Assembly (NCBI GenBank): GCA_013178415.1
Contig: JABLXA010000008.1
Span: 1-64,000 of the forward strand
DNA length: 64,000 nt
Source: Bacillota bacterium
Lineage (GTDB): Bacteria > Bacillota > SHA-98 > Ch115
Direction: 5' to 3'
The translations under genes and the position numbers were made by a program. Shown one piece after another: positions 1 through 64,000 of the stretch (positions within the stretch are counted from its first letter, which is position 1; each line of letters begins with the position of its first letter). The notes below the pieces were generated by a model. That model was not told where the DNA came from, did no database searches, and saw nothing but the letters and a program-made list of their open reading frames with translations.

Positions 1-731
1 CTGAGGTTATAAGACGTGCTCGCAGAGGCGGGGCGAGTACCGTAGCCATCACCAACAATATGGATTCGCTGTTGGCCCGCGAGGCGGAATTCACCATTGA
101 TTGTCACGCTGGCGTTGAGAAGAGTGTGGCCGCCACAAAGACATATCTGACCGAGCTTGCGGCCATCTATCTATTGTCCTTTTCCCTGGCAGGGAGAGAC
201 GACCTTCTTGGGGAACTAAGGTCTGCCATAGCCCAAAGCAAACAAGCTCTCGAGGTCGAACCTTATGTTGCATCTATTGCTCCACGCTACAGGTATATGG
301 ATCACTGTGTCATACTTGGCCGGGGATTCAACTACTGCACTGTGTTGGAGGCCAGTCTGAAACTCAAAGAAACCTGCTATGTGGTCGCTGAACCGTACTC
401 TTCGGCGGATTTTCTCCACGGACCCATAGCCTTGATAGAGCCAGGCTTTCCCGCTTTTTTGATAGCGCCTCCCGGCAAGACATATCCGGGGATGGTTGGC
501 TTGCACGAAAAGCTCATAGAACGCGGAGCGGAGACGGTTGTAATCAGTTCTGTTGATGACCTGGTGAAAAAGGCAACGATTCCTATAAGGCTGCCTGTTG
601 AGGCGCCGGAGTACCTGACTCCTTTATTTTACATCGTGCCAATGCAGCTATTGAGCTATTACCTGGCAATCACGAAGGGTTTCGATCCGGACAAGCCGCG
701 AGGGCTCAGGAAGGTCACGATGACCAGGTAG
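1..731 (+). CDS. SIS-domain aminosugar isomerase/deaminase (GlmS-like), 5' truncated by window
   Basis: The frame is open from the window edge, so about 243 C-terminal residues are visible. The first visible stretch (GGASTVAITN) ends one SIS subdomain. VAATKTYLTELA and a second SIS unit follow, with EASLKLKE, then SSADFLHGPIALIEPG. The HGP and the E-x-x-LKLKE pattern are typical of the isomerase half of GlmS and of AgaS/FrlB-type sugar-phosphate isomerases. No glutaminase domain can be judged because the N-terminus is missing. The protein probably isomerises or deaminates an amino-sugar or fructosamine phosphate in the cytoplasm. It is convergent with the minus-strand gene ending at 899. Confidence 0.85.
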   Translation, partial: EVIRRARRGGASTVAITNNMDSLLAREAEFTIDCHAGVEKSVAATKTYLTELAAIYLLSFSLAGRDDLLGELRSAIAQSKQALEVEPYVASIAPRYRYMDHCVILGRGFNYCTVLEASLKLKETCYVVAEPYSSADFLHGPIALIEPGFPAFLIAPPGKTYPGMVGLHEKLIERGAETVVISSVDDLVKKATIPIRLPVEAPEYLTPLFYIVPMQLLSYYLAITKGFDPDKPRGLRKVTMTR

Positions 732-898
732 CGTAGCTGTGCGATGCCCGATGATCGGATTTTCAGTCAGATTTGAGCGCGGAGGCGGTGACAATCTCAC
801 CGGCCCTCGCGCAAAGATTGCAAAATCCCCCGACCCCTACCCCCGGTCGAGCGACCAACATCTTAGAAAATAGTCTAAAGTTATGCGAGATATACATC

Positions 899-2836
899 CT
901 AATTGCAGTCGTCGTTGGAGTCCTCAAATCCGTGGGCTTCTTCCGTCCCCGGGGTGACTGCCGGATTGTCAGTCACAATTTCGGATACCTGAACACCTGG
1001 TGGATTGGCGGCAGCTTCGATCTTCAATTTGAGCGGAGACCGGCTGATGACCGTCCGCAGCGACTCTATGTCGGAGAACATCTCTGCTACCTTTGCTGGG
1101 TATATTATGGCTATGGAGCCATCCGGACGCCTTTCCACCGAGCCTGTTATCTTCTGCCTCTTGGTCCTTATTGGTTCGCGTCTCTCTGGAGGGCATTCCC
1201 CGTCCGGGGGAATTACGCCTTCCTTCTTTTCAAAATCGCTGTCTCCCTCGGGGATCTCATCGGATTTCTCCTGAGTGGTCATTGCCTTTGGCATTGATGT
1301 CAACCATGGAGGCAATGAAAGGGGATCGAAGATCTGAAGATTTAGGGGTTTCCATACTACCCGATCGCCCTTGATGGCCTCCATGAGGTTATCCCTGGCC
1401 TGTGGATCACCATGCACGAGCACTACGAAGGGGCTTGGAAACCGCGCGAGGAAATTCTGAAGGCCGCCATAGTCGGCATGCGCGCTCAGTTTATATTGCT
1501 CTACAGAGCATGCGATCCGGATTTCGCTTTCCCCAAGTTTCGTTGAATCTCCTGGTTTTAGGTCGAGGATATGCCCTCCGGGGCTTTCCTCATCCTGATA
1601 CCCCACGAAAAAGATGGCCGAATCTTCCTCTTCAAGGATCCTCGCGGCATACATAGGAGACACGCCGCCGGTCAACATACCACTAGAGGCGATGATGATG
1701 GCCGGGCTTTTTTCCTCTATGATCTTCCTGCGTTCCTCGCTAGATGTGACCACCTTTACAGGGTCGCGAAAGAAAGGATTTTGCCGACTGTTTCGTATGA
1801 AATTTGAGAGTTTCGGCGGGAGGAATTCACTGAGCTGCATGAAAGCTTCGGTGACCGACCGGACGAGCCCATCAAGGTAAACTGGCACTGTGAGAGGGAG
1901 ATCACCACTTACCATAGCTCCCAATATTATCAGAATTATCTCCTGGGCACGACCGAGGGCAAAAGATGGAATGAGAACTCTGCCTCCACGATTCAGCGCA
2001 TCCTTTACCGCAAGGACGAATGCGCGTATTTCTTCCTTCCGTGATGGGAGAAGCACATTTCCGTAAGTGCTTTCTGTGATTACAAGGTCTACTGGGTGAG
2101 CGTCCGCGGGGAGCGCCGCGGGTCCGACTGTGTGCTGCGCGGTGATGGAAATATCACCGGTATAAAGGATGCTGTATGGCCCCAATTGAATCAAGTAATA
2201 TGCGGCACCCAGAATATGCCCAGCAGGCTGAGCCGTGACCTTCGCAGGTCCCACTTCAATAGTTTCCCCGAAGCTCAGAGGCTCCACCATAGCAATGGAT
2301 TCAATCGCGTCTAATACACTGAAAAGGGGAGCGCCTTGCTGTTCTGCCACCTTTGCCGCGTCCGCGAGCATCAGTTTAGACAATTCAATGGTGGGCCTAT
2401 CAGCAAATATCCTAGCTCCAGGGAAGAGCTTCCGCGCAATGGGCAAGGCACCTACATGGTCGAGGTGGGCATGGGTGATGAGCACTAGATCTACCGGAGC
2501 ATTGGCGGGCATCCCAAGAGCACCATTGGGCAGGGCATTTGAAATCTGCAATGCATCAGGTGGGGAATCGAGCCTGATGCTATCAGAACCCTGGGGAATG
2601 CTCCGATTTCCCGTTCCATCAGGCGACGGAGTTTCGGATATGAGCTCAGGAGATGGAGTCTCAGGCACGAGTAGTCTTCCGAAGCTCGGAAGGGAAGCTT
2701 CTCCGATCGCCTTTGTCCGGACACCGCAGTCAAGGAGTATGCCAAAACCTTTCTTGTCGTCCCGGAGCCCCAAGTAGTAGCACGAAGCGCCAACTTCAGA
2801 CGCTCCGCCGAGCGCTTGAAATATGAGACCACTCAA
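899..2836 (-). CDS. beta-CASP metallo-beta-lactamase fold ribonuclease-like protein
   Basis: The N-terminal lactamase domain has the metal motif THAHLDH (about residue 124 counted from the upstream GTG), then AGHILGAAYYL and LYTGDIS. The beta-CASP part follows with IIASSGMLTGG and SAHADYGGLQNF, the usual order for CPSF73/RNase J-related RNA nucleases. Two things are odd: a Pro/Ser-rich insert of about 60 residues (PETPSP and SETPSP repeats) before the HxHxDH motif, and an acidic and basic tail of about 120 residues. The TTG at 2836 has AGAGGTG six bases upstream. A GTG nine bases earlier (2845) overlaps that site and is less likely. It lies 21 bases after the dehydratase gene, so it is probably cotranscribed with it. 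RNA processing is the family role; a link to sugar acids is not evident. Confidence 0.85.
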   Translation of the reverse strand: MSGLIFQALGGASEVGASCYYLGLRDDKKGFGILLDCGVRTKAIGEASLPSFGRLLVPETPSPELISETPSPDGTGNRSIPQGSDSIRLDSPPDALQISNALPNGALGMPANAPVDLVLITHAHLDHVGALPIARKLFPGARIFADRPTIELSKLMLADAAKVAEQQGAPLFSVLDAIESIAMVEPLSFGETIEVGPAKVTAQPAGHILGAAYYLIQLGPYSILYTGDISITAQHTVGPAALPADAHPVDLVITESTYGNVLLPSRKEEIRAFVLAVKDALNRGGRVLIPSFALGRAQEIILIILGAMVSGDLPLTVPVYLDGLVRSVTEAFMQLSEFLPPKLSNFIRNSRQNPFFRDPVKVVTSSEERRKIIEEKSPAIIIASSGMLTGGVSPMYAARILEEEDSAIFFVGYQDEESPGGHILDLKPGDSTKLGESEIRIACSVEQYKLSAHADYGGLQNFLARFPSPFVVLVHGDPQARDNLMEAIKGDRVVWKPLNLQIFDPLSLPPWLTSMPKAMTTQEKSDEIPEGDSDFEKKEGVIPPDGECPPERREPIRTKRQKITGSVERRPDGSIAIIYPAKVAEMFSDIESLRTVISRSPLKLKIEAAANPPGVQVSEIVTDNPAVTPGTEEAHGFEDSNDDCN

Positions 2837-2857
2837 GCCGTTCACCTCTTACGATTC

Positions 2858-4483
2858 TCAATACTTCCTTTCGGCGCGGTATTTCTCAAGGAAAGGTGGA
2901 AGACCTCGCCTTTCAAGGCGAACCCAATTTGACCTTCTTCTTTCAAGGATATCCGGCTGGACCTCCAGGTCAAGTCGCCGGTTTGGCATATCAATCAAGA
3001 TAGTATCACCATCCTCCACCAGTGCTATTGGCCCTCCATCATACGCCTCAGGCCGAACATATCCGATTGAAAGGCCCGCAGTAGCCCCAGAGAACCTTCC
3101 ATCAGTCACGACTGCCAGCCTGCTAAGCAGACTGGATTCCTCCGTGATGCGGTGCATCTCTCTCATGCCGGGCCCGCCTCTCATCCCCTCATAACGTATA
3201 ACTAATACATCGCCCGGAGATACGATGTTTGATTCGACTGCCGCAGTACATTCTTCAAGAGAGTTGAAAACCCGCGCTTTCCCCGAGAAAGTCCTGAGTT
3301 CCTCAGGGGTGGCCGACACTTTAGCGAGGGCGCCGTCTGGAGCAAGACTTCCTTTGAGGACGGCAATTCCACCTTCAGAACTCACCGGCGATGAGGCAGG
3401 GTGTATGATGTTCTTACCCAGAATTCGAGCGTTGGAAACGGCCTGGCCCAAATGCCGCCCGTCAACAGTGGGCTGAGACAATTCGAGGAGGTCGCCGAGC
3501 TCAGCCATTATTGCAGGCACACCTCCCGCACGGTAAAGATCTGTCGCACTATATGGCCCATTGGGAGTGACCTCCGTGAGAAGAGGTGTATCCCGGCTTA
3601 TTCTGTCGAAATCATCCCAGGTGATTTCGATCCCCGCCTCCTTTGCGACATCAGGAAGATGAAGGATCCAGTTTAGTGAACCACCGATGGCCATGAGCAC
3701 CCTTATGGCATTATAGAATGCATTCTTGGTCAGGATCTTGGATGGCGTTAATCCTTCATTTATGATACCTATAATTCGCTTGCCCGCCTCTTCTGCTGCC
3801 TGAAAGCGCAGGTTCGTGCCATTAGGAATGAGAGATGTACCAATCGGCATGATCCCCAAGGCTTCGCATATTATAAGGCCAGTAATGGCAGTTCCAAGGA
3901 ATGGACACACACCTGGGGTAAAATAGAAACCAAGGCTCTCCTGCACGAATGTCCTTTCATCCATTTGCCCTTGAAGGAATTGTTTTCTAATATTCTTGCG
4001 ATGGGCCGCATCGGTGCTAGACTGCATCGGCCCCGAGGTCACGAAAATTGAAGGGAGATTGAGCCTTGCGGCAGCCATCAACATCCCTGGTATTATCTTA
4101 TCACAAGCCGTAATGAAGACGAGCCCATCGAAGATCCTGTGAGAGTTCACCATAGCCTCTATGGAATCAGCAATGAGGTCACGGCTGGGAAGGGGATATC
4201 GCATGCCTGCGTGCCCCTGGGTTATTCCATCGCAGATTGCTATAGTATTGAATTCGAGCGGAACCCCACCTGCGAGTCGTACACCCGCCTTGACTCGATC
4301 CGCGACTTCCCTGAGCGGAAGATGTCCTGGAACGATCTCATTCCAGCTATTTACGATTCCCACCAGGGGTCGTGACATATCATCGTAAGGTATGCCCAGA
4401 GACGCCAGATGAACTTTGATCAGTGCCTTAGAATAGTCAGATGCCTCAGGAATGTCTCTCATTGCATTCGCAGCGGCCGCCAA
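2858..4483 (-). CDS. IlvD/Edd family dehydratase, probable sugar-acid dehydratase
   Basis: Family signatures are clear: NSWNEIVPGH (about residue 45), CDGITQGHAGMRYPLPSRDLIADSIE (given here by ends only: C84 to E109), CDKIIPGMLMAAARLN (C127) and DGRFSGATAGLSIGYVRPEA near the C-terminus. Members dehydrate dihydroxy-acids or sugar acids with an Fe-S cluster. The segment that normally reads CPxxGSCxGMxTANTM is here CPFLGTAITGLIICEALG, so the second cysteine of that motif is absent. Placement next to a gluconokinase favours a gluconate or other aldonate substrate over branched-chain amino acid synthesis, but that is inference. The TTG start at 4483 has no good ribosome site; ATG at 4462 is an alternative. 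Length (541 aa) is close to the family norm. Confidence 0.85.
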   Translation of the reverse strand: MAAAANAMRDIPEASDYSKALIKVHLASLGIPYDDMSRPLVGIVNSWNEIVPGHLPLREVADRVKAGVRLAGGVPLEFNTIAICDGITQGHAGMRYPLPSRDLIADSIEAMVNSHRIFDGLVFITACDKIIPGMLMAAARLNLPSIFVTSGPMQSSTDAAHRKNIRKQFLQGQMDERTFVQESLGFYFTPGVCPFLGTAITGLIICEALGIMPIGTSLIPNGTNLRFQAAEEAGKRIIGIINEGLTPSKILTKNAFYNAIRVLMAIGGSLNWILHLPDVAKEAGIEITWDDFDRISRDTPLLTEVTPNGPYSATDLYRAGGVPAIMAELGDLLELSQPTVDGRHLGQAVSNARILGKNIIHPASSPVSSEGGIAVLKGSLAPDGALAKVSATPEELRTFSGKARVFNSLEECTAAVESNIVSPGDVLVIRYEGMRGGPGMREMHRITEESSLLSRLAVVTDGRFSGATAGLSIGYVRPEAYDGGPIALVEDGDTILIDMPNRRLDLEVQPDILERRRSNWVRLERRGLPPFLEKYRAERKY

Positions 4484-4629
4484 TTTGGAGCAGCGGCCTC
4501 CGCTGCAGTCTCCCTTCGCTCACCTTGCATTCAGAGCCATGTCATCATGCAATTACTGTTAGATGCGCCAAACATGGTTAGCCCATATTTTGATTTTTGG
4601 CTTGGCAATCTATAACGAACAATTAAACC

Positions 4630-6135
4630 TCAGCCGACGAATTCCGGTCCGAGATGTTCATATATCCTCTTATACTGATCATATATCTCCATATATAACT
4701 CATGGAATTCACGCCTTGGTTCGATTACAGACTTCACGGGTATCATTTCTTTCACCTGATCAATTGTCCGAATATGACCCGTAGAGATCATGCCAAGGAT
4801 AGCTGCGCCTGCGGTTGTTGCTTCCGTCACGGACGGTAAAGAAAGAGGGCATCCAAAGATATCCGCGGCTATCTGGAGCCATTCACGCGACCTGGCAAAC
4901 CCACCTGAAGCCCTTATTTCCCGGGGTGATCCGCAATGCTCTTGTAAGGCTTCAAATACGCCATATAACTGGAATATTACGCCTTCCATCGCAGCCCTGA
5001 CCAAATGCCTATAAGTGTGAGTGAGATTTAGTCCGAAAAGGACCCCTTTAGATCGGGCATTCCAGTTGGGGCATCTTTCCCCAGCCAGAAAGGTCAGAAA
5101 TATGAGGCCTTCACTTCCAGGGGGGACCTCGGATGCGCATCTCGAGAGAGCAGCATAAGGGTCCTCACCATTTCTTCTAGCATCCTCGACAATGGAAAGT
5201 CCAGCGTTATCGCGGATCCATCTCAGCACATTACCGGCATTGTTGGTGGCGCCTCCTGGTACCCATATATTGTCATGAAGATAGTAACACCATGTCCTGG
5301 CCTTTGGATCCAATTTCGGGGTTGTGGCGAAAGTCCTTATCGCCCCGCTGGTTCCTACAGATGCTGCGAACTGATCTGGTTTCACCGCCCCTGAGCCGAG
5401 GTTGGATAAGGTGCCGTCCGAAGCCCCGATAACGATGGGGGTGTCCTTTAAAAAATCCATTCCAGATGCCTTCTCTGGCTTCACCCCATGTACCTGATGG
5501 GTGGTAGGCGCAAGGATAGGGAGTCGATCTTCGTCGATTCCCGCAAGACTAAGCGCCTCTTGATCCCATGTGAGAGTATGGATATTCAGCAGCCCGCTGC
5601 CTGCGCCTATTGAAAGGTCGGAAATAAGATGTCCGGTCAGTCGGAAGATTATGTAATCCTTGAGCGAACATATCTTCCAGGCCGAATCAAAGATCTCACT
5701 CCGTGTTTCCTTGAGCCAAAGGATCTTGGCAGGCAGATAAAGGGCATGAATGGGGCACCCGGTACGTTTATATATTTCCATTGGATCGACTCTACGTCTG
5801 AGAGCGGCCGCTTGCTCCGCGCTCCTCAAATCCGCCCATGTTATAGCGTTCGTCAGAGCCTGTCCATCTCTATCAAGAGCCAAAAAGCCATGCATCACGC
5901 CTGCGAAGGAGATCGCCTCGATCTTTTCCCGGGAAATACCACTCTGATTCAAGCATTCTGCAAGGGTAGACGAAACTGCCTCTACGACAATTTCGGGGTC
6001 CTGTTCCGCTCCCCCGTCGGCAGATACCATGAGCGGATACTCCCTTGAATGGATCGTGATGAGGTGTAGATTTTCATCAAATACAGCTGCCCTGCAACTG
6101 GAAGTGCCAGCATCGATTCCGACAAAATAGCTCAT
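4630..6135 (-). CDS. gntK: FGGY carbohydrate kinase, gluconokinase type
   Basis: Five-hundred-residue FGGY kinase. The N-terminal phosphate motif is VGIDAGTSSCRAAVFD. The central part carries FAGVMHGFLALDRDGQALT and ITWADLRSAEQAAALR, the pattern I associate with gluconokinases rather than xylulokinases. IGASDGTLSNLGSGAV and VGTSGAIR form the second ATP-binding half, with GGATNNAGNVLRW after them. It would phosphorylate gluconate or a related aldonate with ATP in the cytoplasm. The ATG at 6135 follows GGAGGG at 8 bases and overlaps an upstream stop as TGATG, implying translational coupling to a lost upstream gene. It is first in the operon with the dehydratase and the beta-CASP protein. Confidence 0.85.
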   Translation of the reverse strand: MSYFVGIDAGTSSCRAAVFDENLHLITIHSREYPLMVSADGGAEQDPEIVVEAVSSTLAECLNQSGISREKIEAISFAGVMHGFLALDRDGQALTNAITWADLRSAEQAAALRRRVDPMEIYKRTGCPIHALYLPAKILWLKETRSEIFDSAWKICSLKDYIIFRLTGHLISDLSIGAGSGLLNIHTLTWDQEALSLAGIDEDRLPILAPTTHQVHGVKPEKASGMDFLKDTPIVIGASDGTLSNLGSGAVKPDQFAASVGTSGAIRTFATTPKLDPKARTWCYYLHDNIWVPGGATNNAGNVLRWIRDNAGLSIVEDARRNGEDPYAALSRCASEVPPGSEGLIFLTFLAGERCPNWNARSKGVLFGLNLTHTYRHLVRAAMEGVIFQLYGVFEALQEHCGSPREIRASGGFARSREWLQIAADIFGCPLSLPSVTEATTAGAAILGMISTGHIRTIDQVKEMIPVKSVIEPRREFHELYMEIYDQYKRIYEHLGPEFVG

Positions 6136-6283
6136 CAATCGACCCTCCATGACCGCTTCTTATTGGCGCCGTCAGGATCAAAAGAGACGCTATCAACGAA
6201 GCCGATCTCTTCGTCATTACCGAGCCAGAACCCTGCAGCCCCTTGGGTAATGCCTGGCCGGCGCCCTTAAACTTATGGTTCAT
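6135..6283 (-). pseudogene. Frameshifted small gene remnant upstream of gntK
   Basis: An ATG at 6283 sits behind AAGGAGG, but its frame does not reach a stop near gntK. A second frame reads GITQGAAGFWLGNDEEIGF onward to a TGA that overlaps the gntK start (TGATG). The distance from ATG to that stop is 149 bases, one short of a multiple of three, so a single-base loss would explain it. The product is not recognised. A further coding-like minus-strand piece ends at 6295. Confidence 0.35.
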
Positions 6284-6443
6284 GGCCTCCTTATCTAAGT
6301 TAATTCCTTCGCTATCTCCCGGCAAGAGTCCTGCAAATCTCCTGGATAACGCCTTTCCAGGACCTTCACACTGCGGTCCATCATGGTGGCTACGCGACGA
6401 AATCTTGAAATTTGGGCACATAATGTCTAAATGAGTTTTGTGT

Positions 6444-6827
6444 GAAGATGGCGAGGGTTTCGGCAGCCCCCCCTCAGAAGTGGCGAAATGGTCGCCAGGC
6501 TGGGTCGATTTTGGGAGATCCTGGGTAGGTCTTACCTACAGGTGGCTGAAATCTCGTCAGGTTTCGTTGAGAGGTGGCGGCAATGCCGCCAGTCTTCGCC
6601 CCCGGGTGGTGAAATCCTCGCCATCTCGTATCCAGATTGGAAGATTTAAGGAGGTGATTATCCAGTATAATACAGTTTATGGTATATATTGGGTCAAGGT
6701 GGCGATATTTCGATCAGACTGGGGGCAAGGCTGACGATATTCTAGTCAAGATGATGGCGAGGCTGGCGATGATTTTGTCAGGCTGCGTTCAAGGGCGACG
6801 CAATATTCGTCACCCCCTGTGACAGTC
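6444..6827 (+). repeat. Non-coding repeat copy A with iterated GGCGA(A/T)AT-like units
   Basis: This stretch and 20437-20688 are inverted copies of each other. Blocks 6444-6490 and about 6635-6827 match the reverse complement of the second copy at high identity, while about 145 bases in the middle are present only here. The unit contains many short related words (ggcgaaat, ggtggcgatat, gctgacgatat, ggctggcgatgat) and ends with CACCCCCTGTGACAGTC. Arrays of short repeats at element ends recall IS21-family transposase binding sites, but no transposase is present. It is likely an IS end or a MITE-like derivative. Confidence 0.7.
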
Positions 6828-7031
6828 TCGTTGTACCAAGGCATCAGCATGGTGTGGGGAAATATGTTACCAACAAATTCATCTTCTGGTTCAATAAGAA
6901 GTCATGTGTCCCCCAGATCAGATACTAAATTTGGCATTACACCATGATATTGATATGCTATACTCAAAAGGATCCTGATCCATAGACCAAATCAGAAAGG
7001 AGTGAAAGCCTGGCTATAGAGAGGCTGGAAG

Positions 7032-8015
7032 GTGCCAGCTGGCGCAGTTTGCCGGAAAACATCAGGCGTCTCTAACCAGGCGACAGACAAAATGCCAGCA
7101 GAACTATTCACGTTGTTTTCAGTAATCCGGTGGCTTGTGGTTGTATGGTGGGTATTATGGATCGGCCTCGCGTTCTATACTCGCGCCATGACGGTCTTTG
7201 CTTTTCTATTGGGCACGGGTCTCATTTGGACCTTCTTTAGCCTGCAGCTTGTTTATAGTCCTGCGTTTGTTTTATACATGCTGATTCCGCTCATATTCCT
7301 GCCAAGCATGGTCAGGATAATCACAGAGTATCAGAGAGGCGTGCTATTCAGGTTTGGACGGCAGGTCGGCGTATTAAAGCCTGGCGTGAATGTGATCTTT
7401 CCCTTCGGAATCGATCAGGTAAGGAAAATCGACCTTCGCACATTTACCATCGATGTACCCAAGCAAGAGATCATCACTAAAGATAATGTACCGGTCATGG
7501 TAGATGCAGTCGTGTATTTCAATGTTTTCGATCCAGTCCTGGCAGTTGTCAAGGTGGCGGAATATGTGAGCAGCACCACCTTGCTCGGCCAGACCATTCT
7601 ACGTTCGGTTTTGGGGCAACATGAACTTGACGATATGCTGTCAAAGCGTGCTGAATTAAATGAGACGCTTCGGAAGCTCCTCGATGAAGCAACCGATCCA
7701 TGGGGTGTCAAGGTATCCGCAGTTGAGATCAAGGCGGTCGAACTCCCCGAGACGATGAAACGCGCAATGGCCAAACAGGCTGAGGCGGAAAGGGAGCGCC
7801 GGGCTAAGATCATCGCGGCTGATGGCGAATATCAGGCATCAGAGAAATTGGCTGCAGCGGCACATATAATGTCAGCAGAACCATCGGCCTTGCAGCTCCG
7901 CTATTTGCAAACGTTGGCTGAGATCGCCGTCGAACGTAACTCAACCATTCTCTTCCCGCTGCCTATGGAAGTGCTCAGGATATTCGAACGCAATAAGGGT
8001 GATAAGGTGGAGTAA
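7032..8015 (+). CDS. Slipin / stomatin-like SPFH membrane protein
   Basis: The N-terminal third is hydrophobic, with two to three membrane segments (around residues 30-50, 55-75 and 80-95). An SPFH/band-7 domain follows: ITEYQRGVLFRFGR, LKPGVNVIFPF, KIDLRTFTIDVPKQEIITKDNVPV and VRSVLGQHELDDMLS-like text. A charged helix rich in AEAERERRAKII and a stomatin-type C-terminus complete it. Slipins scaffold membrane microdomains; many pair with an NfeD protease partner, which is not seen here. The GTG at 7032 has only a modest GAGAGG upstream. ATG at 7092 (MPAELF) is an alternative that keeps all membrane segments. It stands alone in this window. Confidence 0.88.
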   Translation: MPAGAVCRKTSGVSNQATDKMPAELFTLFSVIRWLVVVWWVLWIGLAFYTRAMTVFAFLLGTGLIWTFFSLQLVYSPAFVLYMLIPLIFLPSMVRIITEYQRGVLFRFGRQVGVLKPGVNVIFPFGIDQVRKIDLRTFTIDVPKQEIITKDNVPVMVDAVVYFNVFDPVLAVVKVAEYVSSTTLLGQTILRSVLGQHELDDMLSKRAELNETLRKLLDEATDPWGVKVSAVEIKAVELPETMKRAMAKQAEAERERRAKIIAADGEYQASEKLAAAAHIMSAEPSALQLRYLQTLAEIAVERNSTILFPLPMEVLRIFERNKGDKVE

Positions 8016-8307
8016 TCGATGATGTCTCCATGGCGATACCATCTGATGAAGTCGGCGAGTAGGTGCAAGCATTTTGCATTTCTAGATGGACAGTCTCTCT
8101 GACAATTGATTGCCGGGGATCTTGAGGAAGTTCTGGGACCTCGGGGGGGAATTAGGGGAGCGGTTTAGTTGGGAGGGGTGTCAAAAGGCTCTTTTCCTCA
8201 GCCGACGCCCCCTCTTAACCCGATCAAGAGCTCTGTATTTCGAAGATCATCCCCCATTTAAATGAACTTCATAAGCAGGAAAAAGAAAAGTTTTGGTGTA
8301 TATCGGT
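8016..8307. other. Intergenic region before deoR-type gene
   Basis: I see no supported gene here. The 3' part (8290-8307) is AT-rich and leads into the putative operator and promoter of the DeoR-family gene. Confidence 0.5.
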
Positions 8308-8355
8308 GTATAAATATATTTATAACGAAAACTGTATTCAATATCATATTTCGTT
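8308..8355 (+). promoter_or_regulatory. Putative DeoR-family operator region
   Basis: Bases 8308-8331 form a 24-base AT-rich word ending in CGAAAA that recurs with four mismatches at 11927-11950, in front of the DUF4855 gene. Within the site, AACGAAA (8324-8330) and TTTCGTT (8349-8355) form an inverted repeat resembling the CGAAA half-sites of GlpR/AgaR-type regulators. The site lies just before ATG 8360, which argues that translation begins there and not at the GTG at 8306. Confidence 0.5.
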
Positions 8356-8359
8356 CGGG

Positions 8360-9145
8360 ATGGTGTGGCCCTTGATCTCCACTGAAAGGCATCTCAAGAT
8401 TCTCGAGATAATCTCAAAGAACGGGTTTGTGGAAGTGAGTTCACTTGCAGAGGCATTAGGAGTCTCTGCTCCTACAATCCGCAAGGATCTTACTCAACTC
8501 GAGGCAGAGGGAAAGCTCATTAGAATACACGGTGGAGCGAAGTTGCCAGATCGCCATACGAATTATGAGCTCTCATTTGGCACCAGGGAAGATCTATTGA
8601 GGGGCATCAAAGCAGAGATCGGCAAAAAGATTGCAGAGATCATTCAGGATGGCGATACTCTTTTTTTTGACGCCAGCACGACAGTATGGAGTGCTCTGCC
8701 ATATCTAGAGAGAAAGAAAGATCTCACCATTGTGAGTAATGTAGCTGGCCAAATCTTGGTGGAGATAAGCCGGTATCAAGATATCTCCTTCATTTCAAGC
8801 GGGGGAGCGCTCAGACATTCAATTTCGACCTTTACAGGACCCATTGCGGAGGAGACCATTAGGAAATTGTATGTAGACAAGGCATTCATTTCGCCGCCAG
8901 GTTTGTCTCTTGCTAAGGGGTTGACTGACTCGCATTTGCTGGAGGCGCAGGTCAGAGCTGCAATGATCTCGTCCGCGCGCCGGGTTTATCTGTGCGTAGA
9001 CCATAGCAAGTTCAATTTTGAGCGTTTTGTATCCATAGCGCCACTGCGCGAAATAGATTATGTGATAACGGATTCCCCAGTTTTGCCAGAATACGAGAGA
9101 TTCTTCGATGAAAATGGCATCGAGGTCATCCTAGTAAATGCATGA
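8360..9145 (+). CDS. DeoR/GlpR family transcriptional regulator
   Basis: The N-terminal winged helix reads STERHLKILEIISKNGFVEVSSLAEALGVS then TIRKDLTQLEAEGKLIRIHGGA, the classical DeoR signature. The C-terminal DeoRC sensor domain has DGDTLFFDASTTVW, LTIVSNV, FISSGGALR and a late CVDHSKF segment. Such proteins repress sugar-catabolic genes and respond to sugar phosphates. The frame is open back to 8306, but a probable operator covers 8308-8355, so ATG 8360 is preferred. It is first of the amino-sugar cluster; the next gene starts 23 bases later. It probably autoregulates and controls the downstream kinase, nanE and SIS genes. Confidence 0.88.
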   Translation: MVWPLISTERHLKILEIISKNGFVEVSSLAEALGVSAPTIRKDLTQLEAEGKLIRIHGGAKLPDRHTNYELSFGTREDLLRGIKAEIGKKIAEIIQDGDTLFFDASTTVWSALPYLERKKDLTIVSNVAGQILVEISRYQDISFISSGGALRHSISTFTGPIAEETIRKLYVDKAFISPPGLSLAKGLTDSHLLEAQVRAAMISSARRVYLCVDHSKFNFERFVSIAPLREIDYVITDSPVLPEYERFFDENGIEVILVNA

Positions 9146-9168
9146 AACCAAAGGATGAGTGAGGCAAA

Positions 9169-10197
9169 GTGGTACAATCATTTGTAATAGGAATGGATGG
9201 GGGGCAGACGTCAACCATTGCCGCTGTCGCCGATTTAGGTGGTAACATCCTTGGTGTTGGCCGGGGAGGTCCGGCAAATCATATCAAGGAACCGGGCGGG
9301 GTGGAGCGATTGAGGAGAACTCTAGAGAGTTGCCGGGTTCAGCTGGGACTGGGAGATTTCCCGGGAAATATCGAGCCCCTTGAGGCCGGGTATTTTGCCA
9401 TGACTGGCGCCAGCGACGCTGTCGGAGCGCTGGTACGTGAGGTATTCAATGCGAAGCGTCTTGTTGTCGAGGGCGATATCTGGGCTGCCTGTACAGGCGC
9501 ATCCCTCGATGATCCGTCTATTGTAGTGCTGGCCGGCACAGGCACTGTCGCCCGTGGGTTAGATAAAGATGGGCAGGAACTTATCATTGGCGGCTGGGGA
9601 TATCTGGGGGATGAGGCAGGGGGTTACGATATCGGCCGGCGCGCGGCCATCGCCTGTTGCCGGGCCCGTGATGGGCGTGGCGAAAAGACTATCCTTGAGG
9701 AATTGATCCTCGAGGCGACAGGCACAAAAAGCATAAGAGATTTCCTATGGCGAATTTACTCCGGGGCTATCGCCCGCCATGAGCTTTCGCGGCTATCCAA
9801 TTTGGTAGCCAGAGCCGCTCGGGAAGGTGATCTTGTAGCGCAAGAACTACTGATAGAAGCCGGTGAAGATCTGGCGGCCTATGCTCTGGCTGTCCAGCGT
9901 AAGTTGGGGATAGAAAGTTTTCAAAATGGCGCCGTCCTGCCCATTTTCTACACAGGAGGGGTCTTTAAGGCGGGCCCCTGGCTGGTGGACTCGTTTGTTA
10001 GGGCTATACGACATGAATTCCCGAAGGCGGAGATAAGCCCTGCCATTTTTCCACCTGTCATTGGGGCGGTCATACGGGCATTGAGATTGGCTGGAGTCGC
10101 CATTACATCAGATGTAATCGAAGCTTTGAGGCAGAGCGCTTCGATTATCAATATCGAGAAGATCCAGGAAGGAATGACGAAAAGTGAGCAGAGTTAA
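9169..10197 (+). CDS. BadF/BadG-type ATPase, N-acetylhexosamine kinase
   Basis: An ASKHA-fold kinase of 342 aa. Phosphate 1 is GMDGGQTSTIAAVAD (about residue 8); phosphate 2 is VLAGTGTVARG; GGWGYLGDEAGGYDIGRRA is the conserved loop shared by eukaryotic NAGK and bacterial BadF-like GlcNAc kinases. It should phosphorylate a free N-acetylhexosamine (GlcNAc or ManNAc). The neighbouring nanE makes ManNAc a reasonable guess. The start is GTG 9169 behind GAGTGAGG. Its 3' end overlaps the nanE start by 14 bases, so the two are translationally coupled. Confidence 0.85.
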   Translation: MVQSFVIGMDGGQTSTIAAVADLGGNILGVGRGGPANHIKEPGGVERLRRTLESCRVQLGLGDFPGNIEPLEAGYFAMTGASDAVGALVREVFNAKRLVVEGDIWAACTGASLDDPSIVVLAGTGTVARGLDKDGQELIIGGWGYLGDEAGGYDIGRRAAIACCRARDGRGEKTILEELILEATGTKSIRDFLWRIYSGAIARHELSRLSNLVARAAREGDLVAQELLIEAGEDLAAYALAVQRKLGIESFQNGAVLPIFYTGGVFKAGPWLVDSFVRAIRHEFPKAEISPAIFPPVIGAVIRALRLAGVAITSDVIEALRQSASIINIEKIQEGMTKSEQS

Positions 10198-10885
10198 GGA
10201 CATCGTTGAGAAAATCCGGGGTGGCCTGATCGTCTCATGTCAGGCTGGTCCTGATAGCCCTTTGCATGGCCCTACCTTTATGGCGGCTATGGCCCAATGC
10301 GCCAAGATTGGCGGCGCTGTTGGAATCCGGGCCAATGGCCCTGAGGATGTTGCTGCCATCAAAAGGGTGGTAGACCTACCACTCTTTGATTGTCATAAAA
10401 GGAAGTATGATGGGTCGGATGTCTATATCATGCCAACAAGACGCGAGGCTGAGGCTAGCGCAAATGCTGGGGCCGATGTCATCGTCATGGATGCGACACC
10501 GCGACAGAGGCCCAATGGAGAAACCCTTGAATCATTGATCAAATTCGTCCATGATGAATTAGGTTTGCCAGTCATGGCGGATATCTCTACCTGCGAGGAA
10601 GGAATCCGCGCATATGAGCTGGGCGTTGACTTTGTGGCCACCACTTTGAGCGGGTATACCAGCTATTCACGCCCCGCATCCGGACCCGACATAGACCTCG
10701 TCCAAGAGCTTGCGTCCAGCTTGCCAGTCCCAATCATAGCGGAGGGACGTTATGTTACCCCCGCCCTGGCAAGGAAGGCGATAGAAGCTGGGGCCATCGC
10801 TGTCGTAGTGGGAACAGCCATCACGGCGCCGACTGTTATCACAAAATGGTTTGTGGCGGAGATAAAGCAGGGGAGCGCACATTGA
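10184..10885 (+). CDS. nanE: N-acetylmannosamine-6-phosphate 2-epimerase
   Basis: A 233-residue TIM barrel with the NanE signature throughout: GGLIVSCQAGPDSPLHGP at the N-terminus, GAVGIRANGPEDV, ADVIVMDATPRQRPNGE, MADISTCEEGIRAYELGVDFVATTLSGYT, and PIIAEGRYVTPALARKAIEAGA with VVVGTAITAP. It interconverts ManNAc-6-P and GlcNAc-6-P, feeding sialic-acid or ManNAc carbon into the GlcNAc route. The GTG start at 10184 lies inside the kinase gene. No NanA lyase, NagA or NagB is in the window. Confidence 0.93.
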   Translation: MSRVKDIVEKIRGGLIVSCQAGPDSPLHGPTFMAAMAQCAKIGGAVGIRANGPEDVAAIKRVVDLPLFDCHKRKYDGSDVYIMPTRREAEASANAGADVIVMDATPRQRPNGETLESLIKFVHDELGLPVMADISTCEEGIRAYELGVDFVATTLSGYTSYSRPASGPDIDLVQELASSLPVPIIAEGRYVTPALARKAIEAGAIAVVVGTAITAPTVITKWFVAEIKQGSAH

Positions 10886-10970
10886 GGGGAAAGAGCGGGC
10901 TGATCTTAGCGGAACGCTGGTGATGGATGTTTTGACCCTCAGAATGACACGAATCGGAGGTTAGGAACTC

Positions 10971-11702
10971 ATGAGTGTTGATAGATATTTTGATGCAATA
11001 AGCGAGTTGGTCAATAAGATCAGGCAATCACAGAAACAATCCATTGGAAATGTGGCCAAGAAACTCGCTAATATCGTTGAGCAGCGGCATGTGATTCATA
11101 TTTATGATAGTGGTCACATGCTATCGAGTGAGCTCATCGGCCGGGCAGGAGGGTTGATGTTGCTCACTCCGCTGCGATTTCAATTCACCGTAGATAACCC
11201 GGCGGTTCAGAGAGAAAAGAATGTAACATCCTCGCAAAGGCTACTAGGGCTCGCCCCGCTTGTGCTGGACTATTCCTGCGTAAAGGAAGGCGACGCGCTG
11301 ATCATCGGGTCTGTCTCCGGCAGGCAGATATTCCCCATAGAGCTCGCCATAGAGGCCAAAAGGCGGGGAATCTATACAGTAGGACTTACCTCGCTTTCCT
11401 ATTCGAGCAGGCTTTCATCAAATCATCCCTCAGGGAAGAGGTTATTTGAGGCAGTAGATGATGTCCTTGACAATTGCGCCCCCTTCGGAGACGCTCTTCT
11501 CGCCATTGATGGGCTCAGTGGCCCGATGTGTCCAGCTTCTGGAATCGGAGCCGCCTGCGTGGCGTGGGCCTTGTGCGCCGCCCTGACCGAGGAGCTGATA
11601 AGCCGCGGGCTCACCCCGCATGTGTATAAAAGCATCAACATGGACGGCGGTGAGGAGGCAAACCAGAGAGAGCTCGAGGAATACAAAAAGCTTGGCTATT
11701 GA
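10971..11702 (+). CDS. SIS-domain sugar isomerase (UPF0309-like)
   Basis: A 243-residue single SIS domain. Key segments are HIYDSGHMLSSELIGRAGG (an alpha helix after the first strand), GDALIIGSVSGRQIFPIELA, and the family-specific C-terminus with CAPFGDALL and the YKSINMDGGEEANQRELEEYKK tail. It is a paralogue of the protein at 37060-37776, which shares the same architecture and ending. The function is unproven: members are presumed phosphosugar isomerases or deaminase-like enzymes. ATG 10971 follows CGGAGGTTAGGAACTC. Position after kinase and nanE suggests action on an amino-sugar phosphate. Confidence 0.82.
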   Translation: MSVDRYFDAISELVNKIRQSQKQSIGNVAKKLANIVEQRHVIHIYDSGHMLSSELIGRAGGLMLLTPLRFQFTVDNPAVQREKNVTSSQRLLGLAPLVLDYSCVKEGDALIIGSVSGRQIFPIELAIEAKRRGIYTVGLTSLSYSSRLSSNHPSGKRLFEAVDDVLDNCAPFGDALLAIDGLSGPMCPASGIGAACVAWALCAALTEELISRGLTPHVYKSINMDGGEEANQRELEEYKKLGY

Positions 11703-12008
11703 TCCTCCGGCCAATTCTCTTTGCGTCAATAATTTCTCTAGTCACATGAGTATAGATAGCATTTCGGAAGCGAGCCCGAGGATCCACAGATCGAGGGCCG
11801 CCAACGCCGGCATTGAGAGAATGTCACTATTCTTGCCGGCGGATGGCGGCCTCCTTGTATTTTGCTGGTCTGAAAATATCTTCCAGATCATGCTATATTA
11901 ATAGCGGGAAAATGAAAGATTTTGTCGTATAAATATAGTGATAGCGAAAAATATCCTTTACTTTAGTTTTCCATTTCATATATCCGGATTCCAATATTGA
12001 AAGGCTAG
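11703..12008. other. Intergenic region with second copy of putative DeoR operator
   Basis: No gene is supported. Bases 11927-11950 repeat the 24-base AT-rich word found at 8308-8331 with about four mismatches, ending in GCGAAAA. A promoter for the DUF4855 gene probably overlaps it. Confidence 0.5.
11927..11950 (+). promoter_or_regulatory. Putative DeoR operator, second site
   Basis: Near-identical to 8308-8331: both begin GTATAAATATA and end with a CGAAAA half-site. It is placed 59 bases upstream of the DUF4855 gene. The shared word suggests the DeoR-family protein encoded at 8360 controls both promoters. Confidence 0.45.
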
Positions 12009-13118
12009 GTGGACCATATGGGATATTTCCCCCAGAACGCAGAGGGATTCAATGGAATGCGGCATGTGATGCTGACGGGCGGTAGCCGTAGCCAGCCGCT
12101 GACAGAGAGAGAGCTAATCTACCAACTCGCGCATCTTAATAGCTCAGATGAGCCCGACGATTGGTTCTTTGACACTTTGCAGATCGGTATACGGCCTTAC
12201 TCCGGGAATTCTATCGGCGCAGACTGGAATAGAGGGACGACCATGTCAGGCGAAGGTGATTTCTACGCGATTCCTTGTCCGAACCCATCTACCAAGGCAG
12301 ATTGGGATGAGATTCTCGAGACTCTGTTCCAGCCAGGCATTTTCCTTGATGCCATGGATAAGACAATTGAACGCCTCAAGTCCAAGCTTCCTGTGCGCCA
12401 GTATAAGCATAACGTCATCATAAGCATGCCCTATCCCGGAATCAACCAGGCTCGCTTCGGTCGCCTTGAACCAAATGGCAAGATTCTCAATTTCTCTGTG
12501 CTCGGCCAGAATCTCATGCGCGCCACATTGGACCGGCTTGAAGCCGCTGAGTGGTTCGTTGATGAAGCCATCAGGCGTTTTGAAGCAGCTGCTTATAAGA
12601 ACATCCATCTCCTGGGATTCTACTGGGTCTTTGAGACCGTATATCGAGGCTGGGACGTGGACGATCACTATTTACTCAAGGAATTACACCGGCATGTCAA
12701 TGGGAAAGGGTATAAGATGTTTTGGATCCCGTTCTGGGCAAGCTACAATGTCCACTTGCTGGATGATTATCAGAACTACTATTTTGACTGCGCCTGGCTC
12801 CAGCCGAATTATATGTTTTACAAGGCCATCAAAGGCGTAAGAGAGGGCGCTGAAGCGGCCAGAGCACGCAATGCAGGATTTGAGTTGGAATATTACTTTG
12901 AGCTGGACGAACCAATTGCCGTTGGCGCCGAAAGACACAAGAGGTTCCGTGATTATCTAAATGGCGGCGTTGACTATGGTTATATGCATGGATCGTGTGC
13001 CTATTTCATCGGGGGAGGTGGCATCCAGAGGCTCTATCATAATGATGATCCGGTGGAACGGGAGTTTTATGAGGACATTTATCATTTCGTGAAAGGTGAT
13101 TATCAGAGAAAGGGCTAG
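12009..13118 (+). CDS. DUF4855 protein, putative TIM-barrel glycosidase-like
   Basis: A 369-residue protein with the DUF4855 look. Features include WFFDTLQIGIRPYSG near residue 55, HNVIISMPYPG around 140, IHLLGFYWVFETVYRG, GKGYKMFWIPFWASYN, and FDCAWLQPNYMFYK followed by GFELEYYFELDEP. The alternating strands with conserved aromatic and acidic residues (FYWVFE, EYYFELDE) fit a TIM-barrel hydrolase, but no activity is established to my knowledge. There is no signal peptide. GTG 12009 has AAAGG upstream. It ends 30 bases before the remains of an ABC permease gene, so it was once part of a glycan-uptake operon. Confidence 0.72.
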   Translation: MDHMGYFPQNAEGFNGMRHVMLTGGSRSQPLTERELIYQLAHLNSSDEPDDWFFDTLQIGIRPYSGNSIGADWNRGTTMSGEGDFYAIPCPNPSTKADWDEILETLFQPGIFLDAMDKTIERLKSKLPVRQYKHNVIISMPYPGINQARFGRLEPNGKILNFSVLGQNLMRATLDRLEAAEWFVDEAIRRFEAAAYKNIHLLGFYWVFETVYRGWDVDDHYLLKELHRHVNGKGYKMFWIPFWASYNVHLLDDYQNYYFDCAWLQPNYMFYKAIKGVREGAEAARARNAGFELEYYFELDEPIAVGAERHKRFRDYLNGGVDYGYMHGSCAYFIGGGGIQRLYHNDDPVEREFYEDIYHFVKGDYQRKG

Positions 13119-13148
13119 TCGGAGGGTGCGACAATTCGGCCCAAAGGG

Positions 13149-13430
13149 AAAGGAGTTCTTACGATGCCCCTTTTAAAGCCTTCTATAGTCATCTGCTCAA
13201 CGCTATCAGCTATGGGGGCATTACGCGTATTCGACGAGGTATTTGTCATGACGAAAGGCGGGCCCATGAATAAGACTCTTGTTGCAGGGCTTTATATCTA
13301 CCAACAGGCCTTCGAGAATTATCGATTTGGGTACGCGGCGGCTATAAGCCTGATTCTGGGCGTGGTTGTCCTGATCTTTACAGTCGCCAACTTCCGCGTT
13401 ATGTCGAAAGGAGGCTTGAGGTACTATTGA
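13149..13430 (+). pseudogene. ABC sugar permease (MalF type), C-terminal fragment
   Basis: Only the last third of a MalF/UgpA-type permease remains: the PLLKPS that ends the EAA loop, then VFDEVFVMTKGGPMNKT, IYQQAFENYRFGYAAAISL, a final membrane segment and a terminal GGLRYY. The N-terminal four membrane segments and the EAA core are missing, so it cannot work alone. The ATG at 13164 with AAAGGAG upstream is probably fortuitous, since ILE/THR-type residues before it also fit the family. Confidence 0.75.
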
Positions 13431-13460
13431 ATCACTTAGCTGCGGGGCGTAGATCTCAAT

Positions 13461-13709
13461 GGTATCCCATGCTAAGGCGGACGGTATGGTATATCCTCTT
13501 GGGGGACATTTTTGTGGCCTTTAGTAGTACTACAGGACCCGGACAAATATCCGATGGCCGCGGGGCTGCAATACCTGCAGGGGATGTTCTCGTTTAATTT
13601 CCGTTACATTGCGGCTGGTGGCGTCATTTCCATCATTCCTGTTATTGTCATGTTCCTTGCGCTTCAGAGATATTTTATAGGGGGGTTGCAGGGGGCGCTC
13701 AAAGGCTAA
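13461..13709 (+). pseudogene. ABC sugar permease (MalG type), internally deleted remnant
   Basis: The start reads MLRRTVWYILLGDIFVAF-like text, the first membrane segment of a MalG-type permease. It then jumps frame and resumes with LWPLVVLQDPDKYPMAAGL, FNFRYIAAGGVISIIPVIVMFLALQRYFIGGL, the family C-terminus. About 200 residues in the middle are gone. With 13149-13430 this marks a dead importer. Confidence 0.7.
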
Positions 13710-13756
13710 GAGACAGCATCGCTCGAGGCCCCCGAGACCGGTCAGCCAGGGCTGTC

Positions 13757-14677
13757 TCAGGTAGATGAGTCGCTGTTCTGGCATACCCGGCTCATGAGTA
13801 TATTCAAAAATTCGTTGCTATTCACATCTGAGGCTACCCTGATCCTAGATTCTACATCGGGAATGGCCAGGGTCTGTCCGGTAGTATGCTTACCCTGAGT
13901 TTCCACGAGAACCTTGCAGCTCAATGTCTTGATCAGGTCTGGAGATATGCAGGTGGCAACTGCTAATGGGTCATGCATTGGGCTGCTATTTGTTCCGATA
14001 AATTCCCACCATTTTTCAATCATTCGCCCCAGGGCATCTGTCAAAGGTGTATTCGTTTCCTTTATACGCTGCAGATGTGTGCTGTTGATCTTTACTTTCA
14101 CAGTCACATCAAGGCCAACCATGGTAATTGGAATTCCAGATTCAAACACAACAGCTGCGGCCTCAGGATCACATTTGATGTTATGCTCGATTGGCGGAAG
14201 GAGCGGGGCGTTATCAAAGATCCTGGCGACCCCTCCCATCATGACGATGCCAGCCGCGTTTTCGATAAGCCTGGGTTCTTTGATTATCGCCGCGGCGATA
14301 TTGGTTAGAGGGCCGATGGGAACCAGTGTGATTTCCCCGGGATTAGCCATGATTTGCGAAATTATGAGATCAACAGCATGAATATCCGATGGCATCAGTG
14401 CCTGGTCTTCCTCTGTCAGGAGCCCAACCCCTTCATGACCTGCCCACCAAACCTCCCGGTTCCTCAACAAGGGACGGCTTATCCCGCTCGCGACAGGTAT
14501 ATTCTCTACACCCGCAAGGCGCATAAGTTTCAGCGCCATTCGTGAACGTAGATCCACATCCCCATAAACAGTGGTCACTGCCTCCAGCTTCAATTCCGGG
14601 GACCGTAGGGCCAGAGTCAGTGCCATAGCATCATCTACATCTGTCCCAATATCTGTATCAAGGATGATTCGTCTCAT
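13757..14677 (-). CDS. Nucleoside hydrolase (IunH family)
   Basis: A 306-residue inosine-uridine-preferring hydrolase. The calcium-binding N-terminus is ILDTDIGTDVDDAMAL (residues 4-19). Further family marks are LVPIGPLTNIAAAI, IVMMGGVA, EHNIKCDPEAAAVVFESGIPITMVGLDVT and SSPMHDPLAVA with the late conserved Asp. It cleaves the N-glycosidic bond of ribonucleosides for base salvage. ATG 14677 follows CAGGGTAAAG. It is 24 bases downstream of the VOC gene on the same strand, so both may be one transcript. It is convergent with the dead permease genes. Confidence 0.9.
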   Translation of the reverse strand: MRRIILDTDIGTDVDDAMALTLALRSPELKLEAVTTVYGDVDLRSRMALKLMRLAGVENIPVASGISRPLLRNREVWWAGHEGVGLLTEEDQALMPSDIHAVDLIISQIMANPGEITLVPIGPLTNIAAAIIKEPRLIENAAGIVMMGGVARIFDNAPLLPPIEHNIKCDPEAAAVVFESGIPITMVGLDVTVKVKINSTHLQRIKETNTPLTDALGRMIEKWWEFIGTNSSPMHDPLAVATCISPDLIKTLSCKVLVETQGKHTTGQTLAIPDVESRIRVASDVNSNEFLNILMSRVCQNSDSST

Positions 14678-14701
14678 CTTTACCCTGGTTTTAGCCAGGT
14701 C

Positions 14702-15151
14702 TCACCCCCTCGCATATTTAGACTGGAGAGAATCAGGCATGATCTGCATGAGCTCGATCCGATTTCCATCCGGGTCGGTGATCCAAAACTGGAAGTTTCC
14801 ATCCTTCCCATAGATTGGCTCTCCCTGGACAGGAAGGCCCTTTTGCTTGAGTTCGGCGATTGTCTTGTTGATATCATCTACATGTAGGCAAAGATGGACA
14901 AAGCCCTGAGTCTGGCCAGCGCTTGCATTGACATCATTGGCGTCGGGATGACCTGTCCCGCTATTTGCTTCTGCCGGCGGAAAGAGCTCGATGAAAGTGA
15001 AGTTGCCTGCAGAAAGATAAATGAGCATGAGTCTTCCGTCATCATGTGTAAGGCGGAAGGCCTCCTGGAGTCCCAGTATCCTTGTATAAAAATCTAGTGA
15101 ACGTTCCAAGTTTCTCGTCCTGATGGCTATGTGGCCGACTGAATTTATCAT
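14702..15151 (-). CDS. VOC/glyoxalase family protein
   Basis: Two beta-alpha-beta-beta-beta units typical of lactoylglutathione lyase-like proteins: INSVGHIAIRTRNLERSLDFYTRILGL with the first metal His, MLIYLSAGNFTFIELF with a Glu, GFVHLCLHVDDIN with the second His, and FWITDPDGNRIELMQ with the last Glu. All four metal ligands are present, so a metal-dependent isomerase or lyase such as glyoxalase I is possible. The exact substrate cannot be read. ATG 15151 has CAGGGA upstream. An upstream ATG at 15187 lacks a ribosome site and adds 12 atypical residues. Confidence 0.85.
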   Translation of the reverse strand: MINSVGHIAIRTRNLERSLDFYTRILGLQEAFRLTHDDGRLMLIYLSAGNFTFIELFPPAEANSGTGHPDANDVNASAGQTQGFVHLCLHVDDINKTIAELKQKGLPVQGEPIYGKDGNFQFWITDPDGNRIELMQIMPDSLQSKYARG

Positions 15152-15667
15152 GGCAGTCCCTGGCCGGGAATCGTGACCATCATCCATTAATTCCGTGCTG
15201 CTGCTACGTTACTGCGATTTTACTTTGTTGTCGTGCTGCTGCGCCGTGACAATCAACACATTCCCCGCCAAGCCTTCGCCTCCTTTCGGTATATTCTGTG
15301 AGTAGAGCTTTCGCCATATCTGAGGACGTTCCTTCCTGTCAACTAGATTTTCCGCGTCATGCCATGTATGAGACGTGGGACAGGCAGCTAGTTCCATATC
15401 TAGCAGCTGGCTCTATGTCTAGAATATGGCTGGATGGCCAGCTCGCTGGGGCCTATGATGGCAAAGGAGCTCTGATAAGACCCTGTGCCTCTCGATCTGC
15501 GGGATCTTCATTCTCGAGGAAGGAGGTGGTATACTCATCTTATAGATTGCCAATCTCTGATTCAAAAGGTGAACTGGCCATGGGCGGCATATTTTCCAGT
15601 CGCATTATGAGGTGGCGGCGTCATCTTTCACCCCTGGCTTTAGAGATCTGCGGTTGAGGTGAATTGA
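15152..15667. other. Intergenic, no supported gene
   Basis: An open frame at 15298-15657 has no ribosome site and no family resemblance, so it is not called. Bases 15560-15640 contain ggcggcatatt, gaggtggcggcg and a CACCCC end that faintly echo the repeats at 6444-6827, but the match is too weak to claim a third copy. Confidence 0.4.
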
Positions 15668-16528
15668 ATGGATGGCAGGGGCATTGCCTCCTCTTTTTCA
15701 GATATAGCCTTTCAGCCTGGTTCCTGTTCCCGCGATGGGGATGGGATGCATCAATCTGTGAAAATTAAGACTGATTCGATGATGAAGGGGATCTTCATTC
15801 GCGAAGGCACTCTTCTCAAAGGAATTTTCATCTCACGTCCGAATCGCTTCCTGGCTACAGTGAGACTAGAACGTGAAATGTTGGGTGATAGGGTATCGGG
15901 CGATCTTGAAGTCAATGCCCATGTAGCCGACCCTGGCCGCTTGGAGGAGCTCCTCGTGCCAGGGCGGAGGGTGCATCTTGCTCCTTCGGATCCCTCCCAT
16001 AGTTCTACCCGCCGTAAGACAGCATATGATCTCGTTCTTGTGGACTATGATGGTATTCTTGTTTCGGTTGATTCTCGCGTTCCGAATGAAATTGTATTTT
16101 CGGCTCTGCAGAAGAAGTCTCTAGATGGGCTTAGGGGCTACAGCAGCATAATTCGGGAGGCCAAATATGGCGAGAGTCGTCTGGATTTTCGGCTGTCTTG
16201 TCCTGGCCAGAAGGATTGTCTCATTGAAGTTAAATCTGTAACGCTCGTCCAGGACGGCCGGGCTCTTTTTCCTGATGCTCCTACAATCCGGGGCGCGCGT
16301 CATATGAAGGAATTAATGAAGGCAAGGGGCGAGGGCATAAGGGCCCTTGTGTTATTCATAATTCAGCGAAATGATGCCAGGGAGTTTTCTCCGAATGACG
16401 GAACCGACCCGGTGTTTGGAATGGTGTTGCGTGATGCCTTTAAGGCGGGCGTAGAGGTATGGGCATATACATGCGAAGTAACCCATCATGCTATTCAGCT
16501 TTATCGCAGGATCCCTGTCGTCCTCTGA
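15668..16528 (+). CDS. sfsA: SfsA family DNA/RNA nuclease
   Basis: Typical SfsA order: GTLLKGIFISRPNRFLATVRLE (OB-like N-terminal domain), NAHVADPGRLEELLVPG, TAYDLVLVDYDGILVSVDSRVPN, then the restriction-fold core REAKYGESRLDFRLS and DCLIEVKSVTLV, with FPDAPTIRGARHMKELM. The D...E-V-K catalytic triad of PD-(D/E)XK nucleases is present. Historically called sugar fermentation stimulation protein; its cellular role is unclear. At 286 aa it is longer than the usual 230-240 because of about 40 residues before MKGIFIREG. The ATG at 15668 has GAGGTGA upstream; internal ATGs are alternatives. Confidence 0.9.
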   Translation: MDGRGIASSFSDIAFQPGSCSRDGDGMHQSVKIKTDSMMKGIFIREGTLLKGIFISRPNRFLATVRLEREMLGDRVSGDLEVNAHVADPGRLEELLVPGRRVHLAPSDPSHSSTRRKTAYDLVLVDYDGILVSVDSRVPNEIVFSALQKKSLDGLRGYSSIIREAKYGESRLDFRLSCPGQKDCLIEVKSVTLVQDGRALFPDAPTIRGARHMKELMKARGEGIRALVLFIIQRNDAREFSPNDGTDPVFGMVLRDAFKAGVEVWAYTCEVTHHAIQLYRRIPVVL

Positions 16529-16592
16529 GCACTAACATTTAAACCGGAAGGCAATTTTCTGGGCAGCTGCATCTCATGGGAGGGAAAGGGTC

Positions 16593-17189
16593 GTGCTACA
16601 GATGCTAATGGCGACGAGGAACCATGCGAAATATCTGCTCTTCGCCCCGATCTTCAGGCGTTACGGTTTCGAGGTCATAACGCTCCGAGATATAGGGAAG
16701 ATCGGGGATGCCATCGAGGAGAGCGGAGCCACCCCTAGAGAAAACGCCCTCGCTAAGGCCAGGAGGTATCATTCAGCCCGTTACCCATGGGTATTTGCTG
16801 ACGATGCAGGGTTAGAGATCGATGCTTTGGATGGCGAACCTGGCGTCGAGGCCCGGCGTTGGAACGGCAGGTTCACTGACGATGTTGATGATGAAACTTG
16901 GCTTAATTATCTAATGGGCAGGATGAAAGGAATACCGCTGGAGAGAAGGACAGCGCGATTTGTCGCGTCGTGGGTGATAATTGCGCCAGATGGCTCCGAG
17001 CATATACGGGATATCATCTACCCTTTCATTATCGCCACAGAGCGAATACGGCCTATCTCACCAGGTTCCCCGATTTCAGCAGTGAGACTGGGGCCTGAGG
17101 ATGATATCGGGGCCAGAGGTCGGGACCTCCAACGCGAGTGGGAAGCATGGGGCATCCTCCCCAGGCTTCTGGAAAGGTTCTCTGGTTAG
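16593..17189 (+). CDS. RdgB/HAM1-like non-canonical purine NTP pyrophosphatase
   Basis: The N-terminus MLQMLMATRNHAKYLLF replaces the usual TxNxxK loop (TRNHAK keeps it). ENALAKARRYHSA, WVFADDAGLEIDALDGEPGVEARRW matches the ADDSGL and GxPGVxSAR signatures. The C-terminal half is divergent: the normal SHR(A/G)xA end is missing and is replaced by an unusual R-rich tail. The family hydrolyses ITP, XTP and dITP to monophosphates. GTG 16593 lies behind GGGAGGGAAAGG. It follows sfsA by 64 bases. Confidence 0.8.
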   Translation: MLQMLMATRNHAKYLLFAPIFRRYGFEVITLRDIGKIGDAIEESGATPRENALAKARRYHSARYPWVFADDAGLEIDALDGEPGVEARRWNGRFTDDVDDETWLNYLMGRMKGIPLERRTARFVASWVIIAPDGSEHIRDIIYPFIIATERIRPISPGSPISAVRLGPEDDIGARGRDLQREWEAWGILPRLLERFSG

Positions 17190-17382
17190 GGAGACTTAAG
17201 GTTCTCCAAATCTCAGCAGTATGATGAGCCGGACTTACAGGTGCTTACGTTGGGAGCAATTTCCGCTGGGGCTAGAGTGAAGCTTGGACTCAGCCCATTT
17301 GTAAAACAGGAGAAGCAGGGGGTCTCCCTAAGAGGATAGAGGCGGCGGCCAAAGGCTGAGATACAGAAAGGGGTAAAAGCAA

Positions 17383-18405
17383 ATGGAGATCCGCAGCATT
17401 GAGGAACTTGACGCAAAACTTACCGAGCCTCCCGACGAACTCGTCTCTGATATCGCGGGGCTCGATGGAGACATTATAATACTGGGCGCCGGGGGGAAGA
17501 TGGGGGTGACCCTGGCCCGTCTTGCTAGAAATGCCGTCGAAAGAGCAGGCGTCGGGAAGCGAATAATCGCAGTATCCCGTTTTTCGTCGGGGGAGGCGAG
17601 ACAAGAGCTCGAGGCACATGGCGTAGAGACCATAGCGGCTGACCTGCTGGATGATAGCCAGCTGCACGGCCTTCCCGAGATCCGCAATGTGATCTATATG
17701 ATCGGGCAGAAGTTCGGCACATCCGGCAGAGAGTATATGACCTGGGCGATGAATGCCTACCTGCCGGGCAGGGTTGCTGAGAAATATAGGCATTCGCGAA
17801 TAGTTTCTTTTTCAACGGGAAATGTCTACCCCCTCACCCCTGTCAGACTAGGTGGGGCGTCGGAAGAACATCCCACAGGCCCTATCGGTGAATATGCGCA
17901 GTCCTGTCTTGGACGAGAACGTGTCTTTGAGTATTTCTCTCATAAATATGGAACCCCGATGCTTTTCTTTCGCCTGAATTACGCCATCGACCTTCGCTAC
18001 GGGGTTTTGCTGGATATAGCTCGCGCAGTCAAGGAATGTCGGCCGGTGGACCTACGCATGGGGCATGTGAACGTGATATGGCAGGGCGATGCCAACACAA
18101 TGGCTTTGCGATCGCTGAATCTATGCTCCTCGCCTCCCAGCGTGCTCAATATAACTGGCCCGGAGACCGTCTCCGTGCGCTGGGTGGCGGAGCAATTTGC
18201 CGAACGCTTCCGTGTTGAGCCACGCTTCGCAAATGAGGAGGCTGAGACGGCGCTTTTGAGCAATGCTTCACGAGCGCATCAGCTCTTCGGGTATCCGAAG
18301 GTTTCCTTGAGGCAAATGATTGAATGGATTGCGGCCTGGGTTGAGGCAGGAATGCCGACCTTCGATAAGCCGACTCATTTTCAAGAAAGGGGAGGGCGGT
18401 TTTAG
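17383..18405 (+). CDS. NAD-dependent epimerase/dehydratase-like SDR
   Basis: A Rossmann protein of 340 aa. The nucleotide motif is IIILGAGGKMGVTLARLA (about residue 32). FSTGNVYP is at the position of the catalytic Ser, and GEYAQSCLGRERVFEYF places a Tyr, although the normal YxxxK is Y-A-Q-S-C, so the Lys is lost. HVNVIWQGDANTMALRSL and LNITGPETVSVRWVAEQF fit extended SDR epimerases. Loss of the Lys questions classical catalysis. ATG 17383 follows AAAGGGG. It lies 2 bases before the DapA-like gene, so the two are translationally coupled and likely serve one pathway. Confidence 0.8.
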   Translation: MEIRSIEELDAKLTEPPDELVSDIAGLDGDIIILGAGGKMGVTLARLARNAVERAGVGKRIIAVSRFSSGEARQELEAHGVETIAADLLDDSQLHGLPEIRNVIYMIGQKFGTSGREYMTWAMNAYLPGRVAEKYRHSRIVSFSTGNVYPLTPVRLGGASEEHPTGPIGEYAQSCLGRERVFEYFSHKYGTPMLFFRLNYAIDLRYGVLLDIARAVKECRPVDLRMGHVNVIWQGDANTMALRSLNLCSSPPSVLNITGPETVSVRWVAEQFAERFRVEPRFANEEAETALLSNASRAHQLFGYPKVSLRQMIEWIAAWVEAGMPTFDKPTHFQERGGRF

Positions 18406-18407
18406 CC

Positions 18408-19472
18408 ATGGGTTATTTGCGCGAACTGTCTCCATCCATAAAGGAGCTATTGTACGAGGGTACCGTCATCGTAGCCCATCCGCTGGCGCTCGATGCGCAG
18501 CGGCAGCTGGATAGGCGCCGCCAAAGGGCGCTTACTCGTTATTACATGGACGCAGGCGCAGGAGGGATTGCGGTAGGGGTCCACACAACTCAATTTGCCA
18601 TTCGGGAGAAGGGTCTCTATGAGCCAGTCCTTCGCCTAGCAGCTGAGGCAGCTGATGAATGGAATCCTGGTCGCCCGTTCATAAAGGTAGCCGGTGTGAT
18701 AGGGCCTACAGATCAAGCCCTCGCCGAGGCAAAGTTGGCCGCGAGTCTGGGTTACGACCTTGCACTGGTGAGCAATGGCGGGCTCGGCAGCTGGAGTGAT
18801 GAGGCGCTCGTGGAACGGATGGAACGAATCGCCCGGATCATACCCGTATTCGGGTTCTATTTACAGCCTGCGGTGGGCGGTAGGCAGCTTGGCTATAGCT
18901 TCTGGCGCAAAGTAGCGGATATCCCGGGAGTGGTGGCGATCAAAGTTGCGCCATTCAATCGCTATCAGACCCTAGATGTCGTGCGCGCCGTCTGTGCCTC
19001 TGAGCGCAGAGACGAGATCGCTCTCTATACGGGTAATGACGACAACCTACTGGTCGACCTCTTGACACCCTATCGTTTTACCGTTGGCGGGCGGGTTGTG
19101 GAAAAGCATTTCGTGGGGGGGTTGCTGGGACACTGGGCTTTCTGGACCCGCCAGGCGGTGGCTCTGCTCGAAGAAGTCAAGCGCGCGCGAAGGCAGGAGG
19201 GCTCAATACCAGCATATCTGTTAGCTCGCGCGGCAGAAATCACTGACGCCAACAGCGCAGTCTTCGATGCCGCTCACCAATTCAGGGGGTGCATCCCTGG
19301 TATCCACGAGGTATTGCGACGTCAGGGGCTTCTCGAAGGTCGCTGGTGCCTGGATCCAGACGAAGAGCTTTCCGAGGGGCAGGCCGCTGAGATTGATCGC
19401 GTGTGCCGCGCATATCCCCATTTGACTGATGATGAATTTGTGCGGTCACACCTTCGAGAATGGCTGAGCTGA
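18408..19472 (+). CDS. DapA/NAL-superfamily aldolase-like protein
   Basis: A 354-residue dihydrodipicolinate synthase family barrel. It shows GGIAVGVHTTQFAIRE at the position of the substrate loop, GYDLALVSNGGLG, IPVFGFYLQPAVGGRQL and GVVAIKVAPFNRYQT, in which the Lys is at the Schiff-base position. A C-terminal extension follows. The pairing with a dehydrogenase or epimerase suggests breakdown of a keto sugar acid rather than lysine synthesis. Substrate is not readable from the sequence. ATG 18408 sits directly after the epimerase stop. Confidence 0.8.
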   Translation: MGYLRELSPSIKELLYEGTVIVAHPLALDAQRQLDRRRQRALTRYYMDAGAGGIAVGVHTTQFAIREKGLYEPVLRLAAEAADEWNPGRPFIKVAGVIGPTDQALAEAKLAASLGYDLALVSNGGLGSWSDEALVERMERIARIIPVFGFYLQPAVGGRQLGYSFWRKVADIPGVVAIKVAPFNRYQTLDVVRAVCASERRDEIALYTGNDDNLLVDLLTPYRFTVGGRVVEKHFVGGLLGHWAFWTRQAVALLEEVKRARRQEGSIPAYLLARAAEITDANSAVFDAAHQFRGCIPGIHEVLRRQGLLEGRWCLDPDEELSEGQAAEIDRVCRAYPHLTDDEFVRSHLREWLS

Positions 19473-19535
19473 AGAGGGTAGGGCCCGTCTGCGCCGAAAA
19501 TGGGTTTGCACGTTCGTAGGCCAGGGATTGCGGGC

Positions 19536-20009
19536 CTAACGGCCCCCATGGCGCCCATGACGACCCCAGGGCATGTTCCCGAATCCGCGTCCGCCCTGGT
19601 CGATGCGATGGACATCCTGCGCATCGCATTTGGGGCATGTCATATCTATGCCGCGTTCCCCTGTTCCAAATGGTACTTGAAACTCGTGACCGCATGCCCT
19701 ACATTTGAAGTGTCTCACAGCCAGACGGTAATTTCCGCCCTCCACCCGGAGCGCCTTGCCTTCGACCAGCGCTGTGGCGACCTTTTCCCTTGCGAGACTA
19801 AGGACGCGTTGAAATGTGGGCCTTGAAACCTGCATGCGCTCTGCACAGTCTTCCTGTTCAAGGCCCTCAAGATCCTTGAGTCTAATGGCTTCAAGTTCTT
19901 CAACAGATAGAATGATCTCCTCCAGATCCCTTGTAGGGACTCCGGCAGGCTTGAATACCGTCACTTCAGGGAGAAATTCGACGCGTCTGAATTTCGGCGG
20001 TCTGGGCAT
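19536..20009 (-). CDS. DUF134 family DNA-binding protein
   Basis: The N-terminus [23 protein letters not shown] and the helix-turn-helix stretch [37 protein letters not shown] (two quoted parts of one run) are diagnostic of UPF0251/DUF134. A zinc-ribbon-like CRACGH...CPKCDA pair sits at about residues 108-128, with a Gly/Arg-rich tail [19 protein letters not shown]. These small proteins resemble sigma region 4 and are probably transcriptional regulators. The extra ribbon is common in clostridial members. It is convergent with the aldolase gene. Confidence 0.9.
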
Positions 20010-20436
20010 TCTATCAACTCCTATATATAGATAGCCAAATTAACACTCTGGCCAGGCAATATCCTGGGCGCCGGGAATGTCGGAGCAGTTCCCCATGCCG
20101 CTACGGAAGCATCAGCAGAAGGCTTAAAACCCCCGGGGCGGGCGCCGCTATTTTCAGGGTAGCCCCCCATGCCGCCGGGGCGGCACCAACGAAAAATGAA
20201 AATGGCGCTCCGCTATTTTCAAACTAGCGCATTAGCGCGATAACGACATCAGCCCGGCAGCACGCTGCCTGAACTCTGGACTCTAGATTCAATTATCTAT
20301 AACCCTACTATATGATTTCCATGAACGAATGTCAAAATCTCCGGCCCTGGCGGGCGTATGATTTTTTTGAGATCCAGAAGACGGATTCACTGGTAACATA
20401 TTCTTTCATGCTGTGCTGGTGACTTAGTGCGACCAA
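20010..20436. other. Intergenic with GC-rich hairpins
   Basis: No gene is supported. It holds a terminator-like hairpin at 20198-20220 and several short GC-rich inverted words near 20120-20180 (gccgccggggcggc). Confidence 0.5.
20198..20220 (-). terminator. Possible rho-independent terminator, minus orientation
   Basis: A 10-base stem (GAAAATGGCG with CGCTATTTTC, one G-T wobble) closes a 3-base loop. Read on the minus strand it is followed by ATTTTTCG. No transcript is known to end here. Confidence 0.4.
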
Positions 20437-20688
20437 GACTGTCACAGGGGGTGACGAATATCGCGCCACCCTTGAACGCAGCCTGACGAAATCATCGCCA
20501 GCCTCGCCATCATCTTGATTAGAATATCGTCAGCCTTGCGCCCAGCCTGATCGAAATATCGTCACCTTGATCCAATATATACCAGTATTATGCTGGATAA
20601 TTGTCTCTTTGAATCTTCCAATTTAGCCCTGAGGTGGCCATGATTTCGCCATTTCTGAGGGGATGCTGCCGAGATTTTCGCCATCTTC
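20437..20688 (-). repeat. Non-coding repeat copy B, inverted relative to 6444-6827
   Basis: The reverse complement aligns with 6444-6490 and with about 6635-6827 of copy A. It lacks about 145 bases in the middle. The outer end reads GACTGTCACAGGGGGTGACG. Its inner end lies 13 bases from the first readable codon of a truncated solute-binding protein gene at 20701, so an insertion here probably broke that gene. Confidence 0.7.
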
Positions 20689-20700
20689 GGGTGGAGGCGT

Positions 20701-20955
20701 GATGGGAAGTTATATGCCATTCCATTGAATGTACAGCCTGTGGCAATGTACTATAATGCGACTGAATTGAAGAAATCCGGTCTTGAAAGGCCGAGGGCTG
20801 GATGGACATGGGACGATCTTAGACAGTATGCTCAGAAGCTGACCCGCCGTAATGACAGTACAATCACCACTTGGGGACTCACGGCAGAGGTGTGGGACGG
20901 CTTTTATATGCGTTCTTCTGGGAGAATAGTGGACATATAGCCAGCCTCAATCCCA
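20701..20955 (+). pseudogene. ABC sugar-binding protein, internal fragment with frameshift
   Basis: The readable part is DGKLYAIPLNVQPVAMYYNATELKKSG, then WTWDDLRQYAQKLTRR and WGLTAEVWDGF, a typical family 1 solute-binding middle (quoted in pieces). Near 20905 the frame shifts by one base: the family text LLYAFFWENSGHI continues in the next frame. There is no N-terminus, signal peptide or C-terminal half. A continuation to about 21233 is open but not recognised. Confidence 0.75.
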
Positions 20956-21242
20956 TTGTTTCTGGCGAGGTGGTCGATTGCGCCTCTGGTGAGGCATACA
21001 ATCGTGCTCCCCATGGGCCAGGCTGTTTCGAGATAGGGTGTATGGGCGAAATGAATAACTCTGTTTGTCGGTCCGCCAGCGGCGCGTCTATCAGGGCGCG
21101 AGAGGTCTGGCCTGCGGAGGGGGAGATATCCGTAGTATCTGGCAAATCCGCATGGATTTCAGGCCAGCGGGACGTGCTTGAGCTGCAGCTTGATGCGGGT
21201 GATTTGAGGATCTTTGAGATCTTGAGAGGTTGAGAGGCTGAT

Positions 21243-21923
21243 TTATTCCGAATAGCCTGTACCTTCGGATGAACCATTATTCCAATGGCGGGAGAGAATT
21301 TCCCATAGGATGTATATTCCCCCGGATATGGCGATCCCGAGCGGAGATGCATACCCCGCCCGCATGGCAAAATATGCCGCGGGGATAGCCAGGAGCAGGA
21401 TCGTATGAAGCTCTGTCAGGATCGCGACCCTCCAAGAGAAGTTCCCCTTTGCAGGCAAGCGCGGGCGAATCCTCGGGAAATACCGTGGCACCTTGGCGCG
21501 ATATTGCCGGTAATCATTCCCGAATTTCCTTTGCAAGAAGGATTCTTCTGAGGGGATGATGAATATCTCGTAAGTCAGGATGACTAGGATGGCCGCTATT
21601 ATATAAGATGGCCACCAGCCTGACATTACGCAAAAGCCTAGAGCTATGAGGCTATTAGCCAGGTATAGCGGGTTACGCACATAAGCATAGGGGCCTCCGG
21701 TTACAAGCGTGGGAGTATTGGCTTTGCGGTCCACTCTATGATGCTTGATGTATCCCGCTGCCCAGAAGCGAATTGAGATGCCAAGCAGCACAATTACGAT
21801 TCCAATGACAAATATGGATTTATTAGTTTTGGTGAAGATCATGGCAGCTATTAGCAGGGGAATGGGAATTGCGCCTCTCAGGTGAAATACGATGTTCCGG
21901 ATCCTTTCTATCAGCAGGTTCAC
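21243..21923 (-). CDS. Isoprenylcysteine methyltransferase-like integral membrane protein
   Basis: A 226-residue protein with about five membrane segments. The SAM-binding core motif TGGPYAYVRNPLYLANSL (about residue 75) and the later EESFLQRKFGNDYRQYRAKVPRYFP match ICMT/PEMT-type methyltransferases, which methylate lipids or unknown small molecules in bacteria. The GTG start overlaps the TGA of the NUDIX 3' fragment (GTGA), so the gene was once second in a NUDIX-ICMT operon. The C-terminus has one or two further hydrophobic helices. Confidence 0.85.
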   Translation of the reverse strand: MNLLIERIRNIVFHLRGAIPIPLLIAAMIFTKTNKSIFVIGIVIVLLGISIRFWAAGYIKHHRVDRKANTPTLVTGGPYAYVRNPLYLANSLIALGFCVMSGWWPSYIIAAILVILTYEIFIIPSEESFLQRKFGNDYRQYRAKVPRYFPRIRPRLPAKGNFSWRVAILTELHTILLLAIPAAYFAMRAGYASPLGIAISGGIYILWEILSRHWNNGSSEGTGYSE

Positions 21924-22060
21924 CCTTTCTCAACGATTTCTTTTAGTATTTGGAACATGAATGCCGTCTTATAGCATGGATCGAGAGAACTTATGTCTCT
22001 GGGCGGCAATACGTGATGGGATCCCTGCAGAACGTTGCGTGATGTCCATAAGAGGGGAAC
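21920..22060 (-). pseudogene. 3' fragment of a NUDIX hydrolase gene (copy of 23122-23772 tail)
   Basis: Read on the minus strand, this encodes VLQGSHHVLPPRDISSLDP and CYKTAFMFQILKEIVEKG before a TGA. It is the C-terminus of the intact NUDIX protein with four changes in 36 residues. DNA identity to 23138-23262 is around 90%. It keeps the natural overlap with the methyltransferase start, so this was the original 3' end. Upstream of about 22060 homology fades. Confidence 0.85.
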
Positions 22061-22319
22061 CTTGTATGCCACAATCGTTACAGACGCCCAAGCTCACCTT
22101 GCCTCTTGAAGCCTATATCAGTAAAATGTATAATTGGATTGTTATGGAACTCATATTTGCGGCGGTTTTTTCTTCTACGGGTTAGGGGGTCTGGCGTTTC
22201 AATTAGTTATCCTATGCATAGGCACGGAAGCTCATGATGCGCAAGTCGAAGGATGATTTGCCTCAATCAGGTTCAACCCTCGTCACTCCGAGGGGATACT
22301 ATACCAGGAGGATTGCCAA
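22061..22319. other. Unassigned segment before HEPN gene
   Basis: No gene is supported. It ends in CAGGAGG, the ribosome site of the HEPN gene. Bases 22154-22185 hold a T-rich tract (gcggttttttcttct). Confidence 0.4.
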
Positions 22320-22725
22320 ATGAACACGGAGGAACAGGTTAACGAATGGCTTGAGATCTCCCAGGAGGATCTGGAGGTAGCGCAGCTTTGTTATAGCGGC
22401 AGGAAATTCCTTCATTGCGCATACATGTGCCAACAGGCGGTGGAAAAAGCATTAAAGGGTTTGATCGCCGCTCAGGGTGAAATTCCTTTGCCCATTCATA
22501 ATTTAGGCAATGGAAGCCGATGTTTGGGAGTGCCTGAGCATGGAACAACGGATTTTTCTGCGCGCATTGACGACTTATGCCATTGAAGCACGCTATCCGG
22601 AGCGCAAAAGAAAATTGCACGAGATCTGCACCCAGAGCGAAGCCGGACGGGTCTTACATGATGCCGGGGAGATGATATCTTGGATAGGCGAATTAATAAA
22701 CGAGCGGCTCTCCCAAGAGAAATAG
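22320..22725 (+). pseudogene. HEPN-domain protein (toxin-like) with a frameshift
   Basis: The first frame has VNEWLEISQEDLEVAQLCY, FLHCAYMCQQAVEKALKGLIAA and PLPIHNLG, a standard HEPN start. Near 22505 the match moves to the next frame and continues RIFLRALTTYAIEARYPERK and RVLHDAGEMISWIGELINERL. An RKRKLH (Rx4H-type) stretch follows the ARYP motif. A single lost base would explain it. HEPN proteins pair with MNT nucleotidyltransferases, and the MNT gene overlaps its 3' end. Strong AGGAGG lies 8 bases before ATG 22320. Inactive toxin, sequencing error and programmed slip are all possible. Confidence 0.75.
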
Positions 22726-23027
22726 TTATTTACAGGGTAAAGAAAGCCGCCTTAGAGATCTCAAAGCTGATTCCACTAGATTGTGTCTATCTTTATGGAT
22801 CCTATGCCCATGGTAGGCCTAAGCCCTATAGCGATGTTGATGTGGCTGTGGTTTCTCCAGCTTTTGGGGGAGATATCATCAAGGATACAGTCTTTCTGAT
22901 GGAGCATTTTGAAAAGACTGGCCTTATGGTAGAGCCGCGTGCTTACACGCGCGAAGAATTGCGCCAGGCTCAGGCTGGGACTTTCCTATATGATGAAGTC
23001 TTAAAGAAGGGATTCCGGATTTTGTAG
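22680..23027 (+). CDS. MNT-type nucleotidyltransferase (antitoxin-like partner of HEPN)
   Basis: The minimal nucleotidyltransferase motif is YLYGSYAHGRPKPYSDVDVAVV (split here: GSYAHG and SDVDVAVV), with both metal Asp residues and a later EPRAYTREEL. MNT proteins of this kind AMPylate or otherwise neutralise the paired HEPN RNase. The C-terminus is KKGFRIL, about 115 aa, normal size. A TTG start at 22680, inside the HEPN gene, has GGGGAG 7 bases upstream. A short hairpin (23033-23049) follows the stop. Confidence 0.8.
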   Translation: MDRRINKRAALPREIVIYRVKKAALEISKLIPLDCVYLYGSYAHGRPKPYSDVDVAVVSPAFGGDIIKDTVFLMEHFEKTGLMVEPRAYTREELRQAQAGTFLYDEVLKKGFRIL

Positions 23028-23032
23028 ATTCA

Positions 23033-23049
23033 GGAAGACAATGTCTTCC
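23033..23049 (+). terminator. Hairpin after MNT gene
   Basis: A 7-base perfect stem GGAAGAC/GTCTTCC with a 3-base loop lies 6 bases after the MNT stop. There is no T-run, so termination is uncertain. Confidence 0.35.
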
Positions 23050-23121
23050 GAACTCCTAGTCCCGCGCATATAGCCCGTACAGGTCACTCGCGCAGCAGTC
23101 TAAGGCCGCTCCCATGGTAGT

Positions 23122-23772
23122 CTAATGGAGGGGGCCATTCTCAACGGTCTCTTTTAGTGTTTGGAACATGAACGCCGTCTTATAACATGGATCGAGAGAA
23201 CTTATGTCTCTGGGCGGCAATGTGTGATGGGACCCCTGTAGAACGCTGCGGGCTATCCATTCACAAAGGGCCTCGAAGGGTTCATCGAATGCCTCCATGT
23301 CTTCCAGGGAGAAATATCGCGCCCGGTCATTTTCTTTTCCATCAGCCAGCGGCTCTCCATCTATATGATGGCACAGGAAGACAACATAGATCTGGGGTTC
23401 CCCTTCCCAATCCACATTGCAGATCCCAAGGAGGCCATCCATCCCCGCGATTATGCCAGCCTCTTCCCTAGTTTCACGCAGAGCAGCCATGTCAGGCGTC
23501 TCGCCAGGGTCCACAAATCCGGTGGGCAGGCTCCATTGCCCCTTCAATTTCCCATATGTTTGACGTACAAATAGAATCTTATTATCCCGTAACACGACAG
23601 CGCCTACTGACACAGACATTCTCGGAACTATCCCATGGAAATCAGGCTGCCGCTCACATGGTCGATCTACATACGAGCACTTGCATGATTGCCCCATGTG
23701 CAGGCGCTTTCGGGGGCGGCTGTCGTGAGGCGGCTTGCGCGGATTTGGAGTGCCATGATGGAATTGTGGCAT
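23122..23772 (-). CDS. NUDIX hydrolase
   Basis: The NUDIX box is complete: GFVDPGETPDMAALRETREEAGI (given as G at about 90, REx2REEAG). Before it come SVSVGAVVLRDNKILFVRQTYGKLKGQWSLPT-type strands. The N-terminal 50 residues (with C-K-C and P-C pairs) may be a decayed zinc ribbon, as seen in NADH-pyrophosphatase-like members; a start at MSVSVG (about residue 52) is possible. The C-terminus ends ETVENGPLH, unlike the EIVEKG end kept in the fragment at 21920-22060. So the last codons derive from sequence brought in at the duplication. Confidence 0.9.
   Translation of the reverse strand: MPQFHHGTPNPRKPPHDSRPRKRLHMGQSCKCSYVDRPCERQPDFHGIVPRMSVSVGAVVLRDNKILFVRQTYGKLKGQWSLPTGFVDPGETPDMAALRETREEAGIIAGMDGLLGICNVDWEGEPQIYVVFLCHHIDGEPLADGKENDRARYFSLEDMEAFDEPFEALCEWIARSVLQGSHHTLPPRDISSLDPCYKTAFMFQTLKETVENGPLH
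23138..23262. repeat. Direct repeat, NUDIX gene 3' end (matches 21927-22050)
   Basis: About 124 bases repeat in the same orientation 1.2 kb apart at around 90% identity. Both copies share the boundary word TTCTCAAC, beyond which the sequences diverge at once. The HEPN/MNT module lies between them. Confidence 0.85.
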
Positions 23773-24041
23773 GATTGAAACTCCCCCATTTCAGCCTTGT
23801 AGGCAATTCCTATTATATAGCATTATATTCCTCTTTTGAACTCCGTAGATAGAAAACTGAGCTCGGGCTTGAACTAGGGATAGCACATATTCGGAGCACC
23901 GGCAACGACCGGGCAGCACTGAGCGGCGCGTTTCTTGGGCCTTGGATCGCTGCCATCTCCGATCGGATTTTTCCCTCATTTCAACGTCGAATTAGACCGG
24001 CTCCCACACTTTGGTTTCATTCATGGAATTGCGGCATTATA

Positions 24042-24056
24042 TTCCACCATGCGGAA
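24042..24056 (+). promoter_or_regulatory. Putative IclR operator, imperfect copy
   Basis: TTCCACCATGCGGAA keeps the right half-site of the perfect palindrome found 76 bases downstream and most of the left. Confidence 0.45.
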
Positions 24057-24117
24057 AGTTTATTAATACGGAAGGAGATATGATATAGGCGACGAAATGT
24101 TTAAATGAGGAATTCAA

Positions 24118-24132
24118 TTCCGCAATGCGGAA
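24118..24132 (+). promoter_or_regulatory. Putative IclR operator, perfect palindrome
   Basis: TTCCGCAATGCGGAA is a perfect 15-base palindrome around a central A, 45 bases before the IclR-family start. Spacing and symmetry fit an autoregulatory operator for a dimeric winged-helix protein. Confidence 0.55.
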
Positions 24133-24176
24133 AGGCGAGAGAATGCCCATGATCTTGGAAAGGCAAGAGAGCGTTT

Positions 24177-25013
24177 ATGTCGATATCGCAGCAGCAAAAC
24201 AGGAACCTGGTCCGGTCTGTAGCCAAGTGTTTCGCGGTTCTTGAAAGCCTCGCAAATCATGAGGGTAGCATGAAGTTATCTGAGCTGAGCAAGGCCTTGG
24301 GGCTCCCGCCGAGCACCACCCATAGGCTGGTTTCATCCTTAATGGAGATCGGCTATGTCACCCAGGATCGGGAGACCGGGGAATACATGCTCGGCGTGAA
24401 GATACTCTTTCTTGCGGGTGTGGTATTAAAGAGGCTTGACCTCAGAAAGATCGCCTATCCTTTCCTTGAAAAGCTGCGTGACGAAACTGGCGAGACCGCA
24501 AATCTTGTGGTGTTGGATTCTGATGAGGTCCTTTATATAGAAAAGGTAGAGAGCCGGGCATCGATCAGGGCCTTTTCTCTCATCGGACGGCGGGCGCCGG
24601 TCCATGCGACTGGCGTTGGCAAAGTAATCCTGGCAGATATGGCCTGGCCGGAAGTGGTAGAGATTCTGGAAAAGAAAGGGATGCCAAGGTTGACTTCAAA
24701 CACCATAACAGATCCCAAACAGTTCATGGAGGAGCTAAATCGCGTCAGGCTCCAGGGGTATGCCCTCGACCGTGAAGAGTGCGAAGAGGGGGCAATTTGT
24801 GTCGCAGCTCCGGTTAGGGACCACAACGGCAAGACTGTTGCTGGCATGAGCATATCAGGACCAATTGGCAGGCTGACAGAGGACCGTCTCCCATTGCTCA
24901 TACAGATTGTCATGAAATATGCCGCGGGCCTTTCCAGGGCGCTGGGCTACGTGGATCGCCTGACGGTCGGTGATGATAACATTGCTAAGTCCAAGGAGGC
25001 GCCAACAATTTGA
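24177..25013 (+). CDS. IclR family transcriptional regulator
   Basis: A 278-residue IclR protein. The winged helix is SVAKCFAVLESLANHEGSMKLSELSKALGLPPSTTHRLVSSL (positions about 13-55), followed by the effector domain with LRDETGETANLVVLDSDEVLYIEKVES, GRRAPVHATGVGKVILA, LQGYALDREECEEGAICVAAPV and AGMSISGPIGRLT. It probably senses an organic acid such as glyoxylate or a sugar acid. ATG 24177 follows a GAAAGG. It overlaps the next gene by 4 bases (TTGA), so it is cotranscribed with it. The palindromes upstream suggest autoregulation. Confidence 0.92.
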   Translation: MSISQQQNRNLVRSVAKCFAVLESLANHEGSMKLSELSKALGLPPSTTHRLVSSLMEIGYVTQDRETGEYMLGVKILFLAGVVLKRLDLRKIAYPFLEKLRDETGETANLVVLDSDEVLYIEKVESRASIRAFSLIGRRAPVHATGVGKVILADMAWPEVVEILEKKGMPRLTSNTITDPKQFMEELNRVRLQGYALDREECEEGAICVAAPVRDHNGKTVAGMSISGPIGRLTEDRLPLLIQIVMKYAAGLSRALGYVDRLTVGDDNIAKSKEAPTI

Positions 25014-26680
25014 AGGTAAGTGAAGCAATAGTACGGATCCTTGAGGATGAAGGGATAGAAGTTGCATTTGGAATACCAGGTGCGTCGATCAACTCTCTCT
25101 ACGAGCATTTGGGTAAGTCTGAGAAGATAAGACATTACACAGCCCGTCACGAGGAGGGAGCTGTGCATGCAGCAGATGGCTACTTCAGGGCAAACGGCAA
25201 GATGGCTCTAGCTATATGCACTTCAGGCCCTGCTGCTACCAATTTCGTGACAGGTCTTTATACCGCCCAAATAGATTCCATGCCCCTGATCGCCATCACG
25301 GGGCAGAACGTGAGGTCCCAGCTAGGCAAGGAGTCGTTTCAATGTGTCGATATAGCCAAGATAGCTGAGCCAGTGGCGAAGAAGACATGGTGTGTGACAG
25401 AGCCTGCCCAAGTACCGGGGATCATGAGGAAAGCCTTCCAGGTTGCAAGGGAGGGGAGGCCAGGACCTGTTCTGATTGATCTTCCTCTTGATGTGCAGGA
25501 GGCTGAGATCTCCTACGATCCAGAATATGACCATTCCCTGCCAGTGTATAAACCAGCTCCTGATCCGGTGGGGATTGAAAAGGCAGTAAGGATGCTTCTT
25601 TCTGCAAAGCGGCCAGTGATTCTCCTTGGAGGAGGAGTGATCCTGGCTGGAGCTACAGAAGAACTGAGGCAGTTCGCAGAGTATCTCCAGATCCCAGTTG
25701 TGACCACCTACATGGGTAAGGGTGGATTCCCGCCGAACCATCCTTTGTATGCTGGTCAGGTTGGAATTCAATGCAATACCCGGGCGGGCAACAAGGTATT
25801 CCTTGAATCTGATGTAGTGCTTGGCATAGGGTGCAGGTTCAGTGACAGGCACACAGGAGATCTCGGGACTTACACAAAGGGAAGGAAATTCATCCATGTA
25901 GACATAGAGCCTACCCAGATAGGACGTATAATCCCGACTGAGATAGGGATAGTTGGTGATGCAAAGCTCGCATCTCAAGCTCTTCTTGAGGCCGCCAGAG
26001 ATGCCACGGCAAAGAGGAAGCCGTCAGAATGGGTTCTGGGGATTCCCAGGTTAAGGGAAGAACTCGCAAGGAGGCTCGATTTCGACAATGTGCCTATAAA
26101 GCCCCAGCGGGTATTCAAGGAGATGAACGAGTTTTTTGGGGAGGATGCCATATTCACCGCAGGGTGCGGGCTGGTGCAGATATGGTCGGGTCAATTCCAG
26201 GAGATATCGAAGCCAAGGCATTACCTTCCTTCAGGTGGGGCAGGGACGCTTGGATATGAGGTGCCTGCGGCAATAGGAGCCAAGATAGCGAAGCCAGACT
26301 CCACGGTGGTGGCAGTAGTAGGAGACGGCGGCTTGCTCTTCATGGGAGAGGAACTGGCTATGGCGTGCCAGCACAACGTGCCCATTATGGTAGTCGTGGT
26401 CAATAACGGTTACCTGAGTCTGATCCGCCAAAACCAGAAGTACGGGTATGGATACGAGTATGCTGTTGATCTCTGGTATGACGGGAGCAGGGTGGACTTT
26501 GTTAAGTATGCGGAAGCCTTTGGGGCATATGCAGAGAGGGTAGAGAAACCGGAGGAGATCCGGCCAGCATTTGAGAGGGCGATGAAGGCAGGAAGACCCG
26601 CGCTGGTGGATGTGATAGTGGAGAGGCAGACGGATTGCGCGATGGGGCCGGGGATTGATAGGGTGAGGGAGTTTGAATAA
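25010..26680 (+). CDS. gcl: Glyoxylate carboligase-like TPP enzyme
   Basis: A 556-residue ThDP enzyme. It matches glyoxylate carboligase from end to end: AFGIPGASINSLYEHLG, LPVYKPAPDP after the first domain, DIEPTQIGR, FDNVPIKPQRVFKEMNEFFG, and the C-terminus with MGPGIDRVREFE (E. coli Gcl ends MGSELDNVMEFE). The ThDP motif is VVGDGGLLFMGEE...VNNGYL. One point is odd: Gcl normally has Val at the catalytic glutamate site (RHVEGA), but here RHEEGA restores Glu48. So it may be a Gcl or a related acetolactate-type ligase. TTG 25010 has AAGGAGG 10 bases before it. Confidence 0.82.
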   Translation: MKVSEAIVRILEDEGIEVAFGIPGASINSLYEHLGKSEKIRHYTARHEEGAVHAADGYFRANGKMALAICTSGPAATNFVTGLYTAQIDSMPLIAITGQNVRSQLGKESFQCVDIAKIAEPVAKKTWCVTEPAQVPGIMRKAFQVAREGRPGPVLIDLPLDVQEAEISYDPEYDHSLPVYKPAPDPVGIEKAVRMLLSAKRPVILLGGGVILAGATEELRQFAEYLQIPVVTTYMGKGGFPPNHPLYAGQVGIQCNTRAGNKVFLESDVVLGIGCRFSDRHTGDLGTYTKGRKFIHVDIEPTQIGRIIPTEIGIVGDAKLASQALLEAARDATAKRKPSEWVLGIPRLREELARRLDFDNVPIKPQRVFKEMNEFFGEDAIFTAGCGLVQIWSGQFQEISKPRHYLPSGGAGTLGYEVPAAIGAKIAKPDSTVVAVVGDGGLLFMGEELAMACQHNVPIMVVVVNNGYLSLIRQNQKYGYGYEYAVDLWYDGSRVDFVKYAEAFGAYAERVEKPEEIRPAFERAMKAGRPALVDVIVERQTDCAMGPGIDRVREFE

Positions 26681-26759
26681 GAGAAGGCACCGCATTAGGG
26701 TGTGATCTAGGACGCTCATCTGAGTCGGGCCTTACTATAGTTTAAAGGGGATGCCATGC

Positions 26760-28010
26760 ATGGAATTTGTCAAGGAATCTGAACGAAAAACGCCCATCAT
26801 CGGTAAGTATGATGTGGTCGTAGTCGGGGGTGGTGTAGCAGGCATAGTTTCCTCGATTGCAGCCGCTAGGAATGGCGCTAAAGTTGCGCTTATCGAACAG
26901 TATGGATTTCTTGGTGGCACAGCTACAGCGGGTTTGATGGCATGTATTAATGGTTTTCGCAACCAGCGCAAGCCAAACCATGTTCAAACGGTGCGTGGTA
27001 TAGCTCAGGAGTTCATCATGCGGATGCGCCAACTTGATGGAGTATATTTGGAGAATACCAGCTATGAGCAAGAGACCTATGATATTGATGCCGGGGAATT
27101 ACCTTATTGTGTGGGGTTTGATCCGGAGGTTTTCAAGTATGTAGCTATTAAGATGGTTCTCGAAGCTGGCGCCGAGTTATATCTGCATACTTATGCGCTT
27201 GAGGCGATCGTCGACGGTGTCAGGATTGAGGGAGTGATCGTTCACAATAAGTCTGGCAGACAGGCTATCATGGCAAATGTGATTATAGACGCTTCGGGAG
27301 ATGGAGATATAGCCGCATCTGCAGGGGCACCTTTTGTTATAGATGAAGAGAATGGCCATATGATGAAGATGACCCAGATGTTCAGGCTTGCTAATCTTGA
27401 TCTCAGCAGACTTGATACTGGGCATGTTCATGGGATTCTTATCAAGAATACTTATGTTTCCTGGGGCGGGACTGTATCCGCAAATGGGATCGATGCAGAT
27501 AGCTTGACTAGGGCCGAAGTCGACGTACGGGAGCAGACATGGGAGAAGGTAAGAGAGCTTAAGAAATTGCCTGGGTTTGAAGATGCCCTTTTGATTGAGA
27601 CTGCCACCCATGTAGGGGTTCGAGAGACGCGACGGTTTGTCGGGGAGTACACTTTGACGGAAGCCGATGCCCGGGATGACGTTCGATTTGACGATGTAAT
27701 CGCAATCAGTTCCAATCCGGTTCCAGCATATTATGGATATCGCTATTATTACGAGCATTTAGGATTTGATGTTCCCTATAGATGCGTCGTGCCAAAAAAG
27801 ATAGATAATCTGCTTTTGGCAGGACGAAACATCTCCATGGAACAACCGCCGTTCCAGTCGGCACGGTCCATGGCCCCAAACATGGCTATTGCTCAGGCCG
27901 TAGGGACGGCTGCGGCACTATGTATAGGAAATGGGGTGAGGCCGAGGGATTTAGACGTGAAGGAGCTTCAAGCTAAGCTTTCAGAGCAAGGTGCGGTTAT
28001 CAGCAGATAG
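26760..28010 (+). CDS. FAD-dependent oxidoreductase (FAD_oxidored family)
   Basis: The FAD-binding fold reads YDVVVVGGGVAGIVSSIAAARNGAKVALIEQYGFLGGTAT (given in pieces: VVGGGVAGI and IEQYGFLGGT). IDASGDGDIAASAGAPF and the C-terminal LLLAGRNISMEQPPFQSARSMAPNMAIAQAVGTAAAL complete the family layout. Members are often in carbohydrate or uptake clusters with an unknown donor substrate. No signal peptide. ATG 26760 has AAAGGGG 9 bases upstream; an ATG at 26751 directly abuts that site. It belongs to the IclR-gcl-ABC transport unit. Confidence 0.85.
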   Translation: MEFVKESERKTPIIGKYDVVVVGGGVAGIVSSIAAARNGAKVALIEQYGFLGGTATAGLMACINGFRNQRKPNHVQTVRGIAQEFIMRMRQLDGVYLENTSYEQETYDIDAGELPYCVGFDPEVFKYVAIKMVLEAGAELYLHTYALEAIVDGVRIEGVIVHNKSGRQAIMANVIIDASGDGDIAASAGAPFVIDEENGHMMKMTQMFRLANLDLSRLDTGHVHGILIKNTYVSWGGTVSANGIDADSLTRAEVDVREQTWEKVRELKKLPGFEDALLIETATHVGVRETRRFVGEYTLTEADARDDVRFDDVIAISSNPVPAYYGYRYYYEHLGFDVPYRCVVPKKIDNLLLAGRNISMEQPPFQSARSMAPNMAIAQAVGTAAALCIGNGVRPRDLDVKELQAKLSEQGAVISR

Positions 28011-28056
28011 TAGGTCAGTCATGTGGCAATTGAAATGAGAGGAGGAGAAATCATTA

Positions 28057-29355
28057 ATGAGAAGATGCTTCATGAGGTCTAGTATACCCATCATCATTTT
28101 GTTGATACTGTTACTGGTAACTGCGGGGGTCTTCGCCAAAAAGGCAACGGTGACTTGGATGAATATGGAAGATCCAAAGCGTTTCGACCTCGATGGGCTG
28201 GTCCGGGAATTTAACAAGATTGAACCAGATATTGAGATAAAGTACATTTATACCCCAACAGCCTTTGATGAAAAGCTTAAGGCCATGATGGCTGCCGGCA
28301 CTCCTCCAGATATAGCCCGCATAAATGATGATTACCTTGTAGGCTATGCTCTTCATGATTATCTTGAACCTCTTGACAAATACATAGAGAAGTACGGGCC
28401 GTCCAAGAAGGAAGACTATATCGACTTCTTCTGGGAATGGCCGATTGTCAATGGCCATCATTACATCTGGATAAATGGCGCGACCAGCCGTCTTTTCTAT
28501 GTGAATGAAGATTTATTTAAGGCAGTCGGTTTGGCCTTGCCACCCAGAAAATGGGAGTCTCCTCAGTGGACGTGGGATCATATGCTACAGACGGCCCAAA
28601 AGCTTACTCAGGATAAAAACGGTGACAAGGTACCAGACATTTGGGGCGTTGCGATCTTCCATGATACTGGGTGTGAGCAGACCTGGTCGATGAATAACGG
28701 CGCTGATGGTATATATAGCAAGGATGGACGGAAATTTACCCTTGCCTCACCTAAGGGTATCGAGGCTATGCAATATCTAGCAGATCTGGCATATAAGTAT
28801 AAGGTTCACCCGCCCAAGGCTTTATATGACCAGCAGAGCCCGCTAGATCTTTTTGCAGGCGGCAAGTTGGCTATGTTCTTCGCAGATACTCGGGTTATTC
28901 CTTATCTGCGCCAGAATGCCAAAGGGTTTGAATATGCAGTACGACCTGTCCCTATGAGGGTTCGTGGAAGGCAAGAGGGGAGTCTAGACACCCAGGGGAT
29001 CATAAAGGGCGCTAAAAACCCCGAATCTGCGTATAAGTGGCTAAAATTTATCGCGTCCGAGAAGGGGCAAGCTATTATTGCCAAGAGTGGATATACAATG
29101 GGGCTTACGCCGAGGTGGATTGAGAAGTATTTCCTGCAGACCGATCTCCTTCCAAAGGACCAGGATGTTATCGTTGAATCCTTACATTACTATACGCCTG
29201 TCCCAAAGGCAACAGAGGTAGAGCGTGCGAGACAGATCTATCGCCCAAAGCTAGATAACCTGTGGAATGGCCGCCAGACAGCTGAACAAGTTCTCCTTTC
29301 TGTAAAGGCTGAGGTCGAGAAATTGATCGCTAACTTCCCAGACGCGAGATTCTAG
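28057..29355 (+). CDS. ABC transporter sugar-binding protein (family 1)
   Basis: A secreted solute-binding protein with a signal peptide: RSSIPIIILLILLLVTAGVFA, cleaved near VFA-KKATV. No lipobox Cys is present, so anchoring is unclear. The family pattern includes FDEKLKAMMAAGTPPDIARIND, LFYVNEDLFKAVGL, WTWDHMLQTAQKLTQDKNGDKVPDIWGV and GKLAMFFADTRVIPYL. Typical size (432 aa). ATG 28057 lies after GAGAGGAGG. It is the first of three transport genes and should bind a sugar or oligosaccharide outside the cell. A hairpin at 29388-29408 lies between it and the permeases, a common way to keep binding protein in excess. Confidence 0.92.
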   Translation: MRRCFMRSSIPIIILLILLLVTAGVFAKKATVTWMNMEDPKRFDLDGLVREFNKIEPDIEIKYIYTPTAFDEKLKAMMAAGTPPDIARINDDYLVGYALHDYLEPLDKYIEKYGPSKKEDYIDFFWEWPIVNGHHYIWINGATSRLFYVNEDLFKAVGLALPPRKWESPQWTWDHMLQTAQKLTQDKNGDKVPDIWGVAIFHDTGCEQTWSMNNGADGIYSKDGRKFTLASPKGIEAMQYLADLAYKYKVHPPKALYDQQSPLDLFAGGKLAMFFADTRVIPYLRQNAKGFEYAVRPVPMRVRGRQEGSLDTQGIIKGAKNPESAYKWLKFIASEKGQAIIAKSGYTMGLTPRWIEKYFLQTDLLPKDQDVIVESLHYYTPVPKATEVERARQIYRPKLDNLWNGRQTAEQVLLSVKAEVEKLIANFPDARF

Positions 29356-29387
29356 TCTGGCTGCCAGGTTGTTGTTTCCCGAAGGAC

Positions 29388-29408
29388 GGGGCAGCCTAGC
29401 GCTGCCCC
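29388..29408 (+). promoter_or_regulatory. Intercistronic hairpin after the binding-protein gene
   Basis: A perfect 8-base stem (GGGGCAGC/GCTGCCCC) with a 5-base loop stands 33 bases after the stop. It is GC-rich and lacks a T-run, so a stabilising or attenuating hairpin is more likely than a full terminator. Confidence 0.5.
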
Positions 29409-29409
29409 C

Positions 29410-29521
29410 AGGAGACTGTTGAACTTCACCAGCAGCTGCCAGTCTAGCCGAACACGATGACCGTTTTGCGCGATTCAACCGGGCTGCGTTGACAAAATGT
29501 GGGAAACATCAACAGTCTCCT
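29410..29521. repeat. 112-base element bounded by 13-base perfect inverted repeats
   Basis: AGGAGACTGTTGA at 29410-29422 is matched by its reverse complement at 29509-29521. The inside is non-coding. It has the look of a MITE or of IS ends with a deleted centre. It sits in the intercistronic gap of the ABC operon, immediately after the hairpin. Confidence 0.6.
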
Positions 29522-29607
29522 CTAGTACTACCTAGATTCAATGCCTTTTCGATTCGTTTCCATTAGGGCATCATTAATGCCCTGAGGAGCAAACTGGAGG
29601 AGTGTCA

Positions 29608-30516
29608 ATGGTAGCGCAGTTATTAACACGGAAGAGACGATCGAGCCTCTTTCGTCGGCAGGCTATAGATGGCTGGGTGTTTGCCTCTGGGGTGGTGGGC
29701 GGTACCATAATCTTCAACATCATCCCGATGCTATTCTCTTTTCTGACAGGATTTACGGAATGGGACGGGGTTCATATCCCTCAATTCAATGGCATTAGCA
29801 ATTATATAGATATGTTTCATGATAAATTCTTCTGGAGTTCATTAAGCAATACCATATATTTTACATTGGCCAATATACCTTTTAGCGTAGTTACCGGTCT
29901 TCTATTAGCAATCCTTATTAATCGTCAACTGCCCCTCGTCAACTGGTTTAGAGCAGCTTTCTTTTCTCCCGTGGTCACTTCAACTGTTGCGATTGCTATA
30001 GTCTGGCGGTGGATCTTCGCACCATATTACGGGATCTTCAACATGATTCTGGGTTGGTTTGGGATTCAAGGCCCCGAATGGCTTAATGATACCAGATGGG
30101 CTATGTTGGCGGTAATAATTGTCACTATATGGCAATCTTCCGGATATAATATGATTCTCTATTTGGCAGGTCTCCAAGGAATATCAAAAACACTATACGA
30201 GGCTGCGAAGATAGATGGTGCTGGGGAGTGGCAGCAGTTTCTTTATATTACTGTTCCACTTATTTCGCCCACCACATTCTTTATTCTCATTATGTCGTTT
30301 ATTTCCTCATTTCAAGTCTTTGGATTGATCTATGTGATGACAAACGGAGGGCCCGCATATTCAACAATGGTCTATATCTATTATCTTTTCCAAAATGCCT
30401 TCAATTTCTTCAAGATGGGGTATGCATCCTCACTAGCATGGGTGCTTTTTCTGATCATTGGCTTAGTTACGCTGATCCAGTGGAAATTACAGAGCCGATG
30501 GGTGTTCTACAGATAA
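29608..30516 (+). CDS. ABC sugar permease, MalF/UgpA type
   Basis: An inner-membrane protein with six segments. The N-terminus has FNIIPMLFSFLTGFTEWDG and the EAA loop is YEAAKIDGAGEWQQFLYIT with PLISP, followed by VFGLIYVMTNGGPAYST and LFQNAFNFFKMGYASSLAWVL. ATG 29608 has GGAGG 7 bases upstream; GTG 29602 is too close to it. It forms the heteromeric channel with the next gene. No ATPase is nearby, so a shared MsmX-like ATPase is expected. Confidence 0.92.
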   Translation: MVAQLLTRKRRSSLFRRQAIDGWVFASGVVGGTIIFNIIPMLFSFLTGFTEWDGVHIPQFNGISNYIDMFHDKFFWSSLSNTIYFTLANIPFSVVTGLLLAILINRQLPLVNWFRAAFFSPVVTSTVAIAIVWRWIFAPYYGIFNMILGWFGIQGPEWLNDTRWAMLAVIIVTIWQSSGYNMILYLAGLQGISKTLYEAAKIDGAGEWQQFLYITVPLISPTTFFILIMSFISSFQVFGLIYVMTNGGPAYSTMVYIYYLFQNAFNFFKMGYASSLAWVLFLIIGLVTLIQWKLQSRWVFYR

Positions 30517-30547
30517 TATAGGATTGTGCTGGTCAGGGGGGATAACG

Positions 30548-31417
30548 ATGATGATAGAGAGATTCATTGCCATATTTCGGGTCGGCGTCAAGAGGGGAAA
30601 GATATTAAAGACTGCAGGAATTTACGTAATACTCATTCTCGTTACGCTTATGACTATCGGGCCTTTACTATGGATGGTCTCGACCTCCCTAAAGGGACCC
30701 GGTGAGATCTTTTCTCTTCCGCCTAAGTGGATTCCTAATCCACCTGTATGGGCGAATTATGTCGAGGCATGGAATGCTGCTCCTTTTGGGCTGTTTTTCT
30801 ATAATACCTGCTTAATCACTTTTTCAGTCGTAGTGGGTAGGCTTTTTATCTGCTCACTCGGCGGGTATGCATTTGCCAGACTGCGTTTTCCTGGATCACA
30901 AGTCGCCTTCGCCTTATTGCTCGGGGCAATGCTCATCCCGGGAACCGTAACCTTAATTCCTCAGTATTATATGTTTCGGTTATTTGGATGGATCGATACC
31001 CCTTGGCCATTGATTATGCCAGGAGTTTTCGCAAACACCTTCGGCACCTTCCTTCTGAGGCAATTCTTTATGACTATTCCCGACGAACTGGAGGACGCCG
31101 CCAGGATAGATGGGGCAAGCTCGATGCAGATATACCATAGAATAATGCTTCCACAGGCAAAACCGGCACTTGCAGCATTAGGAATCTTTACCTTTATGGG
31201 AAGCTGGAATGATTTCATGGGGCCTCTCATTTATCTTAATACCTATGAGAAGATGACTTTGCAGGTAGGGTTGGCGCAATTCCAAGGTGAATTCTATACA
31301 GACTGGCAGTTGCTTATGGCAGCATCCGTAATCGTATTACTTCCTGTTTTGCTTGTATATCTTTTCTGCCAAAGATATTTCATAGAAGGAATCACATTAA
31401 CAGGTTTGAAGGGATAG
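30548..31417 (+). CDS. ABC sugar permease, MalG/UgpE type
   Basis: Six predicted membrane segments starting LKTAGIYVILILVTLMTIGPLLWMVSTSLK (in pieces). The EAA loop is LEDAARIDGASSMQIYHRI followed by MLPQAKPALAALG. The C-terminus is FCQRYFIEGITLTGLKG, the family ending. ATG 30548 follows a GGGGGG stretch by 7 bases; the frame opens at 30524 but that start lacks a site. It pairs with the MalF-type permease encoded before it. Confidence 0.93.
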   Translation: MMIERFIAIFRVGVKRGKILKTAGIYVILILVTLMTIGPLLWMVSTSLKGPGEIFSLPPKWIPNPPVWANYVEAWNAAPFGLFFYNTCLITFSVVVGRLFICSLGGYAFARLRFPGSQVAFALLLGAMLIPGTVTLIPQYYMFRLFGWIDTPWPLIMPGVFANTFGTFLLRQFFMTIPDELEDAARIDGASSMQIYHRIMLPQAKPALAALGIFTFMGSWNDFMGPLIYLNTYEKMTLQVGLAQFQGEFYTDWQLLMAASVIVLLPVLLVYLFCQRYFIEGITLTGLKG

Positions 31418-31519
31418 GCCTCTATCTGTTCTCTCCTCAGATCATCTGCTATCTCAATGTCTGGAGTGATATCGTTTTGCGAGGGTTGGATAATCTCCAA
31501 AAATCGGGGGTAAAAGGCC

Positions 31520-33712
31520 ATGAATAATGAAAATCAATTGCCCTGGTATAAGCGCGTCTATCGATGGGGGCAAACCAATATAACTGAGCTAGATCCCATT
31601 CGATATGACATTGACTGGTGGCGCGAGCACTGGCGCCGTACACGGGTACAAGGTATTATCGTCAACGCAGGCGGAATTGTGGCATATTATCCCAGTAGAT
31701 ACCCTGAAGTCCATCGAGCACTATATCTCGGGGAGCGCGACCTGTATGGCGAGATCGTGTGTGCTGCCCATGAAGAGGGGCTGGCAGTTCTCGCCCGTAT
31801 GGACTCCAACCGTGTCCATGAACGCTTCTACATTGAACACCCGGATTGGTGCGCAATTGACGCAGCTGGGAACCCGTATAAGGCAGGAGATCTTTACATT
31901 ACCTGTATTAACAGTGGGTACTATCAGGAGTACCTTCCTGCAATCATTCGAGAGATTATCGAACGTAGCCATCCTGAAGGTATCGCTGATAACAGCTTTA
32001 GTGGGCTAGATCGAAATCACATCTGTTACTGTGACAACTGTGCTCGGAGCTTCCGGAAGGCAACTGGGATGGATTTGCCTAAAGTAAAGGATTGGGAGAG
32101 TCCTGTCTACCGAAAGTGGATTGAGTGGAACTACGCACGCCGGCTGGAAGTCTGGGACTTGAACAATCAAATAACAAAGGACGCTGGCGGGAAGGACTGT
32201 TTGTGGATCGGAATGGTCGGTGGAGACATGGTTTCGGAGAGCGTCCGTTTTCGGGACTATAAGGCCATCTGTGAGCGCGCTGAGGTAATACTCCTGGATT
32301 TCCAAGCGCGTAACAACGCTCATGGGTTCCAGAGCAATGGGGAAGCTGGGAAGCTAATACATGGATTGCTAGGCTGGGATAAGATTATACCAGAAAGTAT
32401 GGCCATGTATCAGGCTGGACGCCCTGCATTTCGCGTGGCAAGTAAACCCGAACCCGAAGCGCGACTATGGGTGTTAGAAGGATTTGCCGGTACCATTCAA
32501 CCATGGTGGCATCATATAGGTGCCTATCATGAGGATCGCCGCCAGTATCGTACAGCTGAGCCGTTATTCCGTTGGCATGAAGAAAACGAGCAGTATCTGG
32601 CAAATCGTCATCCTATTGCAACTGTCGGTGTGGTTTGGAGTCAGCGGAATGTGGACTATTATGGTCGCGATGATGCGGAGATTCGGATTTCTCTTCCCTG
32701 GCGGGGTATAAGGAATGCTCTTATCCGAGCGCGCATCCCATATCTTCCTGTACATATTGATCGTATCGAACAGGATTGTGAGAGTCTCTCTGTACTTATC
32801 CTACCCAACATTGGAGCGATGTCAGATGCCCAGTGCGCAAGCATCCGGCGATTTGTGGAACGAGGTGGCTCGCTCATTGCTACAGGCGAGACCAGTCTCT
32901 ACGACGAATGGGGAGACCCGAGGGATGATTTCGCCTTAGCTGATTTATTTGGCGCGCACTCTCTCAGGACCCATCTTGGATCTCACTCATCAGAGGGAAA
33001 TAGCTGGGACGATTGGAGTGGGCATACTTACCTCAGGCTCATCCCGGAATTACGAGGGAAGGTCTGCGGGCCGCGTATTGGTACAGAACCATCGATCACA
33101 CAAGGACGACATCCAGTGTTAGAAGGGTTCGATGAAACAGACATCTTACCATTTGGAGGGCGCCTAGAAGTTGTATCTACCGATGCAAATTCCAAGGTTT
33201 TACTGACGTTTGTTCCAGCCTTTCCGATTTATCCACCTGAGACAGCTTGGATGCGGATTCCAAATACCACTCTTCCTGGGTTGATTATTAACGAATTAGG
33301 AAACGGTGGGCGGGTCGCATACTTACCTGCTGATATTGACCGTTGCTATGGCAGGGATAATTTACCTGATCATGGACACCTACTTGCTAACTTGATCCGT
33401 TGGGCCTCCAGGGACGACATACCTCTGAAGGTTGAGGGAAGAGGTTTGATTGATTGCCATTTATACCAGCAACCGGGGCGGCTAATCCTGCATTTAGTGA
33501 ACCTCACCAATGCTGAAACCTGGCTTGCTCCTGTTCATGAGTTGATCTCAGTGGGCCCAATCCGCGTGAGTGTGCGACTTCCGCAAGATGTTGTTGGTGA
33601 TAAAGTCTGTCTTCGGGTAATAGGTCTCGAAATGAAAGCAAAAATCGGCGATAGGTGGACTAGTTTTGATATCCCCTCAATTACAGACCATGAGCTGATA
33701 ATAATCTCATAA
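31520..33712 (+). CDS. GHL6-type glycoside hydrolase with beta-galactosidase trimerisation-like domain
   Basis: A 730-residue protein. The N-terminal barrel carries IIVNAGGIVAYYPSRYPEVHRALYLGERDLYGEI, LAVLARMDSNRVHERFY, and GIADNSFSGLDRNHICYCDNCARSF, the GHL6 signature (shown in pieces). The middle part (about residues 385-500) is a glutamine-amidotransferase-like domain: IPYLPVHIDRIEQDCESLSVLILPNIGAMSD and FVERGGSLIATGETSLYDEWG. This order resembles GH42-type enzymes. There is no signal peptide, so it likely works in the cytoplasm on imported oligosaccharides. The gene follows the permease by 102 bases. Substrate unknown. Confidence 0.82.
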   Translation: MNNENQLPWYKRVYRWGQTNITELDPIRYDIDWWREHWRRTRVQGIIVNAGGIVAYYPSRYPEVHRALYLGERDLYGEIVCAAHEEGLAVLARMDSNRVHERFYIEHPDWCAIDAAGNPYKAGDLYITCINSGYYQEYLPAIIREIIERSHPEGIADNSFSGLDRNHICYCDNCARSFRKATGMDLPKVKDWESPVYRKWIEWNYARRLEVWDLNNQITKDAGGKDCLWIGMVGGDMVSESVRFRDYKAICERAEVILLDFQARNNAHGFQSNGEAGKLIHGLLGWDKIIPESMAMYQAGRPAFRVASKPEPEARLWVLEGFAGTIQPWWHHIGAYHEDRRQYRTAEPLFRWHEENEQYLANRHPIATVGVVWSQRNVDYYGRDDAEIRISLPWRGIRNALIRARIPYLPVHIDRIEQDCESLSVLILPNIGAMSDAQCASIRRFVERGGSLIATGETSLYDEWGDPRDDFALADLFGAHSLRTHLGSHSSEGNSWDDWSGHTYLRLIPELRGKVCGPRIGTEPSITQGRHPVLEGFDETDILPFGGRLEVVSTDANSKVLLTFVPAFPIYPPETAWMRIPNTTLPGLIINELGNGGRVAYLPADIDRCYGRDNLPDHGHLLANLIRWASRDDIPLKVEGRGLIDCHLYQQPGRLILHLVNLTNAETWLAPVHELISVGPIRVSVRLPQDVVGDKVCLRVIGLEMKAKIGDRWTSFDIPSITDHELIIIS

Positions 33713-33799
33713 GATGACCTTTCTCGTCGACAGACAATTTATATAAGGGGCCTTGCAGCTCCTTGATGTGAAGCAGGTCGGATCCTTTCTTGGTGATCA

Positions 33800-34245
33800 T
33801 TGACGGTAGCTGTAGAAAGTCTGGATGGTGGATATTTGCTCAGGACAGATCGCAAGGACATAGACGCTGAAGAGATCTGGCGTGTGTATCCTCTTCTGAC
33901 ACGGGCAGAGTCAGCATTTCGGGCCATGAAGAGCCCCCTTGCTGAGAGACCGATCTTTCATCAGTTGAAAAACCGGGTAGAGACTCACATCTTCTTGTGC
34001 GTGCTTGCATATCACCTGCTCTTGCCATAGAGAAGACGCTACAAGACAGAGGGCATTACACGAGCTGGGCAACCGTGCGGGAATCGCTGACCAACCATCA
34101 GATTGTGACAATGGTATTGCCGACCTCAGATGGTCGCACGTTGCGGATTAGGAAGGCTGCCAAACCGGATCCTGAGCATCTTGCTATCTATGAGGCGCTA
34201 GGCATATCGCCCCGGATGATCAAGCCGGTAAAGACATGGTCGTAA
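33800..34245 (+). pseudogene. IS1634-like transposase, C-terminal remnant with frameshift
   Basis: The first piece reads GGYLLRTDRKDIDAEEIWRVY, LLTRAESAFRAMKSPL and VETHIFLCVLAYHLL, the C-terminal part of the DDE transposase including the late catalytic Glu region. At about 34020 the frame moves by one base and continues LAIEKTLQDRGHYTSW, ending RMIKPVKTWS. The N-terminal 70% and the IRs are missing. Confidence 0.8.
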
Positions 34246-34396
34246 GATAGTGACGTAATTTGACAAAGAACATAGGTACCGCAAGGGTTCCAGTGCTCTG
34301 AGTGCGGAAGTTGGGCTAAGGGAATGGCTCCCGATTCCATAAGAACTCCTGTTACAAATATATTACAGAAGGAATGAATCTCAAAGAAGTAATAAC

Positions 34397-34540
34397 ATGG
34401 ACGAGACTGAAGAGATAATGGGCATCTACCCCAAAACTGTCATAGGCGTGACCGAGCATTTTGGCCCGAGGATGAGGCTCCCTGGCGATTCGGAAGCCTC
34501 TTTTGCCTGTCAGATGGCATCATTCGGCATACAATGGTAA
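34397..34540 (+). CDS. Small ORF, 47 aa, unrecognised
   Basis: ATG 34397 has a weak AAAGAAG upstream and encodes MDETEEIMGIYPKTVIGV and EHFGPRMRLPGDSEASFA in sequence. It stops 10 bases before the convergent namZ gene. The composition is protein-like, so it could be the tail of a broken gene. No family recognised. Confidence 0.25.
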   Translation: MDETEEIMGIYPKTVIGVTEHFGPRMRLPGDSEASFACQMASFGIQW

Positions 34541-34549
34541 GATCAAGGC

Positions 34550-35734
34550 TCAATGATAGATAAGATATTTCCTCCTTAACCCATCGAATCTCTGCAGGTC
34601 CTCTCCCCAGGTTGTCACGATTTCATATGCGGAGGCACCCTGCTCAAATTGGATCCTGATTTTATCAGTGCCGGCCAGGAGGTCGAAGGATTTCCTCCCA
34701 TCCTGGGCCTGACGGTCAAATCTGAATTGATCTGGGTAGAGCTTTCTGATGGCCTCTATCATATGGAGGGCAGTGGCAACTGGCCGGAACGTATTCCGAT
34801 CTCGTACATGCAACTGCACTCCACCACACAGTTCTCCCTGGTATTTCGAGAAGGTGGGGATAAAGTAGGCAGCCCTGAATCTCACACCTGGAAGATCCCG
34901 CGAATTGAGTTCATCGGCCAGCTTGCTTCCATTAATGTATGGCGCCCCTATAATCTCATATGGCCTTGTGGTGCCTCGACCTTCTGACACATTGGTACCT
35001 TCAAACAGACAGGTACCGGGATAGACTATCGCCGTATCAAGAGTTGGCATGTTGGGCGATGGCATTACCCACGTGCCCAGCCCAGTTTCATCAAACCACA
35101 TCCACCGCTTCCATCCCTGCATAGGGATTACCGTGAGTTTACAATTGATGCCAAATTCTACATTATATAGCTGTGCCAACTCCCCTAGGGTCAATCCATG
35201 TCGTATCGGGACAGGATAAACACCCACAAATGACCTGAATGGTTCCTCAAGAATTGGCCCCTCGAGGATCTCGCCACCTATCGGATTAGGTCGGTCCATT
35301 AAAATGAATTCTATACCTTGCTGGGCCGCTGCCTCCATACAGTAAGCCATGGTAGATTCATAGGTATAGAAATGTACACCAACATCTTGGATGTCGAAGA
35401 CTAACGCGTCTATGCCTTCCAACATCTCCGGGGTGGGTTTGTAGGTCTCCCCGTAAAGACTATATGCCGGAAGCCCTGTGGCCTCATCAATATAGGATTC
35501 GACTTTGCCTCGAGCCGCCCCCCTAAAGCCATGCTCAGGCCCGAACAGGGCGACCAGCTGTACCTCTGAAGACTCATAAAGCACGTCCGCGGTATGAGTC
35601 AGATCCTCGTCCACGGATGTCTGATTCCCAATGAATCCAACTTTTTTCCCTTTCAAGAGTTCAGACATTTCGTCGAACAACACGTCGACCCCGAGTTTGA
35701 CGCGGTTTATGTGTCCCCTTTTCATATCTATCAC
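34550..35734 (-). CDS. namZ: Exo-beta-N-acetylmuramidase NamZ (DUF1343)
   Basis: A 394-residue DUF1343 protein. Family marks: KLGVDVLFDEMSELLKGKKVGFIGNQTSVD, LVALFGPEHGFRGAA, YSLYGETYKPTPEMLEGIDALVFDIQDVGVHFYTYESTM, FILMDRPNPIGG, MPSPNMPTLDTAIVYPGTCLFEGTNVSEGRGTTRPYE (each shortened below 20 at best: GPEHGFRG, DIQDVG, DRPNPIGG, EGTNVSEGRGT). B. subtilis NamZ cleaves terminal MurNAc from peptidoglycan fragments. No signal peptide is visible, so it may act on imported fragments. GTG 35734 follows GGGAGGAG. It is last in a minus-strand MurNAc cluster with a kinase, SIS protein and RpiR regulator. Confidence 0.9.
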   Translation of the reverse strand: MIDMKRGHINRVKLGVDVLFDEMSELLKGKKVGFIGNQTSVDEDLTHTADVLYESSEVQLVALFGPEHGFRGAARGKVESYIDEATGLPAYSLYGETYKPTPEMLEGIDALVFDIQDVGVHFYTYESTMAYCMEAAAQQGIEFILMDRPNPIGGEILEGPILEEPFRSFVGVYPVPIRHGLTLGELAQLYNVEFGINCKLTVIPMQGWKRWMWFDETGLGTWVMPSPNMPTLDTAIVYPGTCLFEGTNVSEGRGTTRPYEIIGAPYINGSKLADELNSRDLPGVRFRAAYFIPTFSKYQGELCGGVQLHVRDRNTFRPVATALHMIEAIRKLYPDQFRFDRQAQDGRKSFDLLAGTDKIRIQFEQGASAYEIVTTWGEDLQRFDGLRRKYLIYH

Positions 35735-35851
35735 TACGATCTCCTCCCAGGATTGTTTCCAGTGGTCTCCTCATTTTTCCTTCTTGTCAACGGGCGGATA
35801 AGAGAATAAGGAAGGGAGGGTAATAAGCCCCTCCCCGGTGCCTATGATCGT

Positions 35852-36037
35852 CTAAGCGGTAAGGTGTATATCTGGGCACTCATGTAAAAGCCTGATAATA
35901 GGACGTGCCCTCTCGTCGATGGCATTATAGTTGGCGACAAGACCAACTCTCGCCTTTCCGAGATACCGCAGAGGATTTTCAAGTAGTCTTGTAATCCCGA
36001 GTTTGATTGGGGAAGATGACAAATCAGATCCCTCCAT
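35852..36037 (-). pseudogene. Truncated second NamZ/DUF1343 gene, N-terminal fragment
   Basis: The readable 61 residues contain IKLGITRLLENPLRYLGKAR, VGLVANYNAIDERARPIIRL and LLHECPDIHLTA, the start of a DUF1343 protein up to just before the FGPEHG motif, then a stop. It lies between the kinase and namZ. It is a paralogue, not a direct copy, of namZ. Confidence 0.75.
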
Positions 36038-36045
36038 TCCCGGTT

Positions 36046-37035
36046 TTAACGCTCATTCCCCTTAGTCTTGATGCTTACTTCAAGGTTGCAAAGCACCGTT
36101 TGCCATTCCGAAGCAGAGACGGTATTCCTCAAGGCGATAAGTCCAGCACCAATATCGGGAGTGAATCTGGGCAAAGACACTTGAGCTCCCGGCAAAAGAC
36201 AGCCAAGAGCCCTAGAGAATTCGCTGACAAACCTCGGCTGGTTCGAGAAGACAGATCCAATGGGAAAAACCCTGATAGCGTCTAAATCTGGAAAAACGCT
36301 CTTCCAGACAGCATAGGTTGCCTCTGCAAGCTCACTGGCTGCCCGCTGAATAATGGATTTGGCCAAAGGGTCGCCCATCTCTTCCGCCTTGAACACAAGA
36401 ACCGTAAGACGCGCCACGGTAGTAACCAAATCCCTTCTGGCGCGGAGAGTGCTTGCCGCCTTCCTGAGGTCATCTGTATTGAGCTCGTCCCTCACCATCT
36501 TTGCCAGCTGAGTCCATTGCCCTCTCCCATCCGAAGCCTTGAAGCACGCAACCAGTGCCATGCGACCGAGGTCATATGCACTCCCTTCATCCCCAAAGAG
36601 GTGCCCCCAGCCACCGGCAAGATGACTCATTCCATGTTCGTCTTCCCCATAAGCAAAGGATCCTGTGCCTGATCCCACCACAATCCCATTGCCAAAAGCG
36701 GTTGCGCCAGCCCAGGCGCATCGAATGTCGCCTTCTATCTGAATGTGGCAATTGTAACCCTGAGCTCTGAGGGCTTCTTCATATATATCCGTGCAGCCGC
36801 TACCGATAACCCCAGCTATCCCAAGGTAGACGTAATGGCAGCTACTGGGAATCAGGTGCGCAGCACTGATCAGATCACGTGACCCACCATTCAAGTGTTT
36901 TATGGCATCTTCTGGGGACCAGGTTCTGAGGTTTATCCCTTGCGCCATGCTCCTGCATAATAGTCTGCCATCCAGGCTGCACGCCACAAAGCGAGTCTTG
37001 CTCCCGCCCCCATCGACTCCCATTACCCACTCCAT
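36046..37035 (-). CDS. BadF/BadG-type kinase, probable MurNAc/GlcNAc kinase
   Basis: A 329-residue ASKHA kinase. Phosphate 1 is MGVDGGGSKTRFVACSLDG; phosphate 2 is VVGSGTGSFAYGEDE; the shared loop is GGWGHLFGDEGSAYDLGRMA. The type is the same as MurK of Clostridium acetobutylicum, which phosphorylates MurNAc and GlcNAc. The neighbouring namZ and RpiR genes support MurNAc. It is a distant paralogue of the kinase encoded at 9169. The ATG at 37035 lies 25 bases after the SIS gene. Confidence 0.85.
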   Translation of the reverse strand: MEWVMGVDGGGSKTRFVACSLDGRLLCRSMAQGINLRTWSPEDAIKHLNGGSRDLISAAHLIPSSCHYVYLGIAGVIGSGCTDIYEEALRAQGYNCHIQIEGDIRCAWAGATAFGNGIVVGSGTGSFAYGEDEHGMSHLAGGWGHLFGDEGSAYDLGRMALVACFKASDGRGQWTQLAKMVRDELNTDDLRKAASTLRARRDLVTTVARLTVLVFKAEEMGDPLAKSIIQRAASELAEATYAVWKSVFPDLDAIRVFPIGSVFSNQPRFVSEFSRALGCLLPGAQVSLPRFTPDIGAGLIALRNTVSASEWQTVLCNLEVSIKTKGNER

Positions 37036-37059
37036 GTCAATTACCCCTTACAGCCTTGT

Positions 37060-37776
37060 CTATTCAAATCTGATGCGGCTCATGTACTTACGGCGCAGTT
37101 CGACATTTCTATTGTCAGATCCATCAAGGTTTGCGCTAATACTGATCGGAGGGGTTTCCCCGCGTTCGAGGTATATCTGCATAACGGTAAGCATCAACAT
37201 GTTAATGGCGGCAACGCCTGCTATTGTCGAAAGGGGACCAGCTTTGAGCCGCGTACCGGGAAGCTCAATTCCTGCATCTCCATAGGGAGCGCAATTATCA
37301 ATTACGATGTCTGCAATCTCAAAAAGTCTTCTGCCACTTGAATGACGCGAAGTAACCCTCGTTGTGTGGTCCATGTTGGTGAGAGCTATGACCGTGAGGC
37401 CATCCTTTTTGGCCTTAAGGGCCACTTCAATGGGGAGCGGGTTGCGCCCGGAATTCGATACAACTATTACGACTTCCCCCGGACGCCAGTCATAATAGCG
37501 AAGCAGCATCTCTGCATAACCCTCACACCTCTCAGCCTTTCCCGCTGAACCATCAACGATGGCGCTCACCGGGATTAATTGTCCGGCCCTCCCGAAGATC
37601 TCTCGAGATATCATATGGGAATGCCCACTACCAAAGATATGAAGTATCCCGCCATTTAGGAGAGAATCTGCAATCTTCTCTGCGGCCTTTTCGATGGCTG
37701 TTCCCTGGGTCTCATAAATCCTCCGAATGGTATTAATGGATAGCTCTGAATAGGCTTCTGCGAGGGTCAATTTCAT
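37060..37776 (-). CDS. SIS-domain protein (UPF0309-like)
   Basis: A 238-residue SIS protein. LHIFGSGHSHMISREIFGRAG is the first strand-helix; GEVVIVVSNSGRNPLPIEVAL has the Ser-rich sugar-phosphate loop; the tail ISISANLDGSDNRNVELRRKYMSRI matches the ending of the protein at 10971-11702. It is not a typical MurQ etherase: the size and C-terminal tail differ. It may isomerise or cleave the phosphorylated product of the adjacent kinase. The ATG at 37776 follows GGGAGGTATCACTA. Confidence 0.85.
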   Translation of the reverse strand: MKLTLAEAYSELSINTIRRIYETQGTAIEKAAEKIADSLLNGGILHIFGSGHSHMISREIFGRAGQLIPVSAIVDGSAGKAERCEGYAEMLLRYYDWRPGEVVIVVSNSGRNPLPIEVALKAKKDGLTVIALTNMDHTTRVTSRHSSGRRLFEIADIVIDNCAPYGDAGIELPGTRLKAGPLSTIAGVAAINMLMLTVMQIYLERGETPPISISANLDGSDNRNVELRRKYMSRIRFE

Positions 37777-37955
37777 TAGTGATACCTCCCTTAGGCTTTT
37801 CCGCGAAGTATGGATGTGATTTTCTTACAAAAGCTGCTATATAAGTGGGAATCCCTTCTGTAGATTTAGGTTCACAGAGCCTCCGCTCGAAATTCCGCGT
37901 AGGTCAGCCTTCATCTCCCATTCCTTTGCTGCGGATTTTTCCATCCAGACATCAG

Positions 37956-38855
37956 TTATTTCACCTTCTTGTCCGCTACTGCCTCAGCCATCCGTTCCAA
38001 CATTCTCAGGACCTTCTCCTGCCTGAGGGTGGAAACCCCCAAAGTCAAAAGATCTATCATCGCAAGTTGGGAAAGCCAGGAGATCGTTTTGCCTGCCTTC
38101 AATAAAGTCTCACCTGATACTGCTACCAGGCAGATGTCCGCAACGTCTGTTATGGGTGATTTATGATCGCTCGTCAGACAAATAGTGGTGGCGCTAGCTT
38201 TTTTGGCAAGCGCGAGAGCTTCAATGGTATCTCTGGTCCGTCCCGAATGAGATATCCCAATGGCTACATCTTCTGGTGTCATCATGGCTGCTGACGATAC
38301 CTGGGAATGTGAGTCCGTAAAAGCCCATGCAGGCACATCAATCCGAAGGAACTTATCTTGAGCTTCAATTGCTACATGTCCCGAGGCGCCAACTCCGTAA
38401 CAGTAGACCCGCCGGGCCTTGTTTATTGCCTCAATAGCTCGTTTGAGCTCATCCACTTGCAAAAGACTAAAAGTATCGCTCAACGCACGGATAGTGGTTT
38501 GAAAGAACATGAAAGCTACATCTTCAAGCTTGTCGGCGGGGCGTATCTGCTCGTAGATATTCATCTCTGTATAGGGTGTCTCTTTCGCCAACGCTATCTT
38601 GAACTCATGGAACCCCTTATACCCCAAGAGTTTCATAAGGCGGATCACCGTGGTCTCACTAGTATTTCCCCTTTTTGCCACCTCGGTTATGGACAGGTTG
38701 ACCGCTCCCTCGGGATTACCCAGGAGCTCATCAGCAACTCGCTTTTCGGCGGGCCGAAGGGATGGATATGCGCTTCTCAAACGAGCTATGCAATTCTGAA
38801 TAGGGATCTTATCAAATGTCCTTTCGGACTTTCTAACAGAACTCAAATCTCTCAC
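37956..38855 (-). CDS. RpiR/MurR family transcriptional regulator
   Basis: The N-terminal HTH_6 domain reads LRPAEKRVADELLGNPEGAVNLSITEVAKRGNTSETTVIRLMKLLGYKGFHEFKIAL over about residues 33-90. A SIS effector domain follows: VYCYGVGASGHVAIEAQDKFLRID, VAIGISHSGRTRDTIEALALAKKAS and TTICLTSDHKSPITDVADI. RpiR proteins respond to sugar phosphates; MurR senses MurNAc-6-P. It is placed at the head of the minus-strand cluster, 179 bases before the SIS gene, and probably represses it. The start at 38855 has no outstanding ribosome site. Confidence 0.9.
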   Translation of the reverse strand: MRDLSSVRKSERTFDKIPIQNCIARLRSAYPSLRPAEKRVADELLGNPEGAVNLSITEVAKRGNTSETTVIRLMKLLGYKGFHEFKIALAKETPYTEMNIYEQIRPADKLEDVAFMFFQTTIRALSDTFSLLQVDELKRAIEAINKARRVYCYGVGASGHVAIEAQDKFLRIDVPAWAFTDSHSQVSSAAMMTPEDVAIGISHSGRTRDTIEALALAKKASATTICLTSDHKSPITDVADICLVAVSGETLLKAGKTISWLSQLAMIDLLTLGVSTLRQEKVLRMLERMAEAVADKKVK

Positions 38856-39162
38856 TCGCTTTCATTTGCGCGGCACCGAGGTTTTCAGACTTTGAATCAG
38901 GTTCATCCAGCACGGAGATGGTTCCTGTGCTTTTGAGGACCTGTATTTGTAGGTTTATTACTTATTCTTATTCCATATTGTATGTGATTTTCCTTCTCAG
39001 AAATTAATGATATCGATAATTCATCGGAATGACACTCCATGGCAAGGTGAATGATGTTATTGGGCACTGGACTTTCTATGTGAACAGCTTCCAACGCGGC
39101 AGAATCCACTGCCATCCCCCTGCCTTGTCGGCTAAGGTCATCGGCGGTTATCTAAGATTTCA
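38856..39162. other. Intergenic region upstream of rpiR-type gene
   Basis: No gene is supported. Bases 38940-39020 are AT-rich and probably include the minus-strand promoter. Confidence 0.45.
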
Positions 39163-39441
39163 TTGGCGCGCATTACTGCTGATAGTCCAAATCTCTATGT
39201 TGAAATCACTGCTTTAAGGCTTTTCTGTGACCTTTGCAAACAGGCCGGCATATCAAAGCCAATATCTCCATACATGATACGGCATAGCGCGATAACGGAG
39301 GCCCTGGAGCTTACCAATGGCAGCGTAAGGCTTGCGCAGAAGTTTTCCCGGCACGCAAAGCTAGAGACCCTACAGGTCTATGATGATAACAGGCACAGAG
39401 GACAGGCTCAGGTTACAAACCTTCTGGCGGCGGTTATATGA
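39163..39441 (+). pseudogene. Tyrosine recombinase/integrase, C-terminal fragment
   Basis: Only the catalytic C-terminus remains: LCKQAGISKPISPYMIRHSA supplies the Arg-His box, LAQKFSRHAKLETLQVYDDN supplies the His and the Tyr nucleophile. The N-terminal DNA-binding domains and the first Arg are missing. It ends 17 bases before an excisionase-like fragment. Confidence 0.75.
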
Positions 39442-39457
39442 GAGAGGGTGATGCAGA

Positions 39458-39631
39458 GTGGCAGAAGCAACAGAATGGGTGACCATACAGGAGGCAGCGG
39501 ATCGGCTGAAAGTAAGCAAGGTGACCATATATCGCTGGGCACGGGAAGGCTTGCTGGCTATAACCTGTTCAGGCCGTTTTCTCTGCAATACGGGCTTCAT
39601 CCAGGTTTTCATAGACAGTCACATAAGATAG
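39458..39631 (+). pseudogene. Excisionase-like helix-turn-helix fragment
   Basis: GTG 39458 begins EWVTIQEAADRLKVSKVTIY then RWAREGLLA, a MerR/excisionase HTH_17 domain. After LLA the text no longer fits, because the frame runs into the 3' end of the convergent gene at 39569. GAGAGGG lies ahead of the start. With the integrase piece it marks an old mobile-element end. Confidence 0.6.
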
Positions 39632-40693
39632 CAGGTAACTCAGTAGAGACTCGGCGCCCTCATTGAGGTTGGGCCCACTGGGTGTCAACCCGTCATGGCA
39701 CCCTCCGGTTTCTTCATCATATACCGGTACGCCAAGTATATTCTTACCAAGGAACCATTCAAATGCTTTGATCATCCGGGTCTGGTATTCCTCCTCCCCG
39801 GTGGCCCTGTATGCCGCGGCATAGGCCTCAACCATGTGGGCAGCGTCCACTGGCTGTTCGTCAAACTGCCCCATATTGCGACCTCTGAAATACCAGCCAT
39901 GGTTACCGACAAGTTTCAGTTTCCCGTGCCTGAAGTTTATCCAGGTCAGGAATTCAAGACTTTCAGTAGCGATATCCAGGTAATCCTGGTTACCTGTATG
40001 CCGGTAGGCCCAGAAGAGGGCTTCCGGCATGATCCCATTTGAATAGGTGAGATAATCCTCAAACCACTGCCAGTCGCGAGCAGAAACGGCCCGGTATTGC
40101 CGTACCAGCCCATCCGCAAGCCCTGTAAGCGACTCTACCAGAGGTAGCGGTTGCTCCTGCTCCGACACCTCACTAGTGCGGCTGCGCTGAAAAGTGAGGA
40201 GTCGGGCGACAGCCAGTATGAGATGTGCCTTACCCCGGGGCGAGCAAACCTTACTTATCCAGCGCGCGGCACGGTCCCAGACTGCCTTTGAAGCCATAGA
40301 TATTCCCTTATGATTATCTTGGGTCATCGCATAGGCACAGGCAAGCATCGCCCGTCCGAAAGCATCCTCAGAGCCTTCCTCATCGGCAAAATCCCTGGTA
40401 TAATGGACGAAATTATGAAACTTGCCGTCAGGCCGCTGGACATAAACCAGGAAGCTCATATAGCGCTCAGCCAACTCCAGGACCTTCTCCATCTCAACTG
40501 GTGGAGCGCCTGGTTCAAGTAGCCTTAACGCCAGAACCAGCGCCCGCGCGTTATCATCAGTTGTGTAGCCTGTAGCAAAATCTGGTAATGTATATCGAGC
40601 ATGCTGGATTATCCCTGTTGAATCCGTAAGCCTTATGAGATGGTCAAGCCTTAAGATTGGGAATTCCGTCCCCTTATTATTCTTATTATGCAT
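39569..40693 (-). CDS. Helical-barrel (six-hairpin type) glycan-associated protein
   Basis: A 374-residue, mostly helical protein. Tell-tale segments include YTLPDFATGYTTDDNARALVLA (about residue 34), FLVYVQRPDGKFHNFVHYTRDF, EDAFGRAMLACAYAM, YLTYSNGIMPEALFWAYRHTGNQDYLDIA and QFDEQPVDAAHMVEAYAAAY. These helix pairs with conserved Asp, Glu and Trp resemble alpha/alpha-barrel glycoside hydrolases. I do not know a proven function. The gene follows a GT4 gene by 7 bases and a sugar nucleotidyltransferase, so it may trim or modify a glycan made by them. Its 3' end abuts the mobile-element remnant. Confidence 0.7.
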   Translation of the reverse strand: MHNKNNKGTEFPILRLDHLIRLTDSTGIIQHARYTLPDFATGYTTDDNARALVLALRLLEPGAPPVEMEKVLELAERYMSFLVYVQRPDGKFHNFVHYTRDFADEEGSEDAFGRAMLACAYAMTQDNHKGISMASKAVWDRAARWISKVCSPRGKAHLILAVARLLTFQRSRTSEVSEQEQPLPLVESLTGLADGLVRQYRAVSARDWQWFEDYLTYSNGIMPEALFWAYRHTGNQDYLDIATESLEFLTWINFRHGKLKLVGNHGWYFRGRNMGQFDEQPVDAAHMVEAYAAAYRATGEEEYQTRMIKAFEWFLGKNILGVPVYDEETGGCHDGLTPSGPNLNEGAESLLSYLLSYVTVYENLDEARIAEKTA

Positions 40694-40700
40694 TTGAGGT

Positions 40701-41966
40701 CTACTTCACCGTCCCCCGAACCCCCGCCATGGTCGCTGACCTGCGCCGGGTGCATATATTTTCAAAAAGCTTGACGTAGAGTTCGCCAACAATGGGCCAT
40801 GACATGCTAGCCCCGAGTGCCGCTGCAGTCCTCTCCATGCTGGCCCTAAGATCTGGGGAGGAGAATACCCTTAATAGCGCTTCGGAGATACTTGTCGGGT
40901 TTCTAAACTCCACCAAAATGCCCCGGCCACCAGCCAACATTTCCTCGGCATAGTAGTAAGGTGTGGAGATTATGGCCTTACCGAGTCCTAGCGCATAGGC
41001 AAGCGTCCCGCTGGTGATTTGCTCGCGGCCCACATAAGGGGTGATATAGACATCGCAAGCAAGAAGATATTCCACCAACTCTCTTTCTGTCAGATAAGAA
41101 TCAACAAACCTAACATTAGCTCCTACCCCAAGGTCGTGGGCTAGTTTGACCAGACCCTCGCGGTAGCTCTCCCCATACAGTTTCCTGACTTCAGGGTGAG
41201 TGGCACCAAGCACCAGGTAAAGGACTTCAGGGAACTGTTTTGCCACGTCTGGTAGGGCCATTATCACATACTCAATGCCTTTGCCCGGATTTATGAGCCC
41301 GAATGTACATATCACCTTGCGCTTCTCTAGTCCCAGGCTCCTCCGGATCTCGTCCCGGGACCTGGCACGTATGGCCGGGACCCCATGCGGGATGAAGACG
41401 ACCTTACGCCTGGGTATGCCATACCGGTCCTCGAGTATATCAATGCCCTTTCTCAACATGGCCACCAGGGTGCTACTACGCCGGGCTATAGCCCTGACCA
41501 CCTCGACCTTCTCGAGGTCAGGCTCGGCGAGGATGGTGTGAAGGGTCACCACTGCTGGCTTTCTAACCCTCCGAAGGAATTCAATGAGATAAGAACCATT
41601 CTCCCCGCCGAAGATCCCGAATTCATGCTGGATGCTTACCATATCGAATGGAAATTCATTCACAAAATCCGCTGCCCTCTCATAATCGCTAATGTCATCC
41701 CTGTTTATTTCAAGACTTACATGCGGACCATACTGGTAATGGCCAGGCACGTCACTTATGGCAATGACTCGAAAACAGGGACGACTCTGCCTCGTGCCGG
41801 TGCTCTGTATAAGATTTGCCGCAAAGGTAGCGATTCCGCACCGTCTGGGCGGGTACGTAGAAAGACATGCTATCATCAGACGAGAGTCGACACCCATGCT
41901 CGTGGTAAGCTCCCCCTTTCGAAACCAACCGGTTAAACCGTCACCAGTGTCGTGCTGTTCTCCCAC
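40701..41966 (-). CDS. GT4 family glycosyltransferase
   Basis: A 421-residue GT-B enzyme. The N-terminal domain has ACLSTYPPRRCGIATFAANL, VSIQHEFGIFGGENGSYLIEFL and VVTLHTILAEP. The C-terminal domain shows VICTFGLINPGKGIEYVI, YLVLGATHPEV, VRFVDSYLTERELVEYLLACDVYITPYVG and SGTLAYALGLGKAIISTPYYYAEEML (the E-x7-E region). It transfers a sugar from a nucleotide donor. It overlaps the pyrophosphorylase gene by 34 bases when the long start is used; starting at MGVDSRLM (41897) avoids overlap. Cytoplasmic. Confidence 0.88.
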   Translation of the reverse strand: MGEQHDTGDGLTGWFRKGELTTSMGVDSRLMIACLSTYPPRRCGIATFAANLIQSTGTRQSRPCFRVIAISDVPGHYQYGPHVSLEINRDDISDYERAADFVNEFPFDMVSIQHEFGIFGGENGSYLIEFLRRVRKPAVVTLHTILAEPDLEKVEVVRAIARRSSTLVAMLRKGIDILEDRYGIPRRKVVFIPHGVPAIRARSRDEIRRSLGLEKRKVICTFGLINPGKGIEYVIMALPDVAKQFPEVLYLVLGATHPEVRKLYGESYREGLVKLAHDLGVGANVRFVDSYLTERELVEYLLACDVYITPYVGREQITSGTLAYALGLGKAIISTPYYYAEEMLAGGRGILVEFRNPTSISEALLRVFSSPDLRASMERTAAALGASMSWPIVGELYVKLFENICTRRRSATMAGVRGTVK

Positions 41967-43006
41967 AGTTTATGGCTACGTATTAGTTCAGCCCTTGCGG
42001 TGCGGCTGTCCTCTATTATGGTATTAAACCCCACGACACATTCCTCGATCAATGAATTGGCACCTATATGGGCACCAGACCAGATCACACTATCTCTGAT
42101 GACAGCGCCGGTGTTAACCTTAACATGTGGGCCTAACACGGCGCGTGGGCCAACAGTCGCGCCCGACCGGATCATGCACCCCTCGCCAATGAAGATGGGC
42201 CCTACCAGCCGCGCCCCCGGCTCCACGTGGACTCCATGCGCGACCCAGATGTTCTGGCCCGGATCGCGCATATAGCTCGAATCGGGGAATCTGAGGGCCA
42301 TTCTGCCATTTAAGATGTCCCAGTGTGTGCGAAGGTATCCACTGCGGGTACCGATGTCATTCCAGTAAGCGTCAGAAGCAAAGCCACATACCTTCAATCC
42401 ATCTGAAATCAACTTTGGAAATACCTCACGTTCGATGGACACTGCACGGCCCGCGGGTATATAGTCCAGAACCTTGGGCTCCATGATATATATCCCCGCG
42501 TTCACCAGGTTACTGGATGTCTTCCCTGGCGCTGGTTTCTCTATGAACCGGAGGACTTGCGCTTGCTTGGATAGTTCTACTGCTCCGTAAGCGCTCGGGT
42601 CTTCTACCCTGGTCAGGGCAATAGTACACACCGCTCCACTATCTCTATGAAACCTCAAAAGATCTCTTAAATCTATACCTGGTACTATGTCAGCATTCAG
42701 GACCAGGAAGGTTTCATCTATACCCTGTGCGGCGTTTTTAATGGCACCTCCAGTTCCAAGAGCTTCGCGTTCGAGCACAAGCTCAATGGGCACTCCGCCT
42801 TTGACCCGCGACAGCAACACATCCCTGATGATCTCCCAGCGATAATGGACGGCACATCTTATGTTTGACGCTGATAAGACACTTACGATCTCCACAAGAT
42901 GGTGGAGCCAGGGACGATTGACCACAGGTACCATAGGTTTTGGAATATCCTGTGTTAATGGGTGGAGTCTCGTCCCTTTTCCTCCTGCTAACAGTATTAT
43001 GTTCAT
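41933..43006 (-). CDS. NDP-sugar pyrophosphorylase (mannose/glucose-1-P nucleotidyltransferase type)
   Basis: The Rossmann-like domain begins MNIILLAGGKGTRLHPLTQDIPKPMVPV, with LGTGGAIKNAA, FLVLNADIV and FIEKPAPGKTSSNLVNAGIYI. A left-handed beta-helix follows with hexapeptide repeats (VGPIFIGEGCMIRSGATVGPRAVLGPHVKVNTGAVI region). It makes an activated sugar, GDP-mannose or a glucose nucleotide, for the GT4 next door. ATG 43006 follows GGGAGG by 8 bases; an in-frame start at 43027 lacks one. It heads the trio. Confidence 0.9.
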   Translation of the reverse strand: MNIILLAGGKGTRLHPLTQDIPKPMVPVVNRPWLHHLVEIVSVLSASNIRCAVHYRWEIIRDVLLSRVKGGVPIELVLEREALGTGGAIKNAAQGIDETFLVLNADIVPGIDLRDLLRFHRDSGAVCTIALTRVEDPSAYGAVELSKQAQVLRFIEKPAPGKTSSNLVNAGIYIMEPKVLDYIPAGRAVSIEREVFPKLISDGLKVCGFASDAYWNDIGTRSGYLRTHWDILNGRMALRFPDSSYMRDPGQNIWVAHGVHVEPGARLVGPIFIGEGCMIRSGATVGPRAVLGPHVKVNTGAVIRDSVIWSGAHIGANSLIEECVVGFNTIIEDSRTARAELIRSHKLWENSTTLVTV

Positions 43007-43735
43007 GTTAAGCGCCTCCCTCGTCAATCTGTAGACATCCCCTGGAGAACTGTCCGAGTCTCAGACCGGCCTTTCATAGATTATGACGGAATTATGGATA
43101 AGTTCTCCGAGAGAAGCGGACAAGATAGCCCTGGAGGGACGAGACGCCACATGCCGATATTATGATGGCAAAGTATGTTCATTCATACCTGTCCTGTGTG
43201 CACTAGAGTCCGCACGGAAAGGACGGGTGACTCTCTTACATATAATTTATCCAAAAACACACGCCACTCGTGATACGCTTGATTGTGCCGCTTGTCTGCG
43301 CTAGCTGTCAGATACGGTATGGCACTACGGCTTTGGGGCCTGTTCCCATACCCTCGCAGAATTGGGCCGCGGCGACCCGCGACTGCGTGGCATCTCGCCC
43401 TCGCTGGCAATAGCCACTAGACTGTGATGAGAATAGGAATTTTGATGTTGCTAATTTTTAATTATATATTTGAGAGGACAAGAATTCAAGGTAAATTCTG
43501 TAAACGGTAGTATCAAGACTGATAGGATGACACGCAGTATGTCGCAAAAGGCATCAATGTTCCGGCATTTCTGAGTCGTCGATACACTCGAAGACGTCCT
43601 TTACTGTAGAACATGGGTAATACACATAAAGTTAACCATTCCAGGGAAAATTGATCATTAATGACAATTTGGCTTTATGTGGGATGATTTTGAACATGGG
43701 TGCAGCAATTTCCTGAAGGCGGAGGTGGGCGGATC
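43007..43735. other. Divergent intergenic region between glycan and germination operons
   Basis: No gene is supported in about 730 bases; open frames at 43083-43410 lack ribosome sites and family matches. Bases 43440-43475 are AT-rich (ttaattatatatttga). Sporulation promoters for the ger genes would be expected here, but no convincing sigma-G box was identified by eye. Confidence 0.45.
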
Positions 43736-45358
43736 ATGCTCAGGAGTCTGTGGCGGCTTCTCTTTCAACGCAGGCAGCGCAGGCAAGGTTTGGGTCAGGC
43801 TTCCATGGGCCCTGTTGAGGAGCAGATATCTTCCAGGCTACGGGTCAATCAGGAGAGGATCAAAGCTGCGTTCGGCAATAGCGCCGACCTTGTCTTACGG
43901 AAACTGGAGACCGGTGATCAAGGGAAAATCTCTGTACTTATCGTTCACATAGACGGCCTTTGTGACAAACTGCTGGCCTCGAAGACTATAATAGAGCAGA
44001 TCACTGACATAAACCATGAATGGGGCAGCCCAGAACAAGCGTACGTGGATCTCAGGAACCGCATTCTTTCCGCCAGCGGCGTCAGGGAAGTCGATTCGCT
44101 CGATGAATTCATCAACCATGTCACCTGCGGGGATTGCGGAGTTTTGGTCGATGGCATCACAAGGGGATTGGTTTGCGATACACGCGCTTGGGAGCATAGG
44201 GGCGTAGAGGAGCCGACTACTGAGTCCACTATTAGAGGTTCGAAAGAAGGGTTTGTCGAGTCGCTGCGCACGAATACCAGCCTCTTACGCCGCAGGATCA
44301 AAGACCCGAGACTCTGGATCGAGGAATTGAAGATCGGGCGTATAAGTAAGACTGATGTTGCAATCGCATATATTTCTGGACTGGCTAACGACAGGATCGT
44401 GCAGGAAGTCAGGAATCGGCTCACCAGGATTGATGTCGACAGCATCCAGGAAAGCGGCCATCTCGAGGAATTCATTGAGGATGCACCGTTTTCTCCTTTC
44501 CCGACGCTCCTGCGAACTGAACGGCCGGATAGAGTGACAGGAGCCCTATTAGAAGGCAGGATCGCCCTGCTTACAGATGGCACGCCATTCGCCCTTATCA
44601 TCCCGGCCACGTTCACTATGTTCCTCACCGCCCCTGAGGACTATTACGAGCGATATTTTATCGGGTCCGCAGTGAGGTTTCTCAGGATATCATCATTCTT
44701 CATCTCCTTGACCTTACCTTCATTGTATGTAGCTGTAACGACCTTCCACCAGGAGATGTTACCCACCCCCCTCATATTAAGTATTGCATCTCAAAGAGAA
44801 GGCATACCGTTTCCAGCTGCGATCGAGGCGTTGATAATGGAGTTGATCTTTGAGGTCTTGCGCGAAGCCGGGGTCCGTTTGCCGCGGTTAGTTGGCCCAG
44901 CCGTTAGCATAATAGGGGGCCTGGTGCTCGGGGAGGCGGCCATGCGTGCAGGCCTGGCATCCCCGGCGATGGTTATGGTTGTGGCCTTCACGGGGATTGC
45001 CTCATTTGCCACCCCGGTATTCAGCCTTGCAATCGGTGTACGCCTGCTGCGGTTCCCTCTGGTAGTCCTGGCAGGCGCATTCGGGCTGTTTGGCGTAGTG
45101 GCCGGGATGTTTGCCCTGTTAATCCACCTGGCTGCTCTACGGTCATTTGGAGTGCCGTTCCTCGAGCCGCTTGCACCGATAGTACTTTCCGACCTTAAAG
45201 ATGCCCTGATTAGGGTCCCATGGTGGGCTCTCGGCACCAGGCCCAGATCGGTGGGGAATAAGGAGCCAGTTAGACAGGCCCCCGGCCTCAGGCCAAAGCC
45301 GCCTTCTCGCGAAGAAAAAGAGGTTCATCACCTGGAAGATAAGGAGGGCGGCAAATGA
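43736..45358 (+). CDS. gerAA: GerA family spore germination protein, A subunit
   Basis: The hydrophilic N-terminal part (about 270 residues) contains GKISVLIVHIDGLCDKLLASKTIIEQI and LVDGITRGLVCDTRAWEHRGVEEPTTESTIRGSKEGFVESLRTNTSLLRRRI (shown by key words: PTTESTIRGSKEGFVESLR). The membrane part has LPSLYVAVTTFHQEMLPTPL, REGIPFPAAIEALIMELIFEVLREAGVRLPR and four to five hydrophobic helices. This is the A subunit of a germinant receptor in the inner spore membrane. ATG 43736 has GGAGG ahead. It overlaps the B gene by 4 bases (ATGA). Confidence 0.93.
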   Translation: MLRSLWRLLFQRRQRRQGLGQASMGPVEEQISSRLRVNQERIKAAFGNSADLVLRKLETGDQGKISVLIVHIDGLCDKLLASKTIIEQITDINHEWGSPEQAYVDLRNRILSASGVREVDSLDEFINHVTCGDCGVLVDGITRGLVCDTRAWEHRGVEEPTTESTIRGSKEGFVESLRTNTSLLRRRIKDPRLWIEELKIGRISKTDVAIAYISGLANDRIVQEVRNRLTRIDVDSIQESGHLEEFIEDAPFSPFPTLLRTERPDRVTGALLEGRIALLTDGTPFALIIPATFTMFLTAPEDYYERYFIGSAVRFLRISSFFISLTLPSLYVAVTTFHQEMLPTPLILSIASQREGIPFPAAIEALIMELIFEVLREAGVRLPRLVGPAVSIIGGLVLGEAAMRAGLASPAMVMVVAFTGIASFATPVFSLAIGVRLLRFPLVVLAGAFGLFGVVAGMFALLIHLAALRSFGVPFLEPLAPIVLSDLKDALIRVPWWALGTRPRSVGNKEPVRQAPGLRPKPPSREEKEVHHLEDKEGGK

Positions 45359-46464
45359 GCAAGGTCGAGGGTGGGAAGATATCAGGAAGGCAACTTGCGG
45401 CAATGCTGGTCTTAAGCCGGATAGTACCCATGACCATTACATTTCCTACGATAACAGGGATTCAAGTACCCCAGGACGCCTGGATTGCCAGCTTGCTCGC
45501 GATGGCATTGTCAATACCCTTCGTGCTGTTCGTCGTGTATCTGGGCTTGAGGTTCCCCGATAAGACGATTATAGAATACAGCGAAGCGCTTCTAGGTAAG
45601 TATCCCGGAAAGCTTGTAGGGCTCGTCCTGATACTATATTGGATCGGCACCGCTGCTGATGTGGCAAGGGCGTTCGGAGATGCCTACACTATAGCTATCA
45701 TGCCAGAAACACCGATATTGGTCTTTATGATCGTGATGGTGTTCCTGGCAGCCAATGCGGCTCGAAATGGGCTCGAGGTGGTTGGCCGGATGGGCGAAAA
45801 TGGCGTCTGGGTCGTCCTCTTCTTCCTGATACTCATGTTTATCCTCCCTTATGATGAAATGAATTTCAAGAACCTGGCCCCAGTTCTATCGCGGGGCTTT
45901 CGACCACTTCTGGAGCCAATAGGAACAGCCATCTCCTTTTTCATGCAGTTTATCGTCCTGGGCATGATCATACCATACCTGAATAAACCAAAGGACGCGG
46001 CGCGGTATTCCGTGTACGCGGTCCTCGTTAGCGGGCTACTGATAACATGGCTTGCAGCGGTCCTGGTGGCGGTTTTTGGGCCGACGGTATCGGGGCTGGC
46101 AATGCCGGCTTACAGCCTGGGTAGGATGATAAGCATCGCCGATTTCCTGGAGAGGATCGAGGCCATCACAATGGGGGCCTGGACCCTGAGTTCCGGGATT
46201 GAGCTTGCCCTGTTCTTGTGGGCAAGCGCCGTAGGGTTGGCGCAGCTATTTGGCATCTCCCGGTTTCAGCCGCTTGTATATCCCATCGGGGCGATGGCTA
46301 CCGCGTTTGGCATCCTATTCTTTGAGAGCTATGTAGATATGCAGCGGTTCTTTGAGTTTAGAAATTGGGGAATCTACTCCCTCGTTATCACACTGGGCAC
46401 AACGGCTGTTTTATACCTGGCCGCTCTTATGCGAGGCAAGCTCCCGCTCCATATGAGGAGGTGA
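45355..46464 (+). CDS. gerAB: GerAB-type germinant receptor B subunit
   Basis: A 369-residue APC-superfamily membrane protein with about ten segments. It starts KISGRQLAAMLVLSRIVPMT, then PQDAWIASLLAMALSIPFVL and TIIEYSEALLGKYPGKLVGL, the marks of GerAB/YndE. The B subunit is thought to bind the amino acid or sugar germinant. Translationally coupled to the A gene. It lies 5 bases before the C gene. Confidence 0.92.
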   Translation: MSKVEGGKISGRQLAAMLVLSRIVPMTITFPTITGIQVPQDAWIASLLAMALSIPFVLFVVYLGLRFPDKTIIEYSEALLGKYPGKLVGLVLILYWIGTAADVARAFGDAYTIAIMPETPILVFMIVMVFLAANAARNGLEVVGRMGENGVWVVLFFLILMFILPYDEMNFKNLAPVLSRGFRPLLEPIGTAISFFMQFIVLGMIIPYLNKPKDAARYSVYAVLVSGLLITWLAAVLVAVFGPTVSGLAMPAYSLGRMISIADFLERIEAITMGAWTLSSGIELALFLWASAVGLAQLFGISRFQPLVYPIGAMATAFGILFFESYVDMQRFFEFRNWGIYSLVITLGTTAVLYLAALMRGKLPLHMRR

Positions 46465-46469
46465 ACCCG

Positions 46470-47696
46470 ATGCCAATAGGACGAGTGCTGAGAATAGGTG
46501 CCATTATGCTGCTCACAGCGATAATGACCACTATGACTGGGTGCTGGAGCCGCAAAGAGATCGAGACCTTGGGCTTTGTCATGGCAGTTGGTGTTGACCA
46601 GGCCAGGGAGGAAGGCAAGGTTCAGCTGACAGTTCATATAGCAAAACCCTTTGCTATGGGGAGCGGACAAGCAGGAGGGGGAGCCATGGAAGAGAAGCCA
46701 TTCTGGGTCGTGAGCAGCACGGGATATACAGTATTTGAAGCCGTGCGAAATTTCCTCTCCCAGTCGCCACGGTGGCTGTTTTGGGCGCATAACCGGTTTA
46801 TCCTGATAGGTGAGGAACTTGCACGGAAGGGTGTTCGAGATGTTATCGATTGGTTCGCCCGTGATGGCGGAACACGTGAACGGGCGTGGATAGTAGTAGC
46901 GAAGGGCGCCAAGGCATCGGATCTTTTGCAGACCGAGTTTGAGCTGGAAAGAATGCCCGCAAAGGCAGCCATGGGCATAGTTCAAAGTAGTCGGATGGGG
47001 CTATCCACAATTGGCGAAAGCATGTTGATAGATTTCCTTGAAAAGCTCGAGGGAGAGGGGATAGATCCAATTGCCATCCGGGCGGAGATCATACCCAGGC
47101 CACAAGAATTTGATATCAGAGGTGAGTTGAAGAGGGAGAAAATAGGAGCGTCAGCCAGAATAACCGGGGCTGCGGTCTTCAAAGACGACAAGCTGGTGGG
47201 CTGGCTCAACAAGCCGGAGACCAGGGGGTTCAACTGGGTCATGGGTAAAGTGAGGAGCGGTATCATTGTAATCAAAAAGCCCGGTGAAGAGGAAAGGTTC
47301 ATAGGGCTTGAAATCCTGAGGGCAAAAGGCGGGTTCAAACCCGAAATCAAGGACGGCAGGGTTTCGGTCACCATAAAGGTTGAGGCTGAAGCTAATTTAG
47401 GCGATATACAGGGGTTCCTCGATCCTCTCAAATCCCCAGAAGTGTGGACCAGTATGGAACGAAGGATGGCTACTGTGATCAGGAATGAGATTATGGCTGC
47501 TGTGGCCAAAGCCCAAGAACTCGACTCCGATATATTCGGCTTCGGGGCCGAGCTGAACCGGAGGAATCCCAAAAAGTGGCTTGAGCTCAAGGACCGGTGG
47601 GATGAGGAGTTCCGCTGCATTAATATCCAGGTTGAAGTAAAGGCTAAACTGAGAAGGTCGGGCCTCATAATAAGGAGTACGAGGATCAAGAGGTAA
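46470..47696 (+). CDS. gerAC: GerAC-type germinant receptor lipoprotein
   Basis: The N-terminus is a lipoprotein signal, LRIGAIMLLTAIMTTMTGCW, with the lipidated Cys at residue 25, followed by SRKEIETLGFVMAVGVDQ. ARKGVRDVIDWFARDGGTRERAW and the late NEIMAAVAKAQELDSDIFGFGAELNRRNPKKW segment are typical Ger(x)C text. ATG 46470 has GAGGAGGTGA 6 bases ahead. The frame also opens further upstream inside gerAB, but that lacks a signal peptide. The C subunit is on the outer face of the spore inner membrane. Confidence 0.93.
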   Translation: MPIGRVLRIGAIMLLTAIMTTMTGCWSRKEIETLGFVMAVGVDQAREEGKVQLTVHIAKPFAMGSGQAGGGAMEEKPFWVVSSTGYTVFEAVRNFLSQSPRWLFWAHNRFILIGEELARKGVRDVIDWFARDGGTRERAWIVVAKGAKASDLLQTEFELERMPAKAAMGIVQSSRMGLSTIGESMLIDFLEKLEGEGIDPIAIRAEIIPRPQEFDIRGELKREKIGASARITGAAVFKDDKLVGWLNKPETRGFNWVMGKVRSGIIVIKKPGEEERFIGLEILRAKGGFKPEIKDGRVSVTIKVEAEANLGDIQGFLDPLKSPEVWTSMERRMATVIRNEIMAAVAKAQELDSDIFGFGAELNRRNPKKWLELKDRWDEEFRCINIQVEVKAKLRRSGLIIRSTRIKR

Positions 47697-47713
47697 CTCG
47701 GGGGAGGACGCCT

Positions 47714-47932
47714 GTGTCTGTTGTATTGCTCGTTATCTCGTTTATCGCAATCGTTGCCTATGAGGCGCCTGATATTATTCGGGAGAGGCAATGGGGGGAA
47801 CTGGCGTTGTTTATTGCTCTTGTGCTTCTCGGGTTCACGATCAGCCTCCTCCAGGCCATCGGGATGCCGGTTCCCAACCCGGTCAAGGGTATCGAATCTC
47901 TCACGGAAAGGATAGCAAGGCTCTTTCGGTAG
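47714..47932 (+). CDS. Small two-helix membrane protein at the end of the ger operon
   Basis: A 72-residue protein with two hydrophobic helices, SVVLLVISFIAIVAYEAPDI and LALFIALVLLGFTISLLQAI, and a short basic C-terminus ending ERIARLFR. GTG 47714 follows GGGGGAGGACGC, 18 bases after gerAC. No family recognised. Its placement implies a link to the receptor, perhaps like the small GerD/GerW-type helpers in role but not in sequence. Confidence 0.75.
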   Translation: MSVVLLVISFIAIVAYEAPDIIRERQWGELALFIALVLLGFTISLLQAIGMPVPNPVKGIESLTERIARLFR

Positions 47933-48068
47933 CGTTTAGATTGCCAACCGGTGGGGTAGGCGCGGTCATACTTACCCAACAGGGTAATGACATGGCTCTT
48001 TGTGGATTTCTCCTTAGCAGGCCTTCATACAGCCTGCTCACCTGGACTGTTCCGCGAACTAAGATCTC

Positions 48069-48743
48069 TTACCCTCCTCTTGAGTTTGTCTTTTCGTGGT
48101 CATATGAGCCCATGTGCGGGAGACAGGCTGAAAGCGCCTTCTTTCTCAAATAGGAGCAAAATGCGAGCACTACCTCTGGGTCAAACTGTGTGCCCGCGCA
48201 TTGTTCCAGTTCTGATATGGCCTCAGGAACGGGTATGGCATGCCTATACACCCTTTCGGAAACCATTGCATCAAAACTATCGGCTACGCAGAGGATCCTC
48301 GAGCCCAGAGGTATCTTCTCCCCCTTGATCCCATGAGGATATCCATGGCCATCGTAACGCTCGTGATGATACAGGACAATCTCCGCTATACCTTTGAAAC
48401 CGGGGATTTCGGAAATAAGCTCGTAGCTCAGGATAGGGTGTTTATGAACCTCCTTTAGTTCTTCATCGGTGAGTTTGCTAGGTTTAGATAGGGAGGACCT
48501 TGGAACCCCGATCTTTCCTACGTCATGAAGGAGCCCCGCAAGATAGATAGCCTTCTGATCATCAATGGGGAGTCCCATCTCCCTGGCGATTATTTCGCTG
48601 TGATCAGCGACATTCTTGGAATGCCTGGCAGTATGAGTGTCACGAAGGTCCATAAGGGCGGTGAGAGTCAAAAGGAAGGCTTGTTCCAGCAACCCTTTAC
48701 TATACTGCATGTTGGCCAGCTCTGAAAAGAGGTGTTCCAGCAT
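48069..48743 (-). CDS. HD-GYP domain phosphohydrolase
   Basis: A 224-residue HD-GYP protein without a sensor domain. The metal motifs are present: DTHTARHSKNVADHSEIIAREMGL, YLAGLLHDVGKIGVPRSSL, VLYHHERYDGHGYPHGIKGEKIPLGSRILCVADSFDAM (HD...GxxHxxExxDGxGYP). HD-GYP enzymes hydrolyse cyclic di-GMP or similar dinucleotides. At about residue 140 GHGYP replaces the usual GSGYP, keeping the key Gly-Tyr-Pro. It is alone, on the opposite strand to ger. Confidence 0.9.
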   Translation of the reverse strand: MLEHLFSELANMQYSKGLLEQAFLLTLTALMDLRDTHTARHSKNVADHSEIIAREMGLPIDDQKAIYLAGLLHDVGKIGVPRSSLSKPSKLTDEELKEVHKHPILSYELISEIPGFKGIAEIVLYHHERYDGHGYPHGIKGEKIPLGSRILCVADSFDAMVSERVYRHAIPVPEAISELEQCAGTQFDPEVVLAFCSYLRKKALSACLPHMGSYDHEKTNSRGG

Positions 48744-48874
48744 TTAGAGCGTCCCTCCCTGACATGTTCTTAGTCTACGTTGCCGATAGCCGGAGACTGG
48801 CTCGAACCGAGAATAAGGGCCCCGGGTACCATGTGGGTGGGGCGGAAGAGTATACCCAGAGTCCCTAGGAGTTA

Positions 48875-50737
48875 TCAAACCTTGAACCCTGCAACCAGCT
48901 CCTGGAGCTTCTGCGCCATGTCTGCAAGGGATTCCGCAGAGGCCGACATCTCCTGAATGGAGGCATTTACTTCTTCTGTGGAGGCCGAGACCTCCTCCGC
49001 TGCAGCGGCGCTTTCTTCGGATACCGCCGCGACGCTCGATACCGACTTCTTCACTTCTTCTGCACTCGTCGCCATCTCCTCAGCTGCTGCCGTGTTCTCC
49101 TCAGCTATGCTCACTATCTCACTTATGGCCTTACTTACATTGAGGGCTGCTTCTTTTAGTGAATTGGCGGAGGAGATAAGATCGCCGACGAGTTTTTCGG
49201 CTCCACTTGCGCCCTCATATATCTCATCTAAGGCACTGCCCGCCTCCTGGGCCACGGCGCTCCCTGTCTCAACTTCATTGATCCCGGCATCTATTGCCGC
49301 CACAGCCTTTTGTGTGGCCTGTTTTACTCTTTCTATGAGATCCGCAATAGCCCTGGTTTCCTTGGAGGAGCGTTCGGCGAGTTTCCGCACCTCATTCGCA
49401 ACTACAGCAAAGCCCCTGCCATGCTCTCCTGCCCTCGCAGCCTCTATTGCAGCGTTGAGTGCGAGAAGATTCGTCTGCTCCGCTATGTCATCTATGACCT
49501 CGAGGATCCTGCCGATCTCACGGGAATGCGAGTCAAGCTCTCTTATCCTCTCTGCAATGTCGTTTGTGGTGCTCCTTATTCTCTCCATGCTCGCTATCAC
49601 ATTCCTGACGGAATCGCTGCCTTTAGCCGCTGACCTGGCATTCTTGCTTGATGCTGCCCCCACCTTTTCGAGCATGCCCAGGACTTCATTTAACGATTCA
49701 TCTGTTTTCATCATGATATTGGATGCCGTCTGGATGCCATTCATTTGAGTCTCAGCGCCTTTAGCCACCTGAGCTATGGCTTGGGTGAGTTGTTCAACAG
49801 AGGACGCACTGTTTGCCACACTCTGGCTCTGCTCCTGAGCGCCTGATGCCACTTGTTGCACTGTTTCCGAGATCTGCTGGACCGCCTTTGCAGATTCCTC
49901 GGCACTGGCGGATAGCTGCTCGCTCATGGAGGCCACCTGTGCTGACGAATCGGTTACCTGCTTGATAAGATGACGAAGGCTGGATACCATCTCAGCAAAG
50001 GCACTGCTTAGTCTACCGATTTCGTCTGTAGAACCGGATTTGGTGCTTACGGTGAGATCCCCTTTGGCTATGAGTTCCACGGCCTGCATGAGCCGGATGA
50101 TAGGTCGCGCCAGGCCGGTGGAGATCTGCAGGCCAATTAGAAGTGCAATTAGGATAGCTACGGCTATTATAATAAGGGCTATGGTTTGTGACCGTCTTGC
50201 TGCGGAAAGCACCGCTTGAGCATGGCCTGTCATCTCCGCGTTTTGACGCTCAACAAAAGCCTCGAGTTCCTTTGCAAATTGGTTACGTAAGGTAGTATAC
50301 TGCCCCTTGTAAGTGTCCACAGCACCCTGGCGATTCGTCCCGGCTTCCTGCATCATAGTTGCCTCGAGGGCGACAAGCTGCTGATTGAGTTCCTCAAGGC
50401 GTCTGAAGCTATTGCGGTCATCCTGGGTCATGGCCATCGCTTCGGCATCTTTCAGGTTCTTATCGAGTTCCTCACCTACGCTATTATACCGGGCGCGTTC
50501 GTTTTGATCTTCAGGGTCGATCAAAACGCCGCGAACTGCGTGGGCCAGCGTAAGGTCTTGAAATTTTATGGTGTGAGCGAGCAGTAGGTGTTGGAGGCTC
50601 CCGCCCATGAGGCGATCGAGTTCTCTGTTCTGCCGGGAGAGTTGAACATAGAGTATCCCGCTTGAAATGCCCATTATGATTAGTACCCCAAGAAACCCTA
50701 GGATAAGCTTGCTCCTAATTCCGTTAAGTCTTATCAC
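48875..50737 (-). CDS. Methyl-accepting chemotaxis protein
   Basis: From the GTG at 50737 the protein has 620 residues. A first membrane helix ([20 protein letters not shown]) is followed by a four-helix-bundle sensor of about 150 residues, a second helix ([20 protein letters not shown]), a HAMP domain ([16 protein letters not shown]) and a long coiled-coil signalling domain. The hairpin tip is [41 protein letters not shown], identical in style to other MCPs. No Cys or PAS domain. AAAGGGGGG lies 10 bases before the GTG; the frame also opens at 50782 without a site. Confidence 0.93.
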
Positions 50738-50843
50738 GAACAATTCCCCCCTTTTTATTGTTGTTGTCCGATGAGGTCTCAAGAATGGGCCAGTGCTTCC
50801 TAGGGTGGGTCTCGTCTGGGGGCCTTACTGGGCGCAAAAAGAT

Positions 50844-50906
50844 AATGGTCATACCCAACACACCTGTAACATTCGTAATGGAAGTCATGCTTTGGGTATG
50901 ACCATT
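50844..50906. repeat. Perfect 15-base inverted repeat with 33-base loop
   Basis: AATGGTCATACCCAA (50844-50858) and TTGGGTATGACCATT (50892-50906) are exact complements. It could be a MITE-like end pair or a hairpin in the MCP leader. Confidence 0.6.
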
Positions 50907-50981
50907 TACTATGCGTCTCATGATGGGGGTACAGTCTATGGGTGTGCAGAATTGTTGAAAAGGGGCTATCGAGAGATGTTA

Positions 50982-50996
50982 CCCCCCCCCCCCCCC
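50982..50996. repeat. Homopolymer of 15 C
   Basis: Fifteen C in a row in non-coding DNA, followed by GAGAGGGGGC. Such tracts are prone to slipped-strand change and to assembly error. Confidence 0.8.
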
Positions 50997-51752
50997 GAGA
51001 GGGGGCTCTGCCACAGATTCTGTTGAAAAGTTGAAAAAACGCACCGCCGGTCCACCGCAAATCCATACCTTTCTTGTTTAGTAAGCCCTGTTCCCAACCC
51101 CAAACTCGCCCCTGCATAGTCAGGGCAGTCATATCTCATCACGTCATAAATCGTTGCAACTCCGTCATGGCGCGTAAAAACACCGTGAAGGGAGTCATTG
51201 GATAAACTACCCAATATATTTCGATAACATCTGACAAAATCCTCCCAGTTTCGGCAAAATACCATGTTTCACCAACATCCCGAAAACTCTCCCGTGGCCC
51301 CGCTTCGCTGTCTCATTCTGCTCGAGACCCCTCCGCTTGCAAGTCCCCTGGACAGTGAGGTGCCAGGTGCATAAACAGAGGAATGTCCTCAAAAATCAAG
51401 ATAGGGCCCGCTACCGAAATTCCACGAATAGGACAACCTCTATAGAACAGCGGAAACCTACGAGCTTTGACTCAGGGGAGGAGTTTCCAAAGATACAGAG
51501 AATAAACCATGAATAAACCATCTTAAAAAGATCAGAAAGGATTGGTGCGCAGACCAGCCGGGAGCGGCGTAGTGAGGTCGCGTGCTGATGGGAGGGAGTG
51601 GTGGTAGGAACCTATTGGATGCGGTTTACCATATGGCAGAGCAGTCTTGGGGCAGTGAATTGAACCATGGGTGAGTGGATTCACATTTCTGCGTATCGTC
51701 ATTTTAGGCTTACTTTGATATGTTTCATGTATGAATTAGGGGGGTATGCACC

Positions 51753-53678
51753 GTGAGGCGTTTGGTGATGGTATTCTCAGCCATAGTGGTTGTTGCTATA
51801 TTGTTTAGTGCGACCGGGATTGGCTCTGCTCAAACCAATTACAATGAGGCGCCGATGCTGGCAGATTTGGTGCGGGCTGGTAAGCTTCCTCAGGTAGCCA
51901 GGAGGTTGCCTGAGAAGCCATTGGTTATCAAGCCAATTGAGAGAGTTGGAGAATATGGCGGCACTATCAAAGTTCTTTGTACTAACCTTATGACACTTGA
52001 GGATGGCTGGAATGCAATGAAGGCCGAAAGTATTCTGAGCCTGGACCGGGATGATGGATCCACTGTCCGGCCCAATATCGCGGAGAGTTGGGATGTTTCG
52101 AAAGACGGTAAAGTGATAACCCTTCATTTGAGAAAGGGGATAAAATGGTCTGATGGCCAACCTTTTACTGCTGACGATATTCTTTTTTGGTATGAGGATA
52201 TATTCTTGAATAACGAGCTCACGCAGGTTAAACCCTACCAGTGGTGTCCGGGCGGGAAGCCCATGGAGGTAACGAAAAAGAATGATTACATGGTTCAGGT
52301 GAAGTTTGCAGTTCCCTATCCTATGGCACTCTTGCACCTGGCCTGGGGAGCAGCTCAGGGGGGTTTTTATCAGCCTAAACATTATCTAAAGAAATTCCAT
52401 CCCAAGTACACCCCCATGGAGCAATTGAAGAAAATGGCCAAAGAAGCCGGCTTTGACCAATGGTACCAGCTGTTCCAGGCGAAGGCTGCGGTTGACGTAC
52501 CAACTATGGAACCCGGTACACCTGTTTTAACATCCTTCAGGCCCGTCCGTAAAACCCCGGAGATGATTGTCTTTGAACGAAACCCGTATTATTGGAAGGT
52601 AGATATTGAGGGAAACCAACTTCCTTATATTGACAGGATGCAGCTTACGTTGGTCCAAAACGCGGAAATGTACAACATGCGCGTTATCTCGGGAGAGGTT
52701 GATCTTGCCCAGTGGAACACGGCTCTCGAAAACTACCCCCTTTACAAAGAAAATGCGGAGAAGGGCGGATACCAGGTATTGATGTGGAATGTAGCTTGGC
52801 CGTCCGTGGTTGAGCTGCAACCCAATATGAATCATAAGGACCCCGTAATGCGCAAGTTGATTCAAGATCGAAACTTCAGGATAGCGCTATCTCTTGCCAT
52901 TAACCGGAATGAGATCAATGAGATGGTCTTTCTGGGTATGGGAGAACCTATGCAGGTTGTGATTCTCCCAGAGGGGGGTAGATTCTGGGACGAAAAGCTA
53001 GCGAAGATGTACACCGAATATGATCCGGCGAAGGCAAATGCTATATTGGATGAGATAGGTCTAAATAAGCGAGATAGAAACGGGTACAGGTTGAGGCCGG
53101 ATGGGAAGACCTTGGGACTTACTATAGAATACTGGCCAGGAGAGGCAGGACCGGCAAAGACATCTGTGGTGGAGCTGGTACAGAGGTACTGGGATGCAAT
53201 AGGGATCAAGACTGCCATAAAATCTGAGGAGAGGACGTTAAGGCAAGTGCGCGTCGAGGCTGCTGACCACGATTTTACGCTGTGGCATACAGGGGTGTGT
53301 ACCGACCCGATGTGGATGACGCAGCCGTGGCATTTCATCCCTATATTCAGATTCAATTCCTATGCACCCAACTGGGCACTTTGGTACAGCTCGGGTGGAA
53401 AGGCTGGGGAGGAGCCCCCTGCCGATGTAAAGGAGCTTTATGGGCTATGGAATATCATGCAGACCAGTACCAATGAGCAGGAGCGTATTAAGGCTGGTAA
53501 GGAAATAATCCGTGATCATGTGATAAACCTTAGGACGATAGGTACCGTCGGGCTTGTGCCCCAGCCTGTGATTATAAACAAGAACTTGCGAAATGTCCCC
53601 AAAAAGGGTTTACTCTCAGCTGAATGGGGTTACCTTAGACGATACAACCCCGAGCAGTTCTTCTTTGCTACTAAATAG
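51753..53678 (+). CDS. ABC transporter substrate-binding protein, family 5
   Basis: A 641-residue extracellular binding protein. The signal peptide is [20 protein letters not shown] with cleavage near GSAQ-TN. The family 5 stretch includes [43 protein letters not shown] (typical WSDGxPFTADD), [27 protein letters not shown] and [15 protein letters not shown]. The form is like oligosaccharide-binding members as well as peptide ones. No lipobox Cys. No permease or ATPase lies next to it. GTG 51753 follows a GGGGGG by 7 bases. It is upstream of DUF3604 and sulfatase genes, suggesting an oligosaccharide role. Confidence 0.9.
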
Positions 53679-53790
53679 GCGAGAGTAATAGCGATATGCC
53701 AGTAAGAGAAATAAGCATTGCTGTTCATCCCCCCGCTGGGGGTGGACAGCTTATATAAAGCTTGGTCACCTGGAGGGAGAGGGACGCTAC

Positions 53791-56022
53791 GTGAGATACG
53801 ACCGAATATTTCAGCTCAAATACACCGCATCTTATCCTCGATCAGATATACAGGATATGGTTTTCTTCCTACCTGAAACTGGAGGAATCCCGCTGCACTT
53901 CTGGCTTATGAGTGATGCGGAAGCCCCCATATTGCAGATCGATGATATCTATTTAAAACCTCGGAGGATTACCAACAGCTCCCCCCGGTGGCTTGATATG
54001 GGGATAACTACGGAAGTTAAAGGAGGCTTTGGGCAGCTTCGTATTATGGGAATGAGCCCGGCCCAGGCCGCTCGGTCTTTTCTTGTAGTTACTCCTCGAA
54101 CCGATCTTGAAATTGGTGGTAAAATCGAGGATGTAGAACGTACCTTGTGGGGGATATCCCGTCAAGATGCCGGGAGTACCGTAATATCTCCATCACATGT
54201 CACCGTCGGACAGCCTGTATCCTTTACGATCCGCTATTTCGCAGGGCCGAAAGGGTTACCTCCAGGAAGCAGGATTCGATTCGCGGTACCACTGGCATTT
54301 TCAGAGCCTCAAAATGAGGCCCCGGAGAGGGAAGGCTTCGTCTCATGCAAGTCCCCTGGGGGATTCCCTATTTCTATTGAATCTATCGGGAGATCCGAGG
54401 AAACACATGAAGCTATTGATATTATATGTTATCTCTCCAAAGGGCTTCCTCCAGGAGAGGGCATCGAGCTCAACTACCGAACAGAAAGGACATATTTATT
54501 TCCCTGTCGTTTTCACGAGGTTGATCGACGGTACTGGTATTCTAAACTTCCACCCCTCAGCGCGGCGGTTGCGGTAGACGAACGGCGCCTCTTTGTCAGC
54601 CTTGCTGAAGGATCTGGGCATATGGTCGAATTTGTTCCGGGCCCTGCGGAACGTCTTCATCTCTTCCTGCCGGGCAGGCGAAAATATGGGAAAGGGCTCA
54701 AGTTGAGAGGTGTGTTTACAGATAAATACAGGAATGTACCGCCTTCAGGTAAGGTGGCCGCTAATATCGAGCTGTTCCTAGTGCAGGGTGATGAAAAAAT
54801 CGCATTGGGCACACCTGCCGGACATTTCCTTGAGCGGCACCGGTTTGAAATTAGTCTGCCTAACCTAAAGCCCGGAGTATACAGGGCAATAGCCTTGGAT
54901 GCTGTAACCCTGGAAACCCTGGCAATAAGCAACCCTTTGGAGATTCTCCCTCGAGGTAGTGAAGAGCCGGAGATCTACTGGGGCGAGATCCACGGTCATA
55001 CTGAGATGAGCGATGGGTGCGGGGGTTTTGTGGAATTATATCGACATGCCCGACATGAAGGGTGTTTGGATTTCGCGGCAGCTGCAGATCATGCATGCTA
55101 TTTCTCTGATAACGAGTGGCAATGGATGCAGGATATAACTAATAGCTGGAATAGGCCAGGGGAGTTTGTCACACTTGTCGGTTATGAATGGGCCGGGACA
55201 CAGGTTCACAGGAACATCTATACATCAAGGGATCGTCTGGACCTTTTTAGAGGCATGTACCCGCCAACAAGTTCAATTCAGACTGTATGGGAACATTTTA
55301 AGGATGATGAGACGATTGTAGCAGGCCCCCATGCTTCTCTTGCTCATGGGTTAATCTGGGAGTTTCATGAACCATCGATAGAGCGCTTTGTTGAGGTTTA
55401 CTCTATGTGGGGAGCGAGTGATTCGCGGGATAATCCGCTGGCTCCTGTAGCGATCAGTCCAAAGGCCATATCTGTAGATGAATTGCTCAAGGGCGGTGCT
55501 CACCTCGGGTTCACCGGGGGCGGGGACTGTCATGAGGGCCATTGCGGCTTTTCATGCGAAGACCCCGAGCGTCAAGGCAAGGTCCCACATACCTTCGCCC
55601 TCCGGCTTGCATATCGCTGCGGGATGACAGCGGCTCTTCTCGAACGGCTGGACAGGGACTCTCTCATCATGGCCCTCCGGCAAAGGAAGACTTATGCCAC
55701 AACCGGGGCGAGGATTCTTCTTTCGTTCTCAGTTTCTGGAATAGCAATGGGGGGACTGGGCCGGACAGATAGTGCAATTGTAAGAGCCTCTGCCCATGGT
55801 TGCGCTCCCATTAAGAGAATGGAAATCATCAAGGATGGTGAAGTGGCTTTTCGCAAAGATGGGGAAGGCCTGGATATCTCTATTGAATGGAGAGACCCTG
55901 AGCCGCCTTCGCGGGAGCACTTCTATTATGTCCGGCTGATTCAGCAGGACAGCCAGATGGCCTGGTCAAGCCCGGTTTGGGTTATGCCTTGTTGCACTGG
56001 TCAAACTGGGTCACAGATATGA
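53791..56022 (+). CDS. DUF3604 (PHP-like) metalloprotein
   Basis: A 743-residue protein. The N-terminal 390 residues look like beta domains. The PHP-like part begins IYWGEIHGHTEMSDGCGG (about residue 397), then FAAAADHACYFSDNEW, LVGYEWAGTQVHRNIY, VAGPHASLAHGLIWEF and FTGGGDCHEGHCGF, giving the set of His, Asp and Glu metal ligands expected of PHP phosphoesterases or hydrolases. A C-terminal beta segment follows. DUF3604 proteins have no well-established substrate. No signal peptide. The ATG region uses GTG 53791 with GGAGGGAGAGGG ahead. Confidence 0.8.
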   Translation: MRYDRIFQLKYTASYPRSDIQDMVFFLPETGGIPLHFWLMSDAEAPILQIDDIYLKPRRITNSSPRWLDMGITTEVKGGFGQLRIMGMSPAQAARSFLVVTPRTDLEIGGKIEDVERTLWGISRQDAGSTVISPSHVTVGQPVSFTIRYFAGPKGLPPGSRIRFAVPLAFSEPQNEAPEREGFVSCKSPGGFPISIESIGRSEETHEAIDIICYLSKGLPPGEGIELNYRTERTYLFPCRFHEVDRRYWYSKLPPLSAAVAVDERRLFVSLAEGSGHMVEFVPGPAERLHLFLPGRRKYGKGLKLRGVFTDKYRNVPPSGKVAANIELFLVQGDEKIALGTPAGHFLERHRFEISLPNLKPGVYRAIALDAVTLETLAISNPLEILPRGSEEPEIYWGEIHGHTEMSDGCGGFVELYRHARHEGCLDFAAAADHACYFSDNEWQWMQDITNSWNRPGEFVTLVGYEWAGTQVHRNIYTSRDRLDLFRGMYPPTSSIQTVWEHFKDDETIVAGPHASLAHGLIWEFHEPSIERFVEVYSMWGASDSRDNPLAPVAISPKAISVDELLKGGAHLGFTGGGDCHEGHCGFSCEDPERQGKVPHTFALRLAYRCGMTAALLERLDRDSLIMALRQRKTYATTGARILLSFSVSGIAMGGLGRTDSAIVRASAHGCAPIKRMEIIKDGEVAFRKDGEGLDISIEWRDPEPPSREHFYYVRLIQQDSQMAWSSPVWVMPCCTGQTGSQI

Positions 56023-56108
56023 GGCCATGCCATGTTTAATATTGTATCCACCAGTTTGTATACAAGAGCCAAGATACTGCGGGTTATGAAATAAGGAGAG
56101 ATAGCGAA

Positions 56109-57551
56109 ATGGAGCGCCCGAATCTAGTGCTGATTACTGTAGATCAGATGCGCGCCGACTGTCTGGGAATAGACGGGCACCCGGTGGTGGAGACGCCCAA
56201 CCTTGATTATATGGCCAGGGAGGGCGTCAGGTTTTCAGCCGCTTACAGCGCTGTCCCTAGTTGTATTGCCGCCAGGGCTGCTATTCTTACCGGGTTACTG
56301 CAAAGGAACCATGGGCGGACAGGGTACCAAGATGGGGTGCCATGGAACTATGAATGTACTTTACCTGGAGAACTGGCCAGGAGCGGGTACCACACTCAAG
56401 GAATAGGAAAAATGCACTTTTACCCGCCCCGGAATCTGTGTGGATTTCATAATGTAGTACTTCATGATGGATATCTTGGATATGTAAGACGCCTCCCTGG
56501 GGACTATTCATACTATGATGATTATACTCCATGGTTAAAAAGGCATTTAAACGCTGATGTTGATTTTGATGACCACGGCCTTGACTGTAATTCCTGGGTC
56601 GCGCGACCCTGGCATTTGCCTGAATACCTGCATCCAACCAACTGGGTGGTAACTCAGTCCATTGATTTTCTTCGAAGACGGGACCCCACCAAACCTTTCT
56701 TTATGTGGGTATCTTTTGTCCGTCCCCATGCACCCCTCGACTCACCTCAGGTGTACTTTGATCAGTATATTGACCAGGAAATACCATTGCCGCCTGTAGG
56801 GGATTGGGCCGACAAAGAGGACAGGGAGAGATATGGCCTTATTCCGCATACGTTGCGGGGCATAATCGGGGAGAAGGCTCTTCACCGGGCACTGGCCGCA
56901 TATTATGCCTTGATCACGCACATAGACCACCAATTGGGGCGCCTTTTTGCGGCTCTGGCAGAACATGGTGTCCTAGATAACACATTCTTCCTCTTCACCT
57001 CAGATCATGGTGAACTTCTCGGAGATCATAATCTATTCCGCAAGGCTTTGCCCTATGAAGGTTCAGCGCGGGTGCCGTTCATTATGAAGTTTCCAAGCAA
57101 TTGGAATGTCCCACGAGGAATCCTGATCGATAAGCCAGTAGAGTTGCGCGATATAATGCCCACAATGCTTGATGTGGCCGGTGTAGAGCCATCGAGGCAG
57201 GTTGATGGGAGGAGTCTGATACCGCTGGTGACAGGCACCAGTAACTCCTGGCGCGAATATATTCATGGGGAACATGCATATGGCCCGGCTTCTAACCATT
57301 TCATGACAAATGGCAAGGAGAAATATATCTGGTTTTCACAGACGGGCCGCGAACAGTATTTCGATCTGGAACGCGACCCTCAAGAGAGACATGATTTGAT
57401 AGGAGATGAATCTCTAAAAGATAGGATTTCATACTGGCGGTCAATCTTAGTCCGCGAACTGGCTGACAGGGAAGAGGGTTATAGCGACGGGTTCCAACTC
57501 ATCCCAGGAAAGACGCCTAGGGCTATCCTCAGTTCTCTTTGCCCTGCGTAG
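56109..57551 (+). CDS. Sulfatase (type I, formylglycine)
   Basis: A 480-residue alkaline-phosphatase-fold sulfatase. NLVLITVDQMRADCLG supplies the first metal Asp, and the catalytic motif is SCIAARAAILTG with Cys52 in C-x-A-x-R, the version converted to formylglycine. FFLFTSDHGELLGDHNLFRKALPYEGSARVPFIMKFPS shows the later DHG metal motif (quoted in part: SDHGELLGDH). There is no signal peptide, so it may act in the cytoplasm on an imported sulfated glycan. ATG 56109 follows AAGGAGAG. An anaerobic sulfatase-maturing enzyme is expected elsewhere. Confidence 0.92.
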   Translation: MERPNLVLITVDQMRADCLGIDGHPVVETPNLDYMAREGVRFSAAYSAVPSCIAARAAILTGLLQRNHGRTGYQDGVPWNYECTLPGELARSGYHTQGIGKMHFYPPRNLCGFHNVVLHDGYLGYVRRLPGDYSYYDDYTPWLKRHLNADVDFDDHGLDCNSWVARPWHLPEYLHPTNWVVTQSIDFLRRRDPTKPFFMWVSFVRPHAPLDSPQVYFDQYIDQEIPLPPVGDWADKEDRERYGLIPHTLRGIIGEKALHRALAAYYALITHIDHQLGRLFAALAEHGVLDNTFFLFTSDHGELLGDHNLFRKALPYEGSARVPFIMKFPSNWNVPRGILIDKPVELRDIMPTMLDVAGVEPSRQVDGRSLIPLVTGTSNSWREYIHGEHAYGPASNHFMTNGKEKYIWFSQTGREQYFDLERDPQERHDLIGDESLKDRISYWRSILVRELADREEGYSDGFQLIPGKTPRAILSSLCPA

Positions 57552-57871
57552 CATAAAATGTCTTTATGGCACCCAGGTTAGATGTCATGGATCTTCACCC
57601 CTTCTTAAGCAGAAAAGGGGTGATGAGGGCGTTGACTTCTCCCAATTGAATGGGAGCAAAGACTGCACCTTGATGAGCGAGATAATGCCATAATCTCCAT
57701 ATAGTCTCCCAATATGGGGGACTGTATGGAGTTGGGGTGACGTTATCATCATCGCTCCTGGCAATCGACTCGGGTATCTCAATGAGAGGTGCCTGCGCGC
57801 GCCCATAGCTCTCTTACCCTCTCCACCAGGGAAGGGGCGCTCTTCTCGATGGACCTTAGGAGGCCCCTTTG
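57552..57871. other. Intergenic with two hairpins
   Basis: Holds the terminator-like stem at 57595-57623 and an imperfect stem around 57697-57730. No gene supported. Confidence 0.45.
57595..57623 (+). terminator. Possible terminator after the sulfatase gene
   Basis: A 9-base perfect stem TCACCCCTT/AAGGGGTGA with an 11-base loop lies 43 bases after the stop. No T-run. Confidence 0.4.
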
Positions 57872-58057
57872 ATGTACACGGAGCCTTATCTATGGACGCC
57901 TGTGAAATTCATTCTCCTCTCAGACCTCCAGCTTAAAGCCCAGGCGCCCACTACGGTAAAGCTCGCAGGGCAACAGGAGGCTGATTTCATCATTTACACT
58001 GGCGACCTTGTGAATACGCCCGGACGTGTTTTTGATGGATTTACTGTAGCCCAATAG
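57872..58057 (+). pseudogene. Calcineurin-like phosphoesterase, N-terminal fragment
   Basis: ATG 57872 follows TAGGAGG by 8 bases. The text FILLSDLQLKAQAPTTVKLA and DFIIYTGDLVNTPGRVFDGF has the D and GD(L/V)xN motifs of metallophosphoesterases. It stops after about 61 residues, where a full protein would need 200 or more. Confidence 0.65.
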
Positions 58058-58092
58058 TCTAACTACTCTATGTGGGCCGGGGAGGCTTCGAT

Positions 58093-58119
58093 GAGGCTGT
58101 TCATTTGATGAACAGCCTC
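58093..58119. repeat. Perfect 12-base palindrome with 3-base loop
   Basis: GAGGCTGTTCAT at 58093-58104 is matched by ATGAACAGCCTC at 58108-58119. It resembles IS inverted ends brought together or a hairpin. It lies among broken genes. Confidence 0.5.
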
Positions 58120-58185
58120 TCGCTTCATCTCATCGCGCTTTTCTATTGCGGGCTGCGTGCGGATGATTCGCCGCGGCACGCGATA

Positions 58186-58395
58186 TCAAGACTTCCTCGT
58201 TTGTGGTTCCTTCCGCACATCAATAACCTCGCCTTTTGTAATGCGAACCAGCTCCGCCGGAGTTGTTCTGAAGACTGAGTGCGATGTGCCGGCGGCTTCA
58301 GCAGACGTGCGAGTGCTTGCGGCCAGTTCTATTACCTGCGCGCTGGAGCCTGAGGATGTCAGCGCGTCTAAAACTCATTCAGCATTGGGGTGCAT
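58186..58395 (-). pseudogene. YbaK/EbsC-type aminoacyl-tRNA deacylase gene, nonsense-mutated fragment
   Basis: ATG 58395 has AAAGGAGT 7 bases upstream. The text is MHPNAE, a TGA stop, then VLDALTSSGSSAQVIELAAS and TRTSAEAAG, the typical start of YbaK-like proteins. A Cys/Arg-like CGA to TGA change at codon 7 would explain the stop. After EAAG the match fades and the frame ends at 58186. Confidence 0.6.
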
Positions 58396-58463
58396 CGGGC
58401 GTACTCCTTTCTATAAAAGAGCTACGTGAAAGGAACACGTGCAACGGGCATGACAGCAATTCC

Positions 58464-58985
58464 TCATCTATCAAAAAACGGGTTCTTGCCGGTCGCTGAA
58501 AGGGGGATCCCTACTGCAACATCCGCATCGATTAGACCCATCTTGCGCGCCAGAACTCCTATACGGTACATGATTCGATTATCCACATTATGTATGGATG
58601 CAGTCTTAGCTGCAGAACCCATAGCTATTCCCAGGTCCATGAGCCGCCAGGCACAAAATGGTCCAGAGAATTCCGGGCCGTTGTGAGCTGTCGGCAGGTC
58701 GGCGCAACTATCAAAACCACATGCCCCACAGTTGAGGCCTGCGGTCTTGGCCCCTTTCAACCCAATCAAAAGCACCGCACCACTGTCTGATGTATTTCTC
58801 CCGTCACGGTCGAAATTTCGTTTGCCAGTTTCGGCTCCGTAGCGTGCCATCTCTTCGCCGAGCGCCTTGAGCTTTTCCCCTGTAATTACAGCGGTGACTA
58901 TGAAGTCCTTCCCCGCCGCTTTGGGAGCGGTCCTTGCTGATAAAGCCATAAGATCTGCAACAAGTTTGATGACATCGTCCATCAT
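58464..58985 (-). CDS. DUF2148 ferredoxin-like protein
   Basis: An intact small protein of about 170 residues. Its cysteine cluster is GLNCGACGFDSCADLP (about residue 92), then a GPFCAWRLMDLGIAMGSA segment and DADVAVGIPLSATGKNPFFDR at the C-terminus, all standard for DUF2148, thought to bind an Fe-S cluster in anaerobes. GGGAGGTG lies 5-8 bases before the ATG pair at 58985/58982. Its neighbours on both sides are broken genes. Confidence 0.88.
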   Translation of the reverse strand: MMDDVIKLVADLMALSARTAPKAAGKDFIVTAVITGEKLKALGEEMARYGAETGKRNFDRDGRNTSDSGAVLLIGLKGAKTAGLNCGACGFDSCADLPTAHNGPEFSGPFCAWRLMDLGIAMGSAAKTASIHNVDNRIMYRIGVLARKMGLIDADVAVGIPLSATGKNPFFDR

Positions 58986-59146
58986 TGACACCTCCCTCAT
59001 GTGTATTCCCTGCGGAGTTGCTTTGTGTTCCGGAGCTGCAGATAGCCAAGTTCGGACTTAAACCAGGTATAGAACATACACGGAACGCAGGCAACAGCGG
59101 AGGAGCGCGTTCCTTGAATTCAGGGCTTGGCCATCCACATTTCTGT

Positions 59147-59672
59147 TTATTTGATTCGCTTCAAATGGCGTGTCACCTTCCATGGGAGCCACGCATTTTT
59201 GGGGATGTCGAGTTGTCCGATATCCTTCCCTCGAGCAATAGCACAGAAATTCCTCCTGGTTCTTCTATGGGTTTGATCACCACGGGATCCTTTTGAGGGC
59301 AAAGGCCGCATTTCCCCAGGCTTTACCATGGGATAATCCGACAACGCGCTCGCCAGCTGCAAGTAGGACCTGGCGGCCTCCTATTTCTTTGGAAAGATCG
59401 AGGCATGCTTTGACATAATCCATGCATTCAGCCAATTCTTGCTTATCTCCTGAGGCGATGTTGCCGGGCAAAATCATCACCATATTGGAGACAACATTGG
59501 AGACAACGAGTCCTAGATTCTCTGCAGTGCGCGCCAGGGATCTCCGATCGTCTCCTGTTAGCGTCCAGGGATCCCCCTGCTTTGCTGCAAAGTAGTCTAC
59601 ATGTTTTGCTCCGAGCTTTGCAATGGAATGCATTGCTTCCACGTCACTTCCCAATATTCTGCGGCTTAGCAA
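59147..59672 (-). pseudogene. Sugar phosphate isomerase/epimerase-like TIM barrel, decayed
   Basis: The first piece (59277-59672) reads GAKHVDYFAAKQGDPWTLTG, DDRRSLARTAENLGLVVSNV and VKACLDLSKEIGGRQVLLAA, a xylose-isomerase-like barrel fragment. After KRIPW it stops; related text (VIKPIEEPGG) continues in another frame and a third ends at 59147. At least two frameshifts and a lost N-terminus. Confidence 0.65.
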
Positions 59673-59884
59673 TACAACGGGCCTTGACCTTCCCTCGAGG
59701 GTTTCCGAATAATATCGGCAATTGAGAATAATCTATTAATTAAAAGGAATCTGGGTTCCCTCTTGCAATAACTAGATTAGATGCCTGTGACCGTTGTTAT
59801 ATTCTGCCTGTAGCTATTCAAGGGAGGTGATCAATACTCGCAGATCAAGGTGGCCAGGTTTTGCAGAAAGGAGGTTGTCTAATA

Positions 59885-60379
59885 GTGGGGAATCCCTTGA
59901 GGCATCTTCTAGCCATATTGCTCATAGTGATTCTGAGCATTTGTTTCGCTGGCCTTGCCCTGTCGCAAGGGTCGGAAGATGAGGATGTGATTTCGGATTT
60001 AAAGGCTCAAATCGAAGACCTCAATATTCGTCTTGAGGCCGCAATAGCTCTCGCAGAAAGTCTTCAGGAGCAGCGACTCAAGGATATTAAGAAGTATGAG
60101 GAGCAGATCAATAGTCTAAAGGCTGAACTGGAAGATATGGGCGTTCGGCTGGAAGCAGCCGCAGCTTTGGCCGATTCGTATGCAGAACAACTGCAAAAGG
60201 TGACGGAAAAGTATGAAAGTCAGATCGCCGAATTCAAACAGACAGTAGAGGACCTGGAGGTACGTCTTGGGGCTGCCACCGAACTCAGCATAAGCCTTCA
60301 AGAGATGATTGATAAACTTAAGGCTCAATATGAGGCAAAGATTGCTGAGCTACAGGGACAGCCAAAATCGGAAAGGTGA
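59885..60379 (+). CDS. Secreted coiled-coil protein with three 39-residue repeats
   Basis: From GTG 59885 (AAAGGAGG 10 bases ahead) a signal peptide, HLLAILLIVILSICFAGLALS, is followed by a charged helix to the end. The helix is three repeats of about 39 residues, each starting (I/L/V)ED(L/M)xVRLEAA or the like and ending near KYEEQI, KYESQI or QYEAKI. Heptads of Leu/Ala predict a coiled coil of about 115 residues. No known domain. It ends 38 bases before the ABC binding protein start, so it is in the same operon and may help assemble or tether the importer. About 164 residues. Confidence 0.75.
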   Translation: MGNPLRHLLAILLIVILSICFAGLALSQGSEDEDVISDLKAQIEDLNIRLEAAIALAESLQEQRLKDIKKYEEQINSLKAELEDMGVRLEAAAALADSYAEQLQKVTEKYESQIAEFKQTVEDLEVRLGAATELSISLQEMIDKLKAQYEAKIAELQGQPKSER

Positions 60380-60417
60380 TTTCATTCCAAATTGAAATAC
60401 GGGGAGGAGATGAGTTT

Positions 60418-61827
60418 ATGTTGGTGAGGCGCGGTAAGTTGTCCAGGATTCTGGCCTTCGTGTTTATCTTTGCTTTGCTCCTTTCCATTGGTGTAGCCGG
60501 GTTTGCTGCTACAAAGAAGACAAAGGTTATCATCTGGGGGCTTAACACAACAGTCCCGGGCGGGGCTCAAGAACTGGCAAAGCAGATAAAGGAAAAGTTT
60601 TCAGACATCGATCTAGTTCCTCAGGTCCAGGTGGCAGGAGCAGGTCAGACCCTTGAGAGCATGCAAAAACTTCTTACGGCCATAGCGGCGGGCAATCCAC
60701 CGGAAATCACGACAATTGACCGGTTCGTTGTCGGTGGATGGGCGGCTCGTGGTGCTCTCAGACCGTTGGATGATCTTATCGAAAGAGACAAGGTAGACCT
60801 TTCCCAGTGGTACCCGGTTTGTCTGGATGAAGCCAAATTCAATGGCAAGGTCTACGCAATGTCTTCAGGAACTGATGACCGGGCAATGTATTACAATCGG
60901 GAACTCATGAGAGAGGCTGGCATGAATCCAGATGCGCCGCCAAAAACATGGGATGAATTGATGGAAGCGGCTAAGAAATTGACGGTAACAGACTCGCGAG
61001 GTAATCTCAAGCAAATCGGGTTTATCCCCATGTTTGGCAACAGCTGGCTGTATCTCTATGGGTGGCAAAATGGCGGCGAATTTTTGTCTGAGGATGGTAA
61101 GACTGCGACTCTCAATGATCCTAAGATCGTTGAGGCTATCGAGTGGATTGTTTCTGTGTATGATGCTCTAGGTGGCGCGGAGAAGATTCAAGGATTCCAG
61201 GCATCTTTCCAGCCTGGCGCCCAGGATCCATTTCTTACTGGGAAGGTTGCTCTGATGATAAATGGCAACTGGGTACTTAATACCATAGCCCGCTATAGGC
61301 CCGACATCGATTTTGCCGTCGCCCCGGCCCCTGTGCCAAAGAAACGTTACCTACAGGAGGGAGAATTCAAGGGTAAGCCTCAATTCATCACCTGGTCTGG
61401 GGGGTGGGCGTGGGCAATTCCCAGGGGGGTTAAGAATGTAGATGCGGCCTGGAAAGTTATTAAGTTCATGACAGGGGTCGAAGGCCATCTGGCAATCGCT
61501 AAGGGTGACTATGAGTATAATAAATCACTTGGGAATCCATATGTGCCTGGGATGACTTCACTCAAACCTGCTGACAAAGCTCTAGCAGAAAAATATCTTC
61601 CGCTTCTTCAGAGGGAAAGCTTGAGGAAAGCCTATCAAGTATTTAGTGATCTGATGAAGGTAAGCCGATATCGGCCGGTGACTCCAGTGGCTTCGGAGCT
61701 TTGGACTGAACACGTAAGAGTTGTAGACCTCGCCATATTCCATAAGATGACTCCAAAAGAGGCGGCTGACTTCTGTAATGCCAACGTTCAGAAGGCGCTT
61801 GATACTTTCTGGAAGAGCAGAAAATAG
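60418..61827 (+). CDS. ABC transporter sugar-binding protein (family 1)
   Basis: About 469 residues. The signal peptide ILAFVFIFALLLSIGVAGFA is cleaved near GFAA-TKK. The text contains MQKLLTAIAAGNPPEITTIDRF, ARGALRPLDDLIERDKVDL, AMYYNRELMREAGMNPDAPPKTWDELMEAAKKL (in parts) and GKVALMINGNWVLNTIARY, the family 1 marks. No lipobox. ATG 60418 lies after GGGGAGGAG. It follows the coiled-coil gene and precedes two permeases. Confidence 0.92.
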   Translation: MLVRRGKLSRILAFVFIFALLLSIGVAGFAATKKTKVIIWGLNTTVPGGAQELAKQIKEKFSDIDLVPQVQVAGAGQTLESMQKLLTAIAAGNPPEITTIDRFVVGGWAARGALRPLDDLIERDKVDLSQWYPVCLDEAKFNGKVYAMSSGTDDRAMYYNRELMREAGMNPDAPPKTWDELMEAAKKLTVTDSRGNLKQIGFIPMFGNSWLYLYGWQNGGEFLSEDGKTATLNDPKIVEAIEWIVSVYDALGGAEKIQGFQASFQPGAQDPFLTGKVALMINGNWVLNTIARYRPDIDFAVAPAPVPKKRYLQEGEFKGKPQFITWSGGWAWAIPRGVKNVDAAWKVIKFMTGVEGHLAIAKGDYEYNKSLGNPYVPGMTSLKPADKALAEKYLPLLQRESLRKAYQVFSDLMKVSRYRPVTPVASELWTEHVRVVDLAIFHKMTPKEAADFCNANVQKALDTFWKSRK

Positions 61828-61934
61828 GTGACTAGTTCGATGTGGTGGCACGGACGATTCACCACAGGTCCGTGCCCCATTTGGATGGCCTTGGTGAGAG
61901 ATGCCTATCGAGATCTTCACTAGAGGTGATGAGG

Positions 61935-62858
61935 ATGACCAATAGGCCTATGCTGGCACATAGTTCTGGCCGCCTCAGGAGGGCCGAGATTAGGGCCGGG
62001 GTGCTTTTTGCATCGCCATGGATGGCAGGGTTTCTCTTATTTACCCTCGGTCCGCTGGTGGCGTCCATATGGCTGAGCATGACACAGTATGATGTTTTAA
62101 CACCCCCAAGGTTTGTTGGTCTTGACAACTATAGGAACATCATATTAGCAGATCGTCTATTCTATAAGTCACTTTACAATACGTTGTATATCACAGTCTT
62201 TGGGGTCCCAGCCAACATTTTGATGGGGCTCGGCATAGCCATGCTTCTCAATCTTAAGGTGAAAGGCATGCATTTCTATAGAACCATATACTATCTGCCT
62301 TCCATTGTACCCACGGTGGCTAGCGCGATACTGTGGATGTGGTTGTTGAACCCCCAATTCGGTCTAATAAACGCGGCGCTTTCTCTTCTAGGAATAAGCG
62401 GGCCAGCCTGGTTATCAAGTGAGGCATGGTCGAAGCCATCCATAATCCTCATGGGCTTGTGGGGCGCCGGAGGAAGTATGGTCATATACCTGGCAGGATT
62501 GAAGGGGATTCCTGAACAGCTTTACGAGGCTGCAGAGATTGATGGCGCAGGGATCTGGGCCAAGTTCTTCAAGATCACTCTCCCTATGCTGACACCTACC
62601 CTTTTCTTCAACCTTATAATGGGCATCATTGGACACCTTCAGATTTTCGCTCAAGCCTATATCATGACAGGCGGGGGGCCGGTGGATTCCACGCTTTTCT
62701 ATGTGTATTACCTTTTCAATAACGCCTTCGCATATTTCAAAATGGGCTATGCCTCGGCCCTGGCCTGGATACTCTTTCTAATAATCTTGGTCATCACCCT
62801 AATTCAATTCCATTTTGCCAACAGGTGGGTCTACTACGAAGGCGCGGAAAGGGGTTGA
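61935..62858 (+). CDS. ABC sugar permease, MalF/UgpA type
   Basis: Six membrane segments. The EAA loop is LYEAAEIDGAGIWAKFFKIT followed by LPMLTP; later FAQAYIMTGGGPVDST and YLFNNAFAYFKMGYASALAW. ATG 61935 has AGAGGTG 6 bases ahead; ATG 61929 abuts it and longer starts add atypical residues. It works with the adjacent MalG-type permease. No ATPase encoded nearby. Confidence 0.93.
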   Translation: MTNRPMLAHSSGRLRRAEIRAGVLFASPWMAGFLLFTLGPLVASIWLSMTQYDVLTPPRFVGLDNYRNIILADRLFYKSLYNTLYITVFGVPANILMGLGIAMLLNLKVKGMHFYRTIYYLPSIVPTVASAILWMWLLNPQFGLINAALSLLGISGPAWLSSEAWSKPSIILMGLWGAGGSMVIYLAGLKGIPEQLYEAAEIDGAGIWAKFFKITLPMLTPTLFFNLIMGIIGHLQIFAQAYIMTGGGPVDSTLFYVYYLFNNAFAYFKMGYASALAWILFLIILVITLIQFHFANRWVYYEGAERG

Positions 62859-62864
62859 TCCTTT

Positions 62865-63758
62865 TTGAATACTACTCCTGCCATTGGCACGGGATCTATA
62901 CAGATTGACACCCGGTGGAGAATTAGAAAACGCAGAAGAGAAATGGTGGTGCAAATCGTCTCCCATACCGTGCTCATTATTGGAGCCGTGCTGTTTGTTT
63001 TTCCATTCCTATGGCTTGTGTCTACCTCATTGAAACCAGATACCCAGATATTTCTCTTCCCACCGACACTGATCCCGAGGCCTTTCAACTGGCGGAACTA
63101 CTCCAGGATGTTTACATATTTGCCATTTACCCTGTTTTACTGGAATACCATATATATTACTGCTCTTACAGTCTTTGGAACCTTCATATCTTGTTCATTG
63201 GTGGCCTACTCCTTTGCGCGCCTCAGATGGCCCGGGAGGGATCTTTGTTTCATTATAATGCTGAGCACCATGATGCTGCCGCCTCAGGTTACCATGATAC
63301 CGATCTATCTGGTCTTCAAGTATATGGGTTGGATAGACACATTCAAACCTCTTACTGTGCCCGCATTCTTCGGAAATGCATTCTCAATCTTCCTTTTGAG
63401 GCAGTTTTACATGACCATACCATGGGAATTGGATGATGCAGCAAAGATCGACGGGTGTAGTTTCTTCCAAATCTACTGGCGAATAATGCTTCCCCTTGTA
63501 AAGCCTGCTCTGGCGACGATAACCATATTTACATTTCAGGGACAGTGGAATAACTTTTTAGGGCCTCTCATCTATATCAATTCCACTGAAAAGATGCCTC
63601 TTGCGCTCGCCCTTCGACTCTTTCAGACTATGTACGGATCAGAGTGGGGACTCCTGATGGCGGCATCCACCGCTATGACATTGCCTTTGGTTATCACCTT
63701 TTTCTTCTGTCAGAAGTACTTCATTCAGGGCATAACTCTAACAGGACTCAAAGGGTAG
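62865..63758 (+). CDS. ABC sugar permease, MalG/UgpE type
   Basis: Six segments. The N-terminal region is polar and Arg-rich (RIRKRRREMVVQIV), the EAA loop is LDDAAKIDGCSFFQIYWRI followed by MLPLVKPALATI, and the end is KYFIQGITLTGLKG. The TTG at 62865 has GAAAGGGG upstream and lies 6 bases after the previous stop. It closes the operon. Close in form to the permease at 30548. Confidence 0.92.
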   Translation: MNTTPAIGTGSIQIDTRWRIRKRRREMVVQIVSHTVLIIGAVLFVFPFLWLVSTSLKPDTQIFLFPPTLIPRPFNWRNYSRMFTYLPFTLFYWNTIYITALTVFGTFISCSLVAYSFARLRWPGRDLCFIIMLSTMMLPPQVTMIPIYLVFKYMGWIDTFKPLTVPAFFGNAFSIFLLRQFYMTIPWELDDAAKIDGCSFFQIYWRIMLPLVKPALATITIFTFQGQWNNFLGPLIYINSTEKMPLALALRLFQTMYGSEWGLLMAASTAMTLPLVITFFFCQKYFIQGITLTGLKG

Positions 63759-64000
63759 GATCTGCAATACGAGACTTCCCGCTGGGGATATCTGACCCAG
63801 CGGGGAGCCTCCTTGTCACTGAATATGGGGTGACTATGACACTGAAGCAGGACCGGGGAGGGGACCTGGAGTCTAATCGCTACCAGGTCCTCTCCAGTTC
63901 CATCAAGAGCATTCCAGGAAGCGGCGGGTTGATCTTGCTGACGCCAATGCCCATTCGTGTGAGGATAGTGAGCACTATATCTCTTTGATCGCTTTCGTGT
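63759..64000. other. Window end, hairpins and no called gene
   Basis: An open frame runs to 63988 but has no ribosome site and no recognised family. Two hairpins are present: CCCGCTGGG/CCCAGCGGG at 63778-63804 and GGACCTGG/CCAGGTCC at 63862-63890. The first probably ends the ABC operon. Confidence 0.4.
63778..63804 (+). terminator. Hairpin after the ABC operon
   Basis: A 9-base perfect stem and 9-base loop, 20 bases after the last permease stop. There is no clear T-run. Confidence 0.4.

Follow-up and report, generated by a model that had tools for sequence, protein, structure and literature searches.

A predicted exported coiled-coil protein with three 39-residue repeats, encoded next to an ABC importer cluster in a member of the Bacillota

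The coiled-coil gene and its neighborhood

The gene at positions 59885 to 60379 of the window (the whole 64,000-nucleotide stretch of DNA that was analyzed) is an uninterrupted plus-strand frame that runs from a GTG start to one stop and translates into a product of 164 residues. An earlier sequence-only reading had given exactly these coordinates and described the product as a secreted coiled coil of three 39-residue heptad repeats within an ABC sugar-importer operon. The gene is followed on the same strand by those for a solute-binding protein and two permeases. The features of this region are as follows:

59673 to 59884: intergenic interval that separates a minus-strand fragment from the coiled-coil gene; likely location of a putative promoter
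59867 to 59874, plus strand: ribosome-binding site AAAGGAGG of the coiled-coil gene (sequence)
59885 to 60379, plus strand: gene for the predicted exported coiled-coil protein, 164 amino acids and stop, GTG start (translation, repeat conservation)
59885 to 59968, plus strand: putative N-terminal signal, residues 1 to 28, without a lipobox (sequence, lipobox pattern, model helix 4-27)
59987 to 60103, plus strand: 39-residue repeat 1 (self-comparison, invariant columns, repeat profile)
60104 to 60220, plus strand: 39-residue repeat 2 (same evidence)
60221 to 60337, plus strand: 39-residue repeat 3, followed by a 13-residue tail (same evidence)
60418 to 61827, plus strand: family 1 solute-binding protein, 469 amino acids, Sec-type signal, without a lipobox (PF01547, 5.5e-34)
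61842 to 62858, plus strand: ABC permease 1 (PF00528, 3.4e-17); true start possibly further in
62865 to 63758, plus strand: ABC permease 2 (PF00528, 8e-17)

The coiled-coil gene is separated from the ATG of the binding-protein gene (60418) by 38 bases (60380 to 60417) and shares its direction, as the sequence-only reading had noted. Good ribosome sites precede both genes. No plus-strand terminator-like site is found between 59600 and 60600, an interval with one promoter-like site, which is at chance level, and the 38-base gap folds no better than its shuffles (z 0.24). The lack of a terminator and the unremarkable folding of the gap suggest that the coiled-coil gene is probably the first of the importer set, and its co-transcription with the importer is likely.

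With two permeases and a family 1 binding protein of the ordinary kind, the adjoining genes are like those of CUT1-type carbohydrate ABC importers. Among PDB chains, the binding protein is closest to 4r9f, “MBP1” (1.9e-41), so that its substrate is probably a carbohydrate. Downstream of the permeases are a frame for a helix-turn-helix regulator and a long frame that, by eye, reads like a family 2 glycosidase, and no ATPase gene was recognized by eye among the listed downstream frames of at least 150 residues.

Several other genes and gene-like pieces are found nearby. The minus-strand frame at 59277 to 59672, adjoining the coiled-coil gene, encodes 131 residues of a TIM barrel resembling that of xylose isomerase and looks truncated; its match to PF01261 (2.4e-6, below the family cut-off) covers profile positions 4 to 110 of 249. 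A 62-residue plus-strand frame (57869 to 58057) resembles, by eye, the start of a metallophosphoesterase, has no Pfam match and is possibly gene debris. Genes for a DUF3604 protein and then a sulfatase with an SGSH_C domain (53791 to 57551) hint at the use of sulfated glycans nearby. A second, related importer of the same genome is encoded on the opposite strand, 12 kb further downstream (G000:C8:73268-74542; L044, 15266-16555), adjoining genes that by eye look like those for a LacI-like regulator and an aldo-keto reductase. Elsewhere, a family 1 binding-protein match with one in-frame TAG (G000:C11:82425-83279) might be a pseudogene.

Repeat structure and predicted fold

Residues 1 to 28 of the product look like a Sec signal, judged from sequence features; an uncleaved membrane anchor is the alternative. 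By eye, residues 8 to 26 form a hydrophobic stretch of about 19 residues, which is a membrane-spanning length, and a candidate A-L-S cleavage site at residue 28 is followed by Q-G. The lipobox pattern is absent from the first 40 residues, no wall-binding domain above cut-off is recognized in the Pfam scan, and the protein has no second membrane helix. Past the signal, the sequence is rich in E, A, L, K, and Q, contains 31 acidic and 17 basic residues, and ends in PKSER.

Comparison of the protein with itself gives a score of 176 at an offset of 39 residues. The best scores over offsets 20 to 59 reached maxima of 60 among 2,000 composition shuffles and 54 among 2,000 heptad-preserving shuffles. 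The three repeats share 21, 16, and 17 of 39 residues in the pairwise comparisons (63, 52, and 62 of 117 bases), with 14 columns invariant across all three. The three diverged 39-residue repeats of the sequence-only reading are thus real, but they are not pure heptads, since 39 cannot be divided by 7. The strongest hydrophobic period is 3.54, a value inside the range of 3.5 to 3.64 expected of a long coiled-coil helix. It equals 39/11, so that each unit fits four heptads and one hendecad (11-residue step) in an uninterrupted helix.

Between the repeats, pS is saturated (0.78 to 0.90) and pN is 0.36 to 0.46, whereas 200 random codon pairings give a pN that averages 0.69 and never falls below 0.549. 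Since protein identity between the repeats has outlasted the silent sites, this is a translated gene on which selection acts; by this sequence measure, the copies arose long ago and selection has maintained the protein. This conservation at the protein level only is at odds with 59885 to 60379 being a compositionally biased frame that is open by chance, as are the ribosome site, the signal sequence and the codon-position G+C pattern (0.65/0.31/0.48; 0.56/0.41/0.51 in the binding-protein gene). Such a frame would account for the lack of homologues in any search but is extremely improbable as an explanation of this gene.

The single-sequence AlphaFold2 model (mean pLDDT 87.2, pTM 0.42) has helices at residues 4 to 27 and 33 to 157. 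The latter is one continuous 125-residue helix in an all-helical model without strands, a single-chain prediction that does not extend to oligomers. The rise of an α-helix is 0.15 nm per residue, and at this textbook value the long helix would measure about 19 nm. Its chains would be expected to pair with each other, and the product is very probably an exported coiled-coil rod.

Phyletic distribution and recurrence beside binding proteins

A profile of the repeat, run against 17 genomes of the class, matches only the source genome, with one hit on each of the three repeats. Comparison of the whole protein with the genome contigs gives 146 pattern stretches and no relative, and none is found among plasmids or solved structures. 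Searches of 61 genomes (own included) return the protein itself and one weak match (8.1e-4), and 12 of 398 genomes of the phylum, own included, have matches at an E value of 0.001 or less when nine candidates per genome are scored. The 11 matches outside the source genome (1.8e-5 to 9.5e-4, 19 to 32% identity) lie in frames of 298 to 1197 residues, except for one in a 152-residue frame, and were judged to be coiled-coil noise rather than homologues. The Pfam and NCBIfam matches shown for the protein are likewise noise: all fall below the curated cut-offs, and most belong to functionally unrelated coiled-coil families. On the best reading of these searches, the gene is a lineage-restricted orphan. 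With no relative in any searched genome except its own, a functional link to the importer is without comparative support.

The sequence-only reading had offered recurrence beside importers as the test of such a link. For this, 183 binding-protein loci (160 non-overlapping clusters) were scanned on both strands; they are the near-top matches of each search and not a random sample of binding proteins. Most carry 1.5 to 1.6 kb of upstream sequence, with a few shorter ones at contig ends (L010, L027, and L136). Export signal and coiled coil were recognized by composition thresholds of our own and not by a trained predictor. By this filter, 59885 to 60379 is the only small gene beside a binding protein, among the 183 loci, to combine the two. 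Within this best-match sample and filter, the outcome is negative, which the sequence-only reading had named as refuting. Nothing comparable is found at the source genome's 12 further loci for binding proteins (L044 to L055), and the paralogous importer 12 kb away (L044) has no small exported coiled coil on either strand. By eye, the remaining rows of the scan are the tails of permeases, frames on the antisense strand, one helix-turn-helix regulator and some further frames away from binding proteins. This importer differs from the other loci sampled in having a coiled-coil gene adjoining its binding protein. No such gene is a known component of CUT1 importers, and the literature listings searched contain no report of a comparable coiled coil that assists a sugar importer. 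On the best reading, the protein is dispensable for such importers generally.

The closest homologues of the binding protein within the class (in G005, G008, and G009) have a gene for a 212-residue exported protein directly upstream (L056, 5729-6367; L057, 7351-7989; and L058). This protein, which has no Pfam match in the two of three copies scanned, does not read as a coiled coil and was rejected as a counterpart of the coiled-coil gene. Upstream of it, G005 encodes an exported protein that matches Glucodextran_C, and an exported protein is found at that position in G008 and G009 as well.

The lack of homologues and of recurrence would also fit an orphan exported coiled coil with an unrelated envelope role, brought before the importer by the chance of rearrangement, and the gene-like fragments upstream, such as the 131-residue piece at 59277 to 59672, are a sign of rearrangement. 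However, the shared strand, the 38-base gap and the lack of a plus-strand terminator-like site between the genes speak against chance placement, which is possible but doubtful. We tentatively prefer a lineage-restricted exported coiled coil, derived from a triplicated helical unit, that is made together with the importer as its accessory. The functional tie to the importer, to which adjacency alone points, is itself tentative, somewhat more so than this reading as a whole.

Cell envelope and possible function

The source genome contains Spo0A_C (9.8e-42) along with the outer-membrane marks Omp85 (4.1e-51) and LpxC (5.7e-84), an OmpH (PF03938) protein encoded next to Omp85 (2.7e-22), and SLH-domain genes elsewhere. 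From these genes, it most likely represents a member of the Bacillota that encodes an outer membrane. None of the 13 binding proteins of this genome that were examined shows a lipobox pattern close to the N terminus; a homologue in G080 has one. The outer-membrane genes and the missing lipobox suggest that the binding protein and the coiled coil are probably both periplasmic, the former in soluble form. With the binding protein probably free in the periplasm, a Gram-positive-style wall tether becomes unlikely. Of the sequence-only reading, what stands is an exported coiled coil encoded first in a same-strand cluster with PF01547 and two PF00528 genes. Its proposal that the protein may tether the importer to the wall or space the binding protein from the membrane finds no support: the arrangement does not recur among the loci scanned, and the coiled coil lacks a lipobox, a wall-binding domain above cut-off and a second membrane helix.

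The rod could instead be anchored in the inner membrane by an uncleaved N terminus, with the 19-nm helix docking the soluble binding protein or concentrating it close to the permease; of the alternatives, this comes nearest to the spacer of the sequence-only reading. The membrane-spanning length of the hydrophobic stretch would fit this, as would a binding protein that has no lipobox and carries small insertions; several of these, of about 4 to 9 residues, are absent from 13 aligned relatives. Such anchoring is nevertheless unlikely, given the plausible A-L-S cleavage site before Q-G, the equally long hydrophobic stretch of the binding protein itself and the lack of recurrence beside importers. 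More improbable still is a dedicated rod: in a member of the Bacillota that is diderm and whose binding proteins are soluble, a single importer would have gained a 19-nm coiled coil of its own to keep its binding protein near the permease, as a species-specific substitute for the lipid anchor of Gram-positive relatives.

The protein shares individual traits with several known envelope proteins. Braun's lipoprotein Lpp is a small exported coiled coil of repeat-derived sequence with a terminal lysine for linkage to the wall. The product of 59885 to 60379 is similar in size class, predicted export and repeat origin but has no lipobox, would form a far longer rod and ends in PKSER, without a terminal lysine. 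Skp/OmpH (PF03938) is likewise small, exported and largely helical. Together with the outer-membrane genes of the source genome, this similarity in size, predicted export and helical content might point to a periplasmic chaperone for the importer or for an outer-membrane protein. That possibility is largely refuted and very remote: PF03938 is absent from the best 25 of 26 Pfam matches (E values up to 0.1), the genome has its true OmpH beside Omp85, and the model contains no strands for a Skp-type body. The triple 39-residue repeat is a further difference. Finally, OmpM, an outer-membrane tether of diderm Firmicutes, is described as having an N-terminal SLH domain, a periplasmic coiled-coil stalk and a C-terminal β-barrel (PMC10628300). 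The protein resembles OmpM in being a probably periplasmic coiled coil of diderm Bacillota but has no SLH domain among the families shown and, in its all-helical model, no C-terminal β-barrel.

In the preferred reading of an accessory made with the importer, the protein would have grown long ago by the tripling of a helical unit of 39 residues (four heptads and a hendecad), and it would be exported by Sec and pair with itself into a rod in the periplasm of a diderm member of the Bacillota. Made together with the importer, it may act as a structural or scaffolding component that is optional for uptake, expressed while the sugar of this importer is in use. The envelope type needs to be settled ahead of any proposal of a wall tether, and the insertions of the binding protein are the first place to look for docking. 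The gene clearly illustrates how an orphan can be assembled from copies of a single helical unit and maintained by selection at the protein level. If the link to the importer is true, a very common type of sugar uptake system would have an accessory of a new kind, and the gene would offer a case in which to examine how newly formed genes enter operons.
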